Source of the DNA: Casimicrobium huifangae
Lineage (GTDB): Bacteria > Pseudomonadota > Gammaproteobacteria > Burkholderiales > Casimicrobiaceae
DNA: 64,000 nucleotides
Reading direction: 5' to 3'
Assembly (NCBI RefSeq): GCF_009746125.1
Contig: NZ_CP041352.1
Location: 3,518,436-3,582,435, forward strand
The position numbers were made by a program, and so were the translations under genes. The notes beneath the pieces were generated by a model. That model saw nothing but the letters and a program-made list of their open reading frames with translations. It did not search any database and was not told the DNA's origin. Positions within the stretch are counted from its first letter, which is position 1, and each line of letters starts with the position of its first letter. Shown piece by piece: positions 1-64,000 of this stretch.

Positions 1-1493
1 CCGCGACTGTCACGAACGCGCCCGGCGGCCGGGTCGCTGACGCCGATACCGAGATCGAGCGCCACAGTCACCGGCGTGCTCCAGCTCTGCCCGCGATCAG
101 TCGAGCGAATGACGCGCAGATACGATCCCCGTGCGCTGGCCGACGTGGCTGCACGAATGATGTCGGTGAAGAAATTGAGCACGCTGCCGTCACGCAGCAC
201 AATCATCTGGTTGCCGAAGGTCTGATTGGTGTTGCCGGGGTCATAGATGCTGCGTGCGGCGTCCCAGGTCGTGCCGGCATTGGTGGTGCGGGCAAAGTAC
301 GCCGGGCCACCGCCATTCGAGAGCAGTCGGCCCCACACGGCGTACACGTAGCGCGCATCCTGCGGGTCGGCGACCATCATGTTCTTGTCGTTGAAGAAGG
401 TGGCGCCGACATCACGGATCAGCGTCGTTGGTGCGCCCCAGGTGATGCCGCCATCGGCGCTGCGTGCCACCATCATGGCGCTGATCGAGCTTGGCGTCGA
501 TTCCTGCCCGCTGAAGCCAAGCGCCATCTGGTACGCCGCACCGCCGGGGGCGACAGTGACCCACGGGTCGGTGGCGCGCTCGTAGTCGCCGCCGCCACAT
601 TGCGAGAAGGCGGCGCGGCTGGAAGTCCAGCTATTGCCACCGTCGAACGACACCGCCGAGGCCGTGCCCCGCGCGCCGCCGTTGGCCCAGCGGTCCTGCT
701 GCCACGCCGCAAGCAGATGCTGCGCGTTGGATGGGTTCATTGCCAGATAGGGCTCGACTTCGGCGCCGATGTAGGCAGTGCCGCTCTGGGCGATGCTGCA
801 GGTTGGCGAAAACGGTGACACATTGGGGGCAGCACCGGTCAGCACGCGCTGAAAGCTCTTTTCCGGAGACCGCGCCACGTCAGTCGCTGTGGAAACGCAA
901 AAGGCAACGCCCTCGCCGGCCCAGCCAGCGGCGATCATCGCCTCATAGCTGGCGCTGCTGACGGTGTAGCGATGATTGCCGGTGCGCCCATTGGCACCGG
1001 GCCGGAACGCACGATAGACGCGGGTCGGCGCGTTGCCCGGGCATACGGCAGGCAAGCCGGCGGCCCCCGGTGTCGCTGGCGACGTGACTGCGAAATCGAA
1101 GCCTTCGTAGCTGAACCCGGCCGGCAGCTGCGCGAGTATTGCCTCGCAGTCGATGCCTTCCCGTCCATAGAAGTGGGAATTGGTGAACGCGCTCGCCGGA
1201 CTGGCGACGCTGATGTAGAAGCGGCAGATGCGTACATCGCCCGCTGGTGCGGCTGCGCCAGCTGCGGCTGCCGCGAACTGCATGCCGGTGCGGCGAAAAT
1301 CGGCGGGCAACGCGTCCAGCGTCGTCTGCTCAGCAGTACGACCGGTAATGAAGTAAGCGTCGAGCGTCGCGTTGTAATACTCAACGACTGTGACCGGAGC
1401 GGAAGTTTGGGCCACGGCCACCGGCCCCAGCACAAGCGGGGACAGCATCGCGGCGATGTGGGTAGCGGTCGACAGCAGACGCGAACGGATCAT
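1..1493 (-). CDS. Secreted BNR-repeat (sialidase-fold) protein, partial
   Basis: The gene runs off the left edge, so its C-terminus is missing; 497 codons are visible. ATG at 1493 follows a GGAGA ribosome site. The N-terminus is a signal peptide ending near PVAVAQT. A Tyr-rich domain follows, with the signature VVEYYNATLDAYFITG and a second unit around SHFYGREGIDCEA (resembling DUF5648-type repeats). BNR/Asp-box repeats come next, such as SADGGITWG, TNAGTTWD and STDRGQSWS. The family is a beta-propeller and is probably exported. The substrate is unknown. It is a paralogue of the gene at 2251-4242. Confidence 0.8.
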   Translation of the reverse strand, partial: MIRSRLLSTATHIAAMLSPLVLGPVAVAQTSAPVTVVEYYNATLDAYFITGRTAEQTTLDALPADFRRTGMQFAAAAAGAAAPAGDVRICRFYISVASPASAFTNSHFYGREGIDCEAILAQLPAGFSYEGFDFAVTSPATPGAAGLPAVCPGNAPTRVYRAFRPGANGRTGNHRYTVSSASYEAMIAAGWAGEGVAFCVSTATDVARSPEKSFQRVLTGAAPNVSPFSPTCSIAQSGTAYIGAEVEPYLAMNPSNAQHLLAAWQQDRWANGGARGTASAVSFDGGNSWTSSRAAFSQCGGGDYERATDPWVTVAPGGAAYQMALGFSGQESTPSSISAMMVARSADGGITWGAPTTLIRDVGATFFNDKNMMVADPQDARYVYAVWGRLLSNGGGPAYFARTTNAGTTWDAARSIYDPGNTNQTFGNQMIVLRDGSVLNFFTDIIRAATSASARGSYLRVIRSTDRGQSWSTPVTVALDLGIGVSDPAAGRVRDSR

Positions 1494-1575
1494 GATCTCT
1501 CCGGAGGTGGGCAGTGCGCATCAGGACCGCGCGCTTACACTGCCCGCATTGTCGGATTTTGGAGGCGGGGACTCA

Positions 1576-2067
1576 ATGGATGCTGCAATGCTGGGCTGGG
1601 TCGCCGTGGTGCTGCTGATTGTGGTCGGCGTTGCTGGCAGCGTGCTGCCGGCGTTGCCCGGCACGGCGCTGGTGCTGGCCGGCATCGTGCTCGGCGCCTG
1701 GCTGGACGACTTCACGCGGGTGAAGTGGTGGGTAGTCACCATCATCGCCGTGCTGGCGGTCATCGCCTGGGTGACCGACTATTTCGCCACCGTCCTCGGT
1801 GCAAAAAAAGCCGGCGCCAGCAAATTGGCGATCATCGGCGCCGCACTCGGCACCATCGCCGGCATCTTCATGGGGCTGGTCGGCGTGCTGTTCATGCCGT
1901 TCGTGGGTGCGGTCATCGGCGAGTACATCGCGCAGAAGAACACCCGGCAAGCCGCCAAGGTTGGCCTTGCCACCTGGCTCGGCCTGATCGTGGGCACCAT
2001 CGTCAAGCTGGTGCTGGTGTTCATGATGATCGGCATTTTTGTTGCCGCGCTGGTGTTCACCGGCTGA
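1576..2067 (+). CDS. DUF456 family small membrane protein
   Basis: A 163-residue integral membrane protein with about four hydrophobic segments. It has the glycine-rich DUF456 features: GSVLPALPGTALVLAG near the start, then GLVGVLFMPFVGAVIGEY and a basic KNTRQAAKVG loop. The ATG at 1576 is chosen because GGAGG lies 10 bases upstream and the protein then starts directly in the first membrane segment; the frame stays open further upstream. The function of the family is unknown. It is transcribed away from the BNR gene on its left and toward the one on its right. Confidence 0.85.
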   Translation: MDAAMLGWVAVVLLIVVGVAGSVLPALPGTALVLAGIVLGAWLDDFTRVKWWVVTIIAVLAVIAWVTDYFATVLGAKKAGASKLAIIGAALGTIAGIFMGLVGVLFMPFVGAVIGEYIAQKNTRQAAKVGLATWLGLIVGTIVKLVLVFMMIGIFVAALVFTG

Positions 2068-2120
2068 ACCGGGCGGGCCAACCCGCCGGGCGCGGTGGGC
2101 TGCACACACAAGCCGCCAAA

Positions 2121-2241
2121 AGCAGCATTTACCGTCCAAGCTTGAGCCAATTGGGCTTGACGGCCGGTTTGCGGTTAAGTCGACTTTTTGCTGAATCGAG
2201 GCGAAGCCCCGATTGAATGAGCGTTTGCCGAAAAAGCCGCT
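2121..2241. repeat. GTCGAC-centred 121-bp near-palindrome, copy 1
   Basis: GGGCT at 2153-2157, GTCGAC at 2179-2184 and AGCCC at 2205-2209 match the other five copies in both sequence and spacing. The arms read AGCAGCATTT at the left and, on the opposite strand, AGCGGCTTTTTC at the right. It sits between two convergent genes and could fold into a long hairpin in either transcript. Whether it is a terminator, a mobile element or a protein-binding site is not shown by the sequence. Confidence 0.75.
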
Positions 2242-2250
2242 ACGCGACGA

Positions 2251-4242
2251 CTAGCGCAACGAGCCATCCGCCACGTTGGCGAAGACCACCTCGGTGCTGT
2301 CGGTGGGCGTCGCGCGGGTGCGTACGTAGAGCGCCGAGAAACTGGTACCGGTGCTCACCAGGCCGTGCACTTCCCCCAGATACAGACCGTTCGTAATGCG
2401 ACCACGACTGCTGCCCGGCGCCGCCGAGAAGTCAAACGCATCCTCCACCGCAACATTGCGCCAGGTGTCGGCGTCGCTGGTCGTTGAGCGGGCGATGCGG
2501 AAGGCAACCGGCATTGGCGAGGACGGCAAGGCAGAGGCGCTGGCCAGCTCGTAATACGACACGGCGACGATGCCATCGCGGCGGACGCTGACCGTCGGCG
2601 TGAAGGCCGGGATGGTGTCGCTGCCGTTCACGCGCACCGCGTCCCACCAGTTGGCGCCGCCATCGGTGGAGCGCGCCAGCACGATGCCGTCGTGCGAGCC
2701 GCCCCCCACGCGCGAATCCTGCCAGGCCAGATAGACCTTGTTGCCACGGCCAGCGATGGAGACCAGGCCGGCGCTGTCGCGGGCAACGCGGGTGCGATCG
2801 GCTGATGTGGTGCCGACCGATTCAGCACGTGACACCGTGATCGGAGCCGACCACGTCTGGCCGCGATCACTGGAGCGAATCACGCGCAACCAGCTGCCCA
2901 CCAGTTGCGGATTCGGCGACAGCCGCACCACGTCGATGTAGGCATAGACCAGCACGCCGTTGGGCAGGCTGAGCAGGCGCCCCTGGTTCATTGAGCTGCC
3001 GGGAACGTTCGTCAGAATCTGCACCGGATCGGTCCAGATGTAGCCAGTATCGGAAGTGCGCGTGTAGCGCAACGCGGTGACACCGGTCTCGACATTGGTG
3101 CGCCACCACGCCGCGTGCAGATAACGGCTGTCGTCGGCATCGGCCACCAGCACCGGCTTGTCGAGGTTGTAAGTCGGCGTGGGCTCAATGGCGAGTGTCG
3201 CCATTTCGTCCCAGTTACGGCCGCCGTTGCTGCTGCGCGCAATCATGATGGCGCTGCGGGCGAACGTGGTGTAGAGCTCGCCGCTCGCCACGCGGGCCAT
3301 CTGCAGCGCCAAACCATCGCTGGTCAGCACCGTTGCAATATCGGTCACCCGCTCAAAATCGCCGCCGATGGCGGCGTTGCCACCAGAGCAACGGGTGAAC
3401 TTCGGACTGCTGGTCTGCCAGCTCTGCCCGGCATCAAACGACACCGCGCTGGCGGTACCACGCGAGGCGCCATTGCTGCCGGTATCCTGCAACCAGGTGG
3501 CGGTCAGATGGCGCGGATTGCCAGGATTGATGGCGAGCTGGGTGGAGGCTTCGCTGCCGACCCGCGCGCTGCCGGTGGGCCAATCACGGCAATCGCCGGC
3601 CAGCGGCGACGCCGCTGCCGACACGGTTCGTTTGAAGGATGCCTGCGCCGGCTCGGTCGACGGCGCGGCGATGGGTGCGCAGAAGACGACGCCCTCTGGC
3701 GCCCAGCCAGCCGCCGTCAAGGCATCGAAGCGCTCGCGCGTGATGCTGTAGCGGTGATTGGGCGATCGGCCGCCAACGCCGGGGCGAAAGCTGCGATACA
3801 CCGGAATGCTGTTCGGCGAAACGCAGGCACCGTTGCTCGTTGGCTGCACTGTGTAGAACTCGATGCCTTCGTCAGTAAACCCGGCAGGACGGGTACTACG
3901 CAGCGCTGCGCAATCAGTGTCATCACGGCCGTAGAAGTGGGTGCTGACAAACGGATTGGACTGACTGATAAAGAAGCGGCAGACACGAATTTCACCTTCT
4001 GTACCCGATGGCGATGAACGCGCACCGAAGGTCATGCCGGTGCGAACGAAATCACCGCCGAGACCGTCGAGATAACCCTGCTCCTGCGGGCGACCGGTGA
4101 TGAAGTAAGCGTCCAGCGCTGCGTTGTAGTACTCGACCACCGTTACCGTGACCACTTGCGCGGCGGGCGAGCCACCCGGACAGGCGGCACCTCCACACAG
4201 GGCGAGCAAAACCAGTAAACGCGACAACCAGGATGAATTCAT
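2251..4242 (-). CDS. Secreted BNR-repeat (sialidase-fold) protein
   Basis: The protein has 663 residues. The ATG at 4242 gives a signal peptide (MNSSWLSRLLVLLALCGGAACPG). A Cys close to the cleavage zone makes a lipoprotein possible. Next comes the Tyr-rich domain (VVEYYNAALDAYFITG, then THFYGRDDTDCAAL and SPNHRYSITRERFD), then a beta-propeller with BNR/Asp boxes such as SSNGGRNWD, TSDTGYIWT, SSDRGQTWS and STDGGANWW. It is probably an exported or surface sugar- or polymer-binding protein; catalytic residues of true sialidases were not identified. It is a full-length paralogue of the gene cut by the window edge. Confidence 0.82.
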   Translation of the reverse strand: MNSSWLSRLLVLLALCGGAACPGGSPAAQVVTVTVVEYYNAALDAYFITGRPQEQGYLDGLGGDFVRTGMTFGARSSPSGTEGEIRVCRFFISQSNPFVSTHFYGRDDTDCAALRSTRPAGFTDEGIEFYTVQPTSNGACVSPNSIPVYRSFRPGVGGRSPNHRYSITRERFDALTAAGWAPEGVVFCAPIAAPSTEPAQASFKRTVSAAASPLAGDCRDWPTGSARVGSEASTQLAINPGNPRHLTATWLQDTGSNGASRGTASAVSFDAGQSWQTSSPKFTRCSGGNAAIGGDFERVTDIATVLTSDGLALQMARVASGELYTTFARSAIMIARSSNGGRNWDEMATLAIEPTPTYNLDKPVLVADADDSRYLHAAWWRTNVETGVTALRYTRTSDTGYIWTDPVQILTNVPGSSMNQGRLLSLPNGVLVYAYIDVVRLSPNPQLVGSWLRVIRSSDRGQTWSAPITVSRAESVGTTSADRTRVARDSAGLVSIAGRGNKVYLAWQDSRVGGGSHDGIVLARSTDGGANWWDAVRVNGSDTIPAFTPTVSVRRDGIVAVSYYELASASALPSSPMPVAFRIARSTTSDADTWRNVAVEDAFDFSAAPGSSRGRITNGLYLGEVHGLVSTGTSFSALYVRTRATPTDSTEVVFANVADGSLR

Positions 4243-4472
4243 GTGGGTCTCTCGGGATATTCCAGTCGCAACGGACGCCGATGGCACCATTGCGCGGGGC
4301 TGCGCTCGATCAGCGAGCCCATGAGAACGGACGGGAAGTGGCAGCTGGAAGTGTCAGCCTGCCGGAAGCCTGCGCGGCGACCACGCCAACGCTGTTAGCG
4401 CTTACTCCGGCTGTATCTGCCCGTCAAAACCGTTGGAATTTACACTGTGGCGGCGTTTCGCGCCAGCCCGGG

Positions 4473-5234
4473 CTAGAGGCGTACGGGTATTCCTGTGGTC
4501 CGCATCATCGCCTTCGCCTCGCCCACGGTGTGTTCGCCGTAGTGAAAGATGCTGGCGGCGAGCACGGCATCGGCGCCACCCTTGATGACGCCGTCGACCA
4601 GATGCTGCAGGTTGCCGACGCCGCCGGAGGCGATCACCGGGATGCTGACGGCATCGGCGATGGCACGGGTAAGTTCGAGGTCAAAGCCAATCTTGGCGCC
4701 GTCGCGGTCCATGCTGGTGAGGAGTATTTCACCGGCGCCGCGCTCAGCCACTTCGCGCGCCCAGGCCACCGCGTCTTTGCCCGTGGGCGTGCGCCCGCCG
4801 TGCACGAAAACTTCCCAGCCGCTGCCGTCGGCGCGCTTCTTGGCGTCGATCGCCGCCACCACGCACTGCGCGCCGTAGAAGTGGCTGGCGTCGTTGAAGA
4901 TCTGCGGGTTATTGACGCCGGAGGTGTTGATGCTCACTTTGTCGGCACCCGCGTTCAGCAGGGGTCGCAGGTCTTCGGCGGTCTTCACACCACCGCCCAC
5001 TGTAAGCGGAATGAACACCTGCGAGGCGACGCGCTCAATCAGGTCGTAGAGCAGCCCGCGTGCCTCGACGCTGGCCGTGATGTCAAGAAAGCAAAGCTCG
5101 TCCGCGCCCTGGTCGTTGTAGCGCTTTGCTACCTCGACCGGGTCGCCCGCATCGCGCAAGCCGACGAAGTTGACGCCCTTGACGACGCGGCCGTCCTTTA
5201 TATCGAGGCAGGGGATGATTCGTTTGCAGAGCAT
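4473..5234 (-). CDS. hisF: Imidazole glycerol phosphate synthase, cyclase subunit HisF
   Basis: HisF pairs with HisH. It uses ammonia from glutamine to convert PRFAR to imidazole glycerol phosphate and AICAR in histidine synthesis. The 253 residues match the family length. The catalytic aspartates are visible as D11 (PCLDIKDGR) and D130 (VVAAIDAKK), and the phosphate loops include TVGGGVKT and [11 protein letters not shown] at 5234 has GGAG 8 bases upstream. It is the last his gene of the minus-strand run. hisI and hisE, which often follow in betaproteobacteria, are not in this window. Confidence 0.97.
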
Positions 5235-5313
5235 TACGCGTGCTCCGCACGTAAGGACGAAAGACGAATGACGAATGACGAAATGGGAAGGAGACGCACG
5301 ATGCTTGGATAAG

Positions 5314-5562
5314 TCAGGAACGATTGCGTGGATGGTTCGACGCGAGCCGCTCGTTGCCGCGTTTGTAGTGGCCCGTGATGCGCGCCATCAGTTGCTGCTG
5401 CTCGACCAGGCCTGCATCATCAATTTCTGCCAGAAAGTCAACGGCTGCTGCACCACGTAGCGTGGTTACCTTTCGGCCGTGATGGGCCACCCAGACTTCG
5501 CCGTTCTTGTTGCGCTTGAAAGTGAAGCCGAGACCGTCGCCCTCAGCGTTCATCACACTCAC
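5314..5562 (-). CDS. Conserved small protein between hisA and hisF
   Basis: An 82-residue protein that starts with GTG overlapping the hisA stop (GTGA); an ATG three codons in would give 79 residues. Features are [20 protein letters not shown], then [14 protein letters not shown] and a C-terminal [15 protein letters not shown] recall similar small proteins beside his genes in Burkholderiales but cannot attach a function. The overlap with hisA suggests translational coupling. Confidence 0.7.
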
Positions 5563-6287
5563 TTGAGCGCCGCCACGGCCGCCTTGAAATCCAGCGTACC
5601 TTCGTAAAGCGCCCGCCCGCAGACCACGCCAGCGATGCCGTCAGCTTCGTGCGGTTTGAGCAGTTTGATGTGATCGACGTTGTGAATGCCGCCAGACGCG
5701 TATACCGGCACCCGCAGCGGCTGCGCGAGGCGGACCGTGGCCTCGATGTTGATGCCTGTGCCCATGCCATCGCGACCAATATCCGTATAGATGATGCCTT
5801 CGATGCCGTAGTCCTCGAAGCGTTTGCCCAGGTCCAGCGCATCGTGGCCGGTGAGCTTGCTCCAGCCGTCAGTGGCGACTTTGCCATCCCTGGCGTCGAG
5901 GCCGACGATTACCGCGCTGGGGAAGGCGTTGCAGGCGTCATGCAGAAATCCCGGGTTCTTGACCGCTGCGGTGCCGATGATGACGTAGTTGATGCCGTCG
6001 TCGAGATAGCGCTCGATAGTGTCGAGATCGCGGATGCCGCCGCCGAGTTGCACGTCAATGTCTTCACCGACTTCGGCGAGGATAGCCTTGATCGCGCCCT
6101 CATTGACGGGCTTGCCGGCGAAGGCCCCGTTCAGGTCCACCAGATGCAGGCGCGTGGCGCCCTGGTCGACCCAGTGGCGCGCCATCTGCGCCGGGTCTTC
6201 AGAAAACACGGTGACGTTGTCCATGTCGCCTTGACGCAGGCGAACGCAATGACCGTCTTTGAGATCAATCGCAGGAATGACAAGCAT
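5559..6287 (-). CDS. hisA: HisA isomerase (ProFAR to PRFAR)
   Basis: A TIM-barrel enzyme that isomerises 5'-ProFAR to PRFAR in histidine synthesis. The protein has 242 residues from ATG at 6287. The first catalytic Asp is in [13 protein letters not shown] and the second in [13 protein letters not shown]; the phosphate motifs QLGGGIRD and ASGGIHNVD are present. A TTG ten codons upstream also keeps the frame open, but ATG fits the usual family start. It lies between hisH and the small gene that overlaps its stop. Confidence 0.96.
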
Positions 6288-6359
6288 GGGGATGTGTAGG
6301 GAAGTCGCGGCGTGCAACGCAGCGCCGGGGATGTCAATGATTGGCGAAAGAGCGGTAAG

Positions 6360-7010
<651 letters not shown>

Positions 7011-7012
7011 CG

Positions 7013-7615
7013 CTACAACACGCCCTTGGTCGAAACAATCACGCCCGCCGCGCGTGCATCACGCTCGCAGGCGATACGCAGCGCACGGGCAAAGGCCTTG
7101 AACACCGTCTCGCACTGGTGATGCGCGTTGTCGCCGCGCAGGTTGTCGATGTGCAACGACACCAGCGCGTGGTTGACGAAGCCCTGAAAGAACTCATGCG
7201 TCAGATCGACATCGAAGGTGCCGATCATGGCGCGGGTGAACGGCACGTGAAACTCAAGCCCCGGTCGCCCCGAGAGATCGACCACCACGCGCGACAGGGC
7301 TTCATCGAGCGGCACGTACGAATGGCCGTAGCGATTGATACCCGCCTTGTCACCCACCGCCTGTTTGAACGCCTGGCCGAGCGTGATGCCGATGTCTTCC
7401 ACCGTGTGGTGCGCGTCGATGTGCAAGTCACCCTTCGCATGCACCGTGACGTCCATCATGCCATGCCGCGCGAGCTGGTCGAGCATGTGGTCAAGGAAGG
7501 GCACACCGGTTTGCAGATCGGCCTTGCCATCGCCATCGAGATTGATGGCAACGGTGATCTGCGTTTCCTTGGTGTTGCGCTCGATGGTGGCGGCGCGGGG
7601 TGCGAAAGTGTTCAT
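7013..7615 (-). CDS. hisB: Imidazoleglycerol-phosphate dehydratase HisB
   Basis: A monofunctional dehydratase of 200 residues, without the HisN phosphatase domain seen in enterobacteria. The duplicated metal-binding motifs are visible as [24 protein letters not shown] and later [17 protein letters not shown]. It converts imidazole glycerol phosphate to imidazole acetol phosphate. It lies immediately upstream of hisH. A repeat palindrome separates it from hisC. Confidence 0.97.
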
Positions 7616-7624
7616 AACCCTAAT

Positions 7625-7688
7625 TGTAGGAGCGGCTTCGCCGCGACCGAATGTACCGAAGAGCGGTCGCGGCCACGCCGCTCCTACA
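7625..7688. repeat. REP-like palindrome between hisC and hisB
   Basis: An imperfect inverted repeat with arms TGTAGGAGCGGCTTCGCCGC and GCGGCCACGCCGCTCCTACA around a short GACCG-N-CGGTC spacer. It looks like the GTAGGAGCGGC REP sequences known from Pseudomonas and Xanthomonas. It reaches into hisC and supplies that gene's stop codon. A folded RNA could protect the upstream message or reduce read-through into hisB. Confidence 0.75.
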
Positions 7689-8778
7689 GGATTTCCTTCA
7701 AGGCTGTGAGCAGCGCTTGCATCTCTGTTGGCGTACCGACCGAGATGCGTAGCGTGTTGGCCATCAGCGGGTGCATTGGCGAGAGGTTGCGCACCAGAAT
7801 GCCCCGTGCTTTCAGGCCCTCGAACACGGCCGCCGCATCCGGGAAGCGGGTCAAGACGAAGTTCGCCTTTGACGGGAACGCTTTGACACCCGGCAGCTTC
7901 TGCAATTCGGCGAACAGGCGCTCGCGCTCGGCCACCATCAGTGCGGCGTGGCGCTTCAGCTCGTCGTAGTGATCAAGCATCACGGTCGCCGCGACCTGTT
8001 GCAGCACACCCACGTTGAACGGCCCGCGCACCTTGTCGATCTCGTTGATCCATTCCGGCGCGCCAAACAGGTAGCCCAGGCGCACACCTGCGAGACCAAT
8101 CTTCGACAGCGTGCGCATTACCAGCAGGTTCGGGAAATCGTTGAGCCGCGTTGACCAGCTGCGCCCGGCAAACGGCTCGTACGCCTCGTCGATAATCACG
8201 AGACCCGGTGCAGCGCGCACGATAGCCTCAATCTGTTCGTCGCTGTAGCTGTTGCCGGTGGGGTTGTTCGGATACACCACCCAGATGAGCTTCGGCTGCT
8301 CGCGCTGGATCGCGGCGAGAGTGGCGTCCAGATCGAGCGAGAAGTCAGCGTTCAGCGACACACCCACGTAGCGGCCCGCACAGGCTACCGCCGCGTTGCG
8401 GAACACCGCGAACGACGGCTCCAGCGAGAGCACGGTACCACCGCCCGCCAGCAGCGCCTGCGAGACCATCGAGATCACCTCGTCAGACCCGGAGCCGAGC
8501 AGGATGCCATGCTCCGGCGAGATACCCAACTTCTCGCGCAGCTTCGCTTTCAGCGCAGGTGCTGCCGGATCGGGGTAGCGGTTGAACGCTGCGTCCGCCA
8601 CGGCACGCGCGATGGCATCACGCATCGCGCGCGAGGTGGCGGTGTTGTTGGCAGCATCGAGGTGGTTGTCCTCCATCAACTCGATCTTGATCCCTGTCCA
8701 TGGCGGGGTGACGGGGTAGGCCTTGAGCGCCTGCACTTCGGGCCGGATGGTTCTGGCGATGAATTCGGATTTCGTCAT
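7684..8778 (-). CDS. hisC: Histidinol-phosphate aminotransferase HisC
   Basis: A fold-type I PLP aminotransferase of 364 residues. The PLP lysine is K226 in [11 protein letters not shown]. The NNPTG motif ([10 protein letters not shown]), the Asp/Tyr pair in [10 protein letters not shown] and the C-terminal TLRISVGTP arginine region are all present. It transaminates imidazole acetol phosphate with glutamate. Repeat elements border it on both sides, between hisD and hisC and between hisC and hisB. Its last codons lie within the downstream palindrome. Confidence 0.96.
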
Positions 8779-8794
8779 GTCGGTCGTTTTGGTT

Positions 8795-8908
8795 CCCTCT
8801 CCCCTTGTGGGAGAGGGTTAGGGAGAGCGGTATGGTCGCAGGAAGAGGAAAGTGTGGATTCCTATCCACTACCCCCTCTCCCCGGCCCTCTCCCACAAGG
8901 GGAGAGGG
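8795..8908. repeat. 114-bp element with perfect 23-bp inverted ends
   Basis: The sequence at 8795-8817 (CCCTCTCCCCTTGTGG and onward) is the exact reverse complement of 8886-8908. The inner part contains further CCCTCTCCCC-type runs. A copy with the same architecture lies inside nasA at 28214-28322. It fills most of the hisD-hisC gap. Confidence 0.85.
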
Positions 8909-8917
8909 AGAAAACAC

Positions 8918-10207
8918 TTACTTGATCCTCAGTTCCGCCGCTCGCGCATGCGCCTGCAGGCCTTCCGCATAAGCGAGCGTCGCAGCTGCCTGACCGAGTG
9001 TCGCCGCGCCTCGCGGCGAGACGTGGATCAGGCTGGTGCGCTTCTGGAAGTCATACACACCCAGCGGCGACGAGAAGCGCGCTGAGCGTGAAGTGGGCAA
9101 CACGTGATTGGTGCCGGCAACATAGTCGCCGATGGATTCGCTACTGCCATACCCCATGAATATGGCTCCCGCATGGCGCAACAGCGGCAGCAGCATCTCG
9201 GGGTCGGCCACAGAAAGCTCCAGATGCTCAGGCGCGATGCGATTGGCGATGTCGCAGGCCTCTCCCAATGAACGCGTTTTGGCGATGATGCCGCGGTTGG
9301 CGAGCGATGCAGCGATGATGTCCTTCCGCGGCATCGTCGGCAGCAGTTTCGCGATGCTGGCCTGCACGGCGGCGATCAGCGAGTCACTCGGCGTGAGCAG
9401 AATCGACTGCGCGACCTCATCATGCTCGGCCTGCGAAAACAGATCCATCGCCACCCAGTCCGGGTTGGCATGTTCGTCCGCGATCACCAGAATCTCCGAC
9501 GGTCCGGCGATCATGTCGATGCCGACCAGACCAAACACGCGGCGCTTGGCTGCAGCCACATAGGCATTGCCGGGGCCGACGATCTTGTCCACCGCGGGCA
9601 CGGTGCCAGTGCCGTAGGCCAGCGCGCCCACCGCCTGCGCACCACCGATGGTGAACGCGCGATCCACACCAGCGAGATGTGCCGCGGCGAGTACCGTCGC
9701 GTTCTTCACGCCGTCCGGTGTTGGCACCACCATGATGACTTCGCGCACACCCGCGACTTTGGCGGGCACCGCGTTCATCAGCAGCGACGACGGGTACGCC
9801 GCCTTGCCGCCGGGCACGTACAGCCCTACGCGATCCAGCGGGGTTACCTTAACGCCAAGCTGCGTGCCATCGGCCTCGGTATAGCGCCAGCTCTCCATGA
9901 CCTGCCGCCGGTGATAGGCCTCGATGCGGTCGCGCGCCAGCGTCAGCGCGGCTTTCAAGTCAGTATCCAGCGTGTCGAACGCCGCCTTCATCTCGTGCTT
10001 GGAGAGTTCAAGCGCCGCCATTGACTCAGCGCTGAGGCGATCAAATTTCTGCGTGTAAGCCAGCACCGCCGCGTCGCCACGCGTGCGGACGTCGGCCAGG
10101 ATGTCCGCCACCGCCCGATCCACGCTCTCGTCCAGTGCACCCGCATGATGCGTCAGCGCATCGAGCGAGGCCAGGAAATCGGGGACGGAAGAATCAAGGA
10201 GTTTCAT
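8918..10207 (-). CDS. hisD: Histidinol dehydrogenase HisD
   Basis: A zinc enzyme that oxidises L-histidinol to L-histidine with NAD in the last two steps. The protein has 429 residues from ATG at 10207 ([11 protein letters not shown]); the frame extends further upstream, but that part overlaps the hisG end and is not family-like. Typical motifs include [54 protein letters not shown] and APEHLELS. It follows hisG after 37 bases. A 114-bp repeat separates it from hisC. Confidence 0.97.
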
Positions 10208-10244
10208 GGTGACAGCGATGGGCCTGGATGCAATGTCTCGCGCT

Positions 10245-12403
<2,159 letters not shown>

Positions 12404-12404
<1 letters not shown>

Positions 12405-13230
12405 TACTGCCTCAATTTGTAGCCCGTCGCCAGCATTCTGAGCGCGATGGCCGAGAGTGCGACGACAAAAAAGACGACCACGGCCAGACTGCGCCACGGA
12501 CTGACATCGGCGATACCGAAGAAGCCGTAGCGGAAGCCGTCGATCATGTAGAAGAACGGATTGACGTGCGACAAACCCTGCCAGAACGACGGCAGAGAGT
12601 GAATCGAGTAGAAGACGCCGCTCAGGAAGGTGAGCGGCATGATGATGAAGTTCTGGAACACCGCGAGGTGATCGAACTTCTCCGACCAGATGCCGGCAAT
12701 CAGTCCGAGTGTGCCGAGGATGGCGCTGCCACCCGCCGCGAAGCCGATGACCCACAACGGATGCTGCGGCACGGCGGCGGCCGCACCGACAAACGGAAAG
12801 GTGATAAGCCAAACGCCCAGACCCACCGCGAGGCCACGCACCATGGCGCCGAAGACATAGGCGCAGAACAGCTCAAACGAGGTGATCGGCGGCAGCAACA
12901 CAAAGATAATGCTGCGCATCATTTTGGACTGGATGAGCGAAGACGAACTGTTGGCAAATGCGTTCTGCAGCACCGCCATCATCACCAGGCCCGGAATCAG
13001 GAATGCGGTGTAGGCGACGCGACCATCGTAGACCTTGACGTTCGATTCGAGCACGTGCGAGAAGATCAGCAGGTAGAGCAGCGTGGTGACGACCGGCGCG
13101 ACGATGGTCTGGAACGCCACCTTCCAGAAGCGCAGGCACTCCTTGTAGAAGAGCGCCTTGAAGCCGGGGCCGAGGCGCAAGCCGGTTGCAGATGCCGAAC
13201 GCACCGCAGGAGAAGACGGCAGGGCATCGC

Positions 13231-13234
<4 letters not shown>
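12404..13234 (-). CDS. ABC-2 type exporter permease (YadH-like)
   Basis: A 276-residue membrane protein with six predicted membrane segments. It has the ABC-2 permease signature around AYTAFLIPGLVMMAVLQNAFANSSSS and the late motif FLSGVFYSIHSLP followed by NPFFYMIDGFRYGFFG. It pairs with the ATPase directly upstream, which overlaps it by four bases. The substrate is unknown; YadGH-type pairs lie beside mla genes in many betaproteobacteria. Confidence 0.92.
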
Positions 13235-14151
<917 letters not shown>

Positions 14152-14217
14152 GGCACAAGCTTTCTGGACAACCCGCAATTTTATCTGGCGGCGACTTGCC
14201 AGCCGCTGCGGCCCCCG

Positions 14218-14454
14218 TCAGAACAGCGACTCTACATCGTAAGCGGCGGCAAGCGCCGCCAGCTTGGAGGTCAGGCCGACCACGCGGCATTGCGGGCCGG
14301 CCTGGCGCTTGAGCGCCGAAATCAGCGCCAGCCCGGCGGAATCCACCTGCGTCACACCAGAAACGTCGATGCGATCAACACCTTTGGCGTCAACGGAAAA
14401 GCCCTCCCACAAGGTGTGGGCATTGGCAAAGGTGAGTTCACCGACGAGTTGCAT
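14218..14454 (-). CDS. mlaB: STAS-domain protein MlaB
   Basis: A cytoplasmic STAS-domain subunit of the MlaFEDB lipid transporter, 78 residues. It has the typical MQLVGELTFANAH start and the GVTQVDSAGLALISALKR core that contacts MlaF in other species. It lies between mlaC and the second ABC transporter. The order mlaF-E-D-A-C-B places mlaA inside the operon, as in many betaproteobacteria and unlike E. coli. Confidence 0.9.
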   Translation of the reverse strand: MQLVGELTFANAHTLWEGFSVDAKGVDRIDVSGVTQVDSAGLALISALKRQAGPQCRVVGLTSKLAALAAAYDVESLF

Positions 14455-14470
14455 GACGACGGTCTGTGCC

Positions 14471-15064
14471 CTACTTGTTCTTGGCCTGCAACTGCTTCAC
14501 CAATGCATCCACGCCCTGGTCGCGCACCACGGTGTTGAATTCCTCGCGGTAGTTGGTGACCAGGCTGACGCCCGCTACGACCACGTCATAGGCGCGCCAC
14601 TTGCCGTCGGCACCCTTTTCCATCGAGTAGTCGATGGGGATGCCCTGACCGTTGGCCTGGTTAACCACAGTCTTGACGGTGACATCGGTTTCGGTCGGCT
14701 GCATGCGCAGCGGACGGTAGTCAATCGTGTTGTTGCGGAAGTTGGCCAGCGCGCCGGAATAGGTGCGCACCAGCAGGGTCTGGAACTCACGGGTCAGTGC
14801 GGTCTGCTGCTCCGGTGACGCCTTCGCCCAGTTGCGGCCCATCGCCAATTGCGTCATGCGACCAAAGTTGAAATTGGGCAATAGTTTGGACTCGATCAGG
14901 TCCCTGAGCTTGGCGGCATTACCCAGCACACCGGGATCACTCTTGAGAACATTGGTGACGTCGGTGGCGACAGTCTTGACCAGAGCGTCAGGGGCGGTTT
15001 CCGCCTGCGCGGTAGCGAAAACGGTGGCTGCGAACAGCGCAAACAGCCATTTCGGGAATTTCAT
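14471..15064 (-). CDS. mlaC: Periplasmic phospholipid-binding protein MlaC
   Basis: A soluble periplasmic shuttle that carries phospholipid between MlaA in the outer membrane and MlaFEDB in the inner membrane. The protein has 197 residues with a signal peptide cut after ATAQA. Family features include LLPNFNFGRMTQLAMGRNWAKASPEQ, then EFQTLLVRTYSGALANF and KWRAYDVVVAGVSLVTNYREEF. It sits between mlaA and mlaB with short gaps. Confidence 0.95.
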   Translation of the reverse strand: MKFPKWLFALFAATVFATAQAETAPDALVKTVATDVTNVLKSDPGVLGNAAKLRDLIESKLLPNFNFGRMTQLAMGRNWAKASPEQQTALTREFQTLLVRTYSGALANFRNNTIDYRPLRMQPTETDVTVKTVVNQANGQGIPIDYSMEKGADGKWRAYDVVVAGVSLVTNYREEFNTVVRDQGVDALVKQLQAKNK

Positions 15065-15076
15065 TGCCTGTACTTC

Positions 15077-15775
15077 CTATTCTTCTTTCGGACGCTTGCC
15101 ATCGAGCACCAGGCTTTGACGCCGTTGCAGGTAGGCCGAGCGCATGAACGTGTAACGATCCAGTGCCGCCTGATTCATCAGCGCCTCCGCCGGGAACAGG
15201 CTGACACGGGTATCGACCACGCGCGCGCCCATCAACGAGTTGCGCACCGGAACGGATGACACCAGCGCCACCGGGTCAATCTTGCCATCGCCATAGCGAC
15301 CAACCAGATCACGGGCCGACGATGGGCCAAGGAAAGGGATCACGACATAGGGACCAGCACCGATGCCCCAATACCCCAGCGTTTGCCCAAGGTCCTCGTT
15401 GCCGCGCTCGATACCCATCGGTGTGGCGAGGTCAAAGATGCCACCGAGGCCAAACGTGGTGTTGATCATCACGCGACCGAGGTCATCGCCCATCTTGGCG
15501 CCCTTCAGTTGCAGCGCATCGCTGACGATCGACTGCGCGTCAGAGGCGTTCTGGAACACATTGCTGACGCCCTTCTTCACCGGATTGGGCACGGCGGCGT
15601 CATAGCCCTTCGCGATCGGCTTGAACAGATAGTGATCGAAGGTGCTGTTGAACGAGAAAATACCGCGGTTGATCGGCTCCAGCGGGTCGCCGGGCGCGGC
15701 GCTGCGGAACGATGCACAGCCGCCGAGTACAAGCGTGGCAACAGCAGTCAGGGTCAGGATCGCGGCAGACTTCAT
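15077..15775 (-). CDS. mlaA: Outer-membrane lipoprotein MlaA (VacJ)
   Basis: The outer-membrane part of the Mla system, which removes phospholipids from the outer leaflet. The 232 residues begin with a lipoprotein signal and lipobox LGGC. Family motifs are DPLEPINRGIFSFN, FKPIAKGYDAAVPNPVKKGVSNVF and the repeated GLGGIFDLATPMG and EDLGQTLGYWGIGAGPYVVIP. It overlaps the mlaD stop by four bases. Confidence 0.96.
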   Translation of the reverse strand: MKSAAILTLTAVATLVLGGCASFRSAAPGDPLEPINRGIFSFNSTFDHYLFKPIAKGYDAAVPNPVKKGVSNVFQNASDAQSIVSDALQLKGAKMGDDLGRVMINTTFGLGGIFDLATPMGIERGNEDLGQTLGYWGIGAGPYVVIPFLGPSSARDLVGRYGDGKIDPVALVSSVPVRNSLMGARVVDTRVSLFPAEALMNQAALDRYTFMRSAYLQRRQSLVLDGKRPKEE

Positions 15776-16317
15776 GGTTTGGCTCCGGGCGCTGCGGCGG
15801 CAGCCGGCGCAGGCGATGCAGTGGCGGGGGTGGCGGCAGCAGCAGGCGCTGGCGACGGCGCTTCCTGTGCCTTGCTGAACATGAATTGGGAAATCAGTTT
15901 TTCGAGCTGCACGGCGGATTGCGTCTTCTTGATCCGCTCCTCGTCCTTGAGCATCACGCTGTCGCCGCCGGCTTCGAGGCCGACAAACTGTTCGCCCAGC
16001 AGGCCGGAGGTAAAGATCGCGGCGATGGTGTCGCGCGGGAACTGGTGGTGCGAGTAAATGTGCAGCCGCGCCACGCCTTCAAAGGTCTTGTCGTCGAGAC
16101 GAATCGACTCCACGCGGCCGACCACCACACCAGCGCTTTTGACCGGCGCGCGGGGCTTGAGGTTACCGATATTGTCGAAACGCGCTTCCACCTGATAGCC
16201 GGTGCGCTCTTCGCTCGTTGTCAGCAGATTGCCAACCTTGAGCGCAAGAAAGGCCATCGCGGCGAGCCCGATCGCCACAAAGATGCCAACCCAGAGATCA
16301 ATGACTTTTCGATTCAT
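15772..16317 (-). CDS. mlaD: MCE-domain protein MlaD
   Basis: An inner-membrane-anchored MCE protein of 181 residues that forms a hexameric ring above MlaE. There is one N-terminal membrane helix (VIDLWVGIFVAIGLAAMAFLAL). The MCE domain has APVKSAGVVVGRVESI and FTSGLLGEQFVGLEAGG. The tail after about residue 150 is an Ala/Pro-rich low-complexity stretch, longer than in E. coli. Confidence 0.95.
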   Translation of the reverse strand: MNRKVIDLWVGIFVAIGLAAMAFLALKVGNLLTTSEERTGYQVEARFDNIGNLKPRAPVKSAGVVVGRVESIRLDDKTFEGVARLHIYSHHQFPRDTIAAIFTSGLLGEQFVGLEAGGDSVMLKDEERIKKTQSAVQLEKLISQFMFSKAQEAPSPAPAAAATPATASPAPAAAAAPGAKP

Positions 16318-16346
16318 GACGTGGTTTGAAGATTAGGCCCGGGCGG

Positions 16347-17144
16347 TCAATGCGTGCCGCCACGGAACATGAAGATGGTCAGCATGAGATCAAGCGCCAG
16401 AATTGCCAGCGCCGATATCACAACGGTGCGCGTGGTGGCCGCCGAGACGCCCTCTGCCGTCGGGTTGGCATCATACCCTTCGAACACGGCGATCAGACTG
16501 ACCGCCACGGCGAACACCAGGCTCTTGATGACCCCGTTGAAGACATCGTAACGCCAGTCCACGGCCGCCTGCATCTGCCCCCAGAAGGCGCCGCCGTCGA
16601 TGCCAATCAGGCGCACGCCGACCAGATAGCCGCCATAGATGCCCAGCGCGGAGAACAGCGCTGCCAGCAACGGCAGCGAAATCACGCCCGCCCAGAACCG
16701 CGGTGCCACCACGCGGGCGATGGGATCAACCGCCATCACCTCCATGGCCGAGAGCTGCTCGGTGGTTTTCATCAGGCCGATCTCGGCGGTCATCGCGGAG
16801 CCGGCGCGGCTGGCGAACAGCAGCGCTGCGACCACCGGCCCCAGCTCGCGCACCAGTGACAGCGCTACCAGCACACCCATCGACTCGGTAGCGCCAAAGC
16901 GCACCAGCGTCTCGTAGCCCTGCAGCGCGAGCACCATGCCAATGAACATGCCGCTCATCAGCACGATGATCAGCGACAGCACGCCCGCCTGGTAAATCTC
17001 CTTGATCACCAGTTGCGGGCGCACCACCGAGGTGCCGCTCTGGCGCAGGATTGCCGAGAAGAAGCGTGCCGCGAAGCCGAGCCGCTCGACACCACCAATC
17101 GTCGCGTGGCCAAGACGCGACAGGATGCGCAGCACGGGCTTCAC
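16347..17144 (-). CDS. mlaE: Lipid transporter permease MlaE
   Basis: The permease of the MlaFEDB phospholipid transporter. It has 265 residues with about five membrane helices and MlaE-family motifs, such as VLSLIIVLMSGMFIGMVLALQGYETLVRFG, LGPVVAALLFASRAGSAMTAEIGLMK and TEQLSAMEVMAVDP. It overlaps mlaF by four bases, so the ATPase and permease are probably translated together. Confidence 0.96.
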   Translation of the reverse strand: MKPVLRILSRLGHATIGGVERLGFAARFFSAILRQSGTSVVRPQLVIKEIYQAGVLSLIIVLMSGMFIGMVLALQGYETLVRFGATESMGVLVALSLVRELGPVVAALLFASRAGSAMTAEIGLMKTTEQLSAMEVMAVDPIARVVAPRFWAGVISLPLLAALFSALGIYGGYLVGVRLIGIDGGAFWGQMQAAVDWRYDVFNGVIKSLVFAVAVSLIAVFEGYDANPTAEGVSAATTRTVVISALAILALDLMLTIFMFRGGTH

Positions 17145-18037
17145 GCGAAGTCCTCGGCGAGACTCTTGGCCGGATAGTGAAAGCGCACCGGGCCGTCGGG
17201 CTCGCCGTCGACGAACTGGCGGACGAACGGATCGGTGCTGGCCTTGATCGACGCCACATCGCCGTGGGCGACGACCTTGCCTTCGGAGATGAAATAGATG
17301 TAGTCGACGATCTTCAGCGACTCGGCGACATCGTGCGTCACCAGAATGGAGGTCATGCCAAGCGCGTCGTTCAGGCGGCGGATCAGCTGGCCGACCACCG
17401 ACAGCGAGATGGGATCGAGGCCGGCGAACGGCTCGTCGTACAGCGCGATCTGCGGGTCAAGCGCGATGGTGCGCGCCAGCGCAACGCGCCGTGCCATGCC
17501 GCCGGACAGCTCGCTCGGCTTCAGGTGCGCAGTGCCGCGCAAACCGACGGCATTGAGCTTCATCAGTACCAGATCGCGGATGATTTCGTCCGGCAGGTCA
17601 GTGTGCTCGTGCATCGGGAAGGCGACGTTGTCGAACACGGTCATGTCGGTAAACAACGCGCCGAACTGGAACAGCATGCCCAGACGTCGGCGATGAGCGT
17701 ACATCTCGTCACGCGTCATGGTGGCGACTGATTTGCCGCCAACCAGCACCTCGCCGGCGCCCGCGCGAATCTGCCCGCAAAGCAGCCGCAGCACCGTCGT
17801 CTTGCCGCAACCAGAGCCGCCCATGACGGCGACCAGCTTGCCACGCGGCACGGTCAGGGTGACGCCGGACAGAATTTGCCGGTCTTTGGTGTAGCCGAAA
17901 CTGACGTCTTTGAGTTCGACCAGCGCGTCGCCGGCAGCGCACGGCGACGATGGCGCAGGCGCGCCAGCAGCCGCCCCGACGGGAGCGGCGGAAGCGGCAG
18001 GCGCAGCGATGGAAAGGGAGGCGTCGGCCACAGTCAT
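17141..18037 (-). CDS. mlaF: Lipid transporter ATPase MlaF
   Basis: The ATPase of the Mla transporter, 298 residues from ATG at 18037; a GTG 13 codons earlier is also possible. Walker A GGSGCGKTT, signature LSGGMARRVALAR, Walker B IALYDEPFAGLDP and switch His VTHDVAE are present. The first 45 or so residues are an unusual Ala/Pro/Gly-rich extension before VELKDVSFGY. As the first gene of the minus-strand run it should lie next to the promoter. The 120-bp palindrome copy 2 lies just upstream. Confidence 0.95.
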   Translation of the reverse strand: MTVADASLSIAAPAASAAPVGAAAGAPAPSSPCAAGDALVELKDVSFGYTKDRQILSGVTLTVPRGKLVAVMGGSGCGKTTVLRLLCGQIRAGAGEVLVGGKSVATMTRDEMYAHRRRLGMLFQFGALFTDMTVFDNVAFPMHEHTDLPDEIIRDLVLMKLNAVGLRGTAHLKPSELSGGMARRVALARTIALDPQIALYDEPFAGLDPISLSVVGQLIRRLNDALGMTSILVTHDVAESLKIVDYIYFISEGKVVAHGDVASIKASTDPFVRQFVDGEPDGPVRFHYPAKSLAEDFA

Positions 18038-18087
18038 TGGATCGATTGTATCGGGCTTACGGGCGTTTCGTTGCACTGCACAGTTGC

Positions 18088-18207
18088 ATCAACTTTTGTG
18101 TCAAAACGCCATTTATCAAGGGCTTCGAGCCTTTTTTCTGAATAGTCGACTTTTTGCAATTTTTGCCTTGGAGCCCTATTCAGTCGTCATTTCATTGAAA
18201 AGCTGCT
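18088..18207. repeat. GTCGAC-centred 120-bp near-palindrome, copy 2
   Basis: GGGCT 18120-18124, GTCGAC 18145-18150 and AGCCC 18172-18176. The left arm starts ATCAACTTTTG; the right arm, read on the other strand, starts AGCAGCTTTTC. It fills the gap between mlaF and rsmI and includes two bases of the rsmI stop codon, so both the mlaF leader and the rsmI 3' end would carry it. Confidence 0.78.
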
Positions 18208-19099
18208 AGCCGAACTTCATGGATTCGGCCAGCGCGTAGAGCGTCTCGCGATCCTCGCCGCTGAGCTTGGCAGCCACTTTGGCTGCGCGGGCAGGCGGCA
18301 GCTCCGGGAGCAGTGCCTTGAGCAGGGTGCGGCCGTTGATGGCCGATGCTCGCGCGGCCTGATCGGCGCCGGCTACCACGACGACGAATTCCCCACGCAA
18401 GCGTTCGGCGTTGCTGACCAGCCAGTCACCGATTTCGCCCGCGCTCAATGCCGACACGGTCTCGAACTTCTTGGTCAGCTCCCGGGCAATGACGACGCGA
18501 CGCTCGGGCGGCAAGCCGCCCGCCAGCGCCAGCAGCGTCTTGTCGATCCGGTGCGGCGATTCGAAGAAGACGCTGGTTTCCACCCGCGCAGCGATGGCTT
18601 CGACGAACGTGGTCAGCTCGCCTTTTGCGGTCGGCGCAAAGCCAAGGAAGGTAAACGCCGTCGATTCAAACCCCGCCACCGACAGCGCAGCGGTCACGGC
18701 ACTCACGCCCGGAATCGGAATTGTCGGAAACCCCGCAGCGCGGACCGCCGCCACCAGTCGCGCGCCAGGGTCCGAAATCGCCGGCGTGCCAGCGTCGCTG
18801 ACATACGCCACCGCGTCGCCGGCGGCGATGCGGGAAACCACGCCAGACGAGGCTTCCCGCTCGTTGTGCTCACGCACGGAGACGAGCATCGGCGGCGCGA
18901 TATCGAGCAGGCGCAGCAGCTCGCGCGTCATCCGTGTGTCCTCGCAGGCAATGCAGGCAGCGCCCGCCAGCACCTGTTTGCCACGCAGCGTGATGTCACC
19001 GAGGTTCCCGAGCGGCGTCGCCACTACATACAATCCCGCCTGCAAGGGCTCCTGTGTGGGCCTGTCTGGCCTACCCTGCCCGTTTTGCATCTGCGTCAC
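18206..19099 (-). CDS. rsmI: 16S rRNA 2'-O-methyltransferase RsmI
   Basis: Methylates the ribose of C1402 in 16S rRNA. The protein has about 297 residues. Motifs are LYVVATPLGNLGDITLRG, CEDTRMTRELL, YVSDAGTPAISDPGARLV, PIPGVSAVTAAL and FFESPHRI. The start is set at GTG 19099, which has AGGAG eight bases upstream; ATG at 19090 is an alternative. It is divergent from lpoA, an arrangement shared with E. coli rsmI (yraL)-lpoA (yraM). Confidence 0.94.
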   Translation of the reverse strand: MTQMQNGQGRPDRPTQEPLQAGLYVVATPLGNLGDITLRGKQVLAGAACIACEDTRMTRELLRLLDIAPPMLVSVREHNEREASSGVVSRIAAGDAVAYVSDAGTPAISDPGARLVAAVRAAGFPTIPIPGVSAVTAALSVAGFESTAFTFLGFAPTAKGELTTFVEAIAARVETSVFFESPHRIDKTLLALAGGLPPERRVVIARELTKKFETVSALSAGEIGDWLVSNAERLRGEFVVVVAGADQAARASAINGRTLLKALLPELPPARAAKVAAKLSGEDRETLYALAESMKFG

Positions 19100-19128
19100 G
19101 CGCTGCGCTCCTCTCATCACTCTGATCA

Positions 19129-20397
19129 ATGGCTGCCCGAAATTACCCGCTGACACCGCTGGCAACCCGCCCATCCGGCGCTGGCCGAAGGCATCTGCTG
19201 CGTGGTGTGGCATGGCTTGGCGCAGCGCTGGCAACCCTGGCGGTGGCGCAACCCGCCACGACACCTGCCGCAACACCGACGGCACCGGCCACCACGCCCG
19301 CCGCGACGCGCCCCGGCCCTGCACCAGCCGCCCGGCCAGAAGCATCCATTTTGGCGCAACCGCCGGCCAAAGACCCCACAGCGCCGGCTGCCGCCGGCTC
19401 CGATAGCGCGGCGGCGACAACGCAGCCGGGGAATGCCTTGCGTGTGGTGCTGCTGTTGCCGACCGAGCAGGCGTTGTTGCGTCGTGCCGCTGGCAGTGTG
19501 CGTGATGGCGCGATGGCCGTGTTCGGCGGCCACAAGCAGGATGTCGTGGTCATTGACTGTGCCTATCCGGTGGACGGCGTGGTCGCGACTTACAGTCGCT
19601 GCGTCGATGACTCGGTGGACTGGGTCATTGGCCCGCTGAGTCGCGCCGACGTCACCGCACTGGCGGCGGCGAAGCTGCCCGTGGTGCGCCCGACCCTGAT
19701 GCTGTCGCCGCTGGGCGCATCCCCACCAACTCCATTGGCAGTGCTAGCGCCGGATCTTGAATCGGAAGCAGAGGCCATCACGCAGCAGGCGGGCGAGGAC
19801 GCTTGCCGCAAACCGCTGGTGGTGGAAGCCGCCGGCCCGATCGCCAACCGGGTTGCGGTGGCGATGTACGCGGCGTGGCGCGAGCGCAATGCCATTGCCA
19901 TTCAACAGACCCGACTGGGTAGTCGCGAGAGCTGGCGCCGGGCGGCGGATGGCTGGCGGCAGGAGCACGTTGACTGCGTCCTCTTTGCCGGTGGCGGCGC
20001 AGTACTGACCGAGCTGCGACCCTATTTGCGCAATATCGCCGTATATGCCACCAGCGCGGCTTATGAAACCTCGCTGGAGCGCACAGTCGACTGGACCGGC
20101 GTGCGCATCGCCGACGCACCGTGGCTGATTGATGCTGAACGCGCCGAATTCGCCGGATTTGCACCGGCACCAACTCAGACCGGAACCCCCGACGCCGCAG
20201 CTGTTTCGCCGACACTGGCGCGGCTCTATGCCCTCGGTGTTGACGCTGCGCGACTGACGCTTGTGGCCGGACGTGAAGCGCTGCCGACCGCCTTCGACGG
20301 TGCCATCGGCCGTCTGACACTGCGGGACTCGCAATACCGCCGCACGCCGATGGTTGGCGAATTCCGCGAACGCAGTCTGGTCAGGATCGGGCCCTGA
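19129..20397 (+). CDS. lpoA: Penicillin-binding protein activator, LpoA-like
   Basis: Corresponds to the C-terminal, periplasmic-binding-protein-like domain of LpoA, an activator of the peptidoglycan synthase PBP1A. The protein has 422 residues: a signal sequence, a long Ala/Pro/Thr-rich linker to about residue 100, then VVLLLPTEQALLRRAAGSVRDGAMAV and the Rossmann-like lobes. No lipobox cysteine is visible after the signal region, unlike the E. coli lipoprotein, and the N-terminal TPR domain is absent. The assignment rests on synteny (rsmI, yraN, diaA, dolP) and fold-like motifs. Confidence 0.8.
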   Translation: MAARNYPLTPLATRPSGAGRRHLLRGVAWLGAALATLAVAQPATTPAATPTAPATTPAATRPGPAPAARPEASILAQPPAKDPTAPAAAGSDSAAATTQPGNALRVVLLLPTEQALLRRAAGSVRDGAMAVFGGHKQDVVVIDCAYPVDGVVATYSRCVDDSVDWVIGPLSRADVTALAAAKLPVVRPTLMLSPLGASPPTPLAVLAPDLESEAEAITQQAGEDACRKPLVVEAAGPIANRVAVAMYAAWRERNAIAIQQTRLGSRESWRRAADGWRQEHVDCVLFAGGGAVLTELRPYLRNIAVYATSAAYETSLERTVDWTGVRIADAPWLIDAERAEFAGFAPAPTQTGTPDAAAVSPTLARLYALGVDAARLTLVAGREALPTAFDGAIGRLTLRDSQYRRTPMVGEFRERSLVRIGP

Positions 20398-20398
20398 C

Positions 20399-20764
20399 TT
20401 GGCTGGCGCCTTGCCCGACGCAACACGCAGCGACATCGGCGAGCGTTTCGAGCGCGACGCCGAAGCATTTCTCATGCAGCACGGATTGATTCCGGTCGAA
20501 CGCAACTGGCGTTGCCGCATGGGTGAGATTGATCTGATCATGCGTGACGGCGAGACGCTGGTCTTCGTTGAGGTCCGCAAGCGCGACAGCCAGCGTTTTG
20601 GCGGCGCCGCCGGCAGCATCGGACGACAAAAGCGCGAACGACTGGAGCGCGCCATCGGCCTCTACCTGAGCGGCTTGAACCGTACGCCGCCCTGCCGCGT
20701 TGACGCGGTGCTGTTCGACGCTACCCGTCGTGCAGAATGGCTTAAGAATGTTTTTGGAGATTGA
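20399..20764 (+). CDS. yraN: YraN/UPF0102 family nuclease-fold protein
   Basis: About 121 residues if started at TTG 20399, directly after the lpoA stop; another TTG at 20354 would overlap lpoA. Restriction-endonuclease-fold signature: GERFERDAEAFL, NWRCRMGEIDLIMRD and LVFVEVRKRDSQRFGGAAGSI, with the D-x8-ExR pattern. The role of the family is unknown. It is co-transcribed with lpoA and diaA. Confidence 0.9.
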   Translation: MAGALPDATRSDIGERFERDAEAFLMQHGLIPVERNWRCRMGEIDLIMRDGETLVFVEVRKRDSQRFGGAAGSIGRQKRERLERAIGLYLSGLNRTPPCRVDAVLFDATRRAEWLKNVFGD

Positions 20765-20769
20765 CGGCG

Positions 20770-21408
20770 ATGACAGCACCGGGGGAACCTGCGACCGAGA
20801 GCGGCGATCCTGCGCGCGCTGCGGGCGTTACTGTGATCGCACAGCATTTCCACGACGCCGCAGAGGCGGCCGCGACCGCCGGCCGCGCGACGGCGCACAG
20901 CATTGCCGCCGCCGCGCAGGCCATTGTGCAGGCCTTCATGGACAACCACCGCGTGTTTGCTTGTGGCAATGGTGGCTCGGCCTCCGATGCCGAGCATCTG
21001 GTGGCCGAACTGGTGGGACGACTGGAGCAGGAACGGCCGGGCCTGCCGGCCATCGCGCTGTCGGCCAACAGCAGTACCGTCACCGCCATTGGCAATGACT
21101 ACGGTTTTAGCGACGTGTTCTCACGGCAAGTGCGGGCGCTGGGCGGCGCCGGCGACGTGCTGATTGCGTTTTCGGCCAGCGGCAACTCGGGCAATGTGAT
21201 CGCCGCCATCACGGCGTCACATGAACGCGAGATGCTGGTGATTGCATTCACCGGCGAAGACGGCGGCCGGCTGCGGGAACATCTGGGCGCGAACGACCAT
21301 CTCATCAACGTACCCGCTACCCGCATAATGCGCGTACAGGAACTGCACCGCGTCGGCATTCATGCGCTGTGTGATGTCATTGATCGAATCTTGCTTGGAG
21401 GCTTGTGA
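20770..21408 (+). CDS. diaA: SIS-domain protein DiaA/GmhA-like
   Basis: A 212-residue SIS-domain protein from ATG at 20770, with GGAG upstream at 20756. The sugar-phosphate-binding core is FACGNGGSASDAEHLVAELVGR, then SANSSTVTAIGNDYGF, FSASGNSGNV and the C-terminal ELHRVGIHALCDVIDR. By position it matches E. coli DiaA, which promotes DnaA loading. A sedoheptulose-7-phosphate isomerase function cannot be excluded from sequence. Confidence 0.88.
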   Translation: MTAPGEPATESGDPARAAGVTVIAQHFHDAAEAAATAGRATAHSIAAAAQAIVQAFMDNHRVFACGNGGSASDAEHLVAELVGRLEQERPGLPAIALSANSSTVTAIGNDYGFSDVFSRQVRALGGAGDVLIAFSASGNSGNVIAAITASHEREMLVIAFTGEDGGRLREHLGANDHLINVPATRIMRVQELHRVGIHALCDVIDRILLGGL

Positions 21409-22010
21409 TGAGTCAGCGTGTGAATTCCCCGGTTACCACCCGTACCCTGATGCTGGTCAGCGTGGCTGCAGTAACGGCGGTAACACTGTTGTCGGGCTGT
21501 GCGCCCCTGGTCATCGGTGGCGCCGCCACGGCGGTGATGATGGCCGAAGACCGGCGGAGTTCGGGTGTTTTTGTCGATGACGAGAACATCGAGAATCGCG
21601 CGCTGCTGAAGGTAAAGACGCGCTACAACAATCAGGTGCACGTCAACATCACCAGCTACAACCGGCACGTGCTGATCAGCGGTGAAGCAGCGAGCGAGGC
21701 GGTGAAAAAGGGCGTCGAGGAGGAAGTCGCGACCGTTGCCGGTATCAAGCGCATCTTCAACGAGATGGCCGTTGGTCCGCAGGCCGGTGTGATGGCGGTC
21801 AGCAATGACACCCGCCTGACCACCATCGTCAAGACGCGATTCCTCGAAGCCAATCGCTTCCAGCCCAATCACGTCAAGGTGGTCACCGAAGCCGGCGTGG
21901 TCTATCTGATGGGCATCGTCAAGCGCAGCGAAGCGGACGCGGCCGCGCAACTGGCCAGTACGACGGCCGGCGTCAGCCGGGTGGTGCGCCTGTTCGAGTA
22001 CCTCGACTAA
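21408..22010 (+). CDS. dolP: Outer-membrane lipoprotein with two BON domains (DolP/YraP)
   Basis: The protein has 200 residues. A lipoprotein signal ends at LLSGCAPLV. Two BON domains follow: ENRALLKVKTRYNNQVHVNITSYN with VLISGEAASE, and TTIVKTRFLEANRFQPNHVKVVTEAGVVYLMG. GGAGG lies six bases before the ATG, which overlaps the diaA stop (TGATG). In E. coli DolP supports outer-membrane integrity and BAM function, consistent with its position here. Confidence 0.92.
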   Translation: MSQRVNSPVTTRTLMLVSVAAVTAVTLLSGCAPLVIGGAATAVMMAEDRRSSGVFVDDENIENRALLKVKTRYNNQVHVNITSYNRHVLISGEAASEAVKKGVEEEVATVAGIKRIFNEMAVGPQAGVMAVSNDTRLTTIVKTRFLEANRFQPNHVKVVTEAGVVYLMGIVKRSEADAAAQLASTTAGVSRVVRLFEYLD

Positions 22011-22018
22011 AATCAGAA

Positions 22019-22069
22019 GATTGCCGCACAGGGGGTGCGGCCGCCAGCCGCACTGCAGTTGCGGCAATC
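22019..22069. terminator. Large inverted repeat after dolP
   Basis: GATTGCCGCA at 22019-22028 pairs with TGCGGCAATC at 22060-22069, and inside it GTGCGGC pairs with GCCGCAC. It forms a strong stem just after the dolP stop. No T-tract follows, so it may be a stability hairpin rather than an intrinsic terminator. Confidence 0.5.
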
Positions 22070-22132
22070 ATCGCCCGCGCGACGCGATCAGTTGTCTTCC
22101 GGTCGCCAGCGCTTTGTTCCGGAACCACCGCC

Positions 22133-22369
22133 ATGAACCCAGTCACTGTAGATCGCGAAGTCGATGCGCGCGGGCTCAACTGCCCGCTGCCGATCCTGCG
22201 CACCAAGAAGGCTCTCAACGACATGCTGAGCGGACAAGTGCTGAAGGTGGTGGCGACCGACCCTGCGTCGCAACGCGACTTTCAGGCATTCTCCCGGCAG
22301 ACCGGAAATACGCTGGTTGATCAGTCGGCCGCCAACGGCGAGTTCGTATTCCTGCTGCGTCGCAAATAG
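22133..22369 (+). CDS. TusA-family sulfur carrier protein
   Basis: A 78-residue protein with the TusA/SirA fold. The sulfur-carrying cysteine is C17 in the motif GLNCPLPILRTKKAL, followed by LKVVATDPASQRDFQAFSRQTG. The family relays persulfide sulfur, for example to tRNA thiolation or molybdenum cofactor enzymes. It stands alone after dolP, convergent with the RDD gene, so the pathway cannot be set by neighbours. Confidence 0.9.
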   Translation: MNPVTVDREVDARGLNCPLPILRTKKALNDMLSGQVLKVVATDPASQRDFQAFSRQTGNTLVDQSAANGEFVFLLRRK

Positions 22370-22402
22370 CAGCCTGATCGCGCAGTTGCCGTTCGCGAGT
22401 CA

Positions 22403-24238
22403 CTACGGACGAAGGATGCGCAAGATCGCGGCTTCGACCTGTGAGTCTTTGGGCTCCAGTTTCAGGGCCTGACGCAACGCCGGCAAGGCATCGCGACCGG
22501 CGCCATTCTGCTGTTGCGCCAAACCGTAGCAACGCCAGGCTTCCGGGCTTCCCGGCTGTTCCTGTGTCCACTGCTGGCAGGCTGATTGCAAACCGGCGTA
22601 ATTGCCGGAACGGCGCGCCGCTTCGGCCTGTCTGGCGTAGCCATCGATGCGGACGCGTCGGGCATGCGCTGCATTGGCCTGCTTCTCCATCTCGGACTCG
22701 GCCACTGAGTTCGGTGCCGGCTTTGCCGCCATCACGGGCGCGGCGGGTGCAGGACGCGGCGCTGGCGCCACCACCTCGGGCCGGGGTGCCACCACCGGCG
22801 CCGGGCTCGACGGTTCAGGCTGACGGATTTCACTGCCGACTGCCGGCGACGTGCTGGGCACCGCTGCGGGCGGATTCACCGATGACGGCTTGTGGTCGGT
22901 ACCGATCAGCCGGGCGATGTCACTGCCCACATGCGTCGTGGTCGTCAACAACTGTGGCCCGAAGGTAACCGCATCGCGATACCACGCCCCGAGCACGATC
23001 AGAGCGGCGGCGACCAGCAGGCTCAGCGCGGTCGCTACTGCAACAACCGTGAGTGATCGTGCCATCACGATGGAATCACCACTCGCATCCCATTCAGTTT
23101 CCCGGTCCCGGGCCGCCCGCAGATTGGCCGCGAGGCGAACCAGTGCCACCGGCCACACGCCCAGGGCTGCGCCGGACCACGCAACGCGCAGCGACCGCCC
23201 CCACGCCAATTGGGCATCGCCCGGCATCGCCTGATCGGCAGGCCGGCTGGCCGCGAGCACAACGACCATGCTCAGCAACCATTTGCCAGGGGTCGTGTGC
23301 AGCGTGCGCAAGGTGATGGCTTCAAACGGGATAGTCAGCAGAACGACGATGGCCGGGAACAGCAGGGGCGAACGTAATGCCGCAAACCAGAGGCCGGAGG
23401 CGGGAACGAAAGCGTCGGCCAGCGCAATCAGACCATAGGTTGCGAGCGCAACCAGCGAGTAGTCCACCAGACGGGCTACCAGTCGTCGCCACGGATTGGT
23501 GGCGGTGACGAAGCCGGCTGCACTGCGCGTGAGTTCCATCAGACGCAGTTTGAAAATCCACGCCGTGTCGTGCTGCGGTGGTGGCAAGCCAATGAAGATT
23601 GAGCCTTCGCGCCGCCATTTGATGATTGCCAGCCGCGACAAGCTGGCCACCGCAGCGGCCGGTTCCCGGGCACGCCCCAACCAGAGCGCCGCCGCAAACA
23701 GCAGGCCTGCCAACGCACCCGCGACCGCCACCGAGTGCATCAGGTTCCAGCGGGCCAGCTCACCCAGCAACTGGGAGCAGCCAAACCACAGCAGCAGAAA
23801 GGCAATCGCGAAGCCACCCCAAATCAGCGGGGACTGCCATGCTTTGCCATCCGGCAGCGGCTCCGCGAGGGCGTCAACACCGGGTAGCGCCTTGGGAGGA
23901 GCGGCATCGACCGAAAGTTGCGAAACCTCGGCGCCCTCGCCCAGCACACGGGAGTTGGTGCTGCCCTCGCCTGCCGACGCCTCCCGGTTGCCAATCGGCA
24001 GACGCCAGGGACCACTGCCGACACCGGGATTGAGTGCGACATCGTAGTCCTTGCGCCGAACCGGATTGCCGAGGATGGATGCCGCCAGCGCGGCGAAGCG
24101 GACGGCTTCTTCCGAGTCGCCCGATGCGTCGCGCGGCACCGCCCAGAACCGCCGGACAACGGTACGCACTGCCGCCTGAATTGCTGCGACAGAACTCGAT
24201 GCACTGATCTCAAGCGCGTCGTAAATGCTGTTGCGCAT
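22403..24238 (-). CDS. Membrane protein with J-like N-terminus, RDD domain and C-terminal repeats
   Basis: The protein has 611 residues. The first 70 (MRNSIYDALEISASSSVAAIQAAV, then NPVRRKDYDVALN) look like a J domain, but the catalytic HPD is absent (VPRDASGDS). Two membrane helices follow near 155-205. An RDD domain follows near 255-370 (NPWRRLVARLVDYSLVALAT, then LRTLHTTPGKWLLSMVVV), then another helix, a Pro/Ala linker and a TPR-like end (QQWTQEQPGSPEAWRCYGLAQQQNGAGRDALPALRQALKLEP). The function is unknown. Related architectures are reported as membrane proteins of unknown function. Confidence 0.8.
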   Translation of the reverse strand: MRNSIYDALEISASSSVAAIQAAVRTVVRRFWAVPRDASGDSEEAVRFAALAASILGNPVRRKDYDVALNPGVGSGPWRLPIGNREASAGEGSTNSRVLGEGAEVSQLSVDAAPPKALPGVDALAEPLPDGKAWQSPLIWGGFAIAFLLLWFGCSQLLGELARWNLMHSVAVAGALAGLLFAAALWLGRAREPAAAVASLSRLAIIKWRREGSIFIGLPPPQHDTAWIFKLRLMELTRSAAGFVTATNPWRRLVARLVDYSLVALATYGLIALADAFVPASGLWFAALRSPLLFPAIVVLLTIPFEAITLRTLHTTPGKWLLSMVVVLAASRPADQAMPGDAQLAWGRSLRVAWSGAALGVWPVALVRLAANLRAARDRETEWDASGDSIVMARSLTVVAVATALSLLVAAALIVLGAWYRDAVTFGPQLLTTTTHVGSDIARLIGTDHKPSSVNPPAAVPSTSPAVGSEIRQPEPSSPAPVVAPRPEVVAPAPRPAPAAPVMAAKPAPNSVAESEMEKQANAAHARRVRIDGYARQAEAARRSGNYAGLQSACQQWTQEQPGSPEAWRCYGLAQQQNGAGRDALPALRQALKLEPKDSQVEAAILRILRP

Positions 24239-24318
24239 GCCGGTTGCCGTGAAAGGAATACCGCGATGATAGCCGCTGCAATTGCCGCACTCGAACTATG
24301 ACGCTGTCGTGTCCTACC

Positions 24319-24343
24319 AAAGAAAAACGGCCCCGAAGGGCCG
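24319..24343 (-). terminator. Intrinsic terminator after rplS
   Basis: On the minus strand the stem is ACGGCCC-TTCG-GGGCCGT followed by TTTTCTTT. It lies about 45 bases after the rplS stop and should end the rpsP-rimM-trmD-rplS transcript. Confidence 0.85.
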
Positions 24344-24388
24344 TCTCTTTGCTGCGCAAACTTCTGCGCGACAGCGTGCGGGCCGGAA

Positions 24389-24793
24389 TTACGCGGCAGC
24401 CGGCTTGTTGGTCTCGAGCTTTTCGCGGATACGAGCCGATTTGCCCGAACGATCACGCAGGTAGTAGAGCTTGGCGCGGCGCACAGCACCACGGCGCTTG
24501 AGTTCGATCGACGCGATCAGCGGTGAGTACAGCTGGAACGTACGCTCGACGCCTTCACCGTTGGAAATCTTGCGCACGATGAACGAGCTGTTGAGGCCCT
24601 TGTTGCGCTTGGCGATCACCACGCCTTCGTAAGCCTGAACGCGCTTGCGCTCGCCTTCAACGACGTTGACGTTGACGATGACGGTATCGCCGGGGGCGAA
24701 GGTGGGAACGGTCTTGTTCAGGCGGGCGATTTCTTCCTGTTCGAGCGTTGCGATCAGGGACTTGGTGGCGCCGCCACGTGCGGTTTTTGACAT
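24389..24793 (-). CDS. rplS: 50S ribosomal protein L19
   Basis: Large-subunit protein at the 30S-50S interface, 134 residues from ATG at 24793 with AAAGGAAA upstream. Signature: [46 protein letters not shown] and [28 protein letters not shown]. It is the last gene of the canonical rpsP-rimM-trmD-rplS order and is followed by a terminator. Confidence 0.98.
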
Positions 24794-24961
24794 GATGTTT
24801 CCTTTTGGTGTTTTCAGAGTCTGAGAGGTGTGCGGTGGGACAACCCAGCCTGCGATGCCGACCAAAGCAGCACGCTCAACACACATCAGGTTCCGTGCGC
24901 AGGGTTCGCGGTTGCCCGACAAACGACCCGACGCGCTGGAAATCAGTGCAGAAATTCTGCG

Positions 24962-25708
24962 CTAAGCCTTTGATTCTAGCGCAATTTCGTCGATCAGTGC
25001 ACGCTCTTCGAGCGACAGCTTGGCGCGCGCCAGCAGATCGGGGCGTCGGCGCCAGGTGCGCGCCAGCGCCTGCTTCAGCCGCCAGCGCTGAATCACCGAG
25101 TGATCACCACCCGAGAGCCCCAGCGGCAAAGGCTCATCGCCGACAGTGAGCGCATACTGCGGCCAGTCGAGCCAACCACCTTGATCGTCAGCGAAGGATT
25201 CGAACGCCGTCGATTCGTTGTCGCCCAGCGCGCCGGGCAGCAGGCGGATGCAGGCATCCACCACAACCGCCGCCGCCAGCTCACCGCCCGACAGCACGTA
25301 ATCGCCGAGGGAAACGACAGCGTCGACATTGCCGTCGATCCAGCGCTGGTCAATGCCTTCGTAGCGGCCCGCGACAAAGCAGAGATGAGGGGCTTGTGCA
25401 AAGTCGCGCACGCGCGGCTGCGTCAACGGCGCGCCATCCGGGCTCAAAAAAACCACCGTCGGCGCAGCGCCATGCCATTCGCGGGCAGCCGTCAGCGCAC
25501 GGTCAAGCGGTCCGGCCATCAGCACCATGCCCGGTCCGCCAGCCGCAGGGCGTGCGTCGATCGATTTGCGGGCATCGTTGGCAAACTCGTGCAGCCCGAA
25601 GCCGCGCCAGCGCCAGAGCCCGCGCTCGCGTGCGCGACCGGTCACGCCGTAGTCGAGCGCATGCTCAACCAGATCGGGAAATGCAGCCAGCAGGGAAACC
25701 GAGAGCAT
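24962..25708 (-). CDS. trmD: tRNA (guanine37-N1)-methyltransferase TrmD
   Basis: Makes m1G37 in tRNAs with G36 and so prevents frameshifting. The 248 residues match the family. SPOUT knot motifs: GGPGMVLMAGPLDRAL, FVAGRYEGIDQRWIDG and DYVLSGGELAAAVVVDACIRLLPGALGD, with later LSGGDHSVIQRWRLKQAL. It lies between rimM and rplS. Confidence 0.98.
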   Translation of the reverse strand: MLSVSLLAAFPDLVEHALDYGVTGRARERGLWRWRGFGLHEFANDARKSIDARPAAGGPGMVLMAGPLDRALTAAREWHGAAPTVVFLSPDGAPLTQPRVRDFAQAPHLCFVAGRYEGIDQRWIDGNVDAVVSLGDYVLSGGELAAAVVVDACIRLLPGALGDNESTAFESFADDQGGWLDWPQYALTVGDEPLPLGLSGGDHSVIQRWRLKQALARTWRRRPDLLARAKLSLEERALIDEIALESKA

Positions 25709-25732
25709 GTGAGTAGTCGCTCTCAGTGAAAG

Positions 25733-26245
25733 CTAGTCGAGACCAGCCCAGTCAACATCAACCCGGCGTGCCGCCAGATCGACCGAACGCACGATGGCGT
25801 CGACGAAGGGAATCAGCTCGTCCTCGCCGGCCCGGGCTTCGGGTGGCGCAAGGCGGATACGCAGGATGGGGTGTGCACCAGCCTCAAAGATTTCGGTAAT
25901 TTCACCGAACACGCGATCGCCGTTGGTGCAGGTGAGACCAATCAGGTCAATCCAGTAGAACTCACCATCTGGAAGCGGCGCGAAGGCCGCGCGGTCCGCG
26001 AACACTTCCTTGTTGGTCAGTTTGGCAGCCGCTTCGGGCGAATCAATGCCGACCAGTTGGGCAACGATGCTTTCACCGTGCCGACGCGAGCGCGTGACCG
26101 CGAAATCGGCATTGCCGATGGTCAGCGTTTTGGCCTTGAGCAGTGTCTGCGCGTCTGCGGAATACGGGTACAAATGCACCGCGCCGGTCAATCCGTACGG
26201 ACGACCGACTTTGGCGAGTGCGATGAGATCGGGGGGCTGCGCCAC
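25733..26245 (-). CDS. rimM: 16S rRNA processing protein RimM
   Basis: A maturation factor that binds ribosomal protein S19 in the 30S head. The protein has 170 residues with the N-terminal KVGRPYGLTGAVHLYPYS motif and the PRC-barrel half starting DGEFYWIDLIGLTC, with IRLAPPEARAGEDELIPFVDAIVRSVDL toward the end. It follows rpsP after 138 bases in which I see nothing else. Confidence 0.96.
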   Translation of the reverse strand: MAQPPDLIALAKVGRPYGLTGAVHLYPYSADAQTLLKAKTLTIGNADFAVTRSRRHGESIVAQLVGIDSPEAAAKLTNKEVFADRAAFAPLPDGEFYWIDLIGLTCTNGDRVFGEITEIFEAGAHPILRIRLAPPEARAGEDELIPFVDAIVRSVDLAARRVDVDWAGLD

Positions 26246-26383
26246 GGTTCGCTACGCTGGGAAAATACCAGCCGGTCGGGCGGGTACAGAGGCGACCGCG
26301 TGGAGGATCTGCAAGGAATCAGCAGCCACCGCAGTGACCGGGGCGCAGCGCCGAATCAGCGGCGCCCCGAAGTCCAGCCTGCG

Positions 26384-26653
26384 TTAAGCGGCGGCCGGAG
26401 CAGCCGCAGCAGCTTTGGCCGAAACCTTGACCAGACGGGCCACGGTGTCGGACATCTGCGCGCCTTTGCCGACCCAGTGGGTCAGGCGGTCAGAAGCAAC
26501 GCGGAAGTTCTCGGCGCCTTCCTTGCCGACCGGGTTGTAGAAACCCAGACGCTCAATGAAGCGACCATCGCGACGGTTGCGCGAATCGCTGACAACGATG
26601 TTGTAGAACGGGGCACCTTTGGAACCACCGCGGGAAAGACGGATAACAACCAT
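26384..26653 (-). CDS. rpsP: 30S ribosomal protein S16
   Basis: Small-subunit protein of 89 residues: [41 protein letters not shown]. It is the first gene of the rpsP-rimM-trmD-rplS operon. Upstream on the minus strand is a plausible -10 element TACAAT (26728-26723), about 75 bases before the ATG. Confidence 0.97.
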
Positions 26654-26792
26654 GAGTATTCTCGGTTAGCGTCCCACGTGAACGGTTGCACCGGGACCGG
26701 ATAGAAATTTGGTTAGCCTTAAATTGTAGCTCGCCGAGCGACTTTTGCCTAGTCTCGGCGCTCCAGTGGTCGGTTAGCCACTGCCAGTTAGT

Positions 26793-26914
26793 ATCAGCTT
26801 TCTTGTTAAACCCGCATTCAAGTTTGGCTAGACGACCGAAAGTGCTATTTATCGACTTATAGCGATTTTACGTGCTTCGCCCAATTAAGATAAGGCTTTG
26901 CACAAAGAGCTGTT
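26793..26914. repeat. GTCGAC-like 122-bp near-palindrome, copy 3 (diverged)
   Basis: The left arm ATCAGCTTTC (26793) and CCGCATTCAA match copy 6 closely. The boxes are degenerate: TGGCT at 26825, ATCGAC at 26851-26856 and CGCCC at 26878. The right arm, on the other strand, starts AACAGCTCTTTG. The spacing is the same as in the other copies. It lies between the end of nasA and the rpsP promoter region. Confidence 0.65.
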
Positions 26915-26952
26915 ATCGGCAAATTCACAGTAGGCCGACACACCGGCAACGC

Positions 26953-29814
26953 TCACGCTGCAGCGACAGCGCTGGCAACGAGCGTCCGCAGCTCCGGCAG
27001 ACAGGACCCGCAGTTGGTGCCGCATCGCTTCGCCGCCTGCAGCGCGCCGAGCTTGCCCGCAGCGTCGCCTGGCACACCGGCACAGAATTCCGCGATCTCG
27101 CTCTCCGCCACGTTGAAACAGTTGCAGACCACCTTGCCGCGCGGCTTGAAGCCCTGCGGCGCCTGCGCGCTGCCGGCGAGCAGGCGCTGCCGCAGCTCCG
27201 CCACCGACGCACCCGACAGGAAGAAGTCGCGCATCCATGCTTCGGCCGCCAGATCGCCCGCCAGCCGCACGCCGGCAAGACGGTCGTCGTCAACGCGCAC
27301 CCGACGGCTGAGGTTACGCCTTGGATCGTCGTAAGCCAGCGTCGCCCGCCCAACCAGGCCCAGCACGCGATCAATCTGCTCCAGCGTCGTGCGTTCCGGC
27401 GCCTTTTCGGCCGCCAACCGCAGTACGACACCCGGATGTTCACTGCCAATCAGGGTGGTGCTGGCGAACACCCCCTGCGGATCGCCGGGCAGCCCCCGCG
27501 CAATCTCGCGCAGCTCGTCGGTCACAGCCACCGGATCGCGACCGCCCTCGACATAGGCAAAGGCCACCAGCGACCACGGCAGCGCTGCGCGCTCTACCCG
27601 CACGGCCGTGTGCTTGAGCTCCGGCTGCTTCGACACCGGATCGAACGCCGGCACCGTCAGTGCGTTGATGCCGTGTGAGCCACTCGCCGCCAGCGACAGT
27701 TTGCCCCAATGCATCGGCACATAGCACTGCCCCGAGCGGATGTCCTCGCTAGCCGCCAGCCGGATCAGCAGCTCGCCACGACGCGACGCCACGCGCACCA
27801 CTTCTCCTGCCGTGAGCCCGCGTCGCGCCATGTCGTTCGGGTTCATGGTGAGCATCGGCTCCGGCTCGTGGCCATAAAGCTGCGGCACGCGGCCGGTACG
27901 GCTCATGCCGTGCCACTGGTCACGCAGCCGGCCAGTCGTCAGCGCAAGCGGATAACGCGCATCGACTGGTTCGGCTACGCCCTTGTACGGCGTCACACGG
28001 AATTTGGCACGACCGCTGGGGGTAGCGAAGACACCGTCCGCATAGAGCCGCGCTCGCCCCGTCGCCTCGCCCTCGCGCAGTGGCCACTGCTGCGGGCCGG
28101 CACGATCGAGTAACGCGTAGTCGAGCCCGGTGATGTCAAGGTCGCGTCCGCGCGTTGTCTCGCGGTGCTCGTTGAAGATGTCTTCGGGGTTTGCGTAGGG
28201 AAACAAGGTAGCCCCCTCCCCCCTCGTGGGGGAGGGATGGGGAGAGGGGGATGGTGGCGGGAGAGGAAGCTCCCTTGCAACGTTCACCCTCTCCCCCGCC
28301 CCTCTCCCCTCAAGGGAGAGGGGGGAAAGTCTTGCCTCCAGCCGCCGCGCAAACTCCACCACGATGTCCCAGTCATGCCGCGCCTCGCCAGGCGGCGGCA
28401 GTACGGCGTTCAAGTGCGTGATACGGCGCTCCGAGTTGGTCACCGTACCGTGCTTTTCTCCCCAAGTCGATGCTGGCAGCAGCACGTCGGCCAGCCGCGC
28501 GGTTTCGGTGGTCTTGAACGCTTCCTGCACGATCACGCACTCGGCCTTGGCAAACGCTTCGGCCACTGATGGCAAATCGGGCAACGACTGCGCAGGATTG
28601 GTGCAGGCAATCCAGAGCAACTTGATCTCGCCGCGCTTGACCGCGTCGAACATTTCGATCGCCGTCTTGCCCGATGTTGCCGAAATGCGCCCAGCCGGCA
28701 GGCACCACAGCGCTTCGATTTCTGCCCGGTGGTCAGCATCGGTGACGTCGCGATGCCCAGGCAACAGGTTGGCCAAGCCGCCCACCTCACGGCCGCCCAT
28801 CGCATTCGGTTGCCCGGTCAGCGAGAACGGACCGGCGCCGGGCTTGCCGATCTGCCCCGTGGCCAGGTGCAGGTTGATTAGCGCGGCGTTCTTGTCCGTG
28901 CCAGAAGACGACTGATTGAGCCCCTGGCAGTACAGCGAAAGCGTTGCTGCCGAACGCTGCCAAAGTTTCGCGAACGCAACGATCTGCACCTCGTCTACGC
29001 CACAGATGCGCGCCGCCCACGCAGGCGTGCACTCGCGCACCAATGACTTGAGTTCGCCGAAACCTTCGGTGTGGGCATTGATGTACGCCGCATCAATTGC
29101 GTCTTCCCAGCTAAGCCAGTGCAGCACGGCGTTGAACAGCGCCACGTCAGTGCCGGGCAGGATTGGCAGGTGCAGATCTGCGGCACGGGCCGTCTCGGTA
29201 CGCCGTGGATCAATGCAGACGACGGTCAGGTTCGGGTTCTTCGCCTTTGCGTCCTCCAGACGCCGATACAAAATCGGATGTGTCCAAGCCGCATTGCTGC
29301 CAGCAATCACAATCAGCTCGGCGTGATTCAGGTCGTCGTAGCAGGCGGGCGGCGCATCGGCGCCGAGGGTCGCCTTGTAGCCGGCAACCGCGGACGACAT
29401 GCAAAGTCGCGAATTGGTGTCGATATTGTTGGTACCGATCAGACCCTTGGCGAGCTTGTTGAAGACGTAGTAGTCCTCGGTCAGCAGCTGCCCGGAGATG
29501 TAGAAGCCGACACTATCGGGGCCGTGGGCAGCGATGGTGGAGGCAAACTTGTCGACCAGTGCGTCGAGGGTCGCGTCCCACGACACGCGCTTTCGGGGCT
29601 GCAAACGGTCAGCGCTGTCGCGCATCTCCGGGTAAAGCGCGCGACCATAGGGCGTTGTCGTCAGGTGCAGCGTGCTGCCCTTGGTGCAGAGGCGACCAAA
29701 ATTCGCCGGGTGATCGGGGTCGCCACGGACAGCAGTAATCTTCTCGCCATCAGTCGTAGCGAGCACGCCACAGCCAACGCCGCAGTAAGGGCAGGTCGTA
29801 CGGACCTCGTGCAT
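26953..29814 (-). CDS. nasA: Assimilatory nitrate reductase, large subunit (NasA/NasC type)
   Basis: A molybdopterin enzyme that reduces nitrate to nitrite in the cytoplasm. The protein has 953 residues. The N-terminal [4Fe-4S] ligands are C8, C11, C15 and C43 (CPYCGVGC, then RLCTKG). The Mo-bis-MGD domains follow, with a MopB C-terminal domain around ALTTGRLRDQWHGMSRTGRVPQLYGHEPEP. A C-terminal BFD-type [2Fe-2S] domain follows (VVCNCFNVAESEI, RCGTNCGSCLPEL). Residues about 498-534 (SPLSLEGRGAGERV and onward) are encoded by a repeat element inserted in frame and have no place in the family. It is the last gene of the nitrate cluster. Confidence 0.93.
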   Translation of the reverse strand: MHEVRTTCPYCGVGCGVLATTDGEKITAVRGDPDHPANFGRLCTKGSTLHLTTTPYGRALYPEMRDSADRLQPRKRVSWDATLDALVDKFASTIAAHGPDSVGFYISGQLLTEDYYVFNKLAKGLIGTNNIDTNSRLCMSSAVAGYKATLGADAPPACYDDLNHAELIVIAGSNAAWTHPILYRRLEDAKAKNPNLTVVCIDPRRTETARAADLHLPILPGTDVALFNAVLHWLSWEDAIDAAYINAHTEGFGELKSLVRECTPAWAARICGVDEVQIVAFAKLWQRSAATLSLYCQGLNQSSSGTDKNAALINLHLATGQIGKPGAGPFSLTGQPNAMGGREVGGLANLLPGHRDVTDADHRAEIEALWCLPAGRISATSGKTAIEMFDAVKRGEIKLLWIACTNPAQSLPDLPSVAEAFAKAECVIVQEAFKTTETARLADVLLPASTWGEKHGTVTNSERRITHLNAVLPPPGEARHDWDIVVEFARRLEARLSPLSLEGRGAGERVNVARELPLPPPSPSPHPSPTRGEGATLFPYANPEDIFNEHRETTRGRDLDITGLDYALLDRAGPQQWPLREGEATGRARLYADGVFATPSGRAKFRVTPYKGVAEPVDARYPLALTTGRLRDQWHGMSRTGRVPQLYGHEPEPMLTMNPNDMARRGLTAGEVVRVASRRGELLIRLAASEDIRSGQCYVPMHWGKLSLAASGSHGINALTVPAFDPVSKQPELKHTAVRVERAALPWSLVAFAYVEGGRDPVAVTDELREIARGLPGDPQGVFASTTLIGSEHPGVVLRLAAEKAPERTTLEQIDRVLGLVGRATLAYDDPRRNLSRRVRVDDDRLAGVRLAGDLAAEAWMRDFFLSGASVAELRQRLLAGSAQAPQGFKPRGKVVCNCFNVAESEIAEFCAGVPGDAAGKLGALQAAKRCGTNCGSCLPELRTLVASAVAAA
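28214..28322. repeat. Repeat element inserted inside nasA
   Basis: Imperfect inverted ends, CCCTCCCCCCTCGTGGGGG at 28214 and CCCTCTCCCCTCAAGGGAG at 28300, enclose the same kind of CCCTCTCCCC-rich interior as the element at 8795-8908. The reading frame of nasA stays open through it, adding roughly 37 codons. Confidence 0.85.
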
Positions 29815-29819
29815 GCCAA

Positions 29820-30158
29820 TCAGCCGAGGTCGACGAAAACCTCACCGGCTTCAATCCGGACCGGAAATCGTTGGGTACATCCCGCGTCCGGCGCTACCGC
29901 TTCGCCGCTCTTCAGCTCGATCGACCAATTGTGCAACGGGCAGGCGACGCGTTCGCCAAACACGATGCCCTGCGACAGCGGGCCGCCCTTGTGCGGACAG
30001 CGGTCGAGCAGCGCGAACACGGCATCCTGATCGTTGCGGAAGACGGCGACGTTACCTCCCGCTTCCGTGCTCCGTTCGACGACGCGGGCGCCCAGCACCG
30101 GCAGCTCGTCCAGTTTGCAGACATATCTCCAGCCCATTTGTGTCTCGATTGCGCTCAT
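29820..30158 (-). CDS. nirD: Nitrite reductase small subunit NirD
   Basis: A Rieske-type small subunit of NADH-dependent nitrite reductase, 112 residues. The [2Fe-2S] ligands are in RCPHKGGPLSQG and ACPLHNWSIELKSG. It sits directly between nirB and nasA, with gaps of about 11 and 5 bases, so all three should be co-translated from one message. Confidence 0.95.
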   Translation of the reverse strand: MSAIETQMGWRYVCKLDELPVLGARVVERSTEAGGNVAVFRNDQDAVFALLDRCPHKGGPLSQGIVFGERVACPLHNWSIELKSGEAVAPDAGCTQRFPVRIEAGEVFVDLG

Positions 30159-30169
30159 GTGATTTGCAT

Positions 30170-32638
30170 TCAGGCTGCCACCGCGGCACCCGCTACGGGT
30201 TTGATCGGAATGAATTGCCGCGTGTCAACACGCGCCTTGTCGAACTCGAACCACGGATCGGGCTCCCCGTCGAGTGCAAACTGCAGCCGCTCCCACAGCG
30301 CCTTGCGATTGGCCGCGTCGTCGAGCACCTTTTTCTTCACGTAGTCGAGGCCGACGCGTGAAACGTAGTGAACCGTGCGCTCAAGGTACCAGCCCTCTTC
30401 ACGGTACAACTGCATGAAGGCACCGGTGTATTCGAGCACTTCCGCAGACGTTTTCACCTTGACGAAGAATTGCGCGACTTCGGTCTTGATGCCACCATTG
30501 CCGGCGACGTAAAGCTCCCAGCCGGAATCAACACCGATCACACCGACATCCTTGATGCCCGCCTCGGCGCAGTTGCGCGGGCAGCCACTCACCGCAAACT
30601 TGACCTTGTGCGGCGCATACATGCGCCACATTGCACGTTCGAGGTCCTTGCCCATCTGTGTGCTGTCCTGGGTGCCGAAGCGACACCACTCGGAGCCGAC
30701 GCAGGTTTTCACCGTGCGCAACGCCTTGGCATAGGCATGACCGGACGGCATGCCGATGTCCTTCCACACGGCGGGCAGATCTTCCTTCTTCACACCAAGC
30801 AAATCGATACGCTGGCCGCCGGTGACCTTTACAGTGGGAATCTTGTATTTGTCGACTGCGTTCGCGATGCGGCGCAGTTCGTCAGCAGTTGTCTCGCCGC
30901 CCCACATGCGCGGAATCACGCTGAAGGTGCCATCCTTCTGGATGTTGGCGTGCGCTCGCTCGTTGATGAAGCGCGACTGCGGATCGTCCAGCGCCTCCTT
31001 CGGCCACGTCGAAATCAGGTAATAGTTGAGCGCTGGGCGGCACGACGCGCAACCGTTTGGCGTGCGCCACTGCAACGCCTGCATCACGCCTTGCACCGAG
31101 AGCAGCCTGGCCTCGCGAATCGCGTCGCGCACGCCCTGATGCGTGTGATCGGTGCAGCCGCACATCGGCTTCATCTTCGGCGTCGCGCTGTAATCACCCC
31201 CTGCGGTGAACATCAGGATCTGTTCGACGAGCCCCGTGCACGATCCGCATGATGATGAGGCCTTGGTGTGCTTCCGCACTTCGTCCAGCGTGAACAAGCC
31301 CTTGTCCTTGATCGCCTTGACGATGACACCTTTGCAGACGCCGTTGCAGCCACAGACCTCATCGGTGTCCTTCATCTGGGCGGCTTTGCTGTGCCCTTCG
31401 TGGCCGACGTCACCGATGTTGGATTCACCAAACATCAAGTGATCGCGAATCTCGTTGATGGTCTTGCCTTCGCGCAATAGCTTGAAGTACCACGAACCAT
31501 CCACGGTGTCGCCATACAGGCAGGCGCCGACCAGCTTGTCGTCCTTGATCACCAGGCGTTTGTAGACACCACCCATCGGGTCGGACAGCACGATGTCCTC
31601 AGTGCCTTCACCGCCCTGGAAGTTACCGGCGCTGAACAGATCAATGCCGGTCACCTTGAGCTTGGTCGAGGTCACCGAACCCACGTAGCGGCCAATGCCG
31701 TACTCGGCCAGATGGTTGGCGCAGACCTTCGCCATCTCGAACAGTGGCGCCACCAGGCCATACGCCATGCCACGATGATTGACGCACTCACCCACCGAGT
31801 AAATGCGGGGATCAGTCAGCGTCTGCAGCGTATCCGTGACCAGAATGCCGCCGGGGCGCTGGCTCACGGCGAGGCCTGACTTCGCGGCAAGCTCAGTGTT
31901 GGGTCGGATGCCAACCGCCATCACCACGAGGTCAGCTGCAATCTGCTCGCCGCCTTTGAAGCGCAGCGCGGCGACGCGGCCAGACTCACCCGCGACCAGT
32001 GCTTCGGTCTGCGCCTGCATGCGGAACTCGATGCCTTTTGCCTCCAGCGATGCCTGCAGCAGCTTGCCGGCGCGCTCGTCAAGCTGGCGCTCCATGAGCC
32101 AGGGCATCACGTGCACCACGGTCACGTCCATGCCGCGCAGCTTGAGACCGTTCGCCGCTTCGAGGCCCAGCAGGCCACCACCGATGACCACGGCTTTCTT
32201 GTAGCGCTTCGCAGCGTCGATCATCGCTTCGGTATCAGCGATATCGCGATAGGAAATCACGCCGGGCAGCTTGTTGCCTTCGATCGGCAGGATAAAGGGA
32301 TTCGAGCCGGTGGCGATGAGCAGGCGGTCGTAGCTGTATTTTTCACCGTCGTCGGCCGTCAATTCCCGTCGTGTGCGGTGGATGTCGGTGATCTTCTTGC
32401 CGGTAACGAGATTGATGCAGTTGTCGCGGTACCAGTCCCAGTCGTTGAGCACGATGTCCTTGATCGTCTGCTCGCCTGCCAGCACCGGTGACAGCAGGAT
32501 GCGGTTGTAGTTTGGGTGTGGTTCCGCCCCGAACACGGTGATCTCGTATTTGTCCGGCGCGATCTTGAGCAACTCCTCGATCGTGCGGATGCCCGCCATG
32601 CCGTTGCCGATCACGGCCAGTTTCTGCTTTGCGCTCAT
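30170..32638 (-). CDS. nirB: Nitrite reductase large subunit NirB
   Basis: Reduces nitrite to ammonium with NAD(P)H. The protein has 822 residues from ATG at 32638. FAD/NAD domains lie at about 1-400 (VIGNGMAGIRT, AVVIGGGLLGLEAANGL). A BFD-like [2Fe-2S] domain follows (VCGCNGVCKGVI, SSCGSCTGLVEQ). The siroheme/[4Fe-4S] domain carries the Cys set CVGSEWC with SGCPRNCAEAG. The length and order match assimilatory NirB. It lies between the transporter ATPase gene and nirD. Confidence 0.97.
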   Translation of the reverse strand: MSAKQKLAVIGNGMAGIRTIEELLKIAPDKYEITVFGAEPHPNYNRILLSPVLAGEQTIKDIVLNDWDWYRDNCINLVTGKKITDIHRTRRELTADDGEKYSYDRLLIATGSNPFILPIEGNKLPGVISYRDIADTEAMIDAAKRYKKAVVIGGGLLGLEAANGLKLRGMDVTVVHVMPWLMERQLDERAGKLLQASLEAKGIEFRMQAQTEALVAGESGRVAALRFKGGEQIAADLVVMAVGIRPNTELAAKSGLAVSQRPGGILVTDTLQTLTDPRIYSVGECVNHRGMAYGLVAPLFEMAKVCANHLAEYGIGRYVGSVTSTKLKVTGIDLFSAGNFQGGEGTEDIVLSDPMGGVYKRLVIKDDKLVGACLYGDTVDGSWYFKLLREGKTINEIRDHLMFGESNIGDVGHEGHSKAAQMKDTDEVCGCNGVCKGVIVKAIKDKGLFTLDEVRKHTKASSSCGSCTGLVEQILMFTAGGDYSATPKMKPMCGCTDHTHQGVRDAIREARLLSVQGVMQALQWRTPNGCASCRPALNYYLISTWPKEALDDPQSRFINERAHANIQKDGTFSVIPRMWGGETTADELRRIANAVDKYKIPTVKVTGGQRIDLLGVKKEDLPAVWKDIGMPSGHAYAKALRTVKTCVGSEWCRFGTQDSTQMGKDLERAMWRMYAPHKVKFAVSGCPRNCAEAGIKDVGVIGVDSGWELYVAGNGGIKTEVAQFFVKVKTSAEVLEYTGAFMQLYREEGWYLERTVHYVSRVGLDYVKKKVLDDAANRKALWERLQFALDGEPDPWFEFDKARVDTRQFIPIKPVAGAAVAA

Positions 32639-32648
32639 GGCGGGGCTC

Positions 32649-33443
32649 CTACGCAGCCTTCTTCTGTTTGGCGTACAGAAACTCCACCACTGCCTTGCGA
32701 TAGTGGTGATAGTCGGTGTCCTCGGCCAGCGCGAGCCGGTCACGCGGACGTGGCAGGTTCACCTCGAGAATTTCACCAATCGTCGCCGACGGGCCATTGG
32801 TCATCATCACGATCTTGTCGGAGAGCAGCACGGCTTCGTCCACATCGTGAGTGACCATCACCACCGTCGATTTCGTCTCGGCGACGATGCGCATCAGCTC
32901 GTCCTGCAGGTGCGCGCGAGTGAGTGCATCGAGCGCGCCGAACGGCTCGTCGAGCAGCAGCACGGCAGGTTCAATGGCAAGCGCCCGGGCAATGCCCACA
33001 CGCTGCTTCATGCCACCGGAGATTTCGTTCGGATGCTTGTGCATCGCATGCGCAAGGCCAACCATCTTGAGCGCGGCTTCGGTACGCGCCCTGAGTTGGG
33101 CTTTCGACTCCGACGCAGCAAACACACGCTCGACGGCGAGATACACATTGTCAAAGCAGGTCAGCCACGGCAGCAGCGAGTGGTTCTGGAACACCACACC
33201 CCGATCCGGCCCTGGCCCGGCGATCTCGCGGCCCGCGCAGACGAGCACGCCATTGCTCGCTGTGCTGAGGCCCGCGATCAGGTTCAGCAGCGTTGATTTG
33301 CCGCAGCCGGAGTGCCCGATGAGTGCAACAAATTCGCCGCGCTGCACGCGCAGATTGATGTCGCGGATGGCGATGAATTCACCCTGTTTGGTGTTGAAAC
33401 GCTTGTCGACGTTGTCGACGACGAGATGGAAGCCTTGCGTCAT
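32649..33443 (-). CDS. Nitrate ABC transporter ATPase (NrtC/NrtD-like)
   Basis: An ATPase of 264 residues for nitrate/nitrite uptake. Walker A GHSGCGKST, signature EISGGMKQRVGIARAL, Walker B VLLLDEPFGALD and switch His VTHDVDEAVLLSDKI. It lacks the C-terminal NrtA-like domain of cyanobacterial NrtC. It sits between the permease and nirB, so uptake and reduction are in one operon. Confidence 0.93.
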   Translation of the reverse strand: MTQGFHLVVDNVDKRFNTKQGEFIAIRDINLRVQRGEFVALIGHSGCGKSTLLNLIAGLSTASNGVLVCAGREIAGPGPDRGVVFQNHSLLPWLTCFDNVYLAVERVFAASESKAQLRARTEAALKMVGLAHAMHKHPNEISGGMKQRVGIARALAIEPAVLLLDEPFGALDALTRAHLQDELMRIVAETKSTVVMVTHDVDEAVLLSDKIVMMTNGPSATIGEILEVNLPRPRDRLALAEDTDYHHYRKAVVEFLYAKQKKAA

Positions 33444-33460
33444 GGTTTGTCTCCAAACAT

Positions 33461-34420
33461 CTATTCAAACTGGAAGCGCCTGGCGATCCAGATCAGCGCC
33501 TGCTCGAGGATCAGGCCGACAATGCCAATGGTGAAGATGGCGATGATGATGTGCTCCATCACCAGGTTGTTCCATTCGTCCCACAGCCAGAAACCAATGC
33601 CAACGCCACCCGTGAGCATTTCTGCCGCAACGATCACCAGCCACGCCACACCGATGGAGAGCTTCACGCCGGTGAGCATGTAGGGCAGCACGGCGGGAAA
33701 CAGAATCTTCGTGAACACCTTCCATTCGGAAAGGTTCAGCACGCGCGCAACGTTGAGGTAATCCTGTGGAATTCGCTGCACGCCGACGGCCGTATTGATG
33801 ATCATCGGCCAGATCGAGCAGATAAAGATCACCCAGATCGCAGCGGGATTGGCCGCCTTGAACACCATCAGCCCAATCGGTAGCCAGGCCAGCGGAGAGA
33901 CCGGACGCAGGATCGAGATGATCGGTGCAGTCATGCGGTCCATCGTGGCGAAGCGGCCGATCACGAAGCCGAGCGGAATGCCCACCAGCGCGGCGAGCCC
34001 GAAGCCAATGCCGACGCGCTTGAGCGACGAGAGGATGTTCCAGCCAATGCCCTGCTCATTCGGTCCCTTCTGGTAGAACGGATCGCTGAACAGCTTCACC
34101 GCGCTGTCCCACACCTTGGCCGGGCCGGGGAAGTTGCCCACGAGTTGCGCCACGCCCTGCCAGAGCAACAGGAACAACAGGATGCCGACGATGCCGGGCA
34201 CCACTTGCTGCACGAACGCAGCCAGCCGCTCGCGGCGGCGGCGCGCCGCCGCCTGGGTCAGTGCATCGCGCTCAGCCGCCGCCTTGAGCTGGGCTTCGGT
34301 GGGTGCGGCAACTTCCGTCGCCGCCTCCGGGGCCGGGGTTGCGTGCATAAGTGGTGCGGGCGTCATGGTGCTCGCGGTGGTCGTGGTCATCATGCTGTCT
34401 GCGGTGAGAGTGGCGCTCAT
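33461..34420 (-). CDS. Nitrate ABC transporter permease (NrtB-like)
   Basis: An inner-membrane permease of 319 residues. ATG at 34420 has GGAG six bases upstream. The first 80 residues form a Thr/Ala/Pro-rich cytosolic tail. The helices and the EAA loop follow: RVLNLSEWKVFTKILFPAVLPYMLTGVKLSIGVAWLVIVAAEML. It belongs to the NrtB/SsuC family; the neighbours point to nitrate rather than sulfonates or taurine. Confidence 0.92.
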   Translation of the reverse strand: MSATLTADSMMTTTTASTMTPAPLMHATPAPEAATEVAAPTEAQLKAAAERDALTQAAARRRRERLAAFVQQVVPGIVGILLFLLLWQGVAQLVGNFPGPAKVWDSAVKLFSDPFYQKGPNEQGIGWNILSSLKRVGIGFGLAALVGIPLGFVIGRFATMDRMTAPIISILRPVSPLAWLPIGLMVFKAANPAAIWVIFICSIWPMIINTAVGVQRIPQDYLNVARVLNLSEWKVFTKILFPAVLPYMLTGVKLSIGVAWLVIVAAEMLTGGVGIGFWLWDEWNNLVMEHIIIAIFTIGIVGLILEQALIWIARRFQFE

Positions 34421-34467
34421 GCGTTGCTCCGTCATTCGAAATGGGGCGCTAAGGCCTTGGGGGGCAC

Positions 34468-35781
34468 TCAGGCCTTGATCTTGAAACCTTCGGCGTAGGC
34501 CTTCGGGTTGCTGCCGTCCCACACCACGCCATCGATGAACTTCGACGAGCGCAGATCGCTCTTCGGCACATTCACCTTGGCAGCGGCGGCCGCCTTTTTG
34601 TAGATGTCGATCTTGTTGACTGCCTTCGCGACAGCGAGATAGTCCGGGTGCTCTTTCAGCAGGCCCCAGCGCTTGTGCTGGGTGAGGAACCACATGCCGT
34701 CTGAAAGATAGGGATAGTTGGTGGCACCGTCCTTGTGAAACTTCATCGCGTTCGGATCGGTCCACTTCTTGCCAATCCCGTTGTCGTACTTGCCCTCCCA
34801 GCGATCCTCAATCACTTCCATGGTGGTGTTCACATAGGCCTTGTCAGCGAGGATGGTGGCGGTCTTCTTCTTGTCGACTTCCTGATCGATGAAGCGCGAC
34901 GCTTCAAGGATCGCGGCGGTCATCGCACGCGCCGTGTTCGGATACTTTTTGGTGAACTCGTCGGTGGTGCCAAGCACCTTTTCGGGGTGATCCGTCCAGA
35001 TATCCTGTGTGGTGACCGCCGTGAAGCCGATCTTGTCGAAGATCGCGCGTGCGTTCCACGGCTCACCAACGCAGTAGCCGTCCATATTGCCCACGCGCAT
35101 GTTGGCCACCATTTGGGGCGGCGGCACGGTAATTACCTTCGCATCGCTCATCGGATTGATGCCGTTGGCGGCAAGCCAGTAATAGAGCCACATCGCGTGC
35201 GTTCCTGTCGGGAAGGTCTGCGCGAAGGTGTATTCGCGCTTCTCTTTCTTCATCAGCGCCGCGAGCGAAGGGCCGTCGGTCACGCCCTTGTCTTTCAACA
35301 GATTACTCAGCGTGATCGCCTGCCCGTTGTTGTTGAGCGTCATGAGCACTGCCATGTCCTTTTTCGGCCCGCCGATGCCCATGTGCACGCCGTAGACCAA
35401 GCCGTACAGCACATGCGCCGCGTCGAGCTCGCCATTCACCAGCTTGTCGCGCACGGCAGCCCAGCTGGCTTCTTTGGATGCGATGATCTTGATGCCGTAT
35501 TTCTCGTCGAGCTTCAGCACCGACGCCATCACCACGCTGGCGCAGTCGGTCAGCGGGATGAAGCCAATCCTCACCTCCTTCTTTTCCGGTGCGTCGGAAC
35601 CCTGCGCCCACGCGCCCTGGCGGACGGCGGCGGGCACCAGCGACATCAGGCTCGCAGCGCCGGCGCTTTTCACAATCTTGCGGCGCACAGCAGACTGCGG
35701 CGCCAACGCGGTCGATACCGAATCCTGATCGGCTGCGCTTTCACCATTCAATTCAGAAACCGGGTTGCGCATAGCGCTCAT
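34468..35781 (-). CDS. Nitrate-binding protein of ABC transporter (NrtA/NasF-like)
   Basis: A periplasmic binding protein of 437 residues. ATG at 35781 has GGAG six bases upstream. A Tat-like signal (AVRRKIVKSAGAASLMSLVPAA) precedes the mature domain, which has the NrtA-family motifs RIGFIPLTDCASVVMA, VYGVHMGIGGPKKDMAVLMTLNNNGQAI and VGEPWNARAIFDKIGFT. It is the first structural gene of the nitrate operon. A leader with a terminator and an ANTAR-type hairpin lies upstream. Confidence 0.94.
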   Translation of the reverse strand: MSAMRNPVSELNGESAADQDSVSTALAPQSAVRRKIVKSAGAASLMSLVPAAVRQGAWAQGSDAPEKKEVRIGFIPLTDCASVVMASVLKLDEKYGIKIIASKEASWAAVRDKLVNGELDAAHVLYGLVYGVHMGIGGPKKDMAVLMTLNNNGQAITLSNLLKDKGVTDGPSLAALMKKEKREYTFAQTFPTGTHAMWLYYWLAANGINPMSDAKVITVPPPQMVANMRVGNMDGYCVGEPWNARAIFDKIGFTAVTTQDIWTDHPEKVLGTTDEFTKKYPNTARAMTAAILEASRFIDQEVDKKKTATILADKAYVNTTMEVIEDRWEGKYDNGIGKKWTDPNAMKFHKDGATNYPYLSDGMWFLTQHKRWGLLKEHPDYLAVAKAVNKIDIYKKAAAAAKVNVPKSDLRSSKFIDGVVWDGSNPKAYAEGFKIKA

Positions 35782-35795
35782 GACGTACTCCGCAA

Positions 35796-35834
35796 AAGAA
35801 AAAGGGGCGCGCGACCGGTTGGTCACGAGCCCCT
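35796..35834 (-). terminator. Leader terminator just upstream of the nitrate-binding protein gene
   Basis: On the minus strand GGGGCTCGTGACC-AACC-GGTCGCGCGCCCC forms a near-perfect stem followed by TTTTTCTTTT. It ends about 15 bases before the start codon, so transcription must read through it for the operon to be expressed. This fits NasT/NasR-type antitermination. Confidence 0.85.
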
Positions 35835-35873
35835 GTGCTCAAGGAAAAGCGAATTGTTCGGACTGGAGAGACT

Positions 35874-35897
35874 GTTGCGATCGCCTTTGATCGCTAC
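35874..35897 (-). promoter_or_regulatory. ANTAR-type hexaloop hairpin in the nitrate operon leader
   Basis: On the minus strand GCGATC-AAAGGC-GATCGC gives a six-pair stem with a six-base loop. Loop positions 1 and 4 are A and G, as in known ANTAR RNA targets. Flanking TGT/ACA pairs extend the stem. It lies about 40 bases before the leader terminator. A second hexaloop hairpin, usual in such leaders, was not clear to me. Confidence 0.7.
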
Positions 35898-35990
35898 AGG
35901 CCCGTTAAGCGAGAGTCGTGCCAGCGTCGCAACTGACCCGTATTACCGCCTGCGTGTGTGCATGCACCAATTTTGCGCCGCAACATTCGC

Positions 35991-36548
35991 TCATGCACCA
36001 GCAAGCAGGCGCTCGGCAATTTCGGAAATGGTGCAGCGATCACGCATTGCCTGACTGCGCAGTTGTGCATAGGCGTCGGATTCACTGAGCCCTTGTCGAC
36101 GCAGCAGCGCCTTGGCTTGGGCAATCACCCGCTCGCGGTTGGCCTGACGTCTGGCATCAAGCAACTGCGCATATTGGTCCTGATCGTGCCTGAAGCGCTC
36201 CAGCGCGACGTCAATCACCGTGCGCAGACGCTTCGGGCTGAGCCCGGCGACCACATAGGCCGACACCCGCGCCTGCATCGCCGAGCGCATGGCAACGGGA
36301 TCGTCATCCTCGGTAAATACGACGATTGGGCGTTCGCGAAACTGCGACACCACGCAGACCTGCTCCATGACATCGCGCGCCGCATCGTCCGACGCAATCA
36401 GGATAAGGTCCGGGTTCCAGTGGTCCACCTCGGCCTGCAGCGTCAGCGCATTCACCGGCACGCTGCGCACCGTGTAGCCGCTCGATGCGAGCATCGACTC
36501 GACCGCTGGCAGGTCATGCTGGGTGTTATGAAGCAACAGAACGCGCAA
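35991..36548 (-). CDS. nasT: ANTAR-domain antiterminator (NasT-like)
   Basis: A receiver-like domain (about residues 1-120) fused to a C-terminal ANTAR RNA-binding domain (AQLLDARRQANRERVIAQAKALLRRQGLSESDAYAQLRSQAMRDRCTISEIAERLL). About 185 residues if started at TTG 36548, which has GGAG eight bases upstream; a GTG at 36617 would add 23 residues. The receiver reads VLLLHNTQHDLPAVESML and lacks some phosphorylation residues. Proteins of this type bind leader hairpins and prevent termination in response to nitrate; its target here is probably the leader at 35782-35990. Confidence 0.85.
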   Translation of the reverse strand: MRVLLLHNTQHDLPAVESMLASSGYTVRSVPVNALTLQAEVDHWNPDLILIASDDAARDVMEQVCVVSQFRERPIVVFTEDDDPVAMRSAMQARVSAYVVAGLSPKRLRTVIDVALERFRHDQDQYAQLLDARRQANRERVIAQAKALLRRQGLSESDAYAQLRSQAMRDRCTISEIAERLLAGA

Positions 36549-36672
36549 CTGGTGTGCTCCGGGAGAGCGAGCGCTTACGATGTTCAGCAACGGTGCACTG
36601 AACCACGTGATGCGCACTTATGCTGCAGTACAGCAATTTTTGTGCAACGTGTGGACCAGCAAGATTTTTGGC

Positions 36673-36793
36673 AACGCCTTTTGCGTGAAATTACGTCCCG
36701 GTGAGGGCAATAGACAGAAAATTTCTCAAGTCGACTTTGGTAAAAATACTGCGCTAAGCCCTTTACAAATAACGATAAGTCGATGAAGCTGTT
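36673..36793. repeat. GTCGAC-centred 121-bp near-palindrome, copy 4
   Basis: GGGC at 36705-36708, GTCGAC at 36730-36735 and AGCCC at 36757-36761 keep the family spacing. The left arm is AACGCCTTTTGCG; the right arm on the other strand starts AACAGCTTCATC. It lies upstream of nasT. Confidence 0.7.
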
Positions 36794-36893
36794 GCCCACA
36801 GATGCCCGGTGTCGCAATTCAGCGACGCAGTTGTGACGCTGCTACAACAGACCCGGAGCAGTGCCGTTTTGGCTTTCAGCGGGCTTTTTTTGC

Positions 36894-36914
36894 AGAAAAT
36901 CCTGTGGCTATAAT
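36894..36914 (+). promoter_or_regulatory. Promoter of the small-RNA candidate
   Basis: A perfect -10 box TATAAT at 36909-36914 is preceded by a T-rich -35 zone (CTTTTTTTGCAG, ending about 36891). A start site near 36921 is expected. Confidence 0.6.
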
Positions 36915-36920
36915 CGTCTG

Positions 36921-37032
36921 GTCAAATCAGGGGTTATGTCGTGCGAGAGACCCTCGCTCGGTATAGTTTCTGGGGTGACTTAGTTAGAATCAACAGCAAT
37001 TTGAGGCCGGGGCAAAACCCCGGCTTTTTTTT
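36921..37032 (+). ncRNA. Small-RNA candidate (about 110 nt) with its own promoter and terminator
   Basis: The transcript would run from just after TATAAT to the terminator GCCGGGG-CAAAA-CCCCGGC followed by eight T (37004-37030). It contains a GCGAG-AGACC-CTCGC hairpin. It also holds a 15-codon open frame, ATG 36936 to TAG 36983 (MSCERPSLGIVSGVT), preceded by AGGGG, so it could be a dual-function RNA or leader peptide. No plus-strand gene follows for 1.5 kb. I do not recognise a known RNA family. The rest of the stretch 36794-36893 shows nothing clear. Confidence 0.6.
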
Positions 37033-37214
37033 GCCTGAAATAGTAAAAACCTTATAAATCAATAGGTTGCGCAAAGTCTTGCGGCTGAGAACGAACCCGC
37101 AAACCGACGCGAAATGACAATCGAATAACGTCTGCAAGCCACCAGAAATGGCGGCCAAAATCGCCTGATTCAGGGCTACTGCCGGCGCCTGCAAGCGCCT
37201 CGGCAAGCAGGGCT

Positions 37215-38519
37215 TCAGGGCACAAAAAGCGCGATGGATTCGACGTGCGCCGTGTGCGGGAACATGTTGGCCACGCCCGCGCCCGCCAGCCGATAGCCTT
37301 TTTCATGAATCAAAATTGCAGCATCGCGCGCCAGCGTGGATGGGCTGCAACTCACGTACACCAGTCGCTCAAGACGCCCGCTGGCGGCCGGCGGCAACGC
37401 CTTCACCACCGCCAACGCGCCGTCGCGCGGCGGATCGATCAGCAGTTTGTTGAGCTGCGGCAGCGTGTCGAACCAGTCTTCCGCAATTTCAAAGAGGTTG
37501 GCCACGGCAAAGTCCACGCGATCGGCCAGCCCGTTTCCAGCAGCGTTCTCGCGCGCCCGGGCAATCAGCGGCGCCGAGCCCTCAATGCCGTAGGTAAACG
37601 CCGCCCGCTGGGCAATCGGCAGGGTGAAATTGCCGAGGCCGCAGAACAGATCGCCGACGCGGTCATCCGGTCGCAACTCCAGCAGCCGCATCGCCCGGCG
37701 CACCAGCATCGCATTGATGTGCGGGTTGACCTGGGTGAATTCGGTCGGCTGGAAACGGTAGCGCAGGCCAAACTCGGTGAGCACGTAGCCGAGCGTATGC
37801 GCCTCGCCCGGCAGCGGGTGCGCAGTCTCCGGGCCTTTAGGTTGCAGATACCACTGCACCTGGTGTTCGGCAGCGAAAGCGCGCAACAGGGCGAGGTCAG
37901 CATCGCCGACCGGCTCCAGATGGCGGAGCACCAGCATTGGCAGACCATCGCCCTGGGCGTACTCGATCTGCGGTGCGCGATCCCGGATCGCGAGGCTCGC
38001 TATCAGCGCCCGCAACGGCACCAGCAGATCCGAAACGGCTGGCGGCAACACGCGGCACTCGCGCATGTCGGCGACATAGCTTGACCGCTTTTCGTGAAAG
38101 CCAACCAGCACGCCGCCCTTCTTCACGACATGGCGCACCGACAGTCGCGCACGATGGCGATACCCCCAGTGTGGCCCTTCGATGGGCGGCAGCATCTGCT
38201 CGGCCTGCACGTTGCCGATGTGTTTGAAGTTGTCTTCCAGCACGCGCTGCTTGGCGGCGACCTGCGCGCGGGCATCCAGGTGCTGCATGCTGCAGCCGCC
38301 GCAGACACCGAAGTGCGGGCAATCCGGCGCTACGCGAAACGGACTCGGCCGCAGCACCTGCTCCACCGTTGCCTTGTCATAGTTCGGCTTCGACCGCATG
38401 ATGCGCGCCACCACCGTTTCGCCGGTCAACCCTCCCTCGACGAATACGGTCTTGCCGTCATTGCGGGCGATGCCCTGGCCTTCGTGATCGGTGGATTCAA
38501 TGTGGAGCGTGACAGACAT
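37215..38519 (-). CDS. rlmD: 23S rRNA (uracil1939-C5)-methyltransferase RlmD
   Basis: An SAM-dependent RNA methyltransferase of 434 residues. The N-terminal TRAM domain is followed by the [4Fe-4S] cysteines in PDCPHFGVCGGCSMQHL. The C-terminal methyltransferase core has QVNPHINAMLVRRAMRL, DRVGDLFCGLGNFTLPIA and the catalytic Cys region VYVSCSPSTLARDAAIL. It stands alone on the minus strand, divergent from tsaB. Confidence 0.95.
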   Translation of the reverse strand: MSVTLHIESTDHEGQGIARNDGKTVFVEGGLTGETVVARIMRSKPNYDKATVEQVLRPSPFRVAPDCPHFGVCGGCSMQHLDARAQVAAKQRVLEDNFKHIGNVQAEQMLPPIEGPHWGYRHRARLSVRHVVKKGGVLVGFHEKRSSYVADMRECRVLPPAVSDLLVPLRALIASLAIRDRAPQIEYAQGDGLPMLVLRHLEPVGDADLALLRAFAAEHQVQWYLQPKGPETAHPLPGEAHTLGYVLTEFGLRYRFQPTEFTQVNPHINAMLVRRAMRLLELRPDDRVGDLFCGLGNFTLPIAQRAAFTYGIEGSAPLIARARENAAGNGLADRVDFAVANLFEIAEDWFDTLPQLNKLLIDPPRDGALAVVKALPPAASGRLERLVYVSCSPSTLARDAAILIHEKGYRLAGAGVANMFPHTAHVESIALFVP

Positions 38520-38625
38520 GGCAGAGGGCCAAACGGCAAAGTGGCCACGATTTTAGGGATCCGACGGGCCAGCAGCCCGCGCGCCGACTCCGGTGGCGCT
38601 GCCGCCGGCACCTAAAATCCCTGCC

Positions 38626-39366
38626 ATGCCCGTGATTCTCGCCATCGAAACCTCTGCCCATGTGGGCGCCGTCGCGCTGCTGCCGGACGCGCCGCAATCG
38701 GACAGTGCCATCGTGGAGATCGTTCGGGATGACGCCAAACTGTCCGCGTGGGTGCTGCCCGCCGTCGAACGCGTACTCGCCCGCTGGGGCGGCCACGTGG
38801 GCCAGATTGCAGCCATCGCTTTTGGTGCCGGCCCCGGTTCGTTCACCGGGGTGCGCACCGCCTGTAGCACCGCGCAGTCGCTGGCTTATGCCTGGCAGAA
38901 GCCGCTGCTGGCGGTCGACTCGCTCGATGCCCTCGCGCAACAGGCGGTGGACGACTGCGCGCAGGTCACGGTCGCCCTGGACGCTCGTATGGGCGAGGTC
39001 TATGTCGCCAGTTTCGTGCGTCAGCTCAAAGCGAGCGGCGCCCCCATGCAACGTATGGCAGCGACCACGGTACAACACCCGTCTTCCGTCACACTCGCCA
39101 GCAACGCGTTGTTGCTGGGCTCCGGTGCGCCGCTGGTGGCGGCGGCGCAACCAGATGCGCTTGCCAGTGTCATTGACCGCGAGCGCAATCGCACCATCGA
39201 GAACCAATGGGCGGTTGGCGTGGCGCGCGTGGCCACCGTGATGCTGGCGCAGGGCGCCAACGTTGACCCACTCGCAGCAGAACCCATTTATGTGCGCAAT
39301 AACGTAGCGCAAACCGAAGTGGAACGCCTCGCCCACCGCCGGGCAACACAAGCTGTCGCCGCCTGA
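38626..39366 (+). CDS. tsaB: tRNA t6A modification factor TsaB
   Basis: A partner of TsaD in making N6-threonylcarbamoyladenosine at A37 of tRNA. The protein has 246 residues from ATG at 38626. Motifs: ILAIETSAHVGAVAL, IAFGAGPGSFTGVRTACSTAQSLAYA and VALDARMGEVYVASF. The stop overlaps the rimI start (TGATG), which implies coupled translation. Confidence 0.95.
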   Translation: MPVILAIETSAHVGAVALLPDAPQSDSAIVEIVRDDAKLSAWVLPAVERVLARWGGHVGQIAAIAFGAGPGSFTGVRTACSTAQSLAYAWQKPLLAVDSLDALAQQAVDDCAQVTVALDARMGEVYVASFVRQLKASGAPMQRMAATTVQHPSSVTLASNALLLGSGAPLVAAAQPDALASVIDRERNRTIENQWAVGVARVATVMLAQGANVDPLAAEPIYVRNNVAQTEVERLAHRRATQAVAA

Positions 39367-39896
39367 TGCTGACCACGGCCAGCACCCTCAGTTTCTCGGA
39401 CGCAGCCGTCGCCTTGATGCGAGAGGACGACTTGCCCGAGGTGCTCGACATCGAGCGGCAATCCAACTCGCATCCGTGGACGGAACGCAACTTTCAGGAT
39501 GCGTTGACCTCCGGTTATCTGTGCCTGACCGCCCGCGAACATCGGCGCCTTTGTGGTTTTGCCGTCGCCCGACTGCTACTTGACGAGGCAGAGTTGTTAC
39601 TCATCGCAGTCACCCCGGCCGGCCGCCGGCAGGGAGTGGCGGCGCTGCTGTGGAACGATCTGGCGCATCGGCTCTACGCCAGTGGCGCCCGCACCGTGCA
39701 TCTGGAAGTGCGTGCCTCCAATCAGGGCGCACAGGCGTTCTACGCATCGCGCGGTTTTGTGCGGACCGGAATGCGTCGCAAGTATTACCCGAGTGGATCG
39801 CACGACGGCGAACGTGAGGATGCGTGGCTGATGCAGGTACCCCTGACACTGCGTGAGCCCGTACCGGGCAACCACGACAACGCGGAGGCGGCGTGA
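39366..39896 (+). CDS. rimI: Ribosomal protein S18 alanine N-acetyltransferase RimI
   Basis: A GNAT acetyltransferase of 176 residues. Motifs: DIERQSNSHPWTERNFQDAL, LLLIAVTPAGRRQGVAALLWNDL (acetyl-CoA loop) and LEVRASNQGAQAFYASRGFVRTGMRRKYYP. The tsaB-rimI neighbourhood is common in Proteobacteria. It overlaps the following glycosylase gene by four bases. Confidence 0.94.
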   Translation: MLTTASTLSFSDAAVALMREDDLPEVLDIERQSNSHPWTERNFQDALTSGYLCLTAREHRRLCGFAVARLLLDEAELLLIAVTPAGRRQGVAALLWNDLAHRLYASGARTVHLEVRASNQGAQAFYASRGFVRTGMRRKYYPSGSHDGEREDAWLMQVPLTLREPVPGNHDNAEAA

Positions 39897-40699
39897 ATTC
39901 GCGCGAAGTGATGCTGCGGGAAATCGGGCTCACGCCCATCTGGCAGGCGCGAGGTGTCCCTGGTGCCGTCGGCGACTCAACCGCGTCGAAGATCGCTGCG
40001 AGCGAGGCAGACATTGCAGTGACGATCGCTGAACCCGCGGTCACCGCCGTTGCCACCCCGGCGGCCGTGCCGGAAACGCCAAGTGCGGAGCTACCTGTCG
40101 ATGGCGCCCCCGGGCAACTGGCACACCACGATCGCGCGGCGACCATTGCCAATATGTCCTGGGACGAACTCACTGCCAGCATTGCCAAGTGCACCGCCTG
40201 CAAGCTGTGCAAGACAAGGACCCGCACGGTGCCGGGCGTCGGCGACCGCTCGCCATTGTGGATGGTGATCGGCGAAGCGCCCGGCGAGCAGGAGGACAAA
40301 CGCGGCGAACCCTTCGTCGGCAAGGCGGGGCAACTGCTTGACGCCATGCTTGCGGCCGTCGGCAAAAAGCGCGGCGATGGCGTCTACATCGCCAACGTGA
40401 TCAAGTGTCGCCCACCCGGCAATCGCAACCCCGAACCGGATGAAATTGCCGCCTGCGAGCCCTATCTGTGGCGGCAGATCGCACTGGCACAGCCAAAACT
40501 GCTGCTGGCGGCAGGAAAATTCTCGGGCCAGACTTTGCTGAATCGCGAAGACACGGTGGGCGCCATGCGCGCCAGTGGCGGCAACTACGAGTCGATCCCG
40601 GTGGTGGTGACCTACCACCCGTCCTACCTGCTGCGCACCCCCACCGAGAAGGCCAAGGCATGGGATGATCTGATGAAAGCCTGCACACTGGTGCCCTGA
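39893..40699 (+). CDS. Family 4 uracil-DNA glycosylase
   Basis: An iron-sulfur uracil-DNA glycosylase of 268 residues starting with GTG in the rimI stop. The first 95 residues are a variable Ala/Pro-rich extension. The catalytic part has CTACKLCKTRTRTVPG (two cluster Cys), VIGEAPGEQEDKRGEPFVGKAGQLLDAML, NVIKCRPPGNRNPEPDEIAACEPYL and the late motif TYHPSYLLRTP. It removes uracil from DNA. Confidence 0.94.
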   Translation: MNSREVMLREIGLTPIWQARGVPGAVGDSTASKIAASEADIAVTIAEPAVTAVATPAAVPETPSAELPVDGAPGQLAHHDRAATIANMSWDELTASIAKCTACKLCKTRTRTVPGVGDRSPLWMVIGEAPGEQEDKRGEPFVGKAGQLLDAMLAAVGKKRGDGVYIANVIKCRPPGNRNPEPDEIAACEPYLWRQIALAQPKLLLAAGKFSGQTLLNREDTVGAMRASGGNYESIPVVVTYHPSYLLRTPTEKAKAWDDLMKACTLVP

Positions 40700-40886
40700 G
40701 CCCGCCATCTGCAACGCCGCCTCCCCGCAGTCCATCGCTCATGGCGTCGTCCGGTGGCGTGCAACACCTCACCGTCACGTCCTTTTCAATGTCGCTTGAA
40801 AATCACCCGCGCAGCGGGCATATTGCGGGCATCGTCAAACTTGCGCTCTTCCATTCACGCTGTGGGCGCCAGCGGAGGAACCTCTG

Positions 40887-41513
40887 ATGAAACGAATTTT
40901 TCTCGCGTTTGCTGCCGTCATCGCTGCCGCCGGCCTCTCCGGCTGTGGCTACAACGATATGGCGCAGGGCGATCAGTCGATCAAGGCCGCATGGTCGGAA
41001 GTGCTCAACCAGTACCAGCGCCGCTCCGACCTGATCCCGAACCTGGTCAACACGGTGAAGGGTTACGCCGCACAGGAGCAGGACACGCTGACCAAGGTCG
41101 TGGAAGCGCGCGCCAAGGCTACGGGCATCCAGGCCACGCCGGAGCTGGTCAATGACCCGGTTGCGTTCAAGAACTTCATCGCCGCACAGGGCCAGCTCCA
41201 GGGCGCCCTGAGCCGCCTGCTCGCCGTAGCCGAAAACTACCCGAACCTCAAGAGTGACGCCCTGTTCCGCGATCTGACGGCACAGCTGGAAGGTACCGAG
41301 AATCGCATCACGGTAGCGCGCAATCGCTACATCAAGGCCATCCAGGGTTACAACAACTCGGTGGTATCGTTCCCGAGCAACCTGACCGCGATGGTGTTCG
41401 GCTTCAAGGAAAAGCCGCAGTTCACCGTGGAAAACGAAGCCGAGATCAAGACTGCTCCGAAGGTCGATTTCAACAAACCGGCACCTGCCGCGCCCGCTCC
41501 GGCCAAGCCGTAA
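40887..41513 (+). CDS. LemA family lipoprotein
   Basis: The protein has 208 residues. A lipoprotein signal with lipobox LSGCGY is followed by a coiled-coil LemA domain: DQSIKAAWSEVLNQYQRRSDLIPNLVNTVKGYAAQE and YPNLKSDALFRDLTAQLEGTENRI. An AGGA site precedes the ATG. It is followed by two TPM-domain genes, a common trio linked to envelope functions. Confidence 0.93.
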   Translation: MKRIFLAFAAVIAAAGLSGCGYNDMAQGDQSIKAAWSEVLNQYQRRSDLIPNLVNTVKGYAAQEQDTLTKVVEARAKATGIQATPELVNDPVAFKNFIAAQGQLQGALSRLLAVAENYPNLKSDALFRDLTAQLEGTENRITVARNRYIKAIQGYNNSVVSFPSNLTAMVFGFKEKPQFTVENEAEIKTAPKVDFNKPAPAAPAPAKP

Positions 41514-41525
41514 GCTCACGAATCG

Positions 41526-42575
41526 TTGGCCTCGCTGACCAGCGTGCCGATCGTCACGCCCCTGTCTGCGCACCCGCGCGCTGACGCTATCGCCACCGAC
41601 GCGCGCCGCCCTGCCACCCGGTGGCTTGTTGGTGTGCTGCTCTGGCTGTTCGCACTGTGTGCGGCCGGCGCGCAGGACCTCGCTGCGATACCACCGCTGT
41701 CGTCGCGGGTGACCGACGCCGCAGGCATTCTCGGTGCCTCCGCCAGGCAGGAACTGGAGGGCAAACTGGCCGCCTTTGAACAGGCCACCGGCGGCCAGCT
41801 TGCGGTGCTGATCGTGAAAACCGCCGAACCTGAAACGATCGACCAATACGGCATTCGCGTTGGCGACGCCTGGAAAATCGGCAAAAAAGGCAAGGACAAC
41901 GGCGCCATCCTCATCATTGCGATGAAGGAGAAAAAGCTGCGCATCGAAGTCGGCTACGGCTGGGAAGGTGCGCTGCCCGATGTCGAAGCCAAGCGCATCA
42001 TCCGCGAAGTCATCACACCGTACTTCAAGCAGGCGCAGTTCGCGCAAGGCATTGACGCCGGCATCGACAAGATCCAGCTCGCTGTGGCCAAGGAGAACAA
42101 GGCCGAAAGCAACACTGTCAACGACAAAGGGCAGTGGACGCAGAGCCACAACGCCACCAGGACCGACGCCACGGTCGAATCGCTAATGGGCATGGCGCCA
42201 GTGTTGCTCGGCGTCTTGGCGGTGCTCTCTTTCCTGCTGCCCTCATTGCTTGTCGGCGGTATCGCTGCCGTCGGCACCTTCTTTTTCACCAACTCCGCAC
42301 CCGCGGCCGGGGTCGCCGGCTTTATTGGTTTTGTCGTTGCCAACATCCTGCGCGGCATTTTCGGATCAATCCGCCGTTCCCCGTTGGGCGGGCGCCGCGT
42401 CTACGGTAATTCCGGCTGGGGCGGCGGCGGTTGGTCATCTGGCGGTGGTGGCTGGTCGTCAGGCGGCGGTGGCAGCAGTTGGGGAGGCGATGGCGGCAGC
42501 TTCGGCGGTGGTGGCGCCTCCGGTGGATGGGGCGATGGCGGCGGTGGCGGTGATAGCGGAGGCAGCAGCGAATGA
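41526..42575 (+). CDS. TPM-domain membrane protein (YgcG-like)
   Basis: About 349 residues. The start is uncertain: TTG at 41526 or GTG at 41544. A signal sequence ends near LCAAGAQD. The TPM domain follows (SSRVTDAAGILGASARQELEGKLAAFEQATGGQLAVLIVKT, then VGYGWEGALPDVEAKRII). Two membrane helices lie near 220-290, and the C-terminal 70 residues are a Gly/Ser/Trp-rich tail. The family has been linked to repair of membrane protein complexes in chloroplasts; its bacterial role is unsettled. Confidence 0.88.
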   Translation: MASLTSVPIVTPLSAHPRADAIATDARRPATRWLVGVLLWLFALCAAGAQDLAAIPPLSSRVTDAAGILGASARQELEGKLAAFEQATGGQLAVLIVKTAEPETIDQYGIRVGDAWKIGKKGKDNGAILIIAMKEKKLRIEVGYGWEGALPDVEAKRIIREVITPYFKQAQFAQGIDAGIDKIQLAVAKENKAESNTVNDKGQWTQSHNATRTDATVESLMGMAPVLLGVLAVLSFLLPSLLVGGIAAVGTFFFTNSAPAAGVAGFIGFVVANILRGIFGSIRRSPLGGRRVYGNSGWGGGGWSSGGGGWSSGGGGSSWGGDGGSFGGGGASGGWGDGGGGGDSGGSSE

Positions 42576-43060
42576 AGAATCGCCTTGTCGCGCACGCCTT
42601 GACAACTCGCCGCAACGTGCGACGTGCGCTGCCGAAAGCGAGCATGGACGCGCTGGAAAAGTCCATCGGCATGGCTGAGCGCGGATCGAGCGGACAAATC
42701 CGGCTGGTCGTCGAGGCCAACTGGCCACTGCTGCATGTGAAGCACGTCACGCCACGTTCTCGTGCGCTGGAATGGTTTTCCCAATTGCGGGTGTGGGACA
42801 CCGAGCACAACAACGGCGTGCTAATTTACCTGCTGTTCGCCGAACGTGACGTCGAGATCGTTGCCGACCGCGGTTTCAATACTCGCGTGAGTGCTGCGCA
42901 GTGGGAAGCCATTTGTCGCACCATGGAAGCGCGCTTTGGCAAAGGAGAATTCGAGGCAGGGCTCACCGAAGGCATCAACCTGATTGGTGATTTGCTGCGC
43001 GAACACTTCGCGGCTGACATGGGCGAGAACGAACAGCCTGATCGCCCGGTACTCGTCTGA
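42572..43060 (+). CDS. TPM-domain protein, short cytosolic form
   Basis: A 162-residue protein overlapping the previous stop by four bases. The TPM core is LEKSIGMAERGSSGQIRLVVEANWPLLH, HNNGVLIYLLFAERDVEIVADRGFNTRVSAAQWEAI and FEAGLTEGINLIGDLLREHF. There is no signal peptide or membrane helix. It forms an operon with the lemA-like and large TPM genes. Confidence 0.88.
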   Translation: MKNRLVAHALTTRRNVRRALPKASMDALEKSIGMAERGSSGQIRLVVEANWPLLHVKHVTPRSRALEWFSQLRVWDTEHNNGVLIYLLFAERDVEIVADRGFNTRVSAAQWEAICRTMEARFGKGEFEAGLTEGINLIGDLLREHFAADMGENEQPDRPVLV

Positions 43061-43075
43061 CCATTTGCCGCCGAC

Positions 43076-43753
43076 GTGACTCCTCGCATCGCATTGATCC
43101 ATGCGCTCGCCCACTCGGTGGCGCCAATCAATCAGGCTTTTGCTACGCAATGGCCGACAGCAGTGCTGATGAATCTGCTCGACGATTCGCTGTCGGCCGA
43201 TCTCGCGCGCAACGGTGGCGTGCTTGACGCCCATATGCACACCCGATTTGTCAACTTGACCGACTATGCGATCAGTACCGGCGCCAACGGTGTGCTTTTT
43301 ACCTGCTCCGCGTTCGGTCCCTGCATCGAGCAAGCGGCTGCACGACATGCATTGATACCTGTGCTGAAACCCAATGAAGCCATGATCGATGATGCCGTTG
43401 CCGCAGCGATTACAGCTGGTGGCAGCGCGGCCTGCATCGGGCTGATTGCGTCCTTCGCGCCAACCCTTTCCTCGATGCCGCCCGAGTTTCCAGACAACAT
43501 CCGGCTTGAATGTGAACTGGTGGAAGACGCGATGCTTGCGCTCGACCAGGGCGCGCTGGAATGGCATGACGACCTGGTCGCAGCCGCTGCAATCAGGCTC
43601 CGGGAGCGTGGCGCGCAGGTAATCGCCCTCGCCCAGTTCAGCATGGCCCGCGCCGCCGACGCAGTGGCGCACGCCACGGGATTGCCCGTACTCACCACAC
43701 CGTCCAGCGCGATACGCTTGCTGCAACGCCGGCTCATCGGCGACCAGAAATAA
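43076..43753 (+). CDS. Asp/Glu racemase-superfamily protein
   Basis: A 225-residue protein starting at GTG 43076. The fold has one active-site Cys in VLFTCSAFGPCIEQA. The second expected Cys region reads VIALAQFSMARAAD and carries no Cys, so activity may resemble arylmalonate decarboxylase or maleate isomerase relatives rather than a two-Cys racemase. It lies upstream of a Bug protein and a 2-hydroxyacid dehydrogenase, pointing to metabolism of an organic acid that is not identified. Confidence 0.8.
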   Translation: MTPRIALIHALAHSVAPINQAFATQWPTAVLMNLLDDSLSADLARNGGVLDAHMHTRFVNLTDYAISTGANGVLFTCSAFGPCIEQAAARHALIPVLKPNEAMIDDAVAAAITAGGSAACIGLIASFAPTLSSMPPEFPDNIRLECELVEDAMLALDQGALEWHDDLVAAAAIRLRERGAQVIALAQFSMARAADAVAHATGLPVLTTPSSAIRLLQRRLIGDQK

Positions 43754-43794
43754 TCAGCGTCTGCGGCGCACCTGTTTGCCGCGTAGGAGGAAAT

Positions 43795-44802
43795 GTGGTT
43801 CGCATCTCTGCTGCAAGCGCCAAGAGCGCTCGCCGTTTTGTTCATGGTCTCGCCTTGATCGCTGCGACCGCCGTGACCGCCGCTACAGCGCCCGTTCATG
43901 CCCAAAGCTGGCCTACGAAGCAACCGATCAAGCTGGTTGCGGTGTTTCCGCCCGGCGGCTCGGTGGATCAGGTCGCCCGCATCCTGGCGCAGCCGTTGCA
44001 AGCGCAGCTCGGGCAGACGGTCATTGTGGAGAACAAAGGGGGAGCCTCCGGTTCGATCGGCGCTGCCTTCGTCGCGCAAGCGCCCGCCGACGGCTACACC
44101 TGTGCAGTGGTATTCGACTCACATGCCGTCAATCCGGCGCTGATACCGAGCCTTCCCTTTGATACCAAAAAGGACCTTGCTGCCGTTTCTCTGATTGGCA
44201 CCGCCGCGATGACCATCGCGACGCCAGCGACCTCGGAATACAAAAGTTTCGCCGACGTTGCTACTGCGCTCAAGGCCGGCAAGCCAGTGAGCTACGGCAC
44301 CATTGGCAACGGCAGTCTCGGCCATCTGGCGATGACCCTGCTCGGCAAGCAAAATGGCCTCAATTGGCAGCACGTGCCGTACAAGGGCGGCGGGCCGATG
44401 ATGCAGGATGCCGTCGGTGGCCACGTGCCGCTGGTGATCGGTTCGGTGTTCGTGGTCAAGCCACACATCGACAGCGGTCGCGTGCGCGCGCTAGCGGTGA
44501 CCACGGCGAAGCGCAGCCCGGAGTTGCCAAACGTGCCCGCGCTCGCCGAGGTCGGTTACGGTCAGTTTGAAGCACCGGCCTGGTGGGCGGTGCTCGCGCC
44601 GGCGAAAACGCCACCGGAAATCGTTGCCCGCATGAACGCGGAGATCAGCAAGGCGCTGCAGAACCCCGACACCGCGAAGAAACTCGAAGCGCAGGGCATC
44701 AACCTGATTGGCGGCGCACCGGAAACCGCCCGCGTGTTTATCGAAAAGCAGATCGATATCTGGGGCAAGGTCGTGAAAGACTACGGTATCAAGGCAGATT
44801 GA
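43795..44802 (+). CDS. Bug/TctC-family periplasmic binding protein
   Basis: The protein has 335 residues. GTG at 43795 has AGGAGG five bases upstream. The signal peptide ends near APVHAQS. Family motifs: WPTKQPIKLVAVFPPGGSVDQVARILA, GQTVIVENKGGASGSIGAAFVAQAPADGYT and LNWQHVPYKGGGPMMQDAVGGHVPLVI. It probably captures a carboxylate for uptake; no TctA/TctB genes are adjacent. Confidence 0.92.
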   Translation: MVRISAASAKSARRFVHGLALIAATAVTAATAPVHAQSWPTKQPIKLVAVFPPGGSVDQVARILAQPLQAQLGQTVIVENKGGASGSIGAAFVAQAPADGYTCAVVFDSHAVNPALIPSLPFDTKKDLAAVSLIGTAAMTIATPATSEYKSFADVATALKAGKPVSYGTIGNGSLGHLAMTLLGKQNGLNWQHVPYKGGGPMMQDAVGGHVPLVIGSVFVVKPHIDSGRVRALAVTTAKRSPELPNVPALAEVGYGQFEAPAWWAVLAPAKTPPEIVARMNAEISKALQNPDTAKKLEAQGINLIGGAPETARVFIEKQIDIWGKVVKDYGIKAD

Positions 44803-44820
44803 TCAGAACCTCCTGTCCGC

Positions 44821-45795
44821 ATGAGCAGCAAACCCATCATCGTCGTGCTCGACGACTTCGAGCGCGTCGCGACAGAATTCGCCGACTGGAGCGACGTCCA
44901 CGCGCGCGCGGACGTACGCATCCATCGGGCCCCCTTGCGCGGCGACGCCCTGCTGCAGGCGCTCACACCGGCGGACGTGATCGTGTTGATGCGCGATCGC
45001 ACCGCGCTGCAGGCACCGTTGATTGCGCAGTTGCCCAACCTGAAACTGGTCGTGTTCACCGGCACCCGCAACGGCGCGCTCGATACCAAAGCGCTCGCCG
45101 CGCGCGGCATCTCGGTCGCGCATACCGGCTGGGGGCCGAACAAGGATGCCACCACCGAACTGACCTGGGCGCTGATCCTCGCCGCACAGAAGCGCCTGCT
45201 GACGCACGAGGCCGGGCTGCGTCGCGGCGACTGGCGGCCGCTGCCCTCCATGTTGCCGGTACTGCACGGGCAACGCATTGGTGTGGTGGGCCTCGGGGAG
45301 ATCGGCGGTCGCGTAGCGAACGTCGCCCGTGCGTTTGGCATGGAGGTGGTGACGTGGTCGCCAAACATGACCCCCGAACGCGCCGAGGCGAAAGGGGCTC
45401 GCGCGGTCGCCTTCGACGAACTGCTTGCCACCTCTCACATCATCACCACCCATTTGGTAATGGGCCCGGCCACGAAAGGCCTGTTCGGTGCGCCGCAATT
45501 CGCTGCGATGCGAACAGACGCGATCTTCGTCAACACCTCTCGCGCCGGGCTGATCGATGAGGCCGCACTGGTTGCGGCGCTGGCGAAGGGTCGTCCCGGC
45601 GTAGCGGCGCTCGACGTATTCAGCGAGGAGCCATTACCTGTGAGCCATCCGCTGCTCGATGCACCCAATGTGCTGCTCACACCGCACCTCGGCTTTGTCG
45701 CCGAACCGGTGTTCCGCCGCTTCTATGCCGATGCGGTGGAGACGGTCACGGCGTGGCTCGATGGCAAGCCGTTGCCACGCATACTGGCTACTTGA
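44821..45795 (+). CDS. D-2-hydroxyacid dehydrogenase
   Basis: An NAD-dependent dehydrogenase of 324 residues. The nucleotide-binding motif is GVVGLGEIGGRVANVA. The catalytic Arg is in VNTSRAGLID, the Glu in VFSEEPLP and the His in LTPHLGF. It forms a cluster with the racemase-like and Bug genes and ends eight bases into the convergent bufD gene. The substrate is not determined. Confidence 0.92.
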   Translation: MSSKPIIVVLDDFERVATEFADWSDVHARADVRIHRAPLRGDALLQALTPADVIVLMRDRTALQAPLIAQLPNLKLVVFTGTRNGALDTKALAARGISVAHTGWGPNKDATTELTWALILAAQKRLLTHEAGLRRGDWRPLPSMLPVLHGQRIGVVGLGEIGGRVANVARAFGMEVVTWSPNMTPERAEAKGARAVAFDELLATSHIITTHLVMGPATKGLFGAPQFAAMRTDAIFVNTSRAGLIDEAALVAALAKGRPGVAALDVFSEEPLPVSHPLLDAPNVLLTPHLGFVAEPVFRRFYADAVETVTAWLDGKPLPRILAT

Positions 45796-46288
45796 GCCGA
45801 AACCAGTTGTCGAGCGAGATCGTTCCGCCGCCGCGCGCGACCAGATAGAGCAGCGGTGCCGCCCACGACAAGTGCGTCGGCCACGCGTCCGGGTAGACCA
45901 GCGTCTGGATCACGGCGGTCATGCCGAGCAGTCCGAGCGCGGCCCAACGGGTGCCCAGGCCCAGAACAAGCAACAGTGGCAGCAGGTGTTCCGCATATGC
46001 CCCGGCATAAGCGGCGATTTCCGGCGGAACCAGTGGCAGCTTGTACTCATCGCGGAACAGCGCGATCGCATTGTCGGTGACGCTGAGCCAACCCTCCACC
46101 TTGGTGCGTCCGGATTGCCAGAACACCGCAGCGATGCCTGCACGCAGTAGCAATGCGATCAGCCACTCGGGGATCGCCTTGTCGAGCAAAGTGGCAGCAC
46201 GGTCCCACAGATGCACAGAGCCCGTACCGTTGGGCAGCTGCGACTGCGAACTGGTTTTGCTTGAGGATGCAATGGATTGAGTATTCAA
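45788..46288 (-). CDS. bufD: DoxX-family membrane protein BufD
   Basis: A 166-residue membrane protein of the DoxX family with about four helices: EWLIALLLRAGIAAVFWQSGRTKVEGW, then AYAEHLLPLLLVLGLGTRWAALGLLGMTAVIQTLVYP. It overlaps bufC by four bases. DoxX proteins accompany bufferin precursor and maturation genes in Caulobacter and related operons; the role there is not firmly established. Confidence 0.88.
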   Translation of the reverse strand: MNTQSIASSSKTSSQSQLPNGTGSVHLWDRAATLLDKAIPEWLIALLLRAGIAAVFWQSGRTKVEGWLSVTDNAIALFRDEYKLPLVPPEIAAYAGAYAEHLLPLLLVLGLGTRWAALGLLGMTAVIQTLVYPDAWPTHLSWAAPLLYLVARGGGTISLDNWFRLK

Positions 46289-47085
46289 GATGACTCCCCT
46301 GCGGGCGCTGCCGTGAGCGCGCCTTGATTTAACAGTTGATGAAATGCGCGCCCCGTAGTCTCGGCACCAAAGCGGCTAGCCGTCTGCTCAATCGCGTCTG
46401 CGATGCCAACGTCGGTAGTGAACGCTGCAACAAGCGCAACGGTGGCCTCGTCGCACACCGACCAAAAGACCGCGCCGTGCGGCCGTGTCAGCAGCGCGCC
46501 GGCGCCTTGCCATTCGATAGTGGACAGATCGTCCACACCGGAACGCGACGCACACCACAACTGCGCTGCCGGAGTGTCGGCAAACCAGAAGGCGCGCGTG
46601 GCCGGGTGCGGATAGATGCGCTCGCCGCTGCCTAACAACGCTTGCATGTTGGCAACGGTGAGGGCCGACGCGTCGGCCGCGCAATGTGCCTCGGTCCAGG
46701 CGCGATCCAGCGTGGCGATGGCCGGCAGATATGGCAAGTCGGCAGAGGCCTCCAGCGTGGCGAGAAAAGCATCGAAGCCAGCGCCATAGTCCAGCAAACA
46801 CGGGTTGGCTGGTGGCTGTTCATCGAGAAATCGGTGCGCAGCCGCAGCAAACCATTCGTCACCGACGAGCTGCACCACCGTCGGGTAGTTAGCCCGCAGC
46901 GCGTCCAGCGCGCCAAGGCGCACCGTGTTGCGGTACACGCGAAAAGCCGTTTGCTTCAGCGGTGCATCGTTTGCAGCCGTGCCACTGTCGTCACCATCGA
47001 GCGCCGCGATCATCGATGCGATGAACTGCGCATCAGCCGTCGCGTGCGAATTCGCGAGCGGTCGAACTGGTGCGGCACTCAGCAT
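46285..47085 (-). CDS. bufC: DUF2063 bufferin maturation partner BufC
   Basis: A 266-residue protein with an N-terminal DUF2063 domain: TAFRVYRNTVRLGALDALRANYPTVVQLVGDEWF, then LLDYGAGFDAFLATLEASADLPYLPAIATLDRAW. Proteins of this family partner a DUF692 enzyme in modifying the Cys of a precursor peptide. It overlaps bufB by seven bases and bufD by four. Confidence 0.9.
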   Translation of the reverse strand: MLSAAPVRPLANSHATADAQFIASMIAALDGDDSGTAANDAPLKQTAFRVYRNTVRLGALDALRANYPTVVQLVGDEWFAAAAHRFLDEQPPANPCLLDYGAGFDAFLATLEASADLPYLPAIATLDRAWTEAHCAADASALTVANMQALLGSGERIYPHPATRAFWFADTPAAQLWCASRSGVDDLSTIEWQGAGALLTRPHGAVFWSVCDEATVALVAAFTTDVGIADAIEQTASRFGAETTGRAFHQLLNQGALTAAPAGESS

Positions 47086-47978
47086 GTCACTGCCGCCTCG
47101 TTGGCCCGCAGCAAGTCGCTGGCGGCAACAGGTGCGGCTTCACGCAGGTGCCGGTGCGCCTTATCGCGCTCTGCCAGCAGTTCGTCGAACGACGGCAAAT
47201 TGCCATCGCGTTCGATCAGGGTCGGAATCGGACCGGTCACCGCGAGCACCTGGCGATGCAGCGCCCACACCGCTTCGCTGACCGGCTGGTCATGCGAATC
47301 GATCAGCAGCGACTCACCCAACTGCGGGTCCGCCGTGTAGCCGGCCAGATGAATTTCAGCAACCGACGCGAGCGGGTACGCTGCCAGATAGGCCGCTGGT
47401 TCGGTATGCAGGTTGCGTGCACTGATCCACACGTTGTTGAGATCAAGCAACAGCGCACACCCGGTGCGGGCTACAAGCTCGCGCAGAAAATCGGTTTCGC
47501 TGAACGAATGGCCAACGATGTCGACGTAGTGCGTCGGGTTCTCAATCGCCACGCGACGCCGGAGCAGCGACTGCATGCGGTCAATGCGATCGGCCACACG
47601 CTGCAAGGCGTCCTGCGTGCGCAGGAATGGCAGCAGATCGGGAAAGTAGCGCCCGTCGTGGACCGACCACGCCAAGTGCTCCGACACCAGTGCGGGTTCA
47701 AAGCGATTGACCAGTCGTTGCAGAGCCTTGAGATGCCCTTCATCGCGCGGTGTGACACCACCCGATGACAGGCCCACGCCATGCAGCGACAGCGGATGCT
47801 CACGACGGATGCGCTCCAGCCACTGCAGCCGCGGCCCACCGGCCACCATGTAATTCTCCGGGTGCACTTCGAACCACAAGCCCTCGCATGCGCCGGCGCG
47901 GGAGGAGAGCGCGTCGTCGTAGTACTCGGGTTTGAGCGAAAGGCCGGCAGTCAACATGGTGGCGGTGGACGGTGACAC
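47079..47978 (-). CDS. bufB: DUF692 (MNIO) iron oxidase BufB
   Basis: A TIM-barrel DUF692 enzyme of 299 residues, starting with GTG; an ATG seven codons in is also possible. Metal-ligand regions: GLWFEVHPENYMV, LSLHGVGLSS, SEHLAWSVHDG, IENPTHYVDI, LLDLNNVWISARN and EIHLAGYTAD. Multinuclear non-heme iron enzymes of this family install heterocycles from Cys in copper-binding peptides (methanobactin MbnB, oxazolin HvfB, bufferins). Its substrate is likely the BufA precursor encoded directly upstream. Confidence 0.93.
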   Translation of the reverse strand: MSPSTATMLTAGLSLKPEYYDDALSSRAGACEGLWFEVHPENYMVAGGPRLQWLERIRREHPLSLHGVGLSSGGVTPRDEGHLKALQRLVNRFEPALVSEHLAWSVHDGRYFPDLLPFLRTQDALQRVADRIDRMQSLLRRRVAIENPTHYVDIVGHSFSETDFLRELVARTGCALLLDLNNVWISARNLHTEPAAYLAAYPLASVAEIHLAGYTADPQLGESLLIDSHDQPVSEAVWALHRQVLAVTGPIPTLIERDGNLPSFDELLAERDKAHRHLREAAPVAASDLLRANEAAVTC

Positions 47979-47999
47979 GATGGATCGGCGCAGTCGTGA

Positions 48000-48284
48000 T
48001 TACTTGGACGCGACCGGCGTCAGCGAACCATTGCCCTTCGGCGTCTTGATCGTGGTGCAGGTACCCTTCGGCACAAACTTCCACGCGTTGCCCTGATAGT
48101 CAGTCTTGCTGGTGCCCGCGCAGGTGGTGCCGGGGCCGGCAGCGCAATCGTTCTTGCCCGCCATCGAAACGCCGTAGCACTTTTCCTTGTCCATATTGGC
48201 CTTGTCGTCGGCGTGGGCGACGGCAAACATCGTGGAGAGTGCAGCAGCGCCAATGGCGGAGAGGGCGATACGATGGGTGTTCAT
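48000..48284 (-). CDS. bufA: DUF2282 bufferin precursor BufA
   Basis: A 94-residue protein from ATG at 48284 with AGGAG upstream. The signal peptide ends near AVAHA. The mature part holds four Cys at 36, 47, 55 and 76 ([20 protein letters not shown], then TTCAGTS and [11 protein letters not shown]). The DUF2282 family contains the periplasmic copper-binding RiPP bufferins of Caulobacter. The gene order with DUF692, DUF2063 and DoxX is the same. An ECF-type promoter motif precedes it. Confidence 0.92.
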
Positions 48285-48346
48285 GAGAGACTCCTGAGTG
48301 GATTTGGGATTTGAGTAACAGCGCAAACTTGCGTTGTGACCTCAAA

Positions 48347-48373
48347 TTCGTGGGCCGTGGCAGTTTGGTTACA
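48347..48373 (-). promoter_or_regulatory. ECF sigma promoter motif before bufA
   Basis: On the minus strand TGTAACC (48373-48367), 16 bases, then CGAA (48350-48347). From memory this is the GTAACC-N16-CGAA pattern given for SigF-controlled promoters in Caulobacter. The expected start site is about 55 bases before the bufA ATG. A looser copy, TGTAAC-N17-CGAA on the plus strand (48405-48431), faces the sigma factor gene but would leave almost no leader. Confidence 0.65.
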
Positions 48374-48447
48374 CAACCCTCTTAAAATTATTTTTTCGGC
48401 GGCCTGTAACTTTTCCGCCCCGCAACGCGAACTGGAAGGAAGCCCGA

Positions 48448-48993
48448 TTGCAGGACCGCGAAACCGAACTGCGCCCGCTGATGATTGCTGCTTGCAATGG
48501 CAATCAGCAGGCGTACGTGGCGCTGCTGTCGGACATGGCAAAGCTGTTGCGCGGCTTCTTCCGCAAGCGGATGCTGTCGGTCCCCGATGATGTGGAAGAT
48601 GTGGTTCAGGAAGTGTTGATCGCCATTCACAATCAGCGCCATACCTACGATGCCGGCCAGCCGGTCACCGCCTGGGTGTTCGGGATTGCGCGCTACAAGC
48701 TCGCCGACTTCTATCGCCGTCGCGGCAGTCAGGGCAGCGACCATGTCGACATTGACGACGCGGCGGAATGGCTGGCCACCGAGGATCACGACGCGCACGA
48801 TGCCCGCCGAGATGTGGGCCTGCTGCTCGACGAACTGCCTGAGAAGCAGCGCGACGCCATCCGCTGCGTAAAGATCGAGGGGCTCAGCATCGCCGAGGCG
48901 GCCGCGCAGACCGGGCAGTCGGAATCGTCGGTGAAGGTGGGCATCCATCGCGGGCTGAAGGCGCTGGCAGCGCGCATGCGGGGTGCGGCATGA
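48448..48993 (+). CDS. ECF sigma factor (SigF-like)
   Basis: A 181-residue ECF sigma factor starting at TTG 48448, with AAGGA seven bases upstream. Region 2: MAKLLRGFFRKRMLSVPDDVEDVVQEVLIAIHNQRHTYDAGQPVTAWVFGIARYKLADFYRR. Region 4: LDELPEKQRDAIRCVKIEGLSIAEAAAQTGQSESSVKVGIHRGLKAL. It overlaps the anti-sigma gene by four bases and is divergent from bufABCD, so it most likely controls that operon. Confidence 0.92.
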   Translation: MQDRETELRPLMIAACNGNQQAYVALLSDMAKLLRGFFRKRMLSVPDDVEDVVQEVLIAIHNQRHTYDAGQPVTAWVFGIARYKLADFYRRRGSQGSDHVDIDDAAEWLATEDHDAHDARRDVGLLLDELPEKQRDAIRCVKIEGLSIAEAAAQTGQSESSVKVGIHRGLKALAARMRGAA

Positions 48994-49631
48994 AGACCGA
49001 CGACCTGATCACCCTGCTCGCCCGCAACGAACCAGCGCCGGATCGCGCGGCGCTCAGCCGCACGCTGCTCTCACTGGTGGCAGGCGGCGTGCTGGTGTCG
49101 TTCCTGTTTGTGTACTTTCTGCTGCAACTCAACCCGGCCCTGGGCACCATCGTGGCGAGCCTCTGGTTCTGGGTGCGCTTTGCCTTTATCGCGTCGCTGG
49201 CGGGCCTGACCTGGTGGACGCTGCGCCGTCTGGGCAAGCCGGGCGTGGCGGCGCAGGTGCGCTGGTGGCCGTTGCTGGTGCCGTTTGTTGCGCTGGGCCT
49301 GCTGGCCTCCGTGCTGCTGATGCAGGCACCGCCCGAAACACGGATGGCGATGCTGATGGGGACCACCTGGCGCGTCTGCTCGATGCTGATCGCGCTGGTG
49401 TCGTTGCCGCTGCTGGTGGCGGCTGTCCTGATCGTGCGCCACTTCGCGCCGACCCGCCTGCGCTTCACCGGCGCCGTGTTGGGCCTGTTTGCCGGTGCGA
49501 TGGCCGCGCTGGTTTACACGCTGCATTGCCCCGAGCTGTCACCCGCATTTCTGGTGGTCTGGTACAGCCTCGGCATGCTGATTCCCGCCGCCGTCGGTGC
49601 CGCGCTGGGCGAGCGCCTCCTACGTTGGTAA
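48990..49631 (+). CDS. NrsF-type (DUF1109) membrane anti-sigma factor
   Basis: A 213-residue protein with a short cytosolic N-terminus (MKTDDLITLLARNEPAPDRAALSRTL) and six membrane helices. A Cys occurs in CSMLIALVSLPLLV and another in the loop LHCPELSPAF. DUF1109 proteins hold an ECF sigma factor at the membrane and release it on heavy-metal stress in Caulobacter. It is paired with the sigma gene by overlap. Confidence 0.9.
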   Translation: MKTDDLITLLARNEPAPDRAALSRTLLSLVAGGVLVSFLFVYFLLQLNPALGTIVASLWFWVRFAFIASLAGLTWWTLRRLGKPGVAAQVRWWPLLVPFVALGLLASVLLMQAPPETRMAMLMGTTWRVCSMLIALVSLPLLVAAVLIVRHFAPTRLRFTGAVLGLFAGAMAALVYTLHCPELSPAFLVVWYSLGMLIPAAVGAALGERLLRW

Positions 49632-49674
49632 GGCTCGGGCGGATCTCCAGCGAGATTCAGCCGCCACTTCTGGC

Positions 49675-49794
49675 AGCATCTTTTTGCGCGAACGCCCATT
49701 CCTACTGGGCTCAGAGCCCGATTTGGTCAAAAGTCGACTTTTGGCGAATTGACCTTTGAGCCCATACTAAATAGGACCTCCAGCAAAAAGCCAT
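49675..49794. repeat. GTCGAC-centred 120-bp near-palindrome, copy 5
   Basis: GGGCT 49707-49711, GTCGAC 49733-49738 and AGCCC 49759-49763. The left arm starts AGCATCTTTTTG; the right arm on the other strand contains GGCTTTTTGCTGG. It lies between the anti-sigma gene and the toxin-antitoxin operator. Confidence 0.75.
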
Positions 49795-49803
49795 CGACCG
49801 AAA

Positions 49804-49859
49804 GTGCCACGAGCGACCCATTTGTGGCACAATTTGCGAAAATTGACACATTGTGGCAC
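49804..49859 (+). promoter_or_regulatory. Operator/promoter region of the toxin-antitoxin pair
   Basis: TTGTGGCAC occurs twice, at 49822 and 49851, and its inverse GTGCCAC at 49804. Between the direct copies is CAATTT-GCGA-AAATTG (49830-49845), an exact inverted repeat overlapping a TTGACA -35 box (49843-49848). This is a likely site for binding by the antitoxin or the toxin-antitoxin complex. Confidence 0.55.
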
Positions 49860-49903
49860 CGCAGCAACTCCGTGTTGCGGAATACGCCCCTCACCCCTCC
49901 ACC

Positions 49904-50140
49904 ATGCGCACCCTCGGCATCCGCGAAGTTCGCCAGCGTTACGAGATCCTCAAGGAAACGCTCGACGCTGAAGGCGAAGTGATCCTCACCCACCACGGCA
50001 AGCCGTTCGCACGGGTGTTGCCGATCGAGCCAGTGAAACCGCGCAAGCGCTGGAAGCCTCACCCGGAGCTGGCGGACATTCCGTTTCAGCAAGTGCCGAG
50101 CGAAGTGCTGCTGGCTGAAGAACGGGAGCGTGACATTTGA
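49904..50140 (+). CDS. Phd/YefM-type antitoxin
   Basis: A 78-residue antitoxin: MRTLGIREVRQRYEILKETLDAEGEVILTHHGKPFARVLPI is a typical Phd DNA-binding fold, and the Arg/Lys/Pro-rich C-terminus should wrap the toxin. Its stop overlaps the toxin start. It is likely to repress its own promoter through the GTGGCAC repeats upstream. Confidence 0.85.
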   Translation: MRTLGIREVRQRYEILKETLDAEGEVILTHHGKPFARVLPIEPVKPRKRWKPHPELADIPFQQVPSEVLLAEERERDI

Positions 50141-50586
50141 TCTATCTCGACACCAGCTCTCTGACCAAAGCCTATGTCAGCGAGCGCGGCAGTGACGACG
50201 TAAGACTGATGCTGGAGCACACTGTGGAGCCCATCTGCATCAGCACGCTGTCGCTCGTCGAGTTCCGATGCGCGCTGGCACGCCGCACGCGGGCGCTGAT
50301 GCTCACTGAACCCGATTCCCAGCGCATCTGGGCGAGCTTTGAGGGCGATGTCGATGACGGCATCTTCGACGTTCTTCCCGTTGACAACGACGACCTGATC
50401 AACGCGCGCCGCCTTATCGACGCCGTTGCGCCGCTACCGTTGAAAGCACTCGACGCACTTCATCTGGCTGTCGTCAGGCGCGCGCACGAGCGTGACGGAA
50501 CAAGCTTCATCACCTCTGATGCACAGCAGGCGGCTGCCGCCGCCGCGCTCGGCATCGCCACAAAGACCATTGCACTGACACTTTAA
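50137..50586 (+). CDS. PIN-domain toxin (VapC-like)
   Basis: A 149-residue PIN ribonuclease starting at TTG in the antitoxin stop (TTGA). Acidic metal ligands: D5 in [13 protein letters not shown]42 in LVEFRCAL, D106 in ALDALHLA and D128 in FITSDAQQ. It is probably an RNA-cleaving toxin controlled by the upstream antitoxin. No damage to the reading frame is visible. Confidence 0.87.
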
Positions 50587-50605
50587 GAGCTGCCTCTCCC
50601 GAGCC

Positions 50606-52111
<1,506 letters not shown>

Positions 52112-52133
52112 GCGACCGCAGAAGTGCGTGACC

Positions 52134-52156
52134 GTAGGCTGGGTTGAAAACCCAGC
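52134..52156 (+). repeat. RAYT-associated palindrome, left copy
   Basis: A 23-base sequence beginning GTAGGCTGGGTTGAAAACCC, with stem GCTGGGTT/AACCCAGC. It is an exact inverted copy of 52772-52794 on the other side of the transposase gene. Confidence 0.9.
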
Positions 52157-52178
52157 AAACGCAACAAGAAGTAGTCAC

Positions 52179-52709
52179 ATGAGAACCTACAAGCGCCTGC
52201 AAATCGAAGGCGGTTGTTACTTCTTCACGGTCAATCTGGCTAATCGCCAGCACAACGATCTTCTCGTCCGCGAGATTGAAGCGCTACGCGATGCTTTCCG
52301 GCAGACGCGTGCCGATCATCCGTTCGAGATCGACGCCATTGTCGTGCTGCCCGAACACCTGCACACAATCTGGCAATTGCCGCCACATGACAGCGACTTC
52401 TCCACGCGCTGGCGGCTCATCAAATCGCGCTTTTCACAGGCCATCAAAACAGGTGAACATATTTCCGAAAGTCGCCTGAAAAAAGGTGAACGCGGAGTCT
52501 GGCAACGTCGATTCTGGGAACATCTCATCCGCGACGATGTGGATTACGCGCGGCACGTTGATTACATCCACTACAACCCGGTCAAACACGGGCACTGCGC
52601 GCGCGCAGCGGACTGGCAACACTCCTCGTTTCAACGTTGGGTCGACCAAGGCATTTATTCAATCGATTGGGCAGCAGCCGACGCGACTCGCGAATTGTCG
52701 TTCGAATGA
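52179..52709 (+). CDS. REP-associated tyrosine transposase (RAYT)
   Basis: The protein has 176 residues of the Y1/IS200-like transposase superfamily. The metal-binding HxH-type motif is in VLPEHLHTIWQLPP. The likely catalytic Tyr lies in the C-terminal motif DYARHVDYIHYNPVKHG. GSGRXXR-type and WQRRFWEHLIRDD features of RAYTs are partly present. Identical GTAGGCTGGGTT palindromes flank it in inverted orientation, as expected for RAYT-REP pairs. It is intact and may still act on such repeats elsewhere in the genome. Confidence 0.9.
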   Translation: MRTYKRLQIEGGCYFFTVNLANRQHNDLLVREIEALRDAFRQTRADHPFEIDAIVVLPEHLHTIWQLPPHDSDFSTRWRLIKSRFSQAIKTGEHISESRLKKGERGVWQRRFWEHLIRDDVDYARHVDYIHYNPVKHGHCARAADWQHSSFQRWVDQGIYSIDWAAADATRELSFE

Positions 52710-52723
52710 ATGCCCCAGCTCTC

Positions 52724-52752
52724 GCAGGCTGGGTTGAGGAACGAAACCCGGC
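52724..52752 (+). repeat. RAYT-associated palindrome, degenerate middle copy
   Basis: GCAGGCTGGGTT with GAAACCCGGC shows the same stem with a longer, diverged loop. It lies between the transposase stop and the right-hand perfect copy, giving the REP pair typical of a BIME. Confidence 0.75.
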
Positions 52753-52771
52753 ACGCGTTTGCATCGGAAGC

Positions 52772-52794
52772 GCTGGGTTTTCAACCCAGCCTAC
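52772..52794 (-). repeat. RAYT-associated palindrome, right copy
   Basis: The reverse complement of the left copy with no mismatch over 23 bases. It ends four bases before the stop codon of the neighbouring orphan gene. Confidence 0.9.
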
Positions 52795-52797
52795 GTA

Positions 52798-53865
52798 CTA
52801 GGCCAACTTGCGTTGACGAATCCGCGTCAATGTTTCGTCAACGTGCGGTGGATACGCGCCCGAAAAATACTCGATAGCAAGAGGATTACCAGTCCAGAAG
52901 TGTGAACACAAATCGGACATCACTGAAACCTGCATGTCGCAATTGAATTTGAACAGCTTCTTCGAGCGTGCTTTGACATGTCTGATGTGCTTTGTGTTGT
53001 GATTTAAATCCGAGTCTCTTTGTTCAAGGTATTCTGCAGATGTGTAGTATTGCATCGCGCCGTCAAAGTGACGAAAGACCCCTCTCTGTAAATCAAATTC
53101 AGCGTGTATGTAGCGAGCAGGGAAATAGTCAATTTCTCCAACGCTAACGCGCACTTGGTCAGTTTTGAATTCGATGCCTTGAAAAGTTTTGATCCCGGCC
53201 TTTTCGCTCCACGCGATTTGAAGAGAATGAGCATCGGAAAACAAGAACCGTGTTTGTGACTCCGATATGTCAAGGGGTGGTCGCAGCTTCGCGATGCCAG
53301 CGGAAATGCTTCGCACGTCTTCTGCGAATTTTGCACCGTACCATGTGTCAAGCTCGACGTAGCAAAGATCATCCCGGTTGATCCTGACCCTGTCTTCATC
53401 GACCGCAAGGAATGCCGCCAGTGTTTCGGGTTGCATCTGCCAAAAGCGACTAACAAAGTGAGGGGCGAAATTGTTTCGCTCATTGAGGGCCCGGCGAAAA
53501 TGCGGATGTGCCATAGCAGTGAATTGCCCACCGCGGAGATACCCGGCCATACTGCTTGCATTTGGAAAGGCTGCCTTTAGGTCCGAAAACAAGACCAAGC
53601 CGTCTTTGTCCCGTTGAAGCTCGTGTGCTAGCTTCCAAAAAATTCCGCTCTGCTTCGCGATGATCCCTATCTTCGGGTCATAGTCGAAGTCGCCTTCACC
53701 TAGCGCAACTCCCTTGCTCCGGGCGTAGGTCCGGAAATCTTGAATTAGGTCTGCATGAGCAAGCAAAGTCTCGCGTCGTTCCGTCTCAAGTGCTTCAACG
53801 TACCGTGCCATAGCCGCTTCCTCGTCAAATGTAACGGGAACAGTCGCCTGGTAGTTGATCGTCAT
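52798..53865 (-). CDS. Orphan protein of unknown function, AT-richer than neighbours
   Basis: The protein has 355 residues from ATG at 53865 with AGGA upstream. I do not recognise the family. It is a soluble, mixed alpha/beta-looking protein with many acidic and aromatic residues (FDYDPKIGIIAKQSGIFWKL, FPARYIHAEFDLQRGVFRHF, HIRHVKARSKKLFKFNCDMQV). No membrane helix or signal is seen. Its base composition is visibly lower in GC than the flanking genes, and it lies between a RAYT unit and a broken antitoxin, so recent transfer is likely. Confidence 0.75.
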   Translation of the reverse strand: MTINYQATVPVTFDEEAAMARYVEALETERRETLLAHADLIQDFRTYARSKGVALGEGDFDYDPKIGIIAKQSGIFWKLAHELQRDKDGLVLFSDLKAAFPNASSMAGYLRGGQFTAMAHPHFRRALNERNNFAPHFVSRFWQMQPETLAAFLAVDEDRVRINRDDLCYVELDTWYGAKFAEDVRSISAGIAKLRPPLDISESQTRFLFSDAHSLQIAWSEKAGIKTFQGIEFKTDQVRVSVGEIDYFPARYIHAEFDLQRGVFRHFDGAMQYYTSAEYLEQRDSDLNHNTKHIRHVKARSKKLFKFNCDMQVSVMSDLCSHFWTGNPLAIEYFSGAYPPHVDETLTRIRQRKLA

Positions 53866-53965
53866 TGCTCGTCCTTTGTCCGCGAAACTCGGTAGGGCGT
53901 GGGCCCGCACGCTACCTATATCAAGCACCCACCAACCTCCCCTGCAACCAAGCCTTGATGAAGGA

Positions 53966-54222
53966 CTAACGAGGCGTGTCGCGTTTGTTCGCGCCGTTCT
54001 TGATGCCTTCGAGCACGTGTAACAGCAAGAGAAAGAAATGCTGTCGTTGCTTGGTTTCGGGTTGGCCGGCGTCAAGCGCTCCGTCTTGGATAAATCCAGA
54101 TACTCCGTCGTGTCGTGCGTATTCCAAAAATCGTGCTCGACCACTTCGTTCTCGGATGGTGGATTGGCCGGCAGGCAGAACGGAGCGCGACCGAAGTAAG
54201 CTAAGCGCCATCCACCACCCAC
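53966..54222 (-). pseudogene. Frameshifted CopG-type antitoxin remnant
   Basis: One frame reads NEVVEHDFWNTHDTTEYLDLSK and TPANPKPSNDSIS, which matches the FWxTHDSTDYLDWSK...LKPS pattern of CopG-like (BrnA/DUF3680-type) antitoxins. The expected continuation is in another frame: LLLLHVLEGIKNGANKRD, which corresponds to LPxxLLxxIKxLANKRD. The switch falls in a pyrimidine run (TTTCTTTCTCTT), and a stop follows soon after, so the C-terminus is also lost. No partner BrnT toxin is recognisable. Confidence 0.6.
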
Positions 54223-54482
54223 CGGCTCAAGCGCAATTCACAACACTTGAAGATGAGGTACGCGACCATCGACACATAAGTGCTGACCAGCAACTCCAGG
54301 AGTTGAATCGCTGCGCCTTCGCGCAGCGCCAGCCAGCCGTGCTGACTGATAAACGTGACGTTTGCGATCAGCAGCATGCCCAGATTCACCGTGCCCGCGG
54401 CAAACGCGAGAAAGCTGATCCCTAGCACCAGGAAGGTGACGGGACGTCGCGAAAGCACCTGAGCACGAAACCAGCGCAGCAT
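54201..54482 (-). CDS. Small membrane protein of unknown function
   Basis: About 93 residues from ATG at 54482; a TTG at 54566 would add 28. There are two hydrophobic segments: PVTFLVLGISFLAFAAGTVNLGMLLI and LLELLVSTYVSMVAYLIF. I do not recognise the family. It lies beside the decayed antitoxin at the edge of the accessory island. The weak start and lack of relatives known to me keep confidence modest. Confidence 0.5.
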   Translation of the reverse strand: MLRWFRAQVLSRRPVTFLVLGISFLAFAAGTVNLGMLLIANVTFISQHGWLALREGAAIQLLELLVSTYVSMVAYLIFKCCELRLSRWVVDGA

Positions 54483-54740
54483 GCGGATGATTGTAGGGAT
54501 GCTGCTGCAATCCGCAACGGCTGCCACGCTATCGAAAGATATTCGCTTGCCGCTGTAACCGATCAAGCCAAATCCGCGAATAGAGGGGGTGGCTGCGGCA
54601 ACCCTCGCCAGCCGCCACGGCTCTCAATCAAATGAATTCAGCCGCAAGCGATCCGATTCGACTTGGGTGGGGTTTCCTTTGCCTGCGAGATCCGTCACGC
54701 GCAGTCAACTTCCATGCAATCTCTATTGAAAGGTTATGAA

Positions 54741-55058
54741 ATGAAACATATCAAAGGCGTTCTCACCGCAATGGCACTCACCGGAATGCTGGGAGCAGCG
54801 ACGCCGGCACTCGCTGTGAACGACGCGCTCTACGGCAGCGAGCAGTGGTCACGCGAGTACATGACGAGCGTGCGCCCGCTCGTCGCCAAGCTGGCGATGG
54901 CGGACAAGAAGAAGGTGATGGACATGGAGATGGCCATCATTCGCATGGAATCTGACCACGCGATGACCATGATGAAGATGGACACCGACCACAAGATGGC
55001 CATTGCCAAGATGCGCCGCGAACTGGAGGAATTCATTTACGGCAAGGGCGCCTTCTAA
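54741..55058 (+). CDS. Small secreted Met/His-rich protein
   Basis: The protein has 105 residues from ATG at 54741 with AAAGG upstream. The signal peptide ends near ATPALAV. The mature protein is a charged helix very rich in Met and Lys/Asp-His: MDMEMAIIRMESDHAMTMMK, then MDTDHKMAIAKMRRELEEF. Met/His arrays of this kind occur in periplasmic copper- or silver-binding proteins, but no specific family was recognised. The following 278 bases, to 55336, show no gene or RNA that I can support. Confidence 0.75.
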   Translation: MKHIKGVLTAMALTGMLGAATPALAVNDALYGSEQWSREYMTSVRPLVAKLAMADKKKVMDMEMAIIRMESDHAMTMMKMDTDHKMAIAKMRRELEEFIYGKGAF

Positions 55059-55336
55059 CGCCGCCAGCAAACCGCAGATTCACGTGAGCAAGGCAACGGC
55101 GCACGTGGCGTCGTTGTCTGCTCCGTCGCGGCCGCGATTCCGTCAGCAGCGACTGGCCGCCGTGCGAGGCCTCTATGGCTTGCGTGATTGCCTTGGTCCC
55201 GGCCACGTTTCGCTTGGCCGCGATCGTCCGGTCGGCAATTGCTACCGAGGTTAAACGTCGATGATCGATTCGTTGCCTCATTGGCATGTTACGTGCTGCA
55301 ATAGGGTCCCGCGCCACTTCCAGACGGAGCAGTCCC

Positions 55337-56326
55337 ATGCACACTCACCGCCATTCCCGATTCTTCCTTTGGGCTCTTTTCGTGCCCCTGGTTGCGCTTG
55401 CGCCAAGCGGTGGTGCGCTGGCTCAAACCAAGTATCCCGATCACCCCGTCAAGGTTATCGTTGCCCTCCCCGCCGGCGGCAGCGTGGACATGATCGCGCG
55501 TTCACTGGGACAGAAGCTCAACGCCTCGCTCGGACAGCCGTTCATCGTCGACAACCGTGCCGGCGCTTCCGGGCAGATTGGCATGCCGGTCGTCGCCAAG
55601 GCTCCTGCTGATGGCTACACGCTGACTGTATCGCCCGCGTCGTTTCTCACCACCAACAAGAGCATTTTCAAGACACTGCCGTACGACCCGGAGGCAGATT
55701 TCGCGCCGGTGTCACGACTGGTCAATCAGCCGATGGTGCTGGTGGTCAAAGACAAGGCGAAATACCCGACCGTGGCGGCGCTGCTGGCGGCGGCGAAGGC
55801 GGCACCGGGTCGCCTCACGTACGCCTCGTCCGGCGACGGCAGCCCGCAGCATCTGGCAGGACTGATGTTTGAGACACGCACCAAGGCCAAGCTGCTACAT
55901 GTACCCTACAAGGGCGGCGCGCCCGCCGTGAACGACACGCTGGCGGGCAGTGTGGATGCCATGTTCGCCGTGATGCCCGAGGCGATCCCGCACGTGCAGG
56001 CGGGCAAGCTGCACGCGCTGGCGGTGATGAGCCCGCAGCGCTCGCCCGCGTTACCCAACGTACCGACGATGGCAGAAAGCGGCTTCGCGGACCTGAGCCT
56101 CTCGGCGTGGATCGGCCTTTTTGCCCCCGTGAAGACACCGCGCCAGATCATCGACCAGCTCAATCGCGCCGTGCAGGCCGCGCTGGATGCTGAGATGAAG
56201 GCGAAACTCGCCGAGAACGGCATGGAAGTCTCGGCGAGTACGCCAGAAGAGTTGCAGCAGATGGTAGCCCGCGACCTCAAGCTGCATGCCGAACTGGTCA
56301 AAGCTGCCGGGCTGGTGCCGCAGTAG
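55337..56326 (+). CDS. Bug/TctC-family periplasmic binding protein
   Basis: The protein has 329 residues. ATG at 55337 has GGAG seven bases upstream. The signal peptide ends near GGALAQT. Motifs: YPDHPVKVIVALPAGGSVDMIARSLGQ, GQPFIVDNRAGASGQIGMPVVAKAPADGYT and LLHVPYKGGAPAVNDTLAGSVDAMF. It is an orphan binding protein without TctAB neighbours, similar in type to the one at 43795. The ligand is unknown. Confidence 0.92.
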   Translation: MHTHRHSRFFLWALFVPLVALAPSGGALAQTKYPDHPVKVIVALPAGGSVDMIARSLGQKLNASLGQPFIVDNRAGASGQIGMPVVAKAPADGYTLTVSPASFLTTNKSIFKTLPYDPEADFAPVSRLVNQPMVLVVKDKAKYPTVAALLAAAKAAPGRLTYASSGDGSPQHLAGLMFETRTKAKLLHVPYKGGAPAVNDTLAGSVDAMFAVMPEAIPHVQAGKLHALAVMSPQRSPALPNVPTMAESGFADLSLSAWIGLFAPVKTPRQIIDQLNRAVQAALDAEMKAKLAENGMEVSASTPEELQQMVARDLKLHAELVKAAGLVPQ

Positions 56327-56410
56327 CGATCACACTTGGGGCAACCTGGCGGGACGACGCGCGTTACACGAGTGCGTGCTGCCGGGTGGCACTTTCGCGG
56401 CCGACAACAA

Positions 56411-57082
56411 TCATCCGCCAGCCAGCCGCCCCACCACCTCAACTACCCCGCCTTTGCCCGCCCGCACCACCACCGCTTCACCCATCGCCGGGACAACACC
56501 AGTGAGCGCCGTGATGTTCACCTGATGGGTGACGAGAAGCAGCGTCTCGCCGCGCTTGATGGCGGCGATGCGCTTGCGCACTTCGGCGGATTGTCTGGCC
56601 TCGGTGCCACGATCGTCAAAGAAAGAGTTGAGGGCGGACCAATCCTCTGCGGCGCCGGCAATCGCGGTTGCGGTGTCCCGGCAGCGGCACCACTGGCTGG
56701 TCAACACCTGGGAGAACCGCACGCCCGCAACACTCATGCGCTCGCCGAACCGGGCCGCTGCAGCACGCCCCTGCGCAGAAAGGTTGCGCTGGGTATCGCA
56801 TGCTCCCAGCCTGAAACCGGGTGGGTCTCCAATGCCCGGCACGGTCTGCGCATGCCGCAACAAGATGGCAACGCCGCCATCACGAAGGTGCTGAAGTACC
56901 CGCGCCTCTTCGCTGGCGGAGTTTTCAGCGGCAACGCTCGCTGTCATATTGAGTGCGCATGCCAGCATGACGACCAGCGCCAGCCACCGCTTGCTTGCAG
57001 CGCGATAAACGTGGAGCCCCAGTCGGGTAGATGCAGTCATCAACATGCGGACGATCATCGGCGGTTGATTGGACGTGGTCAA
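56411..57082 (-). CDS. Secreted histidine phosphatase-family protein
   Basis: A 223-residue protein with an N-terminal membrane/signal segment (RWLALVVMLACALNMTASVAAE). The phosphatase domain has the catalytic RHA motif in VAILLRHAQTVPG and the second His in LLLVTHQVNITAL. The middle contains RNLSAQGRAAAARFG. It is a branch-2-like member of the family and probably periplasmic. The substrate is unknown. It is divergent from the PPK2 gene. Confidence 0.86.
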   Translation of the reverse strand: MTTSNQPPMIVRMLMTASTRLGLHVYRAASKRWLALVVMLACALNMTASVAAENSASEEARVLQHLRDGGVAILLRHAQTVPGIGDPPGFRLGACDTQRNLSAQGRAAAARFGERMSVAGVRFSQVLTSQWCRCRDTATAIAGAAEDWSALNSFFDDRGTEARQSAEVRKRIAAIKRGETLLLVTHQVNITALTGVVPAMGEAVVVRAGKGGVVEVVGRLAGG

Positions 57083-57179
57083 TACGGACTCTCCCCTACG
57101 TCGTGGCGGCGCTGGTGCGAGCCGTATGATTCGTGGTCATCGGTGCAGATTGCATCAAATCGACATTGGAAATCCAGCA

Positions 57180-58010
57180 ATGGGCAAAGCAAGGGCGACG
57201 TCGGACGATCCGTTCAAGGGGTATCGCGTCAAGGGCAAATTCAAGCTGCGCGATTTCGACCCGGAGGCCACGCCCTTCGCGCGGGGTGACGAGGCAGCAC
57301 AACGGACGCGGCTGGACGCGCTGGCGACCGAGCTTGACGCCTTGCAGGACCGTCTGCATGCCGGTGGTGAGCGCAAGCTGCTGCTGGTGCTGCAGGGCAT
57401 GGATACGAGCGGCAAGGACGGCACCATCCGTTGGGTATTCTCGAAAACTTCGCCATTGGGCGTCCGCGTTGCGGCATTCAAGGCACCTACCGAGGAGGAA
57501 CGGGCGCGTGACTTTCTCTGGCGCTGCCACGCGGTGGTGCCGCGTGCGGGCGAGCTGATGGTGTGGAACCGCAGTCACTACGAAGATGTGCTGGTACCGC
57601 CGGTGAATGGCTGGATCGACAAGGACGAAACGACCCGCCGCTGCGAGCAGATCAATGCATTCGAAAGCTTGCTCACCGACACGGGCACCCAGATTGTGAA
57701 ATGCTTCCTGCACATCAGCCCCGACGAGCAGAAGAAGCGCCTGCAGGCCCGCGTCGATGACCCAGCCAAACACTGGAAGTTCAGCATGGGCGATCTTGAG
57801 GTCCGCAAACAGTGGCCGCAATATATGCGTGCCTACGAGCGCGCACTGGCGGCCACATCGAGCGCCGCTGCGCCGTGGTATGTGATCCCGGCGAATGACA
57901 AGCTGCACCGAAACCTGATGATCGCGGAACTGCTGGTGCGTACCCTGCAGAACATGAAACTCGCCCCGCCCCAGGCAAACTCCGCGCTTGCCGGTCTGCG
58001 CGTGGAATAG
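57180..58010 (+). CDS. ppk2: Polyphosphate kinase 2 family protein
   Basis: A 276-residue PPK2. The protein uses polyphosphate to phosphorylate nucleotides (ADP or AMP). Walker A is VLQGMDTSGKDGTIRWVF, the lid region is FKAPTEEERARDFLWRCHAVVP and Walker B VWNRSHYEDVLVP. The C-terminal motif is PWYVIPANDKLHRNLMIAELLV. The overall type resembles class III enzymes, but the class cannot be fixed by eye. Confidence 0.93.
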   Translation: MGKARATSDDPFKGYRVKGKFKLRDFDPEATPFARGDEAAQRTRLDALATELDALQDRLHAGGERKLLLVLQGMDTSGKDGTIRWVFSKTSPLGVRVAAFKAPTEEERARDFLWRCHAVVPRAGELMVWNRSHYEDVLVPPVNGWIDKDETTRRCEQINAFESLLTDTGTQIVKCFLHISPDEQKKRLQARVDDPAKHWKFSMGDLEVRKQWPQYMRAYERALAATSSAAAPWYVIPANDKLHRNLMIAELLVRTLQNMKLAPPQANSALAGLRVE

Positions 58011-58070
58011 GCGCGGCAGAGGCACATCCGAACCAGGTACAGGCGCCGTTGGGCTCCCGCAATCGCACCT

Positions 58071-58913
58071 ATGGCAACAGACAACGAATCATTGATCGCG
58101 CAGCTGTGGCTTGATCCGCTGCGCCAAATCACGCCGCTGAAGATGTATGCGCTGTACGGCGCGGCGATGCGGGTGTTGCCAATAGGCCCGGCGCAAGGCA
58201 CGGCCAACGCCGGCGGGTTGCTGCTCGTTTCGCCACGGGCGATCAGTCAGTACGACCAGATGAACTACGGTGATGTCGACTGGGTTGTCATACCGGCGCT
58301 ACCGGCAATTGCGGGCGACGAAACCATTGAGGCTTGCGTCACGACAATTCTGGACGCAACGGGTGGCAAGCCATTTGTGCTGAAGACGATTGATACCTCC
58401 GTCGTCTCCGCGCTGGAAAGGCGTCTGCAGCAGCCGCTGAGCTACCGACGCGCCCTGTGCACATTTGGTTTGCCCGATGCCCGCTTTGAGGCTGGGGTGT
58501 TGTCCGATCAAAGTCTGCGGACAACAGCACACGTCCCCGATGCCGCACTGCCGCTACTCCGCGCCCACGGGATCTATTCCGACAAGGAACTCAGCGCACT
58601 GTTCGCTGATGGCAGCGCGCGCTGCCATATCCGTTTCGATGCCGGTCATTTGGCCAGCGCCAACGCGGTCGCTGTGCTGCTGACGTTCGCCAACACACCT
58701 GGCATCCATGAAATCGGCTCGCTACACGTCCGTGCCGACGCCAGGCGGGCTGGGCATGCACGCGCACTGCTTCACTGGGCGCTGGCTGATCTCCAGGCGC
58801 GAAGGCTCGCAGTGCGCTATGTAGTCGATGCTGCGAACGCCCCATCCATCGCGTTGGCAAAGGCTGTCGGACTGAAAGAACAGTTGCGACTCGAACACTG
58901 GGTGTCTGCGTAG
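58071..58913 (+). CDS. GNAT-domain protein
   Basis: The protein has 280 residues. The first 150 have no recognisable domain. The C-terminal part is GNAT-like: IHEIGSLHVRADARRAGHARALLHWALADLQ (acetyl-CoA loop) and YVVDAANAPSIALAKAVGLKEQLRLEHW. It is probably an acetyltransferase of unknown substrate. It follows ppk2 after about 60 bases and may be co-transcribed. Confidence 0.82.
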   Translation: MATDNESLIAQLWLDPLRQITPLKMYALYGAAMRVLPIGPAQGTANAGGLLLVSPRAISQYDQMNYGDVDWVVIPALPAIAGDETIEACVTTILDATGGKPFVLKTIDTSVVSALERRLQQPLSYRRALCTFGLPDARFEAGVLSDQSLRTTAHVPDAALPLLRAHGIYSDKELSALFADGSARCHIRFDAGHLASANAVAVLLTFANTPGIHEIGSLHVRADARRAGHARALLHWALADLQARRLAVRYVVDAANAPSIALAKAVGLKEQLRLEHWVSA

Positions 58914-58964
58914 CGGCAATGCTTCTGCGCCAGTTGCAATCACACCAGGCCGCGCTCGGACGCA

Positions 58965-60842
58965 CTATGGCATCAGGCTTTGCAGAAGAGCCTCAATCTG
59001 CGAATCCGATCGGGTTGCGCCGCTGCTTGTGGCCCCTGCGATCAGCGCGGTCGCGCGCAAACCCAGCTGGTAGCGCAAGATCAACAGCCCGTCGCTCATC
59101 GCGTCGAAGCGACCGTCGCCGTCAATATCGAGCATCGGTTTGATCAGATCAATGTAGGCAACCGTATCACCCGGCGAGCGTCCGTTTTGAGTCGCCACAT
59201 GAGCGTCTGCAGTGATCGCACCTGCCGAATAGCCAAGCAGGTAGCGAAGCAGCATCATTCCGTCGCTGCCAGCGTCATACTGCGTCGGTGTGTTGCTCGC
59301 ATCGACATCGAGCGACACCATGGTGCCGGCAGGAGCGAAGGTTGCCGACACGTCATTGCTGGCCGCAGCATTGAAAGTACAGCTTGTTGCATTGCCGCTG
59401 CAGCCTGCGCCCATCCAGCCAATGAAGACCGAGCCATTGGTCGGTGTAGCGGTCAGAGCGACTGGCGTGCCGATTGCCACCGTTTTGCTGCATGAGCCAG
59501 GGCAGTCAATACCGGAAGGATTGCTCACGACGCGACCTGTCCCTGCGCCACGAAGCGTAGTGTTGACAACGCCAGCGTTGGCGGCAGTAACCACCGTCAG
59601 CGAAAAGTTCTGGGTGATAGCAGGGCCGACACCATTGCTTGCAGTGAACACAAGCGGATAGTTGCCTGCGGTGCCGGCATCGGCGACGCCGAATATTGAA
59701 TAGGTAGTGTTGGTACCCGCCAGACCATCCAGCAGTGACGGCAGCGTGCCCGACTGAGTTAGCACGGGTAGCGGGTAACCACGCGCGGAGACGTCGAAAT
59801 CGCAATTGGCAGTGACTTCGATACAGGTGATGTTGTCGGGGCTGACAAAGCTCGGTGCCTCATTTACGGTCAGCGTGAAGCCCTGTACCGCGTCGGCATC
59901 GTTCGACCCATCGGTCGCGGTGAACTGCAGCTGATAGACCCCCCCGGTACCTGCGGCCGCCGTGCCCGACAGCGTACCAGTGTCGTTGCAAGGGCCATCA
60001 GCAACGCTGTTGCAGACATTGTTGTCGACGAATGTCAGCCCGGATGGCAATGCGCCTGACGTCAACGCCACATGGACCACCTCGCCATTCAGCGCGAACG
60101 TGTTGGTGCCGCGTGCGCTGACGCTGAAGGTGCAGGTGGATCCTGCGGTGCAGGTTGCGGTGGCGGCAGATGTAATGGCAAGGTAGTTGTTGACCGTCAG
60201 CGTGAAATTCTGAGTCGCTGAACCGGCACTGTTGGTTGCCGTGAACACCAATGGAACGACGCCTACCGCCGTAGCAGGCATGCCCGACAGCGTCGCTGTC
60301 CCGTTGCCATTGTTGGTAAAGGCCATCCCTGAAGGCAAGGTGCCACTGGTCAACGCCACGTTGGTATTGGTCGGATAACCTGCCGTGGTGATTGTGAAGT
60401 TGCAGGCAGTATTCGACGCGCAGCTGAGGCTGGCGAAACTCGTGAAGCGAGGGGCTTCGTTGATGGTCAACGTGAAGCTCTGGTTCTTCGAAGGCGGTAC
60501 GCCGTTCACCGCGCGAAACTTGAACACATAGACACCGCCGTTACCTGCGACGGGCGTTCCGCTGAGCGTGCCCACGCCACTATTTGCTGCCGCAGAGAAC
60601 GTCAGTGACGACGGGATGGCGCCGGCCTTGCGCGAAATCGTCGGTAGCGGCGTGCCTGTTGCTGTCGCCTGGAAACTACCCGGCACACCGACCACGAATG
60701 TCGTACTTGCTGGCGACGTGAACGTTGGTGATCCTTGCGCAGCGACAGCCACCTGCGGCACCGCCAGGAGCACAACCACTGCTGCACTGGTCGCAGCAAA
60801 AATATTTCGGGCAAAACCCGGCCGGACAATAAAACCCCACAT
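58965..60842 (-). CDS. Secreted Ig-like repeat protein with dockerin-like end
   Basis: The protein has 625 residues from ATG at 60842; GTG codons just upstream are alternatives. After a signal segment there are about five putative-Ig (He_PIG) repeats, each like LPSGLTFVDN...TGTLSGTAAAGTGGVYQLQFTATDG...FTLTVNEAPSF. A Cys-containing domain follows (DCPGSCSKTVAIGTPVALTATPTNGSVFIGWMGAGC), then two dockerin/EF-hand-like units (YDAGSDGMMLLRYLLGY and DIDGDGRFDAMSDGLLILRYQLG). It is likely a calcium-binding surface or secreted adhesin. Confidence 0.82.
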   Translation of the reverse strand: MWGFIVRPGFARNIFAATSAAVVVLLAVPQVAVAAQGSPTFTSPASTTFVVGVPGSFQATATGTPLPTISRKAGAIPSSLTFSAAANSGVGTLSGTPVAGNGGVYVFKFRAVNGVPPSKNQSFTLTINEAPRFTSFASLSCASNTACNFTITTAGYPTNTNVALTSGTLPSGMAFTNNGNGTATLSGMPATAVGVVPLVFTATNSAGSATQNFTLTVNNYLAITSAATATCTAGSTCTFSVSARGTNTFALNGEVVHVALTSGALPSGLTFVDNNVCNSVADGPCNDTGTLSGTAAAGTGGVYQLQFTATDGSNDADAVQGFTLTVNEAPSFVSPDNITCIEVTANCDFDVSARGYPLPVLTQSGTLPSLLDGLAGTNTTYSIFGVADAGTAGNYPLVFTASNGVGPAITQNFSLTVVTAANAGVVNTTLRGAGTGRVVSNPSGIDCPGSCSKTVAIGTPVALTATPTNGSVFIGWMGAGCSGNATSCTFNAAASNDVSATFAPAGTMVSLDVDASNTPTQYDAGSDGMMLLRYLLGYSAGAITADAHVATQNGRSPGDTVAYIDLIKPMLDIDGDGRFDAMSDGLLILRYQLGLRATALIAGATSSGATRSDSQIEALLQSLMP

Positions 60843-61064
60843 ATACACCACCGTATCGCATATTTATTCCATCAATGTACTGCAAACAGCGTGTGACGGA
60901 AAGTAGGGCTCCCCGCTCCGGCTTTGTATGCCAGTACAAAGTCGGTCGGCAGATTGATGAGGGCCCATGCGAATACGCGACGCAACGGCCAATTTGAATG
61001 GCGAACCATGCCGTTGGCATGCCTGGACGGCCTGCGAAAATGTGCGATTGGCCACATGTACCCA

Positions 61065-61397
61065 ATGATGTCGCACTGCCAAACCTGCGGCGCCTGCTGC
61101 GCCAGCTTTCGCGTTGATTTCTCCGTCTCCGAGTTGCTGGAGAACGGTGGAGCGGTGCCGGATGGGCTCGCGGATGTCATCAACGACCACACGGCTCGCC
61201 TGCGTGGAACCGACTACGCATCCCCGCGTTGCGCCGCACTTGGCGGCAAGATCGGCGAACGCGCGCATTGCAACATCTACGAGTGGCGCCCCGGCCCGTG
61301 CCGCGAATTTCGCGAGGGAGATGACGCGTGCGAACGGGCGCGGGCACGGCACGGTCTGCTCCCGCTGCCAGCCGCCAGACCGGCGGTAACTCGCTAG
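61065..61397 (+). CDS. YkgJ-like Cys-cluster protein
   Basis: A 110-residue protein of the zinc/iron-chelating YkgJ family. The Cys ligands are SHCQTCGACCASFRVDF, then RCAALGG and HCNIYEWRPGPCREF. ATGs at 61056, 61065 and 61068 compete as start. The substrate and role are unknown. It overlaps the end of the convergent methyltransferase gene by four bases. Confidence 0.85.
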   Translation: MMSHCQTCGACCASFRVDFSVSELLENGGAVPDGLADVINDHTARLRGTDYASPRCAALGGKIGERAHCNIYEWRPGPCREFREGDDACERARARHGLLPLPAARPAVTR

Positions 61398-62335
61398 GCG
61401 AAACGTCCGCGCATCGAATCCAGCCCGAAGGTGTCGAGCACGGCGTCGAGTCTTGCCTGCGCAGCTGCACGCGGCCGATTTTTGAACTGGGCGATGATCA
61501 GCTCGTTCTTCATCGAGTGCTCCCAGCCCACCAGCTCGGTCACCGTGACCTGATAGCCGGCGGCCTCCAGACGCAGGCCACGTAGCACGTTGGTGATCTG
61601 GGCCCCGAATTCGCGCGCCTGAATGGGATGCCGCCACAGCTCGGCGACGGTGGCCTTGCTGCGTGCCTCATCCCTGTCGTTGCGGAGAAAAGCTGCCACT
61701 TCGGCCTGACAGCAGGGCACCAGCACGATGAACTTGGCTTTTTTTGCCAGTGCAAAACTGATGGCGTCATCAGTGGCGGTGTCGCAGGCGTGCAATGCCG
61801 TCACGATATCGATGGGCACATCGAGGTCCGGCGCACTGACGGCCTCGGCCACGCTCAGATTGAGAAAGCTGAGATCGCTGAACCCGCTGCGCGCAGCGAG
61901 CGCCCGCGAGCTTTCCACCAGCGCCGCTCGCGTCTCAATGCCGTACATGTGATGCGGCTGCGGCAATGACTTGAGCACCAGATCATGCAGGATGAAGCCG
62001 AGGTAGGACTTGCCGGCGCCATGATCGACGAGGTTCACGCGGCCACGTTCGGCAACCGTGTGCGCGATCAGTGGCTCAATGAACTGCGTCAGGTGATAAA
62101 CCTGTTTGAGCTTGCGCCGCGAATCCTGATTCATCCTGCCGTCGACGGTGAGGATGTGCAGCGCCTTGAGCAACTCGATCGACTGGCCGGGCCGAATTTC
62201 TGGCGGCAGTGACTGGGTGCCCGTCCCGCCGGACTGGCGCGCGGTGCCAGCCGTGCTGGCGGGTGACGGTTTGACGCGTTGCGTTGCTTTGCTCAAGATA
62301 ATGACTGCCCAATGGCTGGCTGCAGGCAGGAGCAT
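61394..62335 (-). CDS. Class I SAM-dependent methyltransferase
   Basis: About 313 residues; the start is uncertain (ATG 62335 with GGAG 11 bases upstream, or TTG 62296). The SAM-binding core is VNLVDHGAGKSYLGFILHDLV, with GIETRAALVESSRALAARSGF, IDIVTALHACDTATDDAI and FIVLVPCCQAEVA. The PCCQ motif and the dispersed Cys resemble the family 25-like methyltransferases of unknown target. It is divergent from gor. Confidence 0.82.
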   Translation of the reverse strand: MLLPAASHWAVIILSKATQRVKPSPASTAGTARQSGGTGTQSLPPEIRPGQSIELLKALHILTVDGRMNQDSRRKLKQVYHLTQFIEPLIAHTVAERGRVNLVDHGAGKSYLGFILHDLVLKSLPQPHHMYGIETRAALVESSRALAARSGFSDLSFLNLSVAEAVSAPDLDVPIDIVTALHACDTATDDAISFALAKKAKFIVLVPCCQAEVAAFLRNDRDEARSKATVAELWRHPIQAREFGAQITNVLRGLRLEAAGYQVTVTELVGWEHSMKNELIIAQFKNRPRAAAQARLDAVLDTFGLDSMRGRFA

Positions 62336-62482
62336 AGCGTGCGTACGCGGAGCACTGCGCCTGTCGCCCATCGTGTAAGTCGTCAATCGCCGCCGCGACC
62401 AACGGGTTGATGCCACGCCAACAACTGCCACTGGTGCGGCCAGCATTGCATCGATCAGACGCGGCCAGCGAAGGAAAACAAC

Positions 62483-63832
62483 ATGACACAGCAACAGTTC
62501 GACCTATTCATCATCGGTGGCGGCAGTGGTGGTGTGCGCGCCGCACGCATGGCAGCCCAGCGCGGTGCCCGCGTCGCGCTGGCAGAATCCGCCGCAATGG
62601 GTGGCACCTGCGTCAATCTCGGTTGCATTCCGAAGAAGCTTTACAGCTATGCCGCACACTTCAGCGAATCCTTTGTCGAGGCGCGTGGTTTTGGCTGGAC
62701 CGTAGGCGACACGCGATTCGACTGGCAGACGCTGAAGGCCAACCGCGCCAGGGAAATCCTGCGGCTGAATGGCATCTACGAAGGGCTGTTGTCGAAGGTG
62801 CATGTGGTGCGCGGTCGGGCCACCCTGCTTGATGCCCACACCGTTGTGGTCGGTGATCAGCAGTTTGGTGCCGAACGCATTCTGGTCGCTACCGGTGGCT
62901 GGCCGCAGGTGCCGCAGATCGTCGGGCGCGAGCATGTGGTGACGTCCAACGAGGTGTTTGACCTGCCAGTCTTTCCGGCCCGGTTGGTGGTCGTAGGCGG
63001 CGGCTACATCGCCAGCGAGTTCGCGTCCATCTTCAACGGCCTCGGCGCCCACGTCATCCAGCTTTATCGCGGCGAACAGATCCTGCGCGGCTTCGATGAT
63101 GACATCCGTCACTTCGCCGCCGGTGAAATGCGCAAGCACGGTGTAGATGTGCGGGTGAATGCGGATGTACGCAGCATCGTGCGAACCAGCAGCGGGCTGG
63201 ACGTACAGCTCGCCGACGGCCAGACGCTTGCAGCCGATACCGTGCTCTACGCGACTGGACGGACGCCAAACGTGCACGGACTCGGGCTCGACCGCGTGGG
63301 GGTGGCGCAGCGTGAAAACGGCGCCGTCGTCGTCAGCGACCACTATCAAAGCTCGGTGCCGTCAATCTACGCGATCGGCGATGTAACCGACCGCGTACAG
63401 TTGACGCCGGTCGCGCTAGGGGAGGCGATGAAGCTGGTCGATCACCTGTTCGGCAGTGGAACGCGCGACATGAGCTACGACGGCATCCCGACGGCGGTGT
63501 TCACCCATCCCAACATCGGCACGGTCGGGCTGACCGAGGCAGAGGCGCGGCGTAGTGTGGGCGCAGTGCGCATCTTCCGCTCCGAATTCCGGCCGCTGAA
63601 ACACACACTGAGCGGCAGCGGCGAGCGCACGCTGATGAAACTGGTCGTCGATGCCACTACCGACCGCGTGCTGGGCGTTCACATGGTGGGCGCGGACGCC
63701 GGCGAGATCGTGCAGGGCTTTGCGGTGGCGCTCAAGGCAGGCGCGACCAAGGCCGTGTTCGACGCCACCATCGGCATCCACCCGACAGCGGCGGAAGAAT
63801 TTGTCACCATGCGCGAGCCGGTTGGCGCTTGA
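62483..63832 (+). CDS. gor: Glutathione reductase
   Basis: An FAD-dependent disulfide reductase of 449 residues. The redox pair is C43/C48 in [13 protein letters not shown]. The FAD motif is [16 protein letters not shown] and the NADPH motif [19 protein letters not shown]. The catalytic His/Glu at the dimer face are in [16 protein letters not shown] (His 433). The AxxR-type NADPH contact region [11 protein letters not shown] fits glutathione reductase rather than dihydrolipoamide dehydrogenase. GAAGG/AACAAC precedes the ATG. Confidence 0.95.
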
Positions 63833-63857
63833 TCCCGTTCGACATCTTCGTGGACAT

Positions 63858-63979
63858 ATCAGCTTTTTCACTGAATTCCCATTCAATGAGGGCTGCATGC
63901 GTGTTTACTCACGAAGTCGACTTCAGTGCTTATTACGCCGCTAGCCCTTATCCAATAAGGATTTCAGCGAATAGCTGAT
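63858..63979. repeat. GTCGAC-centred 122-bp near-palindrome, copy 6
   Basis: This is the clearest copy. The left arm is ATCAGCTTTTTCACTGAATT and CCCATTCAATGAGGGCT, GTCGAC lies at 63916-63921 and AGCCC at 63943. The right arm ends GCGAATAGCTGAT, which is complementary to the left end. It directly follows the gor stop. Confidence 0.8.
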
Positions 63980-64000
63980 GACCACGTCAGTCGTTCCATA

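Follow-up and report, generated by a model that had tools for sequence, protein, structure and literature searches.

In a 64-kb window of the Casimicrobium huifangae genome (64,000 nucleotides, the whole stretch of DNA that was analysed), four minus-strand genes stand back to back with the genes for an ECF sigma factor and a DUF1109 protein. We asked what this locus makes and which other genes its sigma factor may control. The locus combines a bufferin operon of the Buf1 type with a SigF/NrsF pair of the ECF16 type, and is a further example of an already described copper-stress system. Judged from sequence, the operon would be controlled by SigF-NrsF (ECF16) and serve periplasmic copper chelation, a reading to which we assign a probability of roughly 0.88. 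The features of the locus are as follows.

45788..46288, minus strand: bufD, DoxX-family membrane protein (PF07681)
46285..47085, minus strand: bufC, DUF2063 partner protein (PF09836)
47079..47978, minus strand: bufB, MNIO (DUF692) maturase (PF05114, NF050167)
48000..48284, minus strand: bufA, precursor of a Buf1 (DUF2282) bufferin, 94 aa, with four Cys and a signal-like segment at the N terminus (PF10048)
48347..48372, minus strand: SigF-type box of bufABCD, GTAACC-N16-CGAA, 62 bases upstream of the bufA ATG (motif match)
48406..48431, plus strand: SigF-type box of sigF-nrsF, GTAACT-N16-CGAA, 16 bases upstream of the TTG start (motif match)
48448..48993, plus strand: sigF, ECF sigma factor (Sigma70_r2, r4_2, PRK12536, PRK12539)
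48990..49631, plus strand: nrsF, anti-sigma factor of the DUF1109/NrsF family, containing C130 and C180 (PF06532)

The bufferin operon

The genes bufA-bufB-bufC-bufD form a minus-strand run (45788-48284), and the sigma and nrsF genes diverge from it on the plus strand (48448-49631) across a gap of 163 bases. The original prediction had placed the six genes on these strands in this divergent arrangement, and the ORF coordinates, together with Pfam scores that all exceed their cut-offs, bear it out. It had also described the buf genes as being in order with overlaps. The order holds, as do the overlaps of bufB with bufC (7 bases) and of bufC with bufD (4 bases), but bufA and bufB are separated by 21 bases; the sigma and nrsF genes overlap in the sequence ATGA. 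A DUF2282 gene, an MNIO gene, a DUF2063 gene and then a DoxX gene is the order of a Buf1 bufferin cluster. In a profile search of the 4.47-Mb genome, PF05114, PF10048 and PF06532 each gave a single match, all at this locus.

BufA starts at the ATG at 48284 and scored 90.9 bits on PF10048 (DUF2282; cut-off 22.4), and only 20.7 bits on the NCBIfam BufA2 model (cut-off 60), which does not place it in Buf2. Its hydrophobic N-terminal segment, by eye a putative signal peptide, ends in A-H-A. Among its relatives, C36 is kept in 78 of 79 rows and C47, C55 and C76 each in 79/79. All four Cys had been taken as available for heterocycle formation. They are present, but in Buf1 bufferins the central two are reported to be modified and the outer two to form a disulphide (PMC12452194). 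By homology, heterocycles would be expected at C47 and C55 only, with C36 and C76 in a disulphide; the absorption of thiooxazoles is given as about 305 nm (PMC12668002).

BufB scored 309 bits on PF05114 (cut-off 25) and also exceeded the cut-off of the NCBIfam model NF050167, 'MNIO family bufferin maturase' (343.3 vs 310 bits). Its residues H66, H101, E146, D179, N182, H210, D227, H229 and E256 were each found in 83/83 matched rows. A sequence search of the PDB returned relatives of BufB, including 3bww, 8hci, 7dz9 and 7fc0, and none of BufA or BufC. BufC matched PF09836 (DUF2063) with 69.4 bits (cut-off 27.2) and BufD matched PF07681 (DoxX) with 64.8 bits (cut-off 23.6), while both fell below the NCBIfam models HvfC (24.9 vs 142) and HvfX (51.8 vs 80), respectively.

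Could the product instead be an unmodified or differently modified peptide for another metal, such as gold, silver, chromium or cadmium? The Caulobacter SigF regulon is reported to answer chromate and cadmium (PMC3511200), and the gig genes of Cupriavidus metallidurans gold and silver (PMC10304878, PMC8224329). Nevertheless, we consider this very improbable, given that BufB exceeds a curated bufferin-maturase cut-off with all nine listed polar residues present, and that bufferins have been reported to carry thiooxazoles and to sequester copper (PMC12452194).

The SigF-NrsF pair and its promoter boxes

The sigF reading frame begins with a TTG codon at 48448. Its product scored 41 bits on Sigma70_r2 (cut-off 24) and 49.3 bits on r4_2 (cut-off 25.7) in Pfam; among NCBIfam models it exceeded PRK12539 (200.3 bits, cut-off 171) and stayed just under PRK12536 (245.8 bits, cut-off 250). 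The gene that follows encodes a protein with 199.4 bits on PF06532 (cut-off 26.8), the arrangement of an ECF16 SigF-NrsF pair, although this NrsF falls short of the stricter equivalog NF042994 (130.8 vs 300). It has the two conserved Cys of such proteins, C130 in 69/69 and C180 in 68/69 rows of relatives. From its anti-sigma factor and promoter, we infer that the sigma factor is of the ECF16 type.

The 163-base gap holds two outward-facing boxes that match the published SigF pattern GTAACY-N16-CGAA. An ECF16-type promoter was found before both sigF and its target, the sigF-side box reading GTAACT and not GTAACC. In the 64-kb window this strict pattern occurs 3 times, vs 0.04 expected from dinucleotide shuffles. 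It is not enriched genome-wide (14 matches vs 18 for the reversed pattern), and the genome-wide scan was rejected as a regulon finder; the weight of the boxes therefore rests on their position and conservation. Four of the 14 matches point at bufA, sigF, msrP and a gene for a Met-rich peptide, and nine lie inside ORFs or have no clear gene downstream (by eye). The remaining match lies about 35 bases upstream of a TctC-type ORF.

Position and conservation were followed in a set of named relatives selected by BufB. ECF sigma and NrsF genes adjoin the bufferin genes in 60/70 loci with enough upstream DNA. When GTAACN and spacers of 15-17 were allowed, the bufA-side box was present in 48/56 relatives, the sigF-side box in 53/56 and both in 45/56, with one of the two missing in 11/56; the one-side rate in simple shuffles was 0.25%.

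The original prediction identified the genes correctly, and its reading of the locus as bufferin plus SigF-NrsF is right too. The side-by-side link of sigma factor and bufferin that it pointed out is not new: the link exists in Caulobacter, C. metallidurans, Sinorhizobium meliloti and the 60/70 named loci, and a survey reports Buf1 clusters that contain sigma and NrsF genes (PMC12452194). In Caulobacter crescentus, the bufferin 1 operon CC3254-CC3257 and, beside it, sigF-nrsF (CC3253-CC3252) comprise the same six adjoining families, with the same promoter sequence and an NrsF that likewise has two conserved Cys (PMC3511200, PMC8224329). Experiments there addressed the SigF promoters and NrsF C131/C181 (PMC3511200), and copper is reported to induce the regulon, including MsrPQ, a sigF mutant being copper-sensitive (PMC8224329). 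The sigF promoter is described as not exclusively SigF-dependent, and sigF as dispensable for chromate or cadmium resistance (PMC3511200). Caulobacter also has a second SigF-dependent DUF692 operon, whereas the C. huifangae genome has a single MNIO gene.

The betaproteobacterial counterpart is gigPABT of C. metallidurans, a divergon in which the operon lies opposite rpoQ-rsqA, the genes for an ECF sigma factor and a putative anti-sigma factor. It encodes a four-Cys GigP that is also 94 aa long, GigA, GigB (DUF2063) and a DoxX-like GigT (PMC10304878), and it has been called the same cluster as that of Caulobacter (PMC8224329). Copper and gold induce gigPABT, but the report assumes the sigma control, states that rpoQ-rsqA depends on the housekeeping sigma factor, found no promoter upstream of gig, saw gig expression raised by rpoQ deletion in metal-treated cells, and puts the Gig share in copper tolerance as small (PMC10304878). 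In the alphaproteobacterium S. meliloti, RpoE7-EcfR7 (ECF16) faces the divergent SMb20530-20527 with DUF692 and DUF2063 genes and ECF16 boxes on both sides. RpoE7 activates this operon and its own; rpoE7 and its target were reported as unresponsive to H2O2, cadmium and chromate, and no inducer was found (PMC6180224).

By analogy with these relatives, periplasmic copper or an oxidant would act on NrsF, in a step that involves C130 and C180, and free SigF. Freed SigF would transcribe its own operon and bufABCD from the two outward boxes, and BufB and BufC would oxidise the central Cys of BufA to thiooxazoles. The peptide would be exported by Sec and acquire its disulphide, and mature BufA would chelate copper in the periplasm, with BufD as a membrane accessory.

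msrP and a Met-rich peptide as candidate targets

The promoter boxes, and a hint of further SigF targets in msrP and the Met-rich gene, are additions to the original prediction. The Met-rich gene lies in the window together with the third box.

54555..54580, plus strand: third SigF-type box, GTAACC-N16-CGAA, 160 bases upstream of the Met-rich gene (motif match)
54741..55058, plus strand: Met-rich secreted-looking peptide, 105 aa, putative SigF target (box upstream, composition)

Of the roughly 80 residues of the mature peptide, 12 are Met. It matched no Pfam family over cut-off and no NCBIfam family, and no MXKDX repeat was seen by eye. As with the Met-rich peptides MrpX/BcrX, an ECF16 box lies upstream of the gene and the regulator is encoded in the same genome. 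Matches came from 6/100 relatives, counting our own genome, and all of them belong to the genus; an order-wide search found none outside it (2/399 genomes, both of the genus and one of them our own).

Within the genus, the box precedes the Met-rich gene in 4/4 NrsF-positive genomes that carry it (own included; GTAACN, spacer 15 or 16) and 0/3 copies in two NrsF-negative genomes. In one genome (G006), the Met-rich gene is directly divergent from sigF, in the position held here by bufA. The alternative that the third box is a chance motif upstream of an unknown secreted protein unrelated to SigF draws on the lack of genome-wide enrichment, the 160-base leader that it would imply, and the small family confined to the genus in the searches made. 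The distribution of the box and the arrangement in G006 both speak against it, and we think it unlikely.

The msrP gene of C. huifangae is also preceded by a SigF-type box, which overlaps the signal-peptide codons of the gene divergent from msrP. In the named genomes, a box lies before 13/26 msrP genes (shuffles 0.2%) and is absent from the other 13/26; these 26 are the genes over cut-off in 30 named genomes, hand-picked from 65 loci with the pair. Across the genus, boxes follow NrsF, with 11/13 candidate targets in NrsF-positive genomes vs 1/15 in NrsF-negative ones (GTAACN, spacer 15-17). This tally leaves out bufA of G014, because the contig ends there, msrP of G014 (not found over cut-off) and a weak Met-rich match in G010 (26 bits, with box), and its 1/15 does not count msrP of G021 and G052, from outside the genus. 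For msrP itself, scanned over a fixed 300 bases upstream, the box is absent in 2/6 NrsF-positive genus genomes and present in 1/12 NrsF-negative msrP genes, including those of G021 and G052, both without it. In C. huifangae, msrP and the Met-rich gene are probably further targets of the same sigma factor.

Seven genomes of the genus have NrsF, and four of them (G002, G006, G009 and G010, mostly drafts) gave no MNIO or DUF2282 match; 3 of these 4 have the msrP box. It seems that the gene adjoining sigF can be exchanged, with the sigma pair and its own box staying in place. We think it less likely than not that SigF-NrsF is chiefly a sensor of oxidants (hypochlorite, peroxide) that governs methionine repair through msrP and the Met-rich peptide, with the bufferin operon added on to the same switch in this species. 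The bufferin-less genomes and the Met-rich gene at the bufA position in G006 fit this account. So do Brucella BcrS-AbcS/bcrXQP, with the same promoter type as here, and Azospira SigF-NrsF/mrpX-yedYZ, in which an ECF16 pair controls a Met-rich peptide together with MsrPQ-type genes and handles hypochlorite, and for which no bufferin genes were noted (PMC8315932, PMC4623255). In Bradyrhizobium, EcfF-OsrA responds to peroxide and has MetSO reductases under its control, and in Caulobacter, mutation of sigF weakens the resistance to oxidative stress in stationary phase (cited in PMC8224329). However, the Caulobacter regulon was reported as not induced by ROS generators (PMC3511200) and as induced by copper (PMC8224329), and the bufferin neighbour is kept at most named loci, even if that set was selected by BufB.

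The regulon resembles a periplasmic response to copper and to methionine oxidation, the bufferin being one interchangeable arm of it. Whether one SigF-NrsF switch has three periplasmic arms, namely a bufferin copper trap, MsrPQ and the Met-rich peptide as a sacrificial Met buffer or Cu(I) binder, we regard as evenly balanced. If so, one genome would combine two types of ECF16 regulon, that of Caulobacter with a bufferin and that of Azospira/Brucella with a Met-rich peptide; the sigF-facing gene would have been swapped between bufferin and Met-rich peptide within one genus, and the latter would belong to a family with no database name, so far of one genus only. The msrP of Caulobacter (CC2748) is in the SigF regulon (PMC3511200, PMC8224329); no Met-rich peptide was noted in the regulon tables. 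Seen as a regulon, the system offers a testable idea: in some Burkholderiales, a single sigma factor may run copper chelation and the repair of oxidised methionines as one programme, as it does in Caulobacter (PMC8224329). The idea agrees with E. coli, in which copper acts through CusSR, a different regulator, to induce MsrPQ (PMC9302797).

Genes of the bufferin operon and its sigma/anti-sigma pair

The original prediction described a bufABCD operon divergent from genes for an ECF sigma factor and an anti-sigma factor. We found this gene set on the strands described, with the named Pfam families matched over their cut-offs.

Genes of the locus (window coordinates, strand, Pfam match)
45788-46288, minus: bufD, Pfam family over curated cut-off
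46285-47085, minus: bufC, Pfam family over curated cut-off
47079-47978, minus: bufB, PF05114 over curated cut-off
48000-48284, minus: bufA, PF10048 over curated cut-off
48448-48993, plus: ECF sigma gene (sigF), TTG start, Pfam families over curated cut-offs
48990-49631, plus: nrsF, PF06532 over curated cut-off

BufB scored 343.3 bits with the NCBIfam model for the bufferin maturase, whose cut-off is 310; BufA, BufC, BufD and NrsF matched their nearest equivalog models below cut-off only. BufA scored 20.7 bits against the BufA2 model, whose cut-off is 60, and the precursor is therefore Buf1, not Buf2. A profile search of the genome gave a single match each for PF05114, PF10048 and PF06532. Genes for a TctC-type receptor and a 2-hydroxyacid dehydrogenase border the locus at one end and a Phd-like/PIN pair at the other end; we counted none of them in the bufferin/sigma unit. 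The Phd-like gene (under the Pfam cut-off) and the PIN-domain gene, a pair of toxin-antitoxin type, lie directly past nrsF (49853-50586, plus strand).

Residues were counted over profile-matched rows of relatives. BufB residues H66, H101, E146, D179, N182, H210, D227, H229 and E256, of the kind that serve as iron ligands in MNIO structures, were kept in all 83 rows, and a PDB sequence search showed that MNIO entries alignable to BufB exist. In BufA, C36 was kept in 78 of 79 rows and C47, C55 and C76 each in 79 of 79. All four had been proposed as available for heterocycles; according to a Buf1 survey, however, the central cysteines of Buf1 precursors carry the modification and a disulphide joins the outer two (PMC12452194), so that heterocycles are expected at two BufA cysteines instead of four. 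NrsF C130 (69/69 rows) and C180 (68/69) match Caulobacter C131 and C181 in position, and replacement of these Caulobacter residues is reported to raise SigF-dependent expression (PMC3511200).

The same arrangement and regulation are in print for Caulobacter (PMC3511200, PMC8224329), the gig system of Cupriavidus metallidurans (PMC10304878) and RpoE7 of Sinorhizobium meliloti (PMC6180224), and the Buf1 survey likewise documents the arrangement (PMC12452194). The operon is therefore a further case of a known system: the bufferin/SigF-NrsF reading was right in kind, but its novelty was overstated.

Promoter boxes and their spread among relatives

The published SigF promoter sequence is GTAACC-N16-CGAA (PMC3511200). 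Two boxes of the GTAACY form lie within the 163-base gap between bufA and sigF.

SigF-type boxes in the bufA-sigF gap (window coordinates)
48372 to 48347, minus: toward bufA, GTAACC-N16-CGAA, 62 bases from the bufA start codon
48406-48431, plus: toward sigF, GTAACT-N16-CGAA, 16 bases from the sigF start codon

The window holds three matches to the GTAACY form, where 100 dinucleotide shuffles of the window averaged 0.04. The putative 16-base sigF leader is short, yet would not be unusual, because the transcript start of Bradyrhizobium ecfF is reported to overlap the start codon (PMC3420878). Over the whole genome, strict boxes were no commoner than a reversed control pattern (14 vs 18 matches), and therefore only boxes in promoter position were counted.

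A BufB scan of named genomes gave 498 relatives, of which the best 80 were kept. Among these, 70 loci had at least 2.3 kb of upstream sequence, and in 60 of the 70 this sequence held a sigma gene and an NrsF gene on the strand opposite to bufB, including loci of Variovorax, Xenophilus, Polaromonas, Ramlibacter, Massilia, Cupriavidus, Collimonas, Pseudomonas and Brevundimonas. The pair lay within 700 bases of the bufB match in 51 of the 60, leaving at most bufA between; eight of the ten genomes without a nearby pair had an NrsF gene elsewhere. Counted over all 80, the pair was adjacent in 56. With the box set to GTAACN and a spacer of 15-17, it was found on the bufA side in 48, the sigF side in 53 and both sides in 45 of these 56 rows, which are related and therefore not 56 independent tests. 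The chance rate from simple shuffles of intergenic regions was 0.25% per side. The closest BufB relative among the best 80 (L041, 72% identity) seems to be the same sequence as contig 279 of a congener, G003; the two agree in length and in their box sequences. In three Asticcacaulis loci (L111, L116, L119) there are two bufB-bufC sets, one on each strand, and sigF-nrsF follows one of the sets rather than facing bufA.

Candidate further targets and NrsF within the genus

SigF-type boxes also precede a gene for a methionine-rich peptide in the window and msrP, encoding a methionine sulfoxide reductase, elsewhere in the same genome (L015).

Further candidate targets
54555-54580, plus: third box of the window, 160 bases before the Met-rich gene
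54741-55058, plus: Met-rich gene, 105 aa, secreted-looking, about 5 kb past nrsF
L015 462-1415, minus: msrP, NF003767 at 457 bits (cut-off 207)
L015 1501-1526: box from the strict genome scan, 85 bases before the msrP ATG

Of the roughly 80 mature residues of the Met-rich peptide, 12 are Met, and the peptide has no Pfam family over cut-off. It was matched in 6 of 100 relatives, our genome included, all of one genus, and in 2 of 399 genomes of the order (our own and one congener), a sample without some congeners. The bufferin, MsrP and Met-rich arms of such a putative regulon are covered separately by published papers; among the matches listed from mainly open-access literature, available in part, no report placed a bufferin and a Met-rich peptide in one regulon.

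We compared box and NrsF in 17 genomes of the genus, our own included (GTAACN, spacer 15-17, CGAA). NrsF was present in seven (our own genome G000, plus G002, G003, G006, G009, G010 and G014), and MNIO plus DUF2282 genes in four (G000, G003, G014 and G015). The Met-rich gene was boxed in 4/4 NrsF-positive carriers and in 0/3 copies in two NrsF-negative genomes. For msrP the counts were 4/6 NrsF-positive genomes (unboxed in G003 and G010) and 1/12 NrsF-negative ones, two of the 12 outside the genus (the exception was G012). Boxes preceded bufA in G000 and G003 and a second MNIO operon in G014, but neither of the two MNIO operons in NrsF-negative G015. Pooled within the genus, the counts were 11/13 with NrsF vs 1/15 without (Fisher 5e-5), a tally of non-independent events whose gene list was made after the first boxes were seen and whose genomes include several incomplete drafts.

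The sigF gene of G006 is divergent from the Met-rich gene, which takes the place held by bufA in our genome; in G002 and G009 msrP is boxed while no bufferin or Met-rich gene was seen facing sigF. In G010 (L122, 2884-4289), sigF-nrsF faces a gene whose secreted-looking product contains no Cys, and a DUF2063 gene comes after it. MNIO and DUF2282 were not found in that genome, and the locus may therefore be a remnant or replaced bufferin operon. The box of the second G014 operon (L201, at 940) precedes a Cys-rich, perhaps Buf2-like precursor; Buf2 clusters, in contrast, are reported without sigma genes nearby.

A probable msrP link beyond the genus

Downstream of msrP, on the same strand, are two further genes, one of the DUF2306 family and one carrying a ferric-reductase domain, as MsrQ would. 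The msrP box falls across the start of a divergent, secreted-looking gene, which matches hydrolase families weakly and below threshold, and sits within the signal-peptide codons of that gene; in this genus, codon constraint may therefore help to keep the box. We extended the check to 30 genomes, mainly isolates, hand-picked from the 65 named loci that carry the sigma pair. Twenty-five contained msrP genes over the cut-off, 26 in all. An exact N16 box preceded 13 of the 26, ending 69-153 bases ahead of the matched region, against 0.2% in shuffles. The boxed genes were all from Variovorax, Xenophilus and Pseudacidovorax; the 13 unboxed ones were from Pseudomonas, Massilia, Ramlibacter, Polaromonas, Cupriavidus and Collimonas. 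In Caulobacter, experimental support is reported for the bufferin-msrP link, with a copper-induced SigF regulon that includes MsrPQ and a copper-sensitive sigF mutant (PMC8224329). Given the 13 boxed genes, this link probably extends to some Burkholderiales.
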